DNA of 38,303 nucleotides, from the NCBI GenBank assembly GCA_015488495.1, contig WFNS01000238.1, positions 1 to 38,303 on the forward strand, given 5' to 3'. The stretch is from Gammaproteobacteria bacterium. GTDB lineage: Bacteria; Pseudomonadota; Gammaproteobacteria; Thiohalospirales; Thiohalospiraceae. Positions 1-38,303 of the stretch are shown in pieces (the first letter of the stretch is position 1; every line of letters begins with the position of its first letter). The position numbers and the translations under genes were made by a program. Below the pieces are notes generated by a model. The model had not been told where the DNA came from. It made no database searches and saw nothing but the letters and a program-made list of their open reading frames with translations.

Positions 1-58
1 CGCAGCGGGAGGTTCCATGACGGAGCGCTCCCGCTTCGTACATCTAAACGGAGGTAAC

Positions 59-1207
59 GTGAGCGAACCCGCCCTGCTGGTTCTGGAAGACGGGACCCGG
101 TTTCCCGGAAGATCGATTGGATATCATGGTCGGACGGTCGGGGAGGTGGTATTCAATACCGCCATGACCGGTTATCAGGAGATCCTCACCGACCTCTCAT
201 ACAGCCGCCAGATCGTCACTCTCACCTATCCCCACATCGGCAACGTCGGTTGCAACCCGGACGATGAAGAGTCCTCCCATGTGGCCGCCGCCGGCTTGGT
301 GATCCGCGAGCTCTCGCCGCTGATGAGCAACTGGCGGGGGCAGGAGTCACTGGAAGAGTATCTCCGGCGGCACCGGATCGTGGCCATCAGCGACATCGAT
401 ACCCGCAAGCTGACCCGTATCCTCCGTGAAAAGGGGGCGCAGAACGGCTGCATCGTGGCCGGCGAGGGGGCCGACGGGGATGAGGCCCTGGCAGCGGCGA
501 GGGACTTTCCCGGCCTCAAGGGGATGGATCTGGCCAGGGAGGTCACCACCCACCTGCCTTACGAGTGGGCCCAGGGGAGCTGGACGCTGGAGGGAGGATT
601 GCCCGAATGTCCCCATCCCATCGAAGAGGCACTGCCCTGGCACGTGGTGGCCTACGACTACGGCATCAAACGCAACATCCTGCGCATGCTGGTGGACCGC
701 GGCTGCCGGGTGACGGTGGTGCCCGCCCTCACTCCGGCGGAGAAGGTGCTGGAGCTGCAGCCCGACGGGCTGTTCCTCTCCAACGGCCCCGGCGATCCGG
801 AGCCCTGTGACTACGCCATCGCCGCCATCCGCCGGCTGCTGGAGGAGGGGATCCCCACCTTCGGCATCTGTCTGGGGCATCAGCTGCTGGCCCTGGCCAG
901 CGGCGCGAGGACGGTGAAGATGAAGTTCGGTCACCATGGCGCCAACCACCCGGTGCAGGAGCTGGAGAGCGGGCGGGTGATGATCACCAGCCAGAACCAT
1001 GGCTTCGCCGTGGACGAGGCGTCTCTGCCCGGCAACCTGCGGGCCACCCATCGCTCCCTGTTCGACGGCACGTTGCAGGGGATCGCACGGACCGACTGTC
1101 CCGCCTTCGGTTTTCAGGGCCACCCCGAGGCCAGCCCCGGTCCGCACGACGTGGCCCCCCTGTTCGACCGTTTCGTCGAACTCATCCGCCAGAACAACGA
1201 CGCCTGA
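59..1207 (+). CDS. carA: Carbamoyl-phosphate synthase small subunit (glutaminase)
   Basis: Glutamine amidotransferase subunit of carbamoyl-phosphate synthase; it hydrolyses glutamine and passes ammonia to CarB for arginine and pyrimidine synthesis in the cytoplasm. The N-terminal CPSase small-chain domain ([21 protein letters not shown]) covers roughly residues 1-150. A class I glutaminase domain follows, with nucleophile Cys about residue 271 in [12 protein letters not shown] and the His/Glu pair in [12 protein letters not shown] about residues 355-357. I chose GTG 59: GGAGG lies 4 nt upstream, the protein then begins [11 protein letters not shown] as the family does, and the length is 382 aa, the same as E. 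coli CarA. The ORF-track ATG at 17 also has GGGAGG 4 nt upstream, but it adds 14 residues without family counterpart. carB starts 6 bp after the stop, so the two are one operon. Confidence 0.97.
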
Positions 1208-1213
1208 CAGAAG

Positions 1214-4200
1214 ATGCCCAAACGCACCGACATAGAGTCCATACTGGTCATCGGCGCCGGCCCCATCGTCATCGGCCAAGCCTGCGAATTCGACTACTCC
1301 GGCGCCCAGGCCTGCAAGGCGCTGCGGGAGGAGGGTTTCCGCATCGTGCTGGTCAACTCCAACCCGGCCACCATCATGACCGATCCGGAGATGGCCGACG
1401 CCACCTATATCGAACCCATCCGCTGGCAGACGCTCGCCCGCATCATCGAGAAGGAGCGGCCCGACGCCCTGCTCCCCACCATGGGAGGACAGACCGCGCT
1501 CAACTGCGCCCTGGACCTGGCCAGCCACGGTGTGCTGGAGGAGTACGGCGTGGAGATGATTGGCGCCACCCGCGAGGCCATCGACAAGGCGGAGGATCGG
1601 GATCTGTTCCGCAAGGCGATGCAGAAGATCGGGCTGGATACTCCCCGCTCCGCCATCGCCCACAGCATGGAGGAGGCGCTGCAGGTACAGGCCCAGATCG
1701 GGTTTCCCACCATCATCCGGCCCTCCTTCACCATGGGCGGCAGCGGGGGCGGCATCGCCTACAACAAGCAGGAGTTCGTGGAGATCTGCGAGCACGGCCT
1801 GGAGCTCTCTCCCACCAACGAGCTGCTCATCGAGGAGTCGGTGCTGGGGTGGAAGGAGTTCGAGATGGAGGTGGTGCGGGACCGGAACGACAACTGCATC
1901 ATCATCTGCTCCATCGAGAACTTCGACCCGATGGGGGTGCATACCGGGGATTCCATCACCGTCGCCCCGGCCCAGACCCTGACCGACAAGGAGTACCAGA
2001 TCATGCGCGATGCCTCGCTGGCGGTGTTGCGCGAGATCGGGGTGGAGACCGGCGGCTCCAACGTGCAGTTTGCCATCAATCCCGAAAACGGGCGGATGAT
2101 CATCATCGAGATGAATCCGCGGGTCTCCCGCTCCTCCGCCCTGGCCTCGAAGGCCACCGGCTTCCCCATCGCCAAGGTCGCCGCCAAACTCGCGGTGGGC
2201 TATACCCTCGACGAGCTGGACAACGAGATCACGGGCGGGGTCATCCCGGCTTCTTTCGAGCCGACCATCGATTACGTGGTCACCAAGATCCCCCGCTTCA
2301 CCTTCGAGAAGTTCCCCAACGCCGACGACCGGCTCACCACCCAGATGAAGTCGGTGGGCGAGGCGATGGCCATCGGACGCAGTTTCCAGGAATCGCTGCA
2401 GAAGGCGCTGCGCAGCCTGGAGATCGGTGCCGACGGCCTGAACGAGAAGATCGATCCGGGCGCTGAAAACGCCAAGGAGGTGTTGCGCCAGGAGCTGCGC
2501 AGTCCCGGCGCGGAGCGGATCTGGTATCTGGCGGACGCCTTCCGTTACGGCATGGATCTGGAGCAGGTGCACGAGCTGTGCCGCATCGATCCCTGGTTCC
2601 TGGTGCAGATCGAGGAGCTGGTCCGGCTGGAGCAGGAGGTCCGCGAGGGCGGCTTGGAGGCGCTGGATCGGGATCGGATGCGTTTCCTCAAGCGCAAGGG
2701 GTTCTCCGACAGCCGTCTGGCCACCCTGGTGGGGGTGGAGGAGCGGGCGTTGCGTGCGCTGCGCCACCGGCTCGGGGTGCGCCCGGTCTACAAGCGGGTG
2801 GACACCTGCGCCGCCGAGTTCGCCACCGCCACCGCCTACATGTACTCCACCTACGAGGAGGAGTGCGAGGCGAACCCCACCGGCCGGGAGAAGATGATGG
2901 TGCTGGGAGGAGGGCCCAACCGCATCGGCCAGGGGATCGAATTCGACTACTGCTGTGTGCATGCCGCCCAGGCCTGCCGCGAGGACGGTTTCGAGACCAT
3001 CATGGTCAACTGCAACCCGGAGACGGTCTCCACCGACTACGACACTTCCGACCGTCTCTATTTCGAGCCGCTGACCCTGGAGGATGTGCTGGAGCTCATC
3101 GAGCTGGAACGCCCCAAAGGGATCATCGTCCAGTATGGCGGGCAGACCCCCCTCAAGCTGGCCCGTGCGCTGGAGGAGGCCGGTGCACCCATCATCGGCA
3201 CCACGCCGGACTCCATCGACCTGGCCGAGGATCGGGAGCGGTTCCAGCAGATGATCCGCAAACTGGGTCTGTTGCAGCCCCCCAACCGCACCGCACGGAA
3301 TGAGGAGGAGGCGGTCCGGCTGGCGGAGGAGATCGGTTACCCTCTGGTGGTGCGGCCCTCCTACGTGCTTGGCGGGCGGGCGATGGAGATCGTCTACAAC
3401 CAGGAAGAGCTGCGCCGCTACATGAACGAGGCGGTGCGGGTCTCCAACGACTCCCCGGTACTGCTGGACCGGTTTCTGGACGATGCCATCGAGGTGGATC
3501 TGGATGCGGTCTGTGACGGCGAGCAGGTCATCATCGGTGGCATCATGGAGCACATCGAGCAGGCGGGGGTCCACTCCGGTGACTCTGCCTGCTCCCTTCC
3601 TCCCTACACCCTCGGGAAGGAGGTCCTGGAGACCATCCGCGAGCAGGCCCGCAGTATGGCGCTGGAGCTGGGGGTGGTGGGGTTGATGAACGTGCAGTTC
3701 GCCATCCAGGACGGCAAGGTCTATGTGCTGGAGGTCAATCCCCGTGCCTCGCGCACCGTGCCCTTCGTCTCCAAGGCCACTGGCCGTCCCCTGGCCAAGA
3801 TCGCGGCCCGCTGCATGACCGGCAGGAACCTCGCCGCCCAGGGTATCGGGGAGGAGATCGTGCCCGGTTACTACTCGGTGAAAGAGGCGGTATTCCCCTT
3901 CATCAAGTTCCGCGGGGTGGATCCCATCCTCGGGCCGGAGATGAAGTCCACTGGCGAAGTGATGGGGATCGGACGCAGCTTCGGTGAGGCGTTCCGCAAG
4001 GCCCAGCTGGGGGCGGGCAACACCCTGCCCAAGGGAGGGCGGGCCTTCCTAAGCGTTCGGGATACCGACAAGAAGGGGATCGTGCAGGTGGCCAGGCAGC
4101 TGGTGGAGCTGGGATTCGAGCTGGTGGCCACCCACGGTACGGCGCGCGTGCTGGAAGCGGCCGGGATCCCCTGTGCCCACATCAACAAGGTGACCGAAGG

Positions 4201-4435
4201 CCGGCCGCACATCGTGGACATGATCAAGAACGGCGAGATCAGTTTTATCGTCAATACCACCGAAGGCAAGCAGGCCATCGCCGACTCCTATACCATCCGT
4301 CGGGAGGCGTTGATGCACAATGTGAGCTACACTACTACTCTGACCGGCGCCGAGGCCATCTGTATCGCGCTTCGCCAGCCGGATGAGATCGAGGTGAACA
4401 GCCTGCAGGATCTGCACAAGGAGCTGACAGCGTGA
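1214..4435 (+). CDS. carB: Carbamoyl-phosphate synthase large subunit
   Basis: Synthetase subunit that makes carbamoyl phosphate from bicarbonate, ammonia and two ATP. The 1073-aa length matches E. coli CarB. Two homologous ATP-grasp halves are visible. The first begins [22 protein letters not shown] and carries [12 protein letters not shown]; the second begins [19 protein letters not shown] and carries [11 protein letters not shown]. Both have the metal-binding [13 protein letters not shown] signature. The last ~140 residues (from about 935, [16 protein letters not shown]) form the MGS-like allosteric domain, where ornithine and UMP act in the family. ATG 1214 is 6 bp after carA. The stop overlaps the greA start (GTGA), so carA-carB-greA are probably cotranscribed. 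The 1075-aa minus-strand ORF over this gene is a GC-rich shadow. Confidence 0.98.
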
Positions 4436-4911
4436 ACAGCAGAGTTCCTCTTACCGCACGTGGCGCAGAGAAGTTGCGCGAAGAGCTGAAAGAGCTGAAG
4501 AGCGTGGCGCGTCCCAGGGTGGTGCAGGCCATCGCCGAGGCGCGCGCCCATGGTGATCTGAAAGAGAACGCCGAATACCATGCCGCCCGCGAACAGCAGG
4601 CATTCATCGAAGGGCGTATCAAGGAGATCGAGAGCAAACTCTCCCATGCCCAGATCATCGACGTCACCAAGCTGAATGCCGGTGGCAAGGTGGTGTTCGG
4701 CGCCACCGTCACCCTGATGGACGAGGAGTCGGGCGAGGAGGTCACCTACCAGATCGTCGGCGACGACGAGGCGGACATCAAGGAGGGCCTCATCTCGGTG
4801 AGCTCCCCGGTGGCCCGTGCCCTGATCGGCAAGGAGGAGGGAGACGTGGTGGAGGTCCGGACCCCCGGCGGGGTCCGCGAGTACGAGATCGTCTCCGTTC
4901 AGTATATCTGA
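4432..4911 (+). CDS. greA: Transcription elongation factor GreA
   Basis: GreA enters the secondary channel of stalled RNA polymerase and stimulates cleavage of the backtracked transcript 3' end. The protein is 159 aa (family about 158). The N-terminal half (about 1-75) is the antiparallel coiled coil. Its acidic tip motif, [17 protein letters not shown], contains the conserved Asp and Glu that help position Mg. The C-terminal half (about 80-158) is the FKBP-like domain, with [15 protein letters not shown] and [14 protein letters not shown]. The GTG start shares GTGA with the carB stop, indicating translational coupling. The carAB-greA order is a common gammaproteobacterial arrangement. No convincing intrinsic terminator follows directly. 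Confidence 0.97.
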
Positions 4912-5225
4912 CGACTCCAGTGGGGGGCTTTCCACGCGGATTTCCTCCCTCCCCTGGCGTTCCATCATAATCAGTTCTCACGCCCCACATGCGGGTGATG
5001 TTGCGGGAACGCAACAGAGGGCTGTCTGTGTATCCCCTTTTCTTCATTTTTGGCCCCGGATCCCCCGCTTTCTCTTCTGTTCTGGTTTTTATAAACCTTT
5101 TGTAATCAGTGTGTTATTTTGTCTGTGTTGTCATGAATTATTGATTTCGTTCGTAACCGTTTCATTCTCAAGATTTTATGTTACATTAAATGGGTGAGGG
5201 TTCGCATATTCCGGGAGACAAAACA
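4912..5225. other. Intergenic gap greA to mosaic OmpA gene; hairpin and AT-rich leader
   Basis: This 314-bp gap holds no gene I can support. A perfect 7-bp stem with a GGAA tetraloop (TGTTGCG-ggaa-CGCAACA) lies at 4999-5016. It lacks a following T-run, so it is only a possible terminator or processing site after greA. From about 5075 to 5190 the composition turns sharply AT-rich (for example TTTTTATAAACCTTTTGTAATC), which is where the promoter of the next gene should lie. I could not pick a confident -35/-10 pair. The gap ends with the ribosome binding site GGGAG at 5213-5217, 8 nt before ATG 5226. Confidence 0.6.
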
Positions 5226-8200
5226 ATGAAACGGGTATCCGATTGGGGCAGAAAACTGGCGAATTTGGCGCTGGTCGCGATGGTGGGCCAGTTTGTGCTG
5301 GGGGGAACCGCGGAGGCTGCTATCCCGAAGTCTGAGAAGGATGCGTTGATAGCGCTGTATCAGGCCACGGGGGGGAATTCGAGCTGGAGGATCAGCACCA
5401 ACTGGAACAACGTCAAATCCAACGCCTGTCTGTGGCACGGCGTCACCTGTGACACCATCGACGGACAGGATCATGTGGTCGAACTGGATCTCGGTGCCAA
5501 TGGCCTGAAGGGAACCATTCCGGAGTCCATCGGCAACCTGACCAGGCTCAGGGTGCTGGATCTGCATACCAACGAGCTGGAAGGGCCCATCCCCGCGACC
5601 ATCGGTAATCTGGTAGAGCTGGTGGAGCTTCAGCTACAGGACAACATGCTGGAGGGAGCCCTGCCTGCCGAGTTGAGCATGCTGAACAATCTCCGTTCTT
5701 TCTATCTGAGCGGCAACCGCCTGACCGGTAGCATCGACGGGCCGCTGACCCAGGTCATGGCCAACAAGTTTTTCCTCAACGGCCTGGATCTGCGTTACAA
5801 CGGGTTTTATTCCTCCGACCCGGTGCTCCTGCAGAGCCTCAACAGCAAACAGATAGGGGGAGATATCGAGGCGACCCAGACCGTGGACGCCGTCGTTTCG
5901 CGCGTGGATGCCGGGGAGAACTATCTCCGCGTGTTCTGGACTCCGGTGGATTATCGCCAACAGGGCGGATATCTCATCAAGGTTTATGACGAACAGGGTG
6001 CGCTGGTGGAAAGTGCTCGTGTCGAGGGCCAGAGTTCAGGGACCTGGGTGGAGAGCAAAGAGAGCGACACTGCCACGGTGATCGGTCTCGAGAGCGGGAC
6101 CGTTTACGAGATTGTGGTCCATTCGGTGACCAAGCCCCACGCGGACAACAAAAATGAGGTGATCAGCGACGGATTGCTGGCCGGGCGCTATAGAGTGAGC
6201 ACCAAGGATGCGGATACCGATGGCGACGGCATCCAGGACAACCTGGAGGGCAAGAAGACCGATCAGGACAGTGATGGAGACGGCATCCCCGACTACAAGG
6301 ACAGTGACGATGACAACGATGGTTTCCCCACCGCCCAGGAGCTTCCTGTCAGCAGGGATACCGACGGTAACGGGACGCCCGACTACCTGGACGATGACGA
6401 TGACGGCGACGGGGTCCCCACCAAGGTGGAGACCAATCCGGCCGTCAATTCGGATCCCCTGCGCAAGGATACCGACAACGACGGCATTCTCGATGGTGTG
6501 GAGATCGGCTCCGACCCGGCCAATCCCCGTGATACCGACAGGGATGGAGACATCGATGTCCGCGATCCGGATGACGACGGTGATACCATTCCGACCCGTG
6601 ACGAGAGCCAGAACGATTTCGATGGCGACAAGTTGCCCGACTATCGGGATGCGGACGATGACGGGGACGGGATTCCCACCCGAAACGAAGGGCCGCCGGC
6701 ACAGGACACCGACCGTGATGGCGCCCCTGACTATCTCGATGCCGATGATGACAACGATGGACTCCTGACGCGGGACGAGTTGAAGATGGGAACCGATCCG
6801 CTGAGTGCGGACAGTGATGGCGATGGTATCGGAGACAAGGACGAGGTGGGAGGCAACATCGACCAGCCGGTGGACAGCGATGGTGATGGAATCATCGATG
6901 CAAACGACGAGGACGATGACAACGACGGCATTCTCACCCGGGAAGAGCCGGCCAGCCGTTTGAACAGTGATGATGACGGCGATGGTCTGCTCACCAGCGT
7001 GGAGTTGACGTTGGGTACCGATCCCTACAATCGGGACAGCGACGGAGACGGTATCGAGGATCGTGAAGAGGTGGACAACCCGGCGGCTCCCCGTGATACC
7101 GACAAGGATGGGACCATCGATGCGCGGGATGCCGACGACGATGACGATGGACTGTCCACCCGAGACGAAAAGGCAATTGGTACCGATCCCTATCGCAAAG
7201 ACAGTGATGGTGATGGTATCGCGGATGCAGACGAGGTGGGGGACGACGTGGCGAACCCGCGTGATACCGATACCGACGGCATCATCGATGCCCTGGATGC
7301 CGACGACGACAACGATGGCCTTTCCACCCGGGATGAACGGTCCTTGGGAACGGATCCTCACAGCAAGGACAGCGACAAGGATGGTGTGGAAGACAAGGTG
7401 GAAGTGGGGCGTTTCGTCGAGAAGCCGCGGGATACCGATGGAGATGGAAAGATCAATGCGCTCGACGCCGATGATGATGACGATTCCATCCCCACCAGTC
7501 AGGAGCTGACAGGCGACTTCGACAACGATGGTATTCCAAACTATCTGGATCCGGACGATGACAACGACGGTAAACCGACGCGTGTCGAGGTCCAGGGTGG
7601 AAGTGCGATAGAGCTCGACAGTGACTCGGATGGCACGCCAGACTATCAGGATAATGACGATGCCGTGGTGACCACCTCGATGGGAGGTGGCTCCATGGGG
7701 TTCGGGTTGTTCCTGCTGCCGCTGTTCTTCCTGTTGCGCCGTTTTCCGCTGCGCTGGCTGTCGGTCCTGCTGGTTGCAGTAGTGGGTCAGGCCGCCGCCG
7801 CGGAGGGCATTTCCGTTTTCGATGAAAGCGGTGAGCCGGTGATCATCGAGACCATCGACCTCTCTGAAAAGCCGGCCGGAGCGGCTCAGGAGAAGATGGA
7901 GGGACAGCCTTCATCCCGCAGCAGTGCGGAGACTCTCTCCGAAACCGTCGACGAGATCCCTGCTGCGGCTACGGCTAAGGTGGAACCCGAGGCTGAAGGG
8001 GATAACGCCACCCCGGTGAGCGAGAAGAGCGAACCGGGGGATGCTGCCGAATCCAAAGGGGATCAGGCAGGGGAGCCGGATCAGGCCGCAACTACGGAGG
8101 CGGCGAAGGGTGAAACCGGTCAGGCGGAAGAGGCGAAGCCAAGACAGGGCGAGCGTTTCTATATGGGACTCGGTGCCGGCGCGACGCGGCTCGACCCGGA

Positions 8201-9122
8201 TACCGGGACCACCGGTTTTTCGGTCAAGGACAAGGACGACGTCGGGGCAAAAATGATGATCGGGTACGAAGCTACCGATCATATCTCTGTCGAGCTGGCC
8301 GGCGGCCCGATGGGTAAGGCCCGTCTTACGCCCAACGATCGTGAAGTTAAGTACAATGGCTATACGTTGAGTATCGTGTACGACATCTTTGGGGAGCTGG
8401 GTGGATTCAGCCCGCTGCTCAAGGTCGGAATCGGCAAGATCGACAACTCGGCCAACATCCAGTACGAACGGGAGGAGGATCTGCTACCGTTTGCCGGTGT
8501 CGGACTGAAATATGAGTTCGACAACGGAGTGGCATTGCGTGGTGAGTACGAATATCTGGCGGAGGATGCGCAGATGCTTTCCGTCAGCCTGCTCAAATAT
8601 TTCGGTGGCAAGAAGCCGGTTCCGCCGGTGGTGGTGACGCCTCCTCCCGCTTCCCCTCCCGAAGTAGTGGTCTCTTTCAATGTGCCGGATTCGGATCACG
8701 ATGGGGTCAATGACATCCGCGACGGTTGTCCCAACACGCCCGAGGGTGCCAAGGTGGATGATGCCGGTTGCGCGATGTTCGAGGGGGTTTTGCGTGGCGT
8801 CAACTTCGAGACCAACTCCTCTCGCCTGACGGAGGATGCGAAACGGATCCTGGATGAGGTGGCTGAAGAGCTGAAGCAATATCCCACGGTGAGAATCGAG
8901 GTCCAGGCCCATACCGACAGTGATGGCCCTGCCCAGTACAATCAGTGGTTGTCGGAGCGGCGGGCGCAGAGTGTGATCGACTATCTGGTACAGAAGGGGA
9001 TTTCATCCCGACGCCTGGTTCCGATGGGTTATGGAGAGACCAAGCCGATTGCCGACAATCGTACGGAAGAGGGCAAGGCGCTCAACAGACGAGTGGAGTT
9101 CGTGGTACTGAGCGCCCAGTGA
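5226..9122 (+). CDS. Exported mosaic protein: LRR, FN3-like, thrombospondin type-3 repeats, OmpA barrel and OmpA peptidoglycan-binding domain
   Basis: Large (1298-aa) cell-envelope protein of unknown exact role. ATG 5226 is preferred over the ORF-track start because GGGAG lies 8 nt upstream and a clear signal peptide follows ([12 protein letters not shown], cleavage near residue 32). Order by approximate residue: plant-type leucine-rich repeats 40-200 ([21 protein letters not shown]); fibronectin-III-like domain 217-325; about 18 Asp-rich TSP3 units 328-813 ([19 protein letters not shown]); [21 protein letters not shown] 820-840; a second signal-like stretch ending [11 protein letters not shown] near 861; acidic Glu/Ala-rich linker to about 975; an eight-strand OmpA-like barrel 976-1128; Pro-rich linker; one TSP3 unit; OmpA/MotB-type peptidoglycan-binding domain 1185-1298 ([20 protein letters not shown]). 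Inference: an outer-membrane protein tied to peptidoglycan, with a Ca-stiffened adhesive arm. The centre may be a fusion junction (see findings). Confidence 0.88.
6207..7670 (+). repeat. Coding tandem repeat: about 18 thrombospondin type-3 units
   Basis: Degenerate in-frame DNA repeat inside the mosaic gene. Most units alternate a RDTDGDG-type loop with a [14 protein letters not shown]-type loop, so GATACCGA and GATGACGA-like words recur throughout. Each Dx[DN]xDG stretch is a Ca-binding loop in the TSP3 family. Units differ at many synonymous and non-synonymous sites, so this is an old, diverged array rather than an identical-copy minisatellite. The minus-strand ORFs reported across it are artefacts of the repeat. 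Confidence 0.85.
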
Positions 9123-9153
9123 TTGCAGAGAAAGAGCAACAGGTGGTACAAAA

Positions 9154-9177
9154 GGGGTCGGCTGGTAGTCCGGCCCC
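9154..9177. terminator. Bidirectional intrinsic terminator between mosaic gene and yhbY
   Basis: Stem GGGGTCGG / CCGGCCCC with one G-T pair and an 8-nt loop. It is followed on + by TTCCCTTATTTTA and preceded by AAAA, which becomes a T-run when read on -. It lies 31 bp after the mosaic gene stop and 24 bp beyond the yhbY stop, so it can serve both convergent genes. Confidence 0.75.
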
Positions 9178-9200
9178 TTCCCTTATTTTATAGAGTTGGA

Positions 9201-9497
9201 TCAGGAAAGGACGATGCGGGCTTTTCCGTCGCGTCTTTTCCGGTACAATGCGGCGATGTGGCCGATTAGCTGAACCGGCTCGCTCCCTGTTCGGCGGCAG
9301 ATCTCGCCCAGCATGGTGTGACGGGACTCCCGGTCTGTAGCGTTGATTCTCACCTTGATCAACTCATGGAAGTCGAGCGCCCGATCGATCTCCTCGATGA
9401 CGGAATCGCTGATCCCGGCCCGGCCGGTGAGAACCACCGGCTTGAGCGGGTGAGCGAGCTTGCGCAACTGGCGAATCTGCTTGTTGTTCAGACCCAT
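9201..9497 (-). CDS. yhbY: YhbY-family ribosome assembly RNA-binding protein (CRM domain)
   Basis: Small RNA-binding protein of the CRS1/YhbY (CRM) family, associated with large-subunit ribosome precursors. The true product is 98 aa starting MGLNNKQIRQLRKLAHPLKP, close to the 97 aa of E. coli YhbY. The 197-aa ORF-track version extends upstream into unrelated Ser/Arg-rich sequence. The loop LTGRAGIS corresponds to the family's KH-like GxxG turn, and the C-terminal part shows the usual QLIGHIAALYRKR. The gene is convergent with the mosaic gene and divergent from the small membrane gene, with only 22 bp between the two start codons. It keeps the usual place opposite rlmE-ftsH. A ribosome binding site is not obvious. 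Confidence 0.93.
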   Translation of the reverse strand: MGLNNKQIRQLRKLAHPLKPVVLTGRAGISDSVIEEIDRALDFHELIKVRINATDRESRHTMLGEICRRTGSEPVQLIGHIAALYRKRRDGKARIVLS

Positions 9498-9519
9498 ATT
9501 GAAGACCGAGAAACCTGAG

Positions 9520-9789
9520 ATGCATATCCTGCGCAGTATAACCCGGAAACGGCGCACTGTGACAGTGGCTCCGAGCCCTTTCAACGGGATAAAGTTTGAA
9601 CTGGGGATCATACTGCTGCTGCTTCCGTTGATCTGGGTAGTGGTGGAGCGGCTGGTTGCCGATACCCTGCTGGAGTTTGCACTGCTGCTCGCGGCAGCAT
9701 CCCTGGCGTCGGCGTGGCTGGTGTGGCGTACCCGGACCGTTCTGCGGCGGCTGGAGAGAGAGCAAAAGGATGGCTCGCAGCAAGAGTAG
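9520..9789 (+). CDS. Small two-helix membrane protein, unknown function
   Basis: An 89-aa ORF with a basic N-terminus ([16 protein letters not shown]), two hydrophobic segments about residues 29-45 ([17 protein letters not shown]) and 51-69, and a charged tail ending QKDGSQQE. I do not recognise a named family. ATG 9520 is chosen because the longer ORF-track start would overlap yhbY antisense. The ribosome binding site is weak. The stop lies 20 bp inside rlmE, which suggests translational coupling and argues that the ORF is real. If transcribed as the first gene, it heads the rlmE-ftsH operon. The topology suggests an inner-membrane hairpin with both ends in the cytoplasm (positive-inside rule), which is inference. 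Confidence 0.55.
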
Positions 9790-10387
9790 TGCAAAGTGGT
9801 TGCGGGAACATTTCGACGACCTCTATGTCCAACGGGCTCGGCAGGAAGGGTACCGTTCCCGCGCCGTCTACAAGCTGCAGGAGATTCAGGAGAAAGACCG
9901 AATCTTCCGTCCGGGGATGACCGTGGTGGATCTGGGAGCGGCGCCGGGAGGCTGGTCGCAATTTGCCAGCCGTTACGTCACGGCAAAAGGAAGGGTGGTG
10001 GCACTGGATATCCTGCCAATGGATCCGTTGCCGGACGTGGAATTCATTCAGGGTGATTTTTGTGAGCAGGAGGTCTGCGAGCGCTTGCTGGGGCTGGTCG
10101 GCGAACGCGTGGATCTTGTAATGTCGGACATGGCCCCCAATATAAGTGGAGTAAAGGCTGTCGATCAGCCGCGCGCCATGCATCTGGCCGAGCTGGCGCT
10201 GGATTTTTCTCGCAACGTACTGACTCCAGAGGGAAACCTTTTGATCAAGGCCTTCCAGGGCGAGGGCTTCGATGCCTTGGTGCGCGAGCTGCGCAGTGCG
10301 TTCAGAAAGGTGCTCGTGCGCAAGCCCGGCGCGTCACGTTCCCGTTCACGGGAGGTGTATCTGTTGGCGAGAGGCCATATATTGTAG
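9770..10387 (+). CDS. rlmE: 23S rRNA (uridine-2'-O-)-methyltransferase RlmE (FtsJ/RrmJ)
   Basis: SAM-dependent enzyme that 2'-O-methylates U2552 of 23S rRNA late in 50S assembly. The product is 205 aa from ATG 9770 (E. coli 209), beginning [15 protein letters not shown], with GGAGAG upstream at 9753-9758. The SAM-binding motif is [13 protein letters not shown]. The K-D-K-E catalytic tetrad is visible as Lys in [10 protein letters not shown], Asp in [13 protein letters not shown], Lys in [12 protein letters not shown] and Glu in [10 protein letters not shown]. The first 38 residues of the ORF-track translation belong to the overlapping upstream gene's region. rlmE followed by ftsH is the conserved order. 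Confidence 0.97.
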
Positions 10388-10395
10388 TAACGTAG

Positions 10396-10427
10396 GGAGC
10401 GACGGCGCGTAACGAGGTCGTCGCTCC
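10396..10427 (+). promoter_or_regulatory. Inverted repeat in the rlmE-ftsH spacer
   Basis: GGAGCGACG / CGTCGCTCC form a perfect 9-bp stem around a 14-nt loop, 24 bp before the ftsH start and 8 bp after the rlmE stop. There is no T-run after it, so it is not a standard intrinsic terminator. It may be an mRNA processing or stability element, or a regulator site acting on ftsH. The function is not shown by the sequence. Confidence 0.5.
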
Positions 10428-10451
10428 GGTGGTAGATCCAAGAGGTATATT

Positions 10452-12383
10452 TTGAACGATATCGTCAAGAACATCCTGTTGTGGGTTGTCATTGCCGTCA
10501 TTTTGATGATGGTTTTCAACAACTTCACACCCCATCAGCAGGCGGCGCAGCCGTTGGAGTACTCCCGTTTCATCGCCGATGTACGGGAGGGACGGGTAAA
10601 GAAGGTGATGATAGAGGGGCGCACCATCCGTGGTATCACGGCGGACGACAACACCTTCGTCACCTACAGCCCGGGGGATCCTGGACTGATTGGTGACCTG
10701 CTCAACAACAACGTGGTGATCGACGCCCGCCCGCCGGAGCAGCAGTCGCTGCTGGTGCAGATCTTCATCTCGTGGTTCCCCATGCTGCTGCTGATCGCTG
10801 TGTGGATCTTCTTCATGCGCCAGATGCAGGGCGGCGGAGGCGGGCGCGGTGCCATGTCCTTCGGCAAGAGCCGTGCCCGGATGCTGGGGGAGAATCAGGT
10901 CAAGGTGACCTTCAACGACGTGGCGGGAGCCGAAGAGGCCAAGGAGGATGTGGCGGAGCTGGTGGAATTTCTGCGGGAGCCGGCCAAATTCCAGAAGCTG
11001 GGCGGCAAGATTCCACGCGGGGTGCTGATGGTCGGTCCTCCCGGTACGGGCAAGACCTTGCTGGCCAAGGCCATTGCCGGAGAGGCGAAGGTCCCTTTCT
11101 TCACCATATCGGGTTCCGACTTCGTGGAGATGTTCGTCGGTGTGGGTGCCTCCCGGGTCCGGGACATGTTCGAGCAGGCGAAGAAGCACGCCCCCTGCAT
11201 CATCTTCATCGACGAGATCGATGCGGTGGGACGTCACCGTGGTGCCGGTCTCGGCGGGGGGCATGACGAGCGGGAGCAGACCCTCAACCAGCTGCTGGTG
11301 GAGATGGATGGCTTCGAGGGCAACGAAGGTGTGATCGTGATCGCGGCCACCAACCGCCCCGATGTGCTGGATCCCGCCCTGTTACGCCCGGGCCGCTTCG
11401 ATCGCCAGGTGGTGGTTCCCCTGCCCGATCTCCGTGGCCGCGAGCAGATCCTCAAGGTGCACATGCGCAAGGTCCCTCTGGCCGATGACGTGAAAGCGTC
11501 GGTCATTGCCCGGGGCACGCCGGGCTTCTCCGGCGCCGATCTGGCCAACCTGGTCAATGAGGCGGCCCTGTTCGCCGCGCGGTCCGGGGATCGGGTCGTG
11601 TCCATGGTCCACTTCGAGAAGGCCAAGGACAAGATCATGATGGGCGCCGAGCGCAAGTCCATGGTGATGAGCGAAGAGGAGAAGAAACTCACCGCCTATC
11701 ACGAATCGGGTCATGCCATCGTCGGTCGTCTGGTGCCCGAGCATGATCCGGTTCACAAGGTGACCATCATTCCCCGCGGACGGGCCTTGGGTGTAACCAT
11801 GTTCCTGCCCACGGAGGATCGCTACAGCTACAGCAAGCAGCGTCTGGAGAGCCAGATCTGCAGCCTGTTCGGTGGCCGTATCGCCGAGGAGCTGATCTTT
11901 GGTCCCGAAAAGGTGACCACGGGAGCATCCAACGATATCCAGCGGACCACCGAGATTGCGCGTAACATGGTGACCAAGTGGGGGCTTTCGGAACGGCTGG
12001 GCCCGCTTACCTACAGCGAGGAGGAGGGCGAGGTGTTTCTCGGCCACTCGGTGACCCAGCACAAGAACGTATCCGACGAAACGGCACACATCATCGACGA
12101 GGAGATCCGCAGGATCATCGACACCAACTATCAGCGGGCCAGGAAGATCCTCACCGAGAACATGGACAAGTTGCACATGATGGCCGAGGCATTGATGAAG
12201 TATGAGACCATCGATGCCCAGCAGATCGATGACATCATGTCCGGGAAGCCGCCTCGTCCGCCCAAGGACTGGGATGAGCCGGAACCTCGCTCGGGTGGAG
12301 GCAGTGCCGTGGACAGCGAGGACGACGTCGAGAAGAAGGACAAGAAGGGCGGAACCATCGGAGAACCCGCCAGCCAGCATTGA
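10452..12383 (+). CDS. ftsH: ATP-dependent zinc metalloprotease FtsH
   Basis: Membrane-anchored AAA+ protease that degrades unassembled membrane proteins and short-lived regulators. The 643-aa product has a first membrane helix about 7-23, a periplasmic domain to about 100, a second helix about 104-124, an AAA module with Walker A GPPGTGKT (195-202), Walker [12 protein letters not shown] and second-region-of-homology [13 protein letters not shown], then the zinc site HESGH (417-421). Translation starts at TTG 10452, 6 nt after AGAGG (10441-10445). The only alternative would remove the first helix. The C-terminus is Ser/Gly/Asp-rich and variable. folP starts 4 bp after the stop. Confidence 0.98.
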
Positions 12384-12387
12384 CGCC

Positions 12388-13224
12388 ATGCCTTCCCTGA
12401 ACTGCGGTGGCAAGCTGCTGGATCTGTCGTCGCCGCAGGTGATGGGTATTCTGAACATCACTCCCGACTCCTTTTCGGACGGGGGTGTTTTTTTTGCCCG
12501 CGAGGCCGCCCTTCGCCAAGCCCGGCAGATGTATGAGGCGGGCGCGGCGATCATCGACGTGGGTGGGGAGTCCACCCGTCCGGGCGCCAGACCAGTATCG
12601 GTACAGGAGGAACTGGATCGGGTGATTCCGATTATCGAGACGCTGCATGCGGAGCTGCCGGTCATCCTCTCTGTCGATACCAGCAAGGCCGAGGTGATGC
12701 GGGAGGCGGTGCAGGCGGGCGCCGGGATGATCAACGATGTCTACGCCTTGCGCCGGGAAGGGGCGCTGGACGCTGCGAGGGAGTGTGATGTTCCCGTCTG
12801 CCTGATGCACATGCAGGGGGAGCCGCGCACCATGCAGCAGGAGCCGCGCTACGGGGATGTGGTGCAGGAGGTGCTCCAGTTCCTGCGGCAGCGGATCGAT
12901 ACCTGCCGGCAGGCGGGTATCGCCCGTGAAAAGCTGTTGATCGATCCCGGTTTTGGGTTTGGCAAGCGGTTGCAGCATAATCTGCAACTGATGAAACAGC
13001 TGCCCGAACTGGCGGCGTTGGGTTGCCCGGTTCTGGTGGGGGTCTCGCGCAAATCCATGCTGGGCTCGTTGCTGGGAGGGAGGCCGGTGGAGGGGCGGCT
13101 GCACGCCAGCGTGGCTGCGGCGACACTGGCGGTGTGGCTGGGGGCGGCCATTGTACGGGTACACGATGTGGGGGCCACCGTGGACGCCGTGAAGGTTGCT
13201 GCGGCGGTAAAACAGATCGACTGA
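12388..13224 (+). CDS. folP: Dihydropteroate synthase
   Basis: Condenses p-aminobenzoate with hydroxymethyl-dihydropterin pyrophosphate in folate synthesis; this family is the sulfonamide target. The product is 278 aa from ATG 12388 (MPSLNCGG). A TIM-barrel signature is spread through the sequence: [64 protein letters not shown] and RVHDVGAT. The longer ORF-track start lies inside ftsH. No strong ribosome binding site is seen, so coupling to ftsH termination 4 bp upstream is likely. Codons 33-36 contain an unusual run of eight T (GTGTTTTTTTTGCC) in an otherwise GC-rich gene; the frame is intact. Confidence 0.97.
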
Positions 13225-13247
13225 ATGAGAAGAAAAGAGAGGGGACG

Positions 13248-14609
13248 ATGGTCAAACGCTATTTTGGAACCGATGGGATACGCGGCAAGGTGGGGGAGAG
13301 GCCGATTACTCCGGAGTTCGTTCTGCATCTGGGGTGGGCGGTGGGCCACGTGCTGGCCAGCCACGGCAGCCGGGGCAAGGTGGTGATTGGCAAGGACACC
13401 CGTATTTCCGGTTACATGTTTGAATCTGCCTTGCAGGCCGGGTTGTCGGCGGCCGGAGTGGACATCCGCCTGCTGGGACCCATGCCGACACCGGGTATCG
13501 CCTATCTTACCCGAACCATGCGTGCCGACGCGGGTATCGTGATCAGTGCATCTCACAACCCCTACTTCGACAACGGGATCAAGTTCTTTTCCCCCCTCGG
13601 CACCAAGCTGCCCGACGAGACCGAGCAGGAGATCGAAAGCTATCTGGACCATCCGGTCACCTGTGTCGAGTCCGGGCAGTTGGGCAAGGCGGCGCGGGTA
13701 AACGACGCGGCGGGTCGCTATATCGAGTTCTGCAAGAGCACGGTTCCCCTCGGCCTGGAGCTGGGAGGGATCCGGATGGTGCTGGATTGTGCCAACGGAG
13801 CTACCTATGACGTGGCACCGAAGGTGTTCCAGGAGCTGGGGGCGGATGTGATCCCCATTGGCGTCGAGCCGGATGGGCTCAACATCAACGCCGAATGTGG
13901 TTCCACCAACCCGGCGATGCTGCAACAGGCGGTCATCGAGCATGGTGCCGAACTGGGCGTTGCCCTCGATGGTGACGGTGACCGGGTCATCATGGTGGAC
14001 CACAAGGGAGAGGTGGTGGACGGTGACGAGCTGCTGTTCGTCATCGCCCGGGACCGGCAGGGGAACGGTCACCGTAACGGCGGTGCCTACCAAGGGGGAG
14101 TGGTGGGAACGGTGATGAGCAACCTGGGGCTCGAGCTGGCTTTCAAGGATGCCGGTATCCCCTTCCGGCGTGCAGCGGTGGGTGACCGCTACGTGGCGGA
14201 GATGATGGCGCAGGAGGGGTGGATTCTCGGCGGAGAGTCCTCGGGGCATATCATCTGCCGCGACTGCACCACCACGGGAGACGGCATCGTCTCTGCGCTG
14301 CAGGTGATGGCGGCCATGGTCAACAGCGGCCAGACCTTGCACACCCTGAAAAGAGGAATGACCAAGTTCCCGCAGACCATGATCAACGTTCGCTTGGAGA
14401 AGCGGTTCTCGCCGGACGATTCCGAACATGTGCGCAACGCCGTGCGGGATGTGGAGGCGCAATTGGCGGGAAGGGGACGGGTGTTGTTGCGGGCCTCGGG
14501 CACCGAGCCGGTGATTCGGGTCATGGTGGAGGGAGATGATGCCCCGCAGGTAGAGAAGCTGGCCAAGCAGCTGGCCGAGATCGTGGCCCAGGCGGCCGTT
14601 GCGGATTGA
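13248..14609 (+). CDS. glmM: Phosphoglucosamine mutase
   Basis: Interconverts glucosamine-6-phosphate and glucosamine-1-phosphate on the route to UDP-GlcNAc, for peptidoglycan and LPS. The product is 453 aa from ATG 13248, preceded by AGAGGGG. It starts [15 protein letters not shown], has the phosphoserine active-site loop [13 protein letters not shown] (about residues 96-108), the Mg loop [13 protein letters not shown], and the sugar/phosphate loops GGESSGH and [13 protein letters not shown] short Gly/Asn/His-rich insertion ([10 protein letters not shown]) makes it a few residues longer than E. coli GlmM (445). The ORF-track start lies inside folP and is wrong. folP-glmM is the conserved pairing. 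Confidence 0.97.
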
Positions 14610-14768
14610 TCGCTCATTACGAGCAGGCACCGTCGGTCCGGCTGAGCCACCGTTTCATGCGGCCTGGAGAAGCGGACGGGGTTCGTTCGACCGGGACGGG
14701 AAAAATTGATTTTCTCTGTCAGGAACGGTAAGCTTCATCCACTTTCTGTTGTGAACGAGGGGAAAGAG

Positions 14769-15521
14769 ATGCGTCAGCCACTGGTCGCCGGGAACTGGAA
14801 AATGAACGGTTCCGCCGAAAGCATTGAGCGGCTCCTGGATGGAATCAAGGGTTCACTTGATACGGTCGAAAAGGCGGAAGTGGTGGTCTGCCCTCCCTTC
14901 GTCTATCTGTCCGATGTCCGTCGGCAACTGACAGGAAGCTCCGTGGCCCTAGGTGCGCAGAACGTCAGCGAGCATCCCTCCGGTGCCTACACCGGAGAGA
15001 TCGCTGCCTCCATGCTGCTGGATTTCCAGTGCCGCTATGTCATCGTAGGGCATTCGGAGCGTCGTTCCCTGTTCGGTGAAAGCGACTCCCAGGTGGCGGC
15101 GAAGTTTGCCGCTGCCCGAGCCGCCGGTATCCGGCCCATCCTGTGTGTCGGTGAGGTACTGGAGGAGCGGGAGCAGGGGATCACCGAAAAGGTGGTGGTT
15201 CGTCAACTGGATGCCGTCATCGAAGAGGTCGGCGTAGAGGCGCTCGCCGACGGGGTCATCGCCTACGAGCCGGTATGGGCCATCGGGACCGGCAAGACCG
15301 CCTCGCCGGAGCAGGCGCAAGAGGTCCATGCCTTCATTCGCGGACGGATCGCGGAACGGAGCGCGGATACCGCCGGGCAGGTTCGTATTCTGTACGGAGG
15401 CAGTGTGAAGGCAGCGAACGCTGAAGCGCTGTTTGCCATGCCGGATATCGACGGTGGTCTCATCGGTGGTGCTTCGCTGGATGCAGAGGAGTTCATCTCC
15501 ATCTGCCGGGCTGCTGTCTGA
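14769..15521 (+). CDS. tpiA: Triosephosphate isomerase
   Basis: Interconverts dihydroxyacetone phosphate and glyceraldehyde-3-phosphate. The product is 250 aa from ATG 14769, with GAGGGG 6 nt upstream. Catalytic landmarks are Lys in AGNWKMNG, His in IVGHSERRS, the Glu of IAYEPVWAIGTGKTAS (which includes flexible loop 6), and the phosphate-binding LYGGSVKAANA. The ORF-track start at 14706 adds 21 residues before the family N-terminus and is rejected. A 159-bp spacer separates it from glmM, where a weak TTGATT-17-TAAGCT pair is the best promoter guess. secG starts 15 bp after its stop. Confidence 0.97.
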   Translation: MRQPLVAGNWKMNGSAESIERLLDGIKGSLDTVEKAEVVVCPPFVYLSDVRRQLTGSSVALGAQNVSEHPSGAYTGEIAASMLLDFQCRYVIVGHSERRSLFGESDSQVAAKFAAARAAGIRPILCVGEVLEEREQGITEKVVVRQLDAVIEEVGVEALADGVIAYEPVWAIGTGKTASPEQAQEVHAFIRGRIAERSADTAGQVRILYGGSVKAANAEALFAMPDIDGGLIGGASLDAEEFISICRAAV

Positions 15522-15536
15522 CGGGAACAGAGCGTT

Positions 15537-15971
15537 ATGCAAACAGTCATTCTGGCAATTCATATCGTCATTGCCGTCAGCCTGATCGTCCTCGTCTTGT
15601 TGCAGACCGGAAAAGGTGCAGAGATGGGCGCGGCGTTTGGCGCCGGCGCCTCGGGAACGGTCTTCGGGGCACGGGGATCAGCCTCTTTCCTGAGTCGTAC
15701 GACGGCGATTCTCGCCACCGGCTTCTTCATCACCAGCCTTACCTTGGCCTATCTGTCGGGACAAACCGTGGTGCGCAAGAGCGTGACCGAAAGTTTCGCG
15801 CCGCAACCTGCTCAGCAGGTGCCGGATGAGAGCGGTTCCGTGGCGCCGGATGTCCCGCCGATTCCGGCTGGTGAAGCGCAGGGAGAGGGACAAATGGCGC
15901 CTTCCGCAGATGTGCCGGTCCCGCCTGCGGCGGATGTACCGTCAGCTGACACCGGAAACAAATCGGAGTAA
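15537..15971 (+). CDS. secG: Protein translocase subunit SecG
   Basis: Small subunit of the SecYEG translocon. The 144-aa product has two membrane helices (about 2-24 VILAIHIVIAVSLIVLVLLQTGKG, about 56-77 TTAILATGFFITSLTLAYL) joined by the conserved loop GAAFGAGASGTVFGARGS. A long Pro/Ala/Asp-rich C-terminal tail follows; it is longer than in E. coli SecG (110 aa) and of unknown importance. Linkage tpiA-secG-tRNA-Leu is standard outside the enterics. Confidence 0.96.
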   Translation: MQTVILAIHIVIAVSLIVLVLLQTGKGAEMGAAFGAGASGTVFGARGSASFLSRTTAILATGFFITSLTLAYLSGQTVVRKSVTESFAPQPAQQVPDESGSVAPDVPPIPAGEAQGEGQMAPSADVPVPPAADVPSADTGNKSE

Positions 15972-16006
15972 ATCGTTTTTCCTGGTTTGACTCCACCCGT
16001 TTTTGT

Positions 16007-16091
16007 GCGGATGTGGTGGAACTGGTAGACACGCCGTCTTGAGGGGGCGGTGGCGCGAGCCGTGCCGGTTCGACTCCGGCCATCCGCACCA
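16007..16091 (+). tRNA. tRNA-Leu (anticodon GAG)
   Basis: An 85-nt class II tRNA with acceptor stem GCGGATG/CATCCGC, discriminator A and an encoded CCA (16089-16091). The D-arm is TGGTGGAACTGGTAGACAC. The anticodon stem is CCGTC/GGCGG, with loop TTGAGGG giving GAG at 16041-16043. A long variable arm (TGGCGCGAGCCGT) and a T-arm GCCGGTTCGACTCCGGC complete it. It should read CUC and CUU. It lies 35 bp after secG, is probably part of that transcript, and is followed by a T-rich stretch. Confidence 0.96.
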
Positions 16092-16110
16092 TTTGTTTTT
16101 ATTTTGTATT

Positions 16111-16141
16111 CCAGGATATTCATAAACAGTGAATATTTTGG
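16111..16141. promoter_or_regulatory. AT-rich palindrome upstream of nuo operon
   Basis: CCAGGATATTCA-taaacag-TGAATATTTTGG pairs over 12 positions, two of them G-T, around a 7-nt loop, with a 7-bp perfect core ATATTCA/TGAATAT. It follows tRNA-Leu by 19 bp and precedes the nuo promoter candidate by 38 bp. No T-run follows on +. It may be a regulator site for nuo or a 3' processing hairpin for the tRNA transcript; on - it is followed by a T-rich run. I do not recognise a known operator consensus. Confidence 0.45.
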
Positions 16142-16179
16142 GATAAAAAAAGAGATCGCCGGATTGGGGCGTACAAGGG

Positions 16180-16209
16180 TTGACAGCCTGTTTGTCCATC
16201 GCATACGCT
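16180..16209 (+). promoter_or_regulatory. Candidate sigma-70 promoter for nuo operon
   Basis: A perfect -35 TTGACA (16180-16185) is followed 18 bp later by a poor -10 TACGCT (16204-16209). The transcript would start about 16216, roughly 55 bp before nuoA. Position fits, but the weak -10 leaves this tentative. Confidence 0.4.
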
Positions 16210-16273
16210 CTCAACCTTCGAATCGTTACAGATTCACTCCAGCGACAGGAAACAATTGGGGACCCAGCAAATA

Positions 16274-16630
16274 ATGCTAGAAAATTATTTTCCCATCCTC
16301 GTTTTTCTGGTCATCGGTTTCCTGCTCGGCGGGATCATGATTGGGCTGGGTCTGGTGCTCGCACCGCGCCGCCCGGACAAGGAAAAACTCTCCGCCTACG
16401 AGTGTGGCTTCGAGCCTTTCGAAGACACCCGCATGAAATTCGACGTCCGATACTATCTCGTCGCCATCCTGTTCATCATCTTCGATCTCGAAATTGCTTT
16501 TCTCTTCCCCTGGGCGGTGGTCCTGGAAGAGATCGGTCTGTTCGGTTATCTGGCCATGGTGCTCTTTCTCGGCATTCTGGTCATCGGTTTCATCTATGAG
16601 TGGAAGAAAGGGGCTCTGGAATGGGAATAG
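16274..16630 (+). CDS. nuoA: NADH-quinone oxidoreductase subunit A
   Basis: Membrane subunit of complex I next to the quinone site. From ATG 16274 it is 118 aa with three membrane helices. The loop [24 protein letters not shown] includes the conserved Cys/Glu region, and [25 protein letters not shown] is the family hallmark. The start is ambiguous: the ORF track uses TTG 16256, which has AGGA 5 nt upstream. ATG 16274 gives the usual N-terminus ([12 protein letters not shown]) but has its purine-rich GGGGA 11 nt away. First gene of an intact 14-gene operon; its stop overlaps nuoB. Confidence 0.93.
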
Positions 16631-17106
16631 AGGGCATCCTGAAGGAGGGAGTGGTCACCACCTCCGCTGACAACCTCATCAACTGGGCCCGCACCGGCTC
16701 CCTCTGGCCCATGACCTTTGGTCTCGCCTGCTGCGCCGTGGAGATGATGCAGGCCGGTGCATCCCGGTACGATCTCGACCGTTTCGGCATGTTGTTCCGC
16801 CCCAGTCCACGCCAATCCGACGTGATGATCGTGGCCGGTACATTGATCAACAAGATGGCGCCTGCGTTGCGCAAAGTTTACGACCAGATGGCCGAGCCGC
16901 GCTGGGTCATCTCCATGGGCTCGTGTGCCAACGGAGGGGGTTACTATCACTATTCCTATTCCGTCGTCCGGGGATGTGATCGGGTCGTTCCCGTGGACAT
17001 CTATGTTCCCGGCTGTCCCCCCACGGCGGAGGCGCTGCTCTATGGCATCATGCAGCTACGCAACAAGATCCGGCGAACCAATACCATAGCCAGAAGCGAT
17101 GACTGA
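16621..17106 (+). CDS. nuoB: NADH-quinone oxidoreductase subunit B
   Basis: Peripheral-arm subunit that holds cluster N2, the last 4Fe-4S centre before quinone. The product is 161 aa from ATG 16621, with AAAGGGG 7 nt upstream. The ORF-track GTG at 16600 lies inside nuoA. The four cysteine ligands are visible as the tandem pair in [10 protein letters not shown], one in [12 protein letters not shown] and one in [15 protein letters not shown]. It overlaps nuoA by 10 bp and nuoC by 8 bp. Confidence 0.97.
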
Positions 17107-17725
17107 TTCTGTGCAGAAACTCGTTGAACTGATTACGGACCGGTTCGAAGGGATCGGTGGGATTTGTAAAGAGGCACTTGGGGAGGCGACGCTGGAAATT
17201 CCCCGGGAGCGGTTGTTGGAGTGCTGCCGCGCCTTGCGTGACGAAGCGGATTTTGCCTTCGAACAGCTCATCGATCTGTGTGCGGTTGACTACTCCACGT
17301 TTGGTGAAGGTGGTTGGGATGGAGAGCGCTTTGCCGTGGTCTACCACCTGCTGTCGATACAGCACAATCGCCGTTTGAGGCTGCGTGTATTCCTGGACGA
17401 CGAGCGACCGATGGTCGATTCGGTAGTCGATATCTGGGCTTCCGCCAACTGGTTCGAGCGGGAGGCGTTCGACCTGTTCGGGATCCTGTTCGAGGGACAT
17501 CCCGATCTGCGTCGTATCCTGACCGATTACGGTTTCATCGGGCACCCCTTCCGCAAGGATTTCCCGCTCACCGGTAACGTCGAGATGCGTTACGACGAAA
17601 CGAAAGGACGGGTCGTCTATCAGCCAGTAAGCATCGAGCCGCGGATCAATATTCCCCGCGTGATCCGTCACGACCACCGTTTCGCGGGCAGCGTGGTGGA
17701 GAAGGGAGAGAACAGCGATGCCTGA
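17099..17725 (+). CDS. nuoC: NADH-quinone oxidoreductase subunit C
   Basis: 30-kDa-type peripheral-arm subunit of complex I, 208 aa. The signature [33 protein letters not shown] and then HPFRKDFPL identify it. It contains no cofactor. It is encoded separately from nuoD here, unlike the fused nuoCD of E. coli. ATG 17099 overlaps the nuoB stop, and the stop overlaps nuoD by 8 bp, so translation is coupled along this stretch. Confidence 0.96.
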
Positions 17726-18971
17726 GATCCGCAACTACACTCTCAATTTCGGTCCGCAGCATCCGGCGGCGCATGGTGTATTGCGCCTGGTGCTGGAGAT
17801 GGACGGCGAGGTGATCGAGCGCGCCGACCCACACATCGGACTGCTGCATCGGGCGACGGAGAAACTGGCCGAAACCCGCACCTACAACCAGGCGCTGCCC
17901 TACATGGATCGCCTGGACTACGTCTCCATGATGTGCAACGAGCACGCCTATGTGCTGGCGGTGGAGAAACTGCTCGGTGTCGAGGTGCCCATCCGGGCGC
18001 AGTACATCCGCGTGATGTTCGACGAGATCACCCGCATTCTCAACCACCTGATGTGGATCGGTGCCCACGGGCTGGACATCGGCGCGATGACCATCTTCCT
18101 CTACGCCTTCCGGGAGCGGGAGGATCTGATGGACTGCTACGAGGCGGTATCGGGTGCGCGCATGCACGCGGCCTACTACCGGCCCGGCGGTGTCTATCGG
18201 GATCTGCCGGATTCCATGCCCAAGTACGAGGTGTCCAAGTGGCACAACGCCAAGGAAGTGGAGCGGATGAACCGGAACCGTCAGGGTTCCCTGCTGGACT
18301 TCATCGAGGATTTCACCGAACGGTTCCCTGCCTGCGTCGATGAATACGAGACGCTTTTGACCGATAACCGGATCTGGAAACAGCGTACGGTCGACATCGG
18401 TGTGGTGTCGCCGGAAAGAGCGCTGCAGCTCGGCTTCACGGGCCCCATGCTGCGAGGTTCGGGAATCGCTTGGGATCTGCGCAAGAAGCAGCCTTACGAG
18501 GTATATGACCGGCTGGATTTCGATATCCCGGTCGGTACCAATGGAGACACCTACGATCGCTATCTGGTGCGGGTGGAAGAGATGCGGCAGTCCAATCGCA
18601 TCATCAAACAGTGTGTCGAGTGGCTGCGGAAGAATCCGGGTCCGGTGATGTTGGACAACCACAAGATCACCCCTCCCCGCCGCGACGACGTGAAGGGGGA
18701 CATGGAATCCCTCATTCACCACTTCAAGCTGTTCACCGAAGGGTACTGTATCCCGGAGGGCGAGGCCTACGCCGCAGTGGAGCATCCCAAGGGGGAGTTT
18801 GGTATCTACATGATCTCCGATGGTGCCAACAAGCCCTATCGGCTGAAGATCCGGGCGCCGGGGTTCGTCCATCTGTCGGCCCTCGACGAGATGTCCCGAG
18901 GGCACATGCTGGCGGATGTGGTGGCCATCATTGGTACCCAGGATATCGTTTTTGGGGAGGTTGACCGTTGA
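17718..18971 (+). CDS. nuoD: NADH-quinone oxidoreductase subunit D
   Basis: 49-kDa-type subunit that forms the quinone-binding cavity with NuoB; homologous to NiFe hydrogenase large subunits but without the metal ligands. The product is 417 aa. Visible hallmarks are [22 protein letters not shown] (quinone-site His), [43 protein letters not shown] and the C-terminal [12 protein letters not shown] 17718 has GGGAGAG upstream. The stop overlaps the TTG start of nuoE. Confidence 0.97.
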
Positions 18972-19465
18972 CGGAGAGAAGTCTGATTGATCTGCTGACC
19001 AAGGAGTCCTGTGCGGAGATCGACCGCTGGATCGCCAAATATCCGGAGGATCAGAAACAGTCGGCAGTGATGGCGGCATTGCGCATCGTTCAGGATCAAA
19101 ACGGCGGGCACCTCACCACCGAACTGATGGACGCCGTGGCGGAATATCTGGATATGGATCCCATCGCCGTGTATGAGGTGGCTACGTTCTACTCCATGTA
19201 TGAGCTGAAACCGGTGGGGCGTCACAAGATCTGCGTCTGCACCAATATTTCGTGCATGTTGTGTGGCTCGGAGAACCTGGTCGACCATCTGAAGCAGAAA
19301 CTCGGGATTGGCTTCGGTGAGGTGACCGCCGATGGCCGTTTTTCCCTCAAGGAGGTGGAGTGTCTGGGGGCCTGCGTGGGGGCGCCCGTGGTACAGATCG
19401 GCAAGCAGTATTACGAGAATCTCACCCCTGAAAAGGTGGATCGGATCCTGGACGAGCTCGATTGA
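18968..19465 (+). CDS. nuoE: NADH-quinone oxidoreductase subunit E
   Basis: 24-kDa-type subunit of the NADH-oxidising module, with 2Fe-2S cluster N1a in a thioredoxin-like fold. It is 165 aa. Cluster ligands appear as C-x4-C in CTNISCML and C-x3-C in [10 protein letters not shown]. The start is TTG 18968, with GGGGAGG 7 nt upstream inside the end of nuoD. The [16 protein letters not shown] stretch is a family hallmark. Confidence 0.96.
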
Positions 19466-19501
19466 GCTGGATGATGGCAGAGAGCGCGGCTGGAGTAGTG
19501 A

Positions 19502-20770
19502 ATGAATAACAACCAAGTCTGTTTCCGGACCCTGCATCTGGAGAAGCCCTGGACATTGGCGACCTACCAGAGTGCGGATGGTTACGAGGTCTTGAAGAAG
19601 ATCCTCAAGGAGAAGACCGATCCCGATGACATCATCTCCGAGCTGAAGACCTCCGCCTTGCGGGGTCGTGGCGGCGCGGGGTTCCCCACCGGACTGAAGT
19701 GGAGCTTCATGCCGCGCAATGCTCCCGGCCAGAAATATATCCTGTGCAATTCCGACGAGGGGGAGCCGGGCACCTGCAAGGATCGGGACATCCTGCGCTA
19801 CAACCCGCACCAGCTCATCGAGGGGATGATCATCGCCGGCTACTGTATCGGCGCCTCCATGGGTTACAACTATATCCGCGGCGAATTCTGGGAGCCCTAT
19901 GAGCGGTTCGAGGCGGCGCTGGAGGAGGCGCGTGCGGCCGGGTTGCTGGGCAAGAACATCCTCGACTCGGGATTCGATTTCGACATCCAGGTCCATCTCG
20001 GGGCCGGCGCCTACGTCTGTGGTGAAGAGACCGCGCTCATCGAATCCATCGAAGGGAAGAAGGGACAACCCCGTTTCAAGCCGCCATTCCCGGCCAGCTA
20101 TGGGCTCTATGGCAGACCCACCACCATCAACAACACCGAAACACTGGCGTCGGTACCGGTGATCCTGAAGAATGGCGGTCAGTGGTTCCTGGAGCTGGGT
20201 AAGCCGAACAACGGTGGCAACAAGCTGTTCTGTGTCTCCGGCCACGTCAACAAGCCGGGCAATTTCGAGATCCCCATGGGGACTCCGTTCGCCGAGCTGC
20301 TGGAGATGGCCGGCGGTGTTCGCGATGGTCACCGGCTGAAAGCGGTCATCCCCGGTGGTTCCTCCACTCCGGTGCTGCCCGCCGAGGTGGCGATGGAGAT
20401 GACCATGGATTATGACTCCATCGCCAAGGCGGGTTCCATGCTGGGTGCGGGCTCGGTCATCGTGATGGACGAGACCACCTGCATGGTGAAGGCGCTGGCG
20501 CGTATCTCCTACTTCTATTACGAAGAGTCGTGCGGGCAGTGCACTCCGTGCCGGGAGGGAACCGGTTGGCTGCAGCGGGTGGTGAATCGTATCGAGAACG
20601 GCCAGGGGCGCCAGGAGGACCTGGACCTGCTGCTCGAGGTGGCCAGCGGGATCTCCGGAAAGACCATCTGCGCCCTCGGTGATGCGGCGGCGATGCCGGT
20701 GACCAGTTTCGTCAAAAACTTTCGCGACGAGTTCCAGTATCACATCGACCACAAGAAGTGCATGGTGTGA
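19502..20770 (+). CDS. nuoF: NADH-quinone oxidoreductase subunit F
   Basis: 51-kDa-type subunit that binds NADH and FMN and carries 4Fe-4S cluster N3. It is 422 aa. The FMN/NADH loop is [15 protein letters not shown], with [20 protein letters not shown] next to it. The cluster ligands are C-x2-C-x2-C in [16 protein letters not shown] plus a Cys about 40 residues on in [14 protein letters not shown]. There is a 36-bp gap after nuoE and a 41-bp gap before nuoG. Confidence 0.97.
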
Positions 20771-20811
20771 CGGAAAGGCAGAACTGAAACAGACAGGAAT
20801 ACAGAACGGCA

Positions 20812-23184
20812 ATGGCAGACATTGAAATCAACGGCAAACCGATCAAGGCCCGCGATGGGGCGATGGTGATCGAGGCCGCCGATGAGGCCGGTATCACGAT
20901 CCCGCGTTTCTGCTATCACGAGAAACTATCGGTTGCGGCCAGCTGCCGTATGTGCCTGGTGGAGGTGGAGAAGGCGCCGAAGCCGTTGCCGGCCTGCGCC
21001 ACCCCGGTGACGGATGGCATGAAGGTGTGGACCAATTCGCCGCGAGCCCTGGCTGCGCAGAAGAACGTGATGGAGTTCCTGCTCATCAACCACCCTCTCG
21101 ACTGCCCCATCTGTGACCAGGGGGGCGAGTGCGATCTGCAGGATATCGCGGTGGGTTACGGCAACGACGTGTCGCGTTTTGCCGAGATCAAGCGGGTGGT
21201 GAAAGGCAAGGACATCGGGCCGCTGATTGCCACCGATTTCACCCGTTGCATCCACTGCACCCGTTGTGTGCGCTTTGGTCAGGAGATCGCCGGTATCCGC
21301 GAGCTCGGCGCCACCGGACGGGGCGAGCACATGGAGATCGGGACCTACGTGGAGAAGAGCGTCAGCTCCGAGCTGTCGGGAAACATCATCGACATCTGCC
21401 CGGTGGGCTCGCTGACCTCCAAGCCGTTCCGTTTCACCGCCCGGCCCTGGGAACTGACCGACTGCGCCACCATTGCCCCTCATGACTGCGTGGGCTCCAA
21501 TCTGGTCCTGCAGACCCGGCGCAACCGCGTGATGCGCGCCCTGCCGCGGCGCAACGAGGCGGTCAACGAGGTGTGGATATCGGACCGTGACCGTTTCAGC
21601 TACATCGGTTTGAACAGCACGGACCGGCTGCAGACCCCCATGGTGAAAGAGGGGGGGGAGTGGCGCGAGGCCGACTGGAACACCGCCCTGGAACGGGTGG
21701 TGAAGGGTGTGCGAAAGGTGGTGGATTCCCATGGCCCGGAGCAGCTGGGCGCGCTGGTTTCGCCCTCTGCGACGCTGGAGGAGATGTATCTGCTGCAGAA
21801 GCTGGTTCGCGGGCTGGGGTGTGCCAATATCGATCACCGCCTGCGTCAGAGCGACTTCTCCGATCAGGATCTGTTGCCGGCGTTCCCCTGGTTGGGGCAG
21901 TCTATCGAGGAGCTGGAAAGGGTGGATGCCGCACTGCTGGTGGGCTCCAACGTGCGCAAGGAGCAGCCCATGCTGGGCCATCGCCTGCGCAAGGCAGCGC
22001 TGGCTGGCGCAAGTGTGATGGTGGTGAATCCGGTGGACTTCCCGTTCAACTTCCCGGTTTCGGAGCGGCTGATCGGCGGCCCCGAACAGATGGTGCGTGC
22101 ACTGGCCGCGATCGCCAAGGCGCTGTTGGACATCACCGGGGAGACGCCGCCGGAAGGGCTCGCTGCGCTGCTGGAGAATCTGTCGGTCGGTGATACTGAG
22201 CTGGCGATGGCCGAACGGCTCAAGGCGGCGGAGAATGCCACCGTGTTGTTGGGGGCGCAGGCGCTGGGATGCCGGCAGCTCTCTGCCCTGCGTGCGCTCT
22301 CCGCATTGGTCGCCAGATTGAGTGGTGCCCGATTCGGCGTTCTGCCCGAGGGGGCGAACAGTAGCGGCGCCTGGCTGGCCGGCGCCGTCCCGCATCGTGG
22401 GCCGGTCGGCGAGGAGACGCCGATCACCAGCCTGGTCAATGCCTCGGCCATGTTCGAACATCCTTTGAAGGGTTACATCCTGATGGGGATCGAGCCGGAG
22501 CTGGATTGCGCCCATCCCGCTGCTGCCATGGAAGGACTTCAGGGGGCAGAGTTCGTCGTCGTGCTGACCTCTTTCGTCAATGAACGGATGAAACGCTATG
22601 CAGATGTGCTGCTGCCCGTTTCCCCCTTCTCGGAGACCTCCGGAACCTTCGTCAACATCGAGGGCCGCTGGCAGAGTTTTGCAGGCGCAGTGTCGCCGTT
22701 GGGCGAGTCCCGGCCGGCGTGGAAGGTGTTGCGGGTGCTGGGCAACCTTTTTGATCTGGACGGTTTCGAATACACCTCCAGCGAGCAGGTTCGTGACGAG
22801 TTGAGGGGTTCGGCCGGGCAGATGGAGCCGTCGGCCGAAGTGGCATGGCGTTGCCCGGCGGACTTCAACACCCCGAGTGGTCACTTGCACCGCATCGGCG
22901 AGGTGCCCATCTATGCCACCGATGCCCTGGTGAGGCGTTCGCAGCCGTTGCAGGAGACGGTGGATGCAAAGCCGGCAGCGGTGTATGTCAACGATTCGGT
23001 GGCAGCCGGCCTGGGGATTGCCGAGGGGGACAGGGTGCGGGTGACCCAGGGGGAGTGCTCGGTGCAGTTGCCGGTGGTAATCGATGAGCGGGTTGCCGCC
23101 GGATGTGCCGTGATCCCGGCAGCCATGCCGGAGACCGCCGCCCTTGGGGCGATCCACGGTCCGGTGGAGATCGAAAAGGCTTGA
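20812..23184 (+). CDS. nuoG: NADH-quinone oxidoreductase subunit G
   Basis: 75-kDa-type iron-sulfur subunit of complex I, 790 aa. The N-terminal ferredoxin domain holds a 2Fe-2S centre (CYHEKLSVAASCRMC ... PACATP). A His/Cys-ligated 4Fe-4S site follows (HPLDCPICDQGGECDLQD), then a further 4Fe-4S site (CIHCTRCVRFGQE ... DICPVGSLTSKPFR). From about 215 on it is a molybdopterin-oxidoreductase-like domain that no longer needs molybdenum; this part is Ala/Leu-rich and typically variable. The long minus-strand ORF 20926-23232 is a shadow. Confidence 0.96.
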   Translation: MADIEINGKPIKARDGAMVIEAADEAGITIPRFCYHEKLSVAASCRMCLVEVEKAPKPLPACATPVTDGMKVWTNSPRALAAQKNVMEFLLINHPLDCPICDQGGECDLQDIAVGYGNDVSRFAEIKRVVKGKDIGPLIATDFTRCIHCTRCVRFGQEIAGIRELGATGRGEHMEIGTYVEKSVSSELSGNIIDICPVGSLTSKPFRFTARPWELTDCATIAPHDCVGSNLVLQTRRNRVMRALPRRNEAVNEVWISDRDRFSYIGLNSTDRLQTPMVKEGGEWREADWNTALERVVKGVRKVVDSHGPEQLGALVSPSATLEEMYLLQKLVRGLGCANIDHRLRQSDFSDQDLLPAFPWLGQSIEELERVDAALLVGSNVRKEQPMLGHRLRKAALAGASVMVVNPVDFPFNFPVSERLIGGPEQMVRALAAIAKALLDITGETPPEGLAALLENLSVGDTELAMAERLKAAENATVLLGAQALGCRQLSALRALSALVARLSGARFGVLPEGANSSGAWLAGAVPHRGPVGEETPITSLVNASAMFEHPLKGYILMGIEPELDCAHPAAAMEGLQGAEFVVVLTSFVNERMKRYADVLLPVSPFSETSGTFVNIEGRWQSFAGAVSPLGESRPAWKVLRVLGNLFDLDGFEYTSSEQVRDELRGSAGQMEPSAEVAWRCPADFNTPSGHLHRIGEVPIYATDALVRRSQPLQETVDAKPAAVYVNDSVAAGLGIAEGDRVRVTQGECSVQLPVVIDERVAAGCAVIPAAMPETAALGAIHGPVEIEKA

Positions 23185-23210
23185 GATGAACAGAAGCGGA
23201 TGGACTACTG

Positions 23211-24236
23211 ATGCTTGACGCGTTACTGACATTGCTGATCGTGTTGCTCAAGATCGTGGCGCTGCTCGTCCCCTTGATGGTGGCGGTGGCCTACCTGACT
23301 TTCGCGGAGCGCAAGATCATCGGCTTCATCCAGGTGCGCAGGGGACCTCTGCATGTCGGCCCCCGCGGATGGCTCCAGCCCATTGCCGACGCCGTCAAGC
23401 TCATCTTCAAGGAGATCGTCATCCCCGCCGGCGCCAATCGGTTTCTGTTTCTGCTGGCGCCGCTGCTGGCGATGGGGCCCTCCATCGCCGCATGGGCGGT
23501 CGTCCCGCTGGGTGAAAATCTCTATGTGACCGATATCGATGCCAGCCTGCTCTACGTGCTGGCGCTCACCTCGCTGAGTGTCTACGGCATCATCATCGCC
23601 GGCTGGTCCTCCAACTCCAAGTACGCCTTTCTGGGTGCGTTGCGCTCCGCCGCCCAGGTGGTCTCCTATGAGATCGCAATGGGGTTTGCCCTGGTCGGTG
23701 TTCTCCTTGCAGCTGGCAGTCTGAACCTGCGGGAGATCGTGCTGGCCCAGCAGGGCAGCCTGCTTCACTGGTTCTGGATTCCGTTGCTACCCCTGTTCGT
23801 GGTCTATTTCATCGCGGGTCTGGCGGAGACCAACCGCGCCCCCTTCGATCTGGCGGAGGGCGAGTCCGAAATCGTGGCGGGATTCCACGTGGAGTATTCG
23901 GGAATGAGCTTCGGCGTCTTCTTCCTCGCCGAATACGCCAACATGATCCTGATCTCCATGCTGACCTCGCTCATGTTCCTCGGCGGATGGCTCTCGCCCT
24001 TCCAGGGAATCCCGTTGCTGGAGAGCCTGTTTGGATGGGTTCCAGGGATCGTCTGGTTGCTGCTGAAGACCTCGTTCTTCCTGCTGCTGTTCCTGTGGGT
24101 GCGGGCCACCTTCCCCCGTTATCGTTATGACCAGTTGATGCGGCTGGGGTGGAAGATACTCATACCGATTACCATCGCCTGGTTGCTGGTTGTAGGCGCT
24201 GCGGTAGCCGGGGGCCTGGGGCCCTGGTTTGACTGA
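23211..24236 (+). CDS. nuoH: NADH-quinone oxidoreductase subunit H
   Basis: Membrane subunit that joins the peripheral arm to the pumping arm and lines the quinone tunnel. It is 341 aa with about eight hydrophobic helices. Conserved loops are [34 protein letters not shown] and [28 protein letters not shown], which carry the charged residues of the E-channel. ATG 23211 has only a weak purine tract upstream. 26-bp gap from nuoG. Confidence 0.96.
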
Positions 24237-24256
24237 GCAGGAGTGAGGAATTTGGG

Positions 24257-24748
24257 ATGAATGCATTGAGCCGTTTTTTCAAGAGCCTGTTCCTGCTGGA
24301 ACTGTTGAAGGGGTTGCGGCTGACCGGGCGTTACCTGCTGGACCGCAAGGTGACCATCATTTATCCGGAGGAGAAGACGCCCCAGTCCCCCCGTTTTCGC
24401 GGGTTGCACGCCCAGCGCCGCTATCCCAACGGAGAGGAGCGCTGTATCGCCTGCAAACTCTGCGAGGCGATCTGCCCGGCCATGGCGATTACCATCGAAG
24501 CCGGGCCGCGGGAGGACGATGGCAGTCGGCGCACCACCCGTTATGAGATCGATTTGACCAAGTGCATCTTTTGCGGCTTTTGCGAGGAGTCCTGCCCCGT
24601 GGATGCCATCGTGGAGACCCGGGTGTTCGAATATTTTGGTGAGAAGCGCAGTGACCTGGTCAAGAGCAAGCAGGATCTGCTCGCGGTCGGGGAGCAGCAC
24701 GAGGCACAGATCGCGGCGGATCGCGCGCAGGATGCCCCTTATCGTTGA
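24257..24748 (+). CDS. nuoI: NADH-quinone oxidoreductase subunit I
   Basis: 23-kDa-type ferredoxin-like subunit with clusters N6a and N6b, 163 aa. Two 4Fe-4S motifs are visible: [12 protein letters not shown] and [16 protein letters not shown]. The N-terminal amphipathic segment ([23 protein letters not shown]) attaches it to the membrane. It is shorter than E. coli NuoI (180), like the forms in non-enteric proteobacteria. Confidence 0.97.
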
Positions 24749-24768
24749 CGGAAGGGTTGGATGATTCA

Positions 24769-25398
24769 ATGAGTTTCGAGCAGTTCGTCTTCTATGTGTT
24801 CGCTGCAGCCATGCTGGGCTCCGCCCTGATGGTGATCACCCTGCGCAATCCGGTGCATGCTGCGCTCTCCCTCGTGCTGACATTCTTTTCCGGTGCAGCC
24901 CTCTGGTTGTTGCTGGAGGCGGAATTCCTGGCCATCACCCTGGTGCTCGTCTATGTGGGCGCGGTAATGGTGCTGTTCCTCTTCGTGGTGATGATGCTCG
25001 ACATCAACCTGGCGAAGATGCAGGAAGGCTTCGTCAAGCTACTGCCGCTGGGCGTACTCCTGGCGCTGCTAGTTGTTGGCATGATGGTCTACGTGGTGGG
25101 GCCGGGCAATTTTGGTCTGGAGAGATTTGCCGATCCGGCTCCCCACGGGGCGGACTACAGCAACACCAGGGAGCTGGGACGGATACTCTATACCGTCTAT
25201 GTCTATCCTTTCGAAATCGCCGCCGCGATTCTGCTGGTGGCCATCATTGCGGCCATCTCGCTGGCACTGCGTAAACGGCCGATGACCAAACACCAGGATC
25301 CGGACCTGCAGATCGCGGTGCGCAAGGAGGACCGGCTGCGCATCGTTGAGATGGAGGCAGAAACGCGGCCTGCCAAAGAGGGGAAGGGTGAGGGATGA
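24769..25398 (+). CDS. nuoJ: NADH-quinone oxidoreductase subunit J
   Basis: Membrane subunit with five helices whose third helix ([21 protein letters not shown]) includes the pi-bulge region linked to coupling. It is 209 aa from ATG 24769 ([15 protein letters not shown]). The ORF-track TTG at 24745 overlaps the nuoI stop and adds eight residues (MTEGLDDS) not typical of the family. It has a charged, Lys/Glu-rich cytoplasmic tail. The stop overlaps nuoK by 4 bp (ATGA). Confidence 0.95.
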
Positions 25399-25700
25399 TT
25401 GCACTGTCTGATTATCTGATTCTTGGGGCCATCCTGTTCGGCATCAGCGTCGCCGGGATCTTTCTCAATCGAAAGAACCTCATCATCCTGCTGATGGCCA
25501 TCGAACTGATGCTGCTGGCGGTCAACATCAACTTCATCGCCTTTTCTCACTATCTCGGCGATATGGCTGGTCAGGTGTTCGTCTTCTTCATATTGACGGT
25601 GGCCGCTGCGGAAGCGGCTATCGGGCTGGCCATTCTGGTGGTGCTGTTCCGCAACAGGCACACCATCAACGTGGATGACCTGGATTCGCTCAAGGGATAG
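25395..25700 (+). CDS. nuoK: NADH-quinone oxidoreductase subunit K
   Basis: Small antiporter-like membrane subunit, 101 aa, three helices. The two conserved membrane glutamates needed for proton transfer are visible in [15 protein letters not shown] and [16 protein letters not shown] 25395 overlaps the nuoJ stop. Confidence 0.97.
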
Positions 25701-25718
25701 CATCGGGGCTCAACGATT

Positions 25719-27668
25719 ATGCAAAATGTCTATCTCACCATCGTCCTGGCTCCGCTGTTCGGGGCCATCATTGCGGGGCTGTTCGGGCACTTCATCAGCC
25801 GGCGGGCCGCACACACGGTAACTATCGCCGGTGTGGCCGTCTCGGCCATCTTTTCCCTCTATGTGTTCAAACACATCGTTCTCGATGGAGCCGAGCCCTA
25901 TAACGGTACCGTCTATACCTGGATGGTCAGCGACGGAATCCGTTTCGAGGTGGGATTCCTGATAGATTCCCTGAGCGCCATGATGATGGCGGTGGTGACT
26001 TTCGTCTCCCTGATGGTGCATATCTATACCATCGGCTACATGCACGACGATCCGGGATACAAGCGCTTCTTCAGCTATATCTCGCTGTTCACCTTCTCCA
26101 TGCTGATGTTGGTGATGTCCAACAACTTCATGCAGCTCTTCTTTGGTTGGGAGGCGGTCGGTCTGGTCTCCTATCTCTTGATCGGTTTCTGGTACAAGCG
26201 GCCTACCGCGATCTTCGCCAACCTCAAGGCGTTTCTCGTCAACCGGGTGGGTGACTTTGGTTTTCTGCTGGGAATCGCCGCGGTGCTGATGTATTTCAAC
26301 AGCCTGGATTATGCCGACGTGTTTGCCGCCGCGCCGATGATGGCCGACATGACCATTGAGGTGATTCCGGGCATCGAATGGTCGCTGATGACGGTGATCT
26401 GCATCCTGCTGTTCATTGGGGCCATGGGCAAGTCGGCGCAGGTGCCGTTGCATGTGTGGCTGCCCGATTCCATGGAGGGCCCGACACCCATCTCGGCACT
26501 GATCCATGCCGCTACCATGGTCACCGCCGGTATCTTCATGGTGGCGCGCATGTCGCCGTTGTATGAGCTCTCCACCACTGCCCTCGGCGTGGTGCTGGTG
26601 ATCGGCGCCATCACTGCCCTGTTCATGGGGATCCTGGGAATCATCCAGAACGACATCAAGCGGGTGGTGGCCTATTCCACGCTGTCGCAGCTTGGATACA
26701 TGACCGTGGCCCTGGGGGCCTCCGCCTACGCGGCCGGGGTATTCCACCTGATGACCCACGCCTTCTTCAAGGCGCTGCTGTTCCTGGCGGCCGGGTCGGT
26801 GATCATCGGCATGCATCACGAGCAGGACATCCGCAAGATGGGCGGCATCAAGAAATACATGCCCATTACCTACTGGACCATGCTGATCGGGTCGTTGGCC
26901 CTGATCGGGTTCCCCGGTTTTGCGGGCTTCTTCTCCAAGGACGCCATCATAGAGGCGGTGCATCTTTCTCACACGCCGGGAGCCGGCTTCGCCTATTTCG
27001 CCGTGCTCATCGGGGTGTTCATCACCGCGTTTTACAGCTTCCGGATGTTCTTCCTGGTATTCCATGGCGAGGAGCGGATGGATGCCCATACCCGGGAGCA
27101 CCTGCATGAGTCTCCATGGGTGGTGACTGGTCCCCTGATCGCGCTGGCGGTTCCGTCCGTTTTTGCCGGAGCCATATTCATCGGCCCGATGCTGTTCGGC
27201 GATTTCTTCGAGGGCGCGATCTTCGTGAGCCCGGAGCGGGATGTGTTGGGCCACCTGGGTGAGCACTTCCACGGCTGGTTCAGCTTCGTATTGCACGGTT
27301 TGACCGGTCCGGCGTTCTATCTTGCCGCCGCGGGGGTGGGTTCTGCCTGGTACCTCTATCTGAAACGGCCCGATATTCCCGCCGTGATCAAAGAACGCTC
27401 CGGTGTGCTCTATACCATACTGGAGCACAAATATGGCTTTGATGATTTCAACGAAAAGGTGATCGCGGCCGGGAGCCGAGGGCTGGGCAGGCTGCTGTGG
27501 CAGGTGGGTGATGTCAAGCTGATCGACGGGTTCATCGTCAACGGTGCAGCCAGGAGCGTGGGCTGGTTTTCCGGAGTAATCAGATATCTTCAGACCGGGT
27601 TCTTGTACCACTATGCCTTTGCCATGTTCCTGGGGCTCTTCGTTCTGATTGCGATCTTCGTGTTTTGA
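25719..27668 (+). CDS. nuoL: NADH-quinone oxidoreductase subunit L
   Basis: Distal proton-pumping subunit, Mrp-antiporter related, 649 aa (E. coli 613). It contains the helix-5 glutamate in [19 protein letters not shown], the helix-7 lysine in [26 protein letters not shown]-type context (here [17 protein letters not shown]), and a C-terminal extension that includes the lateral helix and anchoring helix. [15 protein letters not shown] is a soluble loop typical of NuoL. 18-bp gap from nuoK. Confidence 0.97.
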   Translation: [649 protein letters not shown]

Positions 27669-27696
27669 CTGGAATAACGATTAAAGGTGGGAATGC

Positions 27697-29214
27697 ATGT
27701 CCTCTGAACTGCCACTCCTGAGTCTGGTTGTCTGGACCCCGATTATCGGTGGCCTGCTGGTGTTGGCCATAGGCAGTGGCAAGCACGTGCTCGAGGCCCG
27801 GGTGGTGTCGCTGCTGGTGGCGTTGTTGACCTTCGCCATCTCCATTCCGCTCTATGTCCAGTTCGACCCCACTTCGTTCCAGATGCAGTTCGTGGAGCTG
27901 CACCCCTGGATTGAGCGATTCAACATCCATTACCACCTGGGTGTCGATGGCATCTCGATGCCGCTGATCCTCCTCACCACCTTTACTACGGTGCTGGTGG
28001 TGCTGGCCGGGTGGGAGGTGATCCAGTACAAGCCGGCGCAGTACATGGCTGCCTTCCTCATCATGGAGGGTTTGATGAACGGCGTATTCGCGGCGCTGGA
28101 TGCGATGCTGTTCTATGTATTCTGGGAGGCGCTACTGATCCCGATGTTCGTGGTGATCGGTATCTGGGGCGGACCGCGACGGGTCTACGCCACCATCAAG
28201 TTCTTCCTCTACACCTTCCTCGGTTCGGTGTTCATGCTGGTCTCCCTGATCTACATGTATTTCCAGGCAGACAGCTTCGCCATACTGGATTTCCATACCC
28301 TGAAGTTGGGTCTGACCGCGCAGATCCTGATCTTTATCGCCTTTCTGCTGGCGTTCGCGGTCAAGGTGCCGATGTGGCCGGTTCACACCTGGCTACCGGA
28401 TGCCCACGTGGAGGCACCAACCGGTGGCTCGGTGATCCTGGCGGCCATCATGCTCAAGCTGGGGGCCTACGGTTTTCTGCGCTTCAGTCTTCCGATCACC
28501 CCGGATGCCAGCCGCGAGCTGGACTGGCTGATGATCGCCCTCTCCCTGATCGCCGTGGTCTATATCGGCTTCGTGGCGCTGGTGCAGAAAGATATGAAGA
28601 AACTGGTGGCCTACTCCTCCATCTCTCACATGGGCTTCGTGACCCTGGGTTTCTTCATCGCCTTCACCATCTTCGAGAATACCGGAAGCTGGAAGGGGGC
28701 GGCTATGGGCATCGAAGGAGGGATCGTGCAGATGATCTCGCACGGCTTTATCTCCGGAGCGATGTTCCTCTCCATCGGCGTGCTTTATGATCGGGTGCAC
28801 AGCCGGGAGATAGCGGCCTACGGTGGGGTGACCAATACCATGCCGACCTTTGCCGCGTTTGCGGTGTTGTTCGCCATGGCCAACGCCGGCCTGCCGGGTA
28901 CGTCGGGGTTCGTGGGCGAGTTCATGGTGATTCTCAGCGCCTTCAAGGCCAATTTCTGGTTTGCATTCTTTGCCGCGTTGACCCTGATCATCGGTGCGGC
29001 CTATACCCTATGGATGGTGAAGCGGGTGTTCTTCGGCGAGGTGGCGAACGACAACGTTGCCAAGCTGAAAGACATCAACGCGAGAGAGTTCATCATTCTT
29101 GGAACGTTGGCGGTTGCGGTGCTGTTCTTTGGAATCTATCCGGCTCCGCTGCTGGACGTGATGGGGGTTTCCGTCCAGCATCTGCTCGAACATATTGCGC
29201 AATCTAAGCTGTAA
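27697..29214 (+). CDS. nuoM: NADH-quinone oxidoreductase subunit M
   Basis: Antiporter-like proton-pumping subunit, 505 aa. The helix-5 glutamate is in [20 protein letters not shown]. The broken-helix lysine region is [23 protein letters not shown]. About 14 hydrophobic segments are visible. AAAGGTGGG lies just before ATG 27697. The second ATG four bases upstream is out of frame. Confidence 0.97.
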
Positions 29215-29228
29215 CGGGTGTGCCTGCT

Positions 29229-30668
29229 ATGGATTTTGAGATACCGAATATGAGCGTAGCTCTTCCCGAACTGTTCGTCCTTGGCATGGCCTGCCTTATC
29301 CTGGTGATCGATCTGTTTCTCACCGAGAAGACGCGGATCGTCACCTATCTCCTGGCCCAGGCCACCCTGATAGGTGCCGCCATTGCCTCCATGGCGCATC
29401 AGTTTGGCGCTCCCGAGATAGCCTTCGATGGAAACTTCATCCGTGACGGGATGGGGGATACGCTGAAAGTGTTCATCTATCTTTCGGCATTCGTCGTGTT
29501 TCTCTATTCCCGCTCCTATCTGCAGGCGCGCAATCTGTTCAAGGGGGAGTTCTACGTGCTGGGGCTGTTCGGTGTCCTGGGCATGATGGTGATGGTTTCG
29601 GCACAGAGTCTCCTGACGCTCTATCTCGGCCTCGAGCTGCTCTCCCTTTCCCTATATGCGCTGGTGGCGATGAACAGGGATTCCACCTATGCGTCGGAAG
29701 CGGCGATGAAATATTTCGTCCTCGGCGCGCTGGCGTCGGGAATGCTGCTCTACGGCATGTCGATGATCTATGGAGTCACCGGCTCCCTGGTGTTGTCGGA
29801 GATCAGCGGGCAGGTGGCGACACTCGGTGCCGACGACATGGTGCTGGTGTTCGGGTTGGTGTTCACCATCGTCGGGATCGCATTCAAGCTGGGGGCGGTG
29901 CCGTTTCACATGTGGGTACCCGACGTGTACCAGGGTTCTCCCACGGCGGTGACCGTCTATATCGGTACCGCGCCGAAGATCGCGGCGTTCGCCATGGTGA
30001 TGCGGCTGCTGGTGGATGGTCTCGAGGGGCTGCATCCCCATTGGCAGGGGATGTTGGTCATCCTGGTCATCCTGTCACTGGCAATCGGTAATATCACCGC
30101 CATTGCGCAGACCAACATCAAGCGCATGCTGGCCTATTCCACCATCGCCCACGTGGGCTATCTGCTGCTGGGTGTGCTGAGCGGGACCGAAGCGGGGTAC
30201 GCCTCCTCCATGTTCTACACCATCGTCTATGCGCTGATGAGCCTGGGAGGCTTCGGTATGATCATGCTGCTGAGCCGGGCCGGCTTCGAGGCCGACAAGC
30301 TGGAGGATTTCAAGGGACTCAACGAGCGCAGCCCCTGGTTTGCATTCATGATGTTGATCCTGATGTTCTCCATGGCCGGCGTGCCGGTGTTTCTCGGCTT
30401 CTGGGCGAAGCTGTCCGTCCTTTCCGCTGTGGTCGATGCCGGCCTGGTCTGGCTGGCAGCCGTTGCCGTGGTATTCTCGATCATCGGCGCATTCTACTAT
30501 CTGCGGGTGGTCAAGCTGATGTATTTCGACAAGCCGGTGGATAATACGCCCATTGAGGGTGATATCGATGTGCGGGTGATGTTGAGCGCCAACAGCTTGG
30601 CCATTCTGGGGCTGGGGCTGTTCCCCGGTGGTCTGATGGGGCTCTGCACAAGAGCGATGGGCTTGTAA
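29229..30668 (+). CDS. nuoN: NADH-quinone oxidoreductase subunit N
   Basis: Third antiporter-like subunit and the last gene of the operon, 479 aa from ATG 29229 ([19 protein letters not shown]). Signature stretches are [21 protein letters not shown] and [24 protein letters not shown]. The ORF-track start is GTG 29220, only three codons earlier. ATG is preferred because GGGTG lies 8 nt upstream of it, but either could be used. A strong hairpin terminator follows. Confidence 0.95.
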
Positions 30669-30691
30669 ATCCGTCAACCGGAGCATGATAT

Positions 30692-30720
30692 GGAAAGGGC
30701 GGGGTTTCCCCGCCCTTTCC
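30692..30720 (+). terminator. Terminator hairpin of the nuo operon
   Basis: GGAAAGGGCGGGG-ttt-CCCCGCCCTTTCC is a perfect 13-bp stem with a TTT loop, 24 bp after nuoN. Only GTTTG follows instead of a long T-run, but the stem is very stable and its position is right. Confidence 0.8.
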
Positions 30721-30735
30721 GTTTGAAAAATGATT

Positions 30736-30743
30736 GTTTCCGC
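30736..30743. repeat. Left target-site duplication GTTTCCGC
   Basis: The 8-bp sequence is identical to 30896-30903 and directly abuts the left terminal repeat of the MITE. Confidence 0.85.
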
Positions 30744-30895
30744 GTAACTATTCAGCTCACCCCTGAAATCCGCCATTTCTGCGTTGAAAAATGGTCATTT
30801 ACACTCGTAAACTCACATTTTTCGCCTTGAACTGACCAATTTCAGGGGCGATCTGAACAGTTACCGGCCTGTTCCATACCATGCTGAATGGTTAC
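30744..30895. mobile_element. IS66-type MITE (152 bp) with 8-bp target duplication
   Basis: A non-coding element whose left end GTAACTATTCAGC and right end GCTGAATGGTTAC are inverted repeats (12 of 13 match). The 8-bp direct repeat GTTTCCGC abuts it exactly on both sides (30736-30743 and 30896-30903). An 8-bp duplication and ends beginning GTAA are features of the IS66 family. There is no room for a transposase, so it would have been mobilised in trans. Inside, positions 30744-30864 form a large imperfect palindrome ending in a third copy of the terminal repeat (CTGAACAGTTAC). It lies in the convergent gap between nuoN and a minus-strand lipoprotein gene, where it harms neither. Confidence 0.85.
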
Positions 30896-30903
30896 GTTTC
30901 CGC
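30896..30903. repeat. Right target-site duplication GTTTCCGC
   Basis: The 8-bp sequence is identical to 30736-30743 and directly abuts the right terminal repeat of the MITE. The perfect match suggests a fairly recent insertion. Confidence 0.85.
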
Positions 30904-30922
30904 TTGACCAGAATATGTTATC

Positions 30923-30946
30923 ACCCGCCCTGCTGCGAGGACGGGT
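30923..30946 (-). terminator. Possible terminator for the minus-strand lipoprotein gene
   Basis: Read on -, ACCCGTCC and GGGCGGGT pair over 8 bp with one T-G pair and an 8-nt loop, 13 bp beyond the gene's stop. No T-run follows, so this is weak. Confidence 0.35.
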
Positions 30947-30958
30947 TCAGCGGCCAGG

Positions 30959-31876
30959 TTAAAGCATCTTGGTCACCCAGCTGAGCATGTTACTCTCCAG
31001 ATCTTCCCATCTTTTCAGTAGCTGCCCCTCGTATACACCGTCGCCATCGGAATCCCATTTGATCAGGGCGTGCTTGCCGTCGGGCTGAGCGACGATCTGG
31101 GTCTTGGTGTCGATGGCGCCAGTGATCAGCAGTTCTCCAGCAGTGGGATTGTCACCGCCCTTTCCCTGGAATTTCTTGGAGGTTTCCAGGGCAACACAAC
31201 CATCGATGGCCGAGCTGGTGAGTATCATGGTGCAATCCACCTCGTACGGTCCTTCCCCTTTGCGGCCGATATAGCTGTCGGCGCACCACATCTCGTTGAT
31301 CTTGGCCGATTTGGCTCCCTGTACGAGCTCCAGGTTTTTGGTGGTGCGCGCGGTTACCGTTCTCCTGGCCTGTTCGTCATAGCTGTTGTCAATGGTGACC
31401 TCGCCATTCATGGTCAGCGCATCGGCATTGTTACCGAAAACGAAGTCCTTGTAGCTGTAGTTGGCAACGTAGTTTTGCCCCTCTCTGCTGACAAGGTTCA
31501 CTTCGAGAGCGCCGGCGATAGGAACACCGCGGTAGCTGCAGTTCGAGATGGTGAGCTGAATGGTGTCCCCGGGTTGCTGTAGTTTACCCTTTGCGATAAC
31601 GCTCCCGTTCCCGCCAAAACCGGCCTTGCCGCAGGGAAGTGTCTGGTCGCCTCCCTGGACCTTGGAGGGTTCCACGACGCCCAGCGCAACCGAAGAGAAG
31701 CGCATGGCTCCCACACTTTCACTGGTGACATCGGGAACCTTGGCCTTGGTAATCGTTATGTGTCCACTTTTGGTCTGGAACAGTTCGCTGGCAGGTCCGC
31801 TCTTGTCCGCCAGACAACCCGACAGCGCCACAGGTAGCATGAGGATTACGGAGAATGAGTATTTGAAGTGATGCAT
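30959..31876 (-). CDS. Putative outer-membrane lipoprotein, unknown function
   Basis: 305-aa exported lipoprotein that I cannot assign to a named family. The start is ATG at 31876, with AAGGAG 7 nt upstream; the 19 extra residues in the ORF track are rejected. A type II signal peptide (FSVILMLPVALSGC) has lipobox LSGC, giving Cys about residue 21. Leu at +2 predicts outer-membrane sorting under the E. coli Lol rule. The mature part looks beta-rich, with several internal cysteines (LPCGKAG, ISNCSY, MWCADSY, VDCTM, DGCVAL), and ends with an Asp loop DSDGDGVYEG that could bind Ca. It is a single gene facing nuoN, divergent from lolC. Confidence 0.8.
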   Translation of the reverse strand: MHHFKYSFSVILMLPVALSGCLADKSGPASELFQTKSGHITITKAKVPDVTSESVGAMRFSSVALGVVEPSKVQGGDQTLPCGKAGFGGNGSVIAKGKLQQPGDTIQLTISNCSYRGVPIAGALEVNLVSREGQNYVANYSYKDFVFGNNADALTMNGEVTIDNSYDEQARRTVTARTTKNLELVQGAKSAKINEMWCADSYIGRKGEGPYEVDCTMILTSSAIDGCVALETSKKFQGKGGDNPTAGELLITGAIDTKTQIVAQPDGKHALIKWDSDGDGVYEGQLLKRWEDLESNMLSWVTKML

Positions 31877-32156
31877 GGGTACGCTCCTTGTATACAGCTC
31901 CTGACACGAGGCAATTCGTCCGGAATTGCACACGTTACTTGTGTTTGGATTTTTAAGTATAGAAGAGAATTTCCCCAGTGCATAATGCGTGCTTGATTAT
32001 ATGCTAAGAGTTTAACTGTCTGATTTGTAAGCCAATCTATGGGGGTGAGGCAAGGGGGCAAATGGGGCGGTTAAAGTTTCCTCAGAAGGTGGTTTGGGTT
32101 GGCGAAGGGTACGAATCCATGAAACCTGACCGTCAAATGTGGTTTAATTATCCGCT
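31877..32156. promoter_or_regulatory. Divergent promoter region, lipoprotein gene / lolC
   Basis: 280-bp AT-richer gap between two divergent genes. On - a perfect -10 hexamer TATAAT lies at 32001-31996, about 120 bp before the lipoprotein start, but no good -35 is seen 16-18 bp away. A second -10-like TATACT lies closer. On + the sequence before lolC is TTTAATTATCCGCT with no ribosome binding site. No gene is supported in the gap. Confidence 0.35.
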
Positions 32157-33404
32157 ATGTTCAAGCCTCTGGAACTCTTTGTCGGTCTGCGGTATACCCG
32201 CGCCAAACGCCGCAACCATTTCATATCCTTCATCTCTCTCGTTTCCATGCTGGGGATTGCGCTGGGGGTGACCGCCCTGATCACCGTTCTCTCCGTGATG
32301 AATGGCTTTCAGAACGAGGTACGGGAGCGGATCCTGGGGATGGCCGCTCATGTCACCATCAGCGGCCTGGACGGGCGGCTGCGGGACTGGCCGGAGGTGC
32401 TGGAGCGGGTGTGGCCCGTTCCCCATGTGCTGGGTGCGGCCCCCTATATTCACGCCGAGGGGATGGTCTCCCTTGGAGAGCGCGTACATGGCACGATGGT
32501 GCGAGGACTTCTCCCTTCACTGGAGCCGCAAGTCTCTGTGGTAGGCGAGCGTATGGTGGCGGGTACGCTGGATGCGTTGCAGCCCGGCAGCTTCAATATC
32601 ATTCTCGGCAGCGAGCTGGCCAACAGCCTTGGCGTGGGGATCGGTGACAAGATTACCCTGATCACCCCCAGTGCCAACGTGAGTCCGGCGGGGATCCTGC
32701 CGCGCCTGAAGCGGTTTACCGTGGCGGGGGTGTTCGAGGTGGGAATGTTTCAGTACGACAGCGCGCTGGTGCTGATCCATCTCCGCGATGCTACCAAGCT
32801 CTATCGTTTTGATGAGGCGGTGAGCGGCGTGCGCCTGAAACTGGACGACATGTTCATCGCCCCACGGGTGGCTGACGAGATTTCGGGCATATTGGGCGAG
32901 TACTATTGGGTGAGCGACTGGACCCGCAGTCACACCAACTATTTCCGTGCCCTCAAGATCGAGAAGACCGCCATGTTCATCATTCTGCTGCTGATCGTCG
33001 CGGTGGCGGCATTCAACATCATCTCCACCCTGGTGATGGTGGTCACCGACAAGCAGGGGGATATCGCTATTCTGCGTACACTGGGTATCTCGCCAGCCAG
33101 TATCATGGGGATCTTCATCGTCCAGGGGGTGGTGATCGGCATGGTCGGCACGCTGTTGGGGATTGCCGGCGGTGTCTCCCTGGCCCTGAACATCGATACC
33201 ATCGTGCCGGCCATCGAAAGCACATTCGGTATCCAGTTCCTTCCCTCCAGCGTCTATTACATCAGCGAGTTACCGTCGGAGCTGCGCTGGAGCGAAGTGG
33301 TTACCATCGCTACCCTGGCGTTCGCACTGAGCATGCTTGCCACCATCTATCCGGCGTGGCGCGCTTCCCGTGTGCAACCGGCGGAGGCTTTGCGCTATGA
33401 GTAG
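32157..33404 (+). CDS. lolC: Lipoprotein-releasing ABC transporter permease, LolC/LolE family (possibly LolF-type)
   Basis: Inner-membrane permease that, with LolD, extracts mature lipoproteins from the inner membrane and hands them to LolA. The product is 415 aa. The N-terminal segment [28 protein letters not shown] leads into helix 1. A large periplasmic domain (about 45-265) is followed by three FtsX-type helices ([43 protein letters not shown]; near 375-395) and the ending [18 protein letters not shown]. No lolE follows lolD, so the cell may use one permease as a homodimer (LolF arrangement), or lolE lies elsewhere. No ribosome binding site is visible before ATG 32157. Confidence 0.93.
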
Positions 33405-34071
33405 CCCTGCACTGGAGTGCCGCCATCTCGGCAAGACCTTCCATGAGGGGGGGCTGACGGTGGAGGTGTTGCGTGAGGTGAATTTTGCCGTGCAGCAGGG
33501 GGAACGCGTGGCGATCATCGGAGCGTCGGGCTCGGGCAAGAGTACGCTGCTTCATCTTCTGGGCGGGCTGGACGTTCCCTCCAGCGGGGAGGTCTGGATC
33601 GACGGAGAGGAGATGACCCGTCTCAGCGATACCCGCCGCGGACGATTGCGTAACCGGGCCCTGGGTTTCGTCTATCAGTTTCATCATTTGCTGCCCGAGT
33701 TCAATGCCCTGGAGAATGTTGCCATGCCTCTGCTGATTCGTGGCCTGTCTGCAAAAGAGGCGGCGAAGAAGGCCACGGGGATGCTGGAACGGGTGGGCCT
33801 GGAGCGGCGCCTGCGGCATCGTCCCGGCGAGCTGTCGGGGGGCGAACGGCAGCGCGCGGCCGTGGCCCGTGCGCTGGTCACCGACCCGCGCTGTGTACTG
33901 GCAGACGAGCCCACCGGGAACCTGGACAGCCGTACCGCGGCCCATGTCTATGAGTTGATGGTGGAGCTGAACCGGGAGCTTGGAACCAGCTTCGTGGTGG
34001 TGACACACGACATGCAGCTGGCGCAGCGTATGGACCGCGTGCTCACCTTGCAGGACGGCAGGCTCGTCTGA
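33397..34071 (+). CDS. lolD: Lipoprotein-releasing system ATP-binding protein LolD
   Basis: ABC ATPase that powers lipoprotein release by the LolC-type permease. The product is 224 aa from ATG 33397 ([15 protein letters not shown]), with GGCGGAGG upstream; it overlaps lolC by 8 bp. The ORF-track start lies inside lolC. Motifs are Walker [15 protein letters not shown]-loop [15 protein letters not shown] signature [15 protein letters not shown], Walker [13 protein letters not shown] and the switch His in VVVTHD. Confidence 0.96.
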
Positions 34072-34073
34072 CC

Positions 34074-34442
34074 GTGACTGCGCCCTGCACCTATCAACTG
34101 CATATCCATCTTCGTCAGACCGTGGAGATCCGGATCGGCGCGCTGGGTCTCCATCGCTTTCCCGCGGGGGACTACATCTATACCGGCAGCGCCAAGCGCA
34201 ATATCGAGGCGCGTGTCCGGCGCCACTGCCGGCGGGAGAAAAGGGTGCGCTGGCATATCGACTATCTGCTGCACCACCCTGCCGCCTCGGTGGTGAAAAC
34301 CACCCTTTCGTCATGGGCGGAGTGCCGGCTCAATCAATCCACCGCCGGAGAGATCCTGGTGCCGGGCTTCGGTGCCTCGGACTGCCGACAGGGGTGCGGT
34401 TCTCACCTCAAATACATCGCTGCGAGCAGCCGTTCGGGCTGA
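34074..34442 (+). CDS. DUF123 / GIY-YIG-like (Uri superfamily) protein
   Basis: 122-aa protein of the DUF123 group, which is related to GIY-YIG nucleases. It starts at GTG 34074, two bases after the lolD stop. The diagnostic pattern is complete: DYIYTGSAKRNIEARVRRH (the GIY-YIG-like core with its Arg), VRWHIDYLL, and the C-terminal PGFGASDCRQGCGSHLKYI. Proposed endonuclease activity is inference from the superfamily, and no substrate is known to me. Tight spacing puts it in the lolCD transcript, but there is no obvious link to lipoprotein traffic. Confidence 0.85.
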   Translation: MTAPCTYQLHIHLRQTVEIRIGALGLHRFPAGDYIYTGSAKRNIEARVRRHCRREKRVRWHIDYLLHHPAASVVKTTLSSWAECRLNQSTAGEILVPGFGASDCRQGCGSHLKYIAASSRSG

Positions 34443-34743
34443 ATGGCTGTTCTCCTCCCTGCTTCCTCACAGGGTGAATATCGGTATTTTTCTTCTCCTC
34501 TCCGTGAACGGGGGCGTCTCCGGCGGTCCTCAGAAGGTGGGTTTCGGGCTGCTCGTTCTCCCCGCTCTTGCACTTCTTTCTGTTCGCTGACAGAGGGTTG
34601 TGACCGCGTCCGCTCCGGTCTGGGATCAGACCATGGTATTGCCGGGGCAATAATTTCCTGCGGCGGCTAAAGGCAGCCAGATGGGCGGCCGATGAGTGTT
34701 GGGTACTGCATCGTTTTTGAGCCCCTGAAATGAGGAGAACAAG
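34443..34743 (+). promoter_or_regulatory. Leader region of large lipoprotein gene with two tandem hairpins
   Basis: The 301-bp gap has no supportable gene; the 75-aa ORF-track frame here lacks a ribosome binding site and family features. Two perfect 6-bp stem, 4-nt loop hairpins sit 4 nt apart: GGTCTG-ggat-CAGACC (34617-34632) and TATTGC-cggg-GCAATA (34637-34652). Neither has a T-run, so they look like leader structure more than a terminator for the lol operon. I tested the stretch by eye against the c-di-GMP-I riboswitch pattern and saw no match. The ribosome binding site GAGGAG is at 34732-34737. Confidence 0.45.
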
Positions 34744-37737
34744 TTGAACAGCGCAAAATTCAAACTATTGGCCGCACTGGTTTCATCGAGCCTGATGTTG
34801 ACGGGCTGTGGAGGCGGTTCGTCGTCGAGCACCGACCCCGGCAGCGATACCACCTTGCCCGATACCACCACCAACCCCTACTCCGGCAGTTCCTCCATCT
34901 CCGGTACCGTAGTGCTCTCTGCACTGAGTGGTTCCGATAGCAGCGCCATCGAGGGAGGAGGCGGTGCGCAGTTCCTGCAGATGTCTGCTGCGAGCGTGCG
35001 TACACCGGCAGCAGCGGCGACGCAGAACGCGATCGTCAAGCTATATGTGGTGGGAACCGACGGTGAACTGCAGGACACCGGGATAAACTGCGCATTCGAT
35101 AGCGAGATGGATGCGGCCGGAAATCCGAAATACACATGCCCGAACGTGGCGGATGGGGGACAGTATGTCGTCCAGTATCTGAGACTGCTCGACGGAAACA
35201 AGGCCCTCGAAATGAAGGTGAACATCGAGGTGCCGGAAGGCTCGCCGGGAGTTGACGGTGGAGAGGTTTCTCCAGAGTCCACCGTGGTGGTGGATACCAT
35301 CATCAAGGCGATCCTGACCGCCACTGAGGGCAAGGACATCGAGCCGGCAGTGGTGAATGACATCATCAAGTCGGTCAAGCAGGCGGTGGTTGCACTGGTT
35401 CGCAGTGGTGCCATCCAGGTTCCCTCCATGGTTGTCGAAGCGCCCAAGGACGCTGCCGGTAACTACATTACCGACGTGGCTGTACTCAAAACCGAGCAAG
35501 TGGATTTTGCCGACAACGAGGAGCTGGACTCGGCCGCGGGCAATCTGCTGTCGGATGAAACCGTTGCCAGCGAAGTGGATGCCGTCAAGGTGGAGATCGG
35601 TGTTCGTGAGCTGGAGCGCATCGATTCCTCCAGCGAGGCAGGCAAACGTCAGCTGGTGAAGCGTGTATTCAGCGAAATGCTGGATGGGGACGTACCCGAT
35701 TTCATCGCCAGATTCTTCGGTGATCGCTTCGTTCAGGGTGACATGAAGACCATCGGTGATCTGTTCGCTGCTATTTCAGCCGGTCTCAGGATCGACCCGC
35801 GTCTGCAGATCGATCCAGCGACGATAACACGGGATGGTGCATTGTTGGCATTCCGGCAAAAGCTCGCCGAGATCCATGAGCTGATGGGGAAGAAGGCCGC
35901 CGGTAGCATGACCGATGAAGAGAAAAAGGCATTCCGTGAGATTCCCTCGGTGATTCCCGCTCTCTTCCCGGCAGATGGTTGGAGAGGCAAGAACATTGCC
36001 GAGGGGGATGAGCTGAATGTGCCCCAGGCCATTGCTTTCGTTGTCTTCGTCACCGACGTCTATATCCCCGACATGTTGAAGGCCCAGGGCAAGGATCCGG
36101 ACAGCCTGGTCTCCGTGGAGAAAGGTGAGGACGGCGGAGTCGAGGTGGAGATGCAGGATCCGGTGAACTTCGATCCAATGCATATCGATCCTGCTTACGC
36201 GGACAGTGGCGCTGGCCGGCCGGGCCTGATGCAGCTGTATGGCTTCTTCGACCCGCAAAACCTGAACAGCCTTGAAGGGGTGGAGATCTCCTGGTTGGAT
36301 ATCATGCCGGACAAGGCGTGGATCCCGAATCCCGATGGTGTGGGCGGCCGTGAAGTGGATATGCTGCGGAGCAATGTCTGTGTCTCTGACCTCTCCAAGA
36401 TGGCGCAGATGCTTACTCCCCAGGTGGTCAGCAGCAGCGATCTGACCGTAGAACTGACCTATCCCACCAGCAGCGGGACGACCGCAACGGTCGAGCTGAT
36501 GAGCGAAGCCAATCTCTATATGCCTCCTCCCGGTGAGATGCCTCCCGAGGGGCAGGGACCGGAAGGTGAGGATGGTCCCGGCTTCGAGAGCTGCTTCGTC
36601 CTCGATCCCTGGAGACAGGCGCAGATGTCCAGCGGGGCAGAAGGTGGCCCTGTCCAGTTGACCGAAAGTGACATCATCTCCGACTTCGTCTCCGGTACCT
36701 ACAAGGTCGAAGTCAAGCGCGCCGGCAGTGTGGTCGCTTCACGGGAATTCCAGCAGAAGGTGCTGGTGGGAATGAGCGATGTGCGTCCTCGTCTGACTGC
36801 TCCGAATGGCATGCCCGAGTGGCCCAAAGAGTGTGAAGGTCGGGAAGGTCCGTGCCCAGAGTGGGATGCGCTGCAGCAGCAGTGGCAGGCGAACGGTGGA
36901 ATCACCACCTTTGCCATCAATGAAGATGTCGATGGCGATGGTGTACCTGACAAGGCAAAGGTTACCCTGAGCTGGGAGAAACCGAAGGTGGATCTCCCCG
37001 CTGGAGTCAAGATTGCCTACTCGCTCAACATCGGTCTCGATCGTGGCTGCGACGCCTCCGGCTGTGACTGGGAGCCCATCTATGACACCTGGCGGGAGGA
37101 CCGGAAGCTGTTCGGTACCTCCTTCACCCTGCCGGTACTGCTCGATCGGGTGGAGCTCGGCCAGGGGGCCTACAATGCAAACGTCTGTGCCTTGTTCATC
37201 GATACCGAGACGGGGAGGGAGATCGGTCGTGGCAGCTGTGGTTGGGCCCAGTTCCAGGTGGGTGACCCGCTGGACATGAACGCCACGTTTACCATCACCG
37301 GTGCTCTTCCCTCCGGAGTGGATGCGAGTTGGAAAGTAGCCTTGATCAAGGAGTCCTTCAATCCCGATTCGCTGGTGGCACAGTGGCAGCGTGAGGTGGT
37401 GCAGTTGGCTGGTGTCACCGACGGCACCTATACCCTGACTCCGAGGATCGGTGATTATCTGGAATCCTCTTCAGGAGCGCACTTCCAGATCGTGCTGTTC
37501 CGGGACGACAATGACGACGGGCTGCTGGACGTGACCGAGCCGGTCGTCTGGCCCGAGGGCGAAGGGGGTGTCCGGTTCGAGACCTGGGGCGGAGTGCTCC
37601 GTGCCGTGAAGGAGGAGGTCTCCGATGACGGAGAGTTCCGGCGCCGCGAGACGGTGATCACCGGCGGAGAAGAGGTCACAGGACCGGACTTCAATTCTTC
37701 CAACGGCCCCGCGACGGGTGGAGGAATGCCTCAGTAG
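34744..37737 (+). CDS. Large Ser/Gly-rich lipoprotein with Asp-rich Ca-binding-like loops, unknown function
   Basis: 997-aa exported lipoprotein not assigned to a family. It starts at TTG 34744, 6 nt after GAGGAG. The signal peptide LAALVSSSLMLTGC ends in a lipobox; the mature N-terminus CGGGSSSSTDPGSDTTLPDT is a flexible tether typical of outer-membrane or surface lipoproteins. Then come a SGTVVLSALSG segment like a carboxypeptidase-regulatory beta-domain (about 50-180), a largely helical middle (about 180-460), a Pro/Glu/Gly-rich linker (PPPGEMPPEGQGPEGEDG, near 600), and beta-rich C-terminal domains. Two Asp loops, DVDGDGVPDKAK (about 728) and DDNDDGLLDVTE (about 921), resemble EF-hand or TSP3 Ca sites. 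A monocistronic unit is likely, closed by the terminator 50 bp on. Confidence 0.85.
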   Translation: MNSAKFKLLAALVSSSLMLTGCGGGSSSSTDPGSDTTLPDTTTNPYSGSSSISGTVVLSALSGSDSSAIEGGGGAQFLQMSAASVRTPAAAATQNAIVKLYVVGTDGELQDTGINCAFDSEMDAAGNPKYTCPNVADGGQYVVQYLRLLDGNKALEMKVNIEVPEGSPGVDGGEVSPESTVVVDTIIKAILTATEGKDIEPAVVNDIIKSVKQAVVALVRSGAIQVPSMVVEAPKDAAGNYITDVAVLKTEQVDFADNEELDSAAGNLLSDETVASEVDAVKVEIGVRELERIDSSSEAGKRQLVKRVFSEMLDGDVPDFIARFFGDRFVQGDMKTIGDLFAAISAGLRIDPRLQIDPATITRDGALLAFRQKLAEIHELMGKKAAGSMTDEEKKAFREIPSVIPALFPADGWRGKNIAEGDELNVPQAIAFVVFVTDVYIPDMLKAQGKDPDSLVSVEKGEDGGVEVEMQDPVNFDPMHIDPAYADSGAGRPGLMQLYGFFDPQNLNSLEGVEISWLDIMPDKAWIPNPDGVGGREVDMLRSNVCVSDLSKMAQMLTPQVVSSSDLTVELTYPTSSGTTATVELMSEANLYMPPPGEMPPEGQGPEGEDGPGFESCFVLDPWRQAQMSSGAEGGPVQLTESDIISDFVSGTYKVEVKRAGSVVASREFQQKVLVGMSDVRPRLTAPNGMPEWPKECEGREGPCPEWDALQQQWQANGGITTFAINEDVDGDGVPDKAKVTLSWEKPKVDLPAGVKIAYSLNIGLDRGCDASGCDWEPIYDTWREDRKLFGTSFTLPVLLDRVELGQGAYNANVCALFIDTETGREIGRGSCGWAQFQVGDPLDMNATFTITGALPSGVDASWKVALIKESFNPDSLVAQWQREVVQLAGVTDGTYTLTPRIGDYLESSSGAHFQIVLFRDDNDDGLLDVTEPVVWPEGEGGVRFETWGGVLRAVKEEVSDDGEFRRRETVITGGEEVTGPDFNSSNGPATGGGMPQ

Positions 37738-37788
37738 CTCTCGACAGGGAGATGTCGTCCCCAGGCATGGAATCATGCGAGGGGAGGA

Positions 37789-37819
37789 AAAGGCCCGCAC
37801 CGGCAGGTGCGGGCTTTTT
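37789..37819 (+). terminator. Intrinsic terminator after the large lipoprotein gene
   Basis: AAAAG-GCCCGCACC-ggca-GGTGCGGGC-TTTTTC: a perfect 9-bp GC-rich stem with a 4-nt loop, flanked by A-run and T-run, 52 bp after the stop. It is a textbook rho-independent structure. Confidence 0.9.
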
Positions 37820-37895
37820 CGTTTTATGGTCTCGGGGCAGCTATACTGGCAGAGTGGAGAATCGTTTCTGTTCGTTCCTGGCCAGGGAGAAAGAG

Positions 37896-38303
37896 ATGGA
37901 AACACGGAACCCCCTGACGCTGATGGCCGCAGGTCTGAGTCTGCTGTTCATGGTTTCTGTACATGCCGCAGAAATGGCCCACCAACCGATGAAGTCCGCC
38001 CCCAAGGCTGCCAACCCCTGCGCCGCGCAAGAGGGTGTCCCCATCGATCCGCGCCAGATAACGCGCCCGGCGGACATACCGCCGTTTTCCGGCGTCGAGC
38101 GTTCGGTACTGCTCGAAGAGGGCCGGATGCTATTCGAGGACAGCTCATTGAGCGGCAATGGAATGTCGTGCTACAGCTGTCACAAGACCGATGCCCTGTT
38201 CAAGCCAAGTTTTGCCACCCCTTATCCCCATCCATTCGAGATGGCGAGGAGACGTGCGGGGGTGGATCGGGCGATGTTTGCGGATGAAGTGGTCCAGTTC
38301 TGC
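37896..38303 (+). CDS. Exported c-type cytochrome, partial (3' end outside window)
   Basis: This gene is absent from the ORF track because it has no stop before the window end: 136 codons from ATG 37896 remain open to base 38303. The start has AGGGAG 6 nt upstream. The product begins METRNPLTLMAAGLSLLFMVSVHAAEM, a signal peptide with cleavage near HAA. A Pro/Ala/Lys-rich mature N-terminus follows, then LFEDSSLSGNGMSCYSCHKTD, whose CYSCH is a CxxCH heme c site about residue 92. The context resembles small periplasmic monoheme cytochrome c proteins with a PSFATPYPHP segment after the heme. Its redox partner is unknown. The overlapping frames listed on both strands are shadows. Confidence 0.82.
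   Translation, partial: METRNPLTLMAAGLSLLFMVSVHAAEMAHQPMKSAPKAANPCAAQEGVPIDPRQITRPADIPPFSGVERSVLLEEGRMLFEDSSLSGNGMSCYSCHKTDALFKPSFATPYPHPFEMARRRAGVDRAMFADEVVQFC

Follow-up and report, generated by a model that had tools for sequence, protein, structure and literature searches.

In the window, by which we mean the whole 38,303-nt stretch of DNA analysed, a miniature inverted-repeat element (MITE) lies between nuoN, whose ORF ends at position 30668 and is followed by a GC-rich terminator-like hairpin, and the 3' end of a convergent gene on the minus strand (30959-31933). The sequence, read directly, agrees with the initial annotation, which had described a 152-bp non-coding block with inverted ends and an identical 8-bp sequence on either side: the ends, GTAACTATTCAGC and GCTGAATGGTTAC, pair at 12 of 13 bases, no ORF lies inside, and GTTTCCGC directly abuts both of them (Table 1). 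Given that GTTTCCGC occurs three times in the window against 1.2 expected, two copies that exactly abut both element ends are not a matter of chance. If two mismatches at most are allowed, the 14-mer GTAACTATTCAGCT has three matches in the window, all inside the element, against 0.12 expected from shuffles. The initial annotation had overlooked an inner right terminus within the element: bases 1-121 (30744-30864) make up a complete GTAAC...GTTAC palindrome, which is followed by a 31-bp tail with a terminal GTTAC of its own. Folding of the whole element as DNA gives z = -5.8.

Table 1 Features of the MITE insertion and their positions in the window
Feature	Position	Strand	Basis
Target duplication (8 bp), left: GTTTCCGC	30736..30743	+	Sequence; window counts
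Complete 152-bp MITE, IS66-type ends, non-coding	30744..30895	+	Sequence, copies, target duplications
Left terminus GTAACTATTCAGCT	30744..30757	+	Same 14 bases as at the left ends of L057 and L107 (single-ORF IS66)
121-bp palindromic core GTAAC...GTTAC	30744..30864	.	Folding, duplications of 121-123-bp cores, stem pairing
Inner right terminus, GTAACTGTTCAGAT on the minus strand	30851..30864	-	14-mer scan of the window
31-bp tail including the outer right terminus	30865..30895	+	Lineage comparison; mostly GCTGARTAGTTAC-type end
Outer right terminus GTAACCATTCAGCA	30882..30895	-	Same 14 bases as at the right end of the L107 IS66 element
Target duplication (8 bp), right: GTTTCCGC	30896..30903	+	Sequence; window counts

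The element is one of many. By BLAST, the window's own genome (G000) contains about 20 near-complete copies at 84-98% identity, together with decayed ones, and a core-pattern search, for which the reversed pattern gave zero matches as a control, counts 18 there. Further copies had been predicted for the genome and its relatives, and they are found in all seven other genomes of the same genus, with core-pattern counts of 2, 220, 13, 19, 5, 102 and 63 in G001 to G007, as well as in two genomes from other families of the class (G020 with 44 cores and G088 with 10). A scan of GTDB representatives returned at least 108 stretches with the MITE; among the matches listed are metagenome-assembled genomes (MAGs) labelled Sedimenticola sp., Gammaproteobacteria, Chromatiaceae and Thiotrichaceae, and one labelled Aquificaceae (label as given). 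No copy was found in searches of plasmids, phages and IMG/VR viral contigs. Many contigs of G002 start within a MITE copy, that is, the assembly breaks there, and the MITE is probably behind many contig breaks in such assemblies.

Copies were delimited by a profile search together with their GTTAC ends. Among them are 113 distinct insertions in which 7 or 8 of the 8 bases of the target duplication agree (92 of them perfect), each with a duplication of its own sequence; since right ends were chosen for the best duplication, on which the set was afterwards selected, the figure of 113 is to be read as a count, not as a rate. Shuffling left against right flanks all but abolishes matches of 7-8 bases, which stay close to what is expected where an element meets its own flanking DNA, and across the delimited copies there is little preference for particular insertion sites. 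The unit is mostly 152-153 bp long, and some units of 121-123 bp, in L122, L125, L143 and L204 of the relatives, carry 8-bp duplications of their own. Copies without a duplication include contig-end, truncated and older ones, such as L025 with 17 changes relative to the consensus. In L206, the MITE interrupts another repeat with the target duplication GGAAAATG, and eight uninterrupted copies of that repeat have the site once. At the nuoN neighbourhood itself, G003 has the same gene order and no element, but there the intergenic sequence has diverged too far for a single GTTTCCGC to be recognized, so the empty-site argument rests on L206; a comparison of L036 with L192 and L121 was dropped as an empty site, given that the junction alignment is too imperfect. 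The element is thus short, lacks a transposase ORF, has terminal inverted repeats and a target duplication of constant length, and occurs in many dispersed copies with empty sites elsewhere. The independent insertions and empty sites bear out its earlier description as a MITE that makes an 8-bp target duplication. The age that had been read from the unmutated duplication does not follow, given that a perfect duplication is found in 92 of the 113 delimited copies and is therefore no sign of a recent event; copies in the window's genome are on average 5 changes away from their consensus, and the window copy is 3 away.

Other repeats were met in the same neighbourhoods. Downstream of nuoN in G004 (L233) there is a terminator-like palindrome, AAAAAGTGTAACTGCTCATCGAGTAGTTACACTTTTTT, that resembles two abutting MITE termini. 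Related genomes, and the window's own, also contain another family of repeats, unrelated to the MITE and about 161 bp long, with CAGGCC...CATCCTG ends and palindromic segments (L206, in the MITE flanks, and L195, L199, L120, L200, L226, L032 and L075); some of its copies lie between 4-bp repeats of a CTAG/TTAA-like type, which recall the insertion sites of MITEPsy1.

The termini connect the MITE to one branch of the IS66 family. In G002 (L057), a perfect GTAACTATTCAGCT stands upstream of an IS66 transposase gene, of which the first 250 codons are read before a Y1_Tnp (RAYT-like) gene interrupts it (positions 1749-2699 of L057, G002:C39), and in G001 (L056) a C-terminal IS66 fragment is followed by the right end GCTGAATAGTTAC. 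Used as a query, the G002 protein leads to single-ORF IS66 elements in other gammaproteobacteria. One of these, L107, encodes in a 476-aa ORF a protein that is 83% identical to the query over 246 aa and matches the IS66 model NF033517 (E = 1.7e-90); its left end GTAACTATTCAGCT and right end GTAACCATTCAGCA equal those of the window element at 14 of 14 bases each. A match to PF03050 (E = 3e-47) likewise marks the protein of this single-ORF type as IS66. Three others combine GTAAC ends with perfect 8-bp duplications (AATTTTTT in L109, GAAAACCC in L112 and CAAATTTG in L114), so that the MITE and its proposed parent group have in common both the GTAA start with matching ends and the length of the duplication. 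The IS66 assignment made from the GTAA ends and the 8-bp duplication therefore stands. In the MITE-bearing MAG JALSHZ, the same ~38 C-terminal codons of an IS66 transposase are found at five contig ends; the stop codon falls within the terminal GCTGAGTAGTTAC and the downstream flanks are different in all five, which indicates that this MAG contains, besides the MITE, a repeated IS66 element with such ends. G006 has IS66 elements of another type, whose ends are GTAAGCGCTC. Given that this other IS66 type of the same genus ends differently, the match of the MITE ends is specific to one IS66 branch; the IS66 fragments of G004 and G006 were considered as parents and rejected, because their ends do not match. 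Two observations count against a parent of the single-ORF type: L107 has no target duplication, and the likeness between MITE and IS66 elements is limited to about 14 bp per end with unlike interiors, which gives no support to an origin by internal deletion.

A parent IS had been expected in this genome or in close relatives. Among the sister genomes there are remnants in G001 and G002, and five stubs occur in JALSHZ, another assembly with the MITE. In the window's own genome, searches with PF03050, PF05717 and PF13817 found no IS66 transposase, in an assembly that is 94% complete in 301 contigs, where collapsed IS copies can be missing and short single-ORF-type stubs would have escaped. The parent appears to be absent, lost or unassembled there, presumably through loss or non-assembly in the lineage. 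Many MITE copies in a genome in which no IS66 gene was found could also point to a transposase of another family, with the IS66 end match a coincidence; IS256, ISL3, IS1595 and ISAs1 types make duplications of about 8 bp too. We consider this improbable, as it is contradicted by the 14 of 14 bases that each terminus shares with an IS66 element from a different gammaproteobacterium, by the same ends on remnants in two same-genus genomes and on the JALSHZ stubs, and by the specificity of the match for one IS66 branch. It is, on the sequence evidence, highly likely that the element is a non-autonomous MITE whose ends a transposase from the single-ORF ('tnpC only') IS66 branch recognizes in trans; both the choice of transposase and its action in trans we infer. 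Such an enzyme would bind at the GTAACYATTCAGC termini and mobilise either the 152-bp unit or, in some lineages, just the 121-bp core; joining of the moved unit to target cuts staggered by 8 bp would leave the 8-bp duplications.

The palindromic core is well kept. Among 21 diverse copies, the stems retain 96.9% of pairs (cells paired), and nine pairs have changes on both sides, for example GTTGAAAAATG...CATTTTTCGCC versus GTTGGGAAATG...CATTTCCCGCC; there are 41 such cells compared with 14 in shuffles (0/500) and at most 12 with the structure slid along the sequence, counts that are inflated by kinship among the copies. This pairing may reflect selection for the hairpin or copying between the arms. 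The tail varies in sequence by lineage, is usually 31 bp long and has a terminus at its end, mostly of the GCTGARTAGTTAC type. As the outer right terminus keeps a nearly fixed spacing of 31 bp, or about three helical turns, and the stems are kept by compensatory changes, the doubled end or the hairpin might be under selection, for transposition efficiency or for an RNA or DNA role at host sites, a tentative idea to which we assign a rather low probability. That the core primarily serves the cell as a conserved RNA or DNA structure, its mobility being secondary, would account for the retained pairs and two-sided changes and is still very improbable: matches to Rfam are all sub-threshold, with none above the gathering score, copying of one palindrome arm onto the other gives the same signal without selection, and the copies stand at unrelated sites in numbers that range from 2 to 220 between sister genomes. 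A reading as palindromes of the REP/BIME kind, dispersed by a RAYT (REP-associated tyrosine transposase), can practically be dismissed, in spite of the palindromic, multicopy nature of the MITE and the Y1_Tnp-domain gene in the genus that interrupts the L057 remnant, because REPs are 20-40 nt long and make no target duplication, whereas the MITE measures 121-152 bp and has defined inverted ends, 8-bp target duplications at more than 100 sites, and empty sites.

Several variants depart from the standard layout. In L096 (148-298) and L135 (4623-4774) the tail is attached to the other end of the core, which suggests inversion of the core. Copies of 142 bp with an 8-bp duplication occur in L041 (G020) and L219; the L041 copy has a tail of 21 bp behind its 121-bp core where 31 bp is usual, a shortening by about one helical turn. 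A 199-bp version occurs twice in L180 (1355-1553 and 2508-2706) with the same internal insert of ~47 bp, each time within its own perfect 8-bp duplication, and hence this variant has itself transposed. A 221-bp relative of the MITE in G002 (L089 158-378, G002:C48) has the ends GTAACTACTCGGCCAGCCCCTGAAATCCG and CGGATTTCAGGGGTAAGCTGAATCGTTAC, longer terminal repeats and a different interior. Beside a 121-bp copy in L122, a 1008-bp unit (5827-6834) has MITE-type ends and the 8-bp duplication GTATTTTT.

An IS66-linked MITE family is hereby added that is well supported and extends across several gammaproteobacterial families. About 220 copies are found in one 2.4-Mb genome and between 2 and 220 among species of the same genus, and this range, together with the 121- and 152-bp forms, makes a natural series useful for studying the burst and persistence of a MITE when its parent is rare or lost. 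A small literature search found no published description of the family, an absence that is weak evidence; as far as such a limited search shows, the family is undescribed and the kind of element an ordinary, known one.

The closest known systems are the single-ORF IS66 elements (L107, L109, L112 and L114), tnpC-only elements that we take to be ISBst12-like. They share with the MITE the GTAAC-type terminal repeats, the 8-bp duplications (L109, L112 and L114) and the 14-base identity at both ends (L107), but are about 1.5-1.7 kb long with a transposase of 460-480 aa, and similarity in the interior was not seen. Canonical multi-ORF IS66 elements have in common with the MITE the family, the 8-bp duplication and, on the other IS66 type of G006, the GTAA start, but this other type of the genus has GTAAGCGCTC ends and not the GTAACTATTCAGC of the MITE. 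ISPpa5a and ISPpa7 also start with GTAA. Both are canonical multi-ORF IS66 elements of Paracoccus, 2.7-2.8 kb long, that make 8-bp duplications (PMC3281130). The hupL MITE of Thiomargarita nelsonii has 10-bp direct and 19-bp inverted repeats, and its authors found no parent in ISfinder (PMC4853749); like the window MITE, it reaches a very high copy number in a sulfur-oxidising gammaproteobacterium. Among bacterial MITEs with an assigned parent, MITEPsy1 is short and non-coding with inverted ends, 4-nt target duplications and an IS5-like parent (PMC3189936), MITEPye1 is likewise short and non-coding, with inverted ends, target duplications and IS1182 as parent (PMC11578231), and MITECca01 of Cardinium has 169 copies and IS982 as parent (PMC9769881). 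The window MITE resembles all three in being short and non-coding with inverted ends and in its mobilisation in trans, inferred or shown, and differs from them in its IS66-type ends and in the doubling of its right end.
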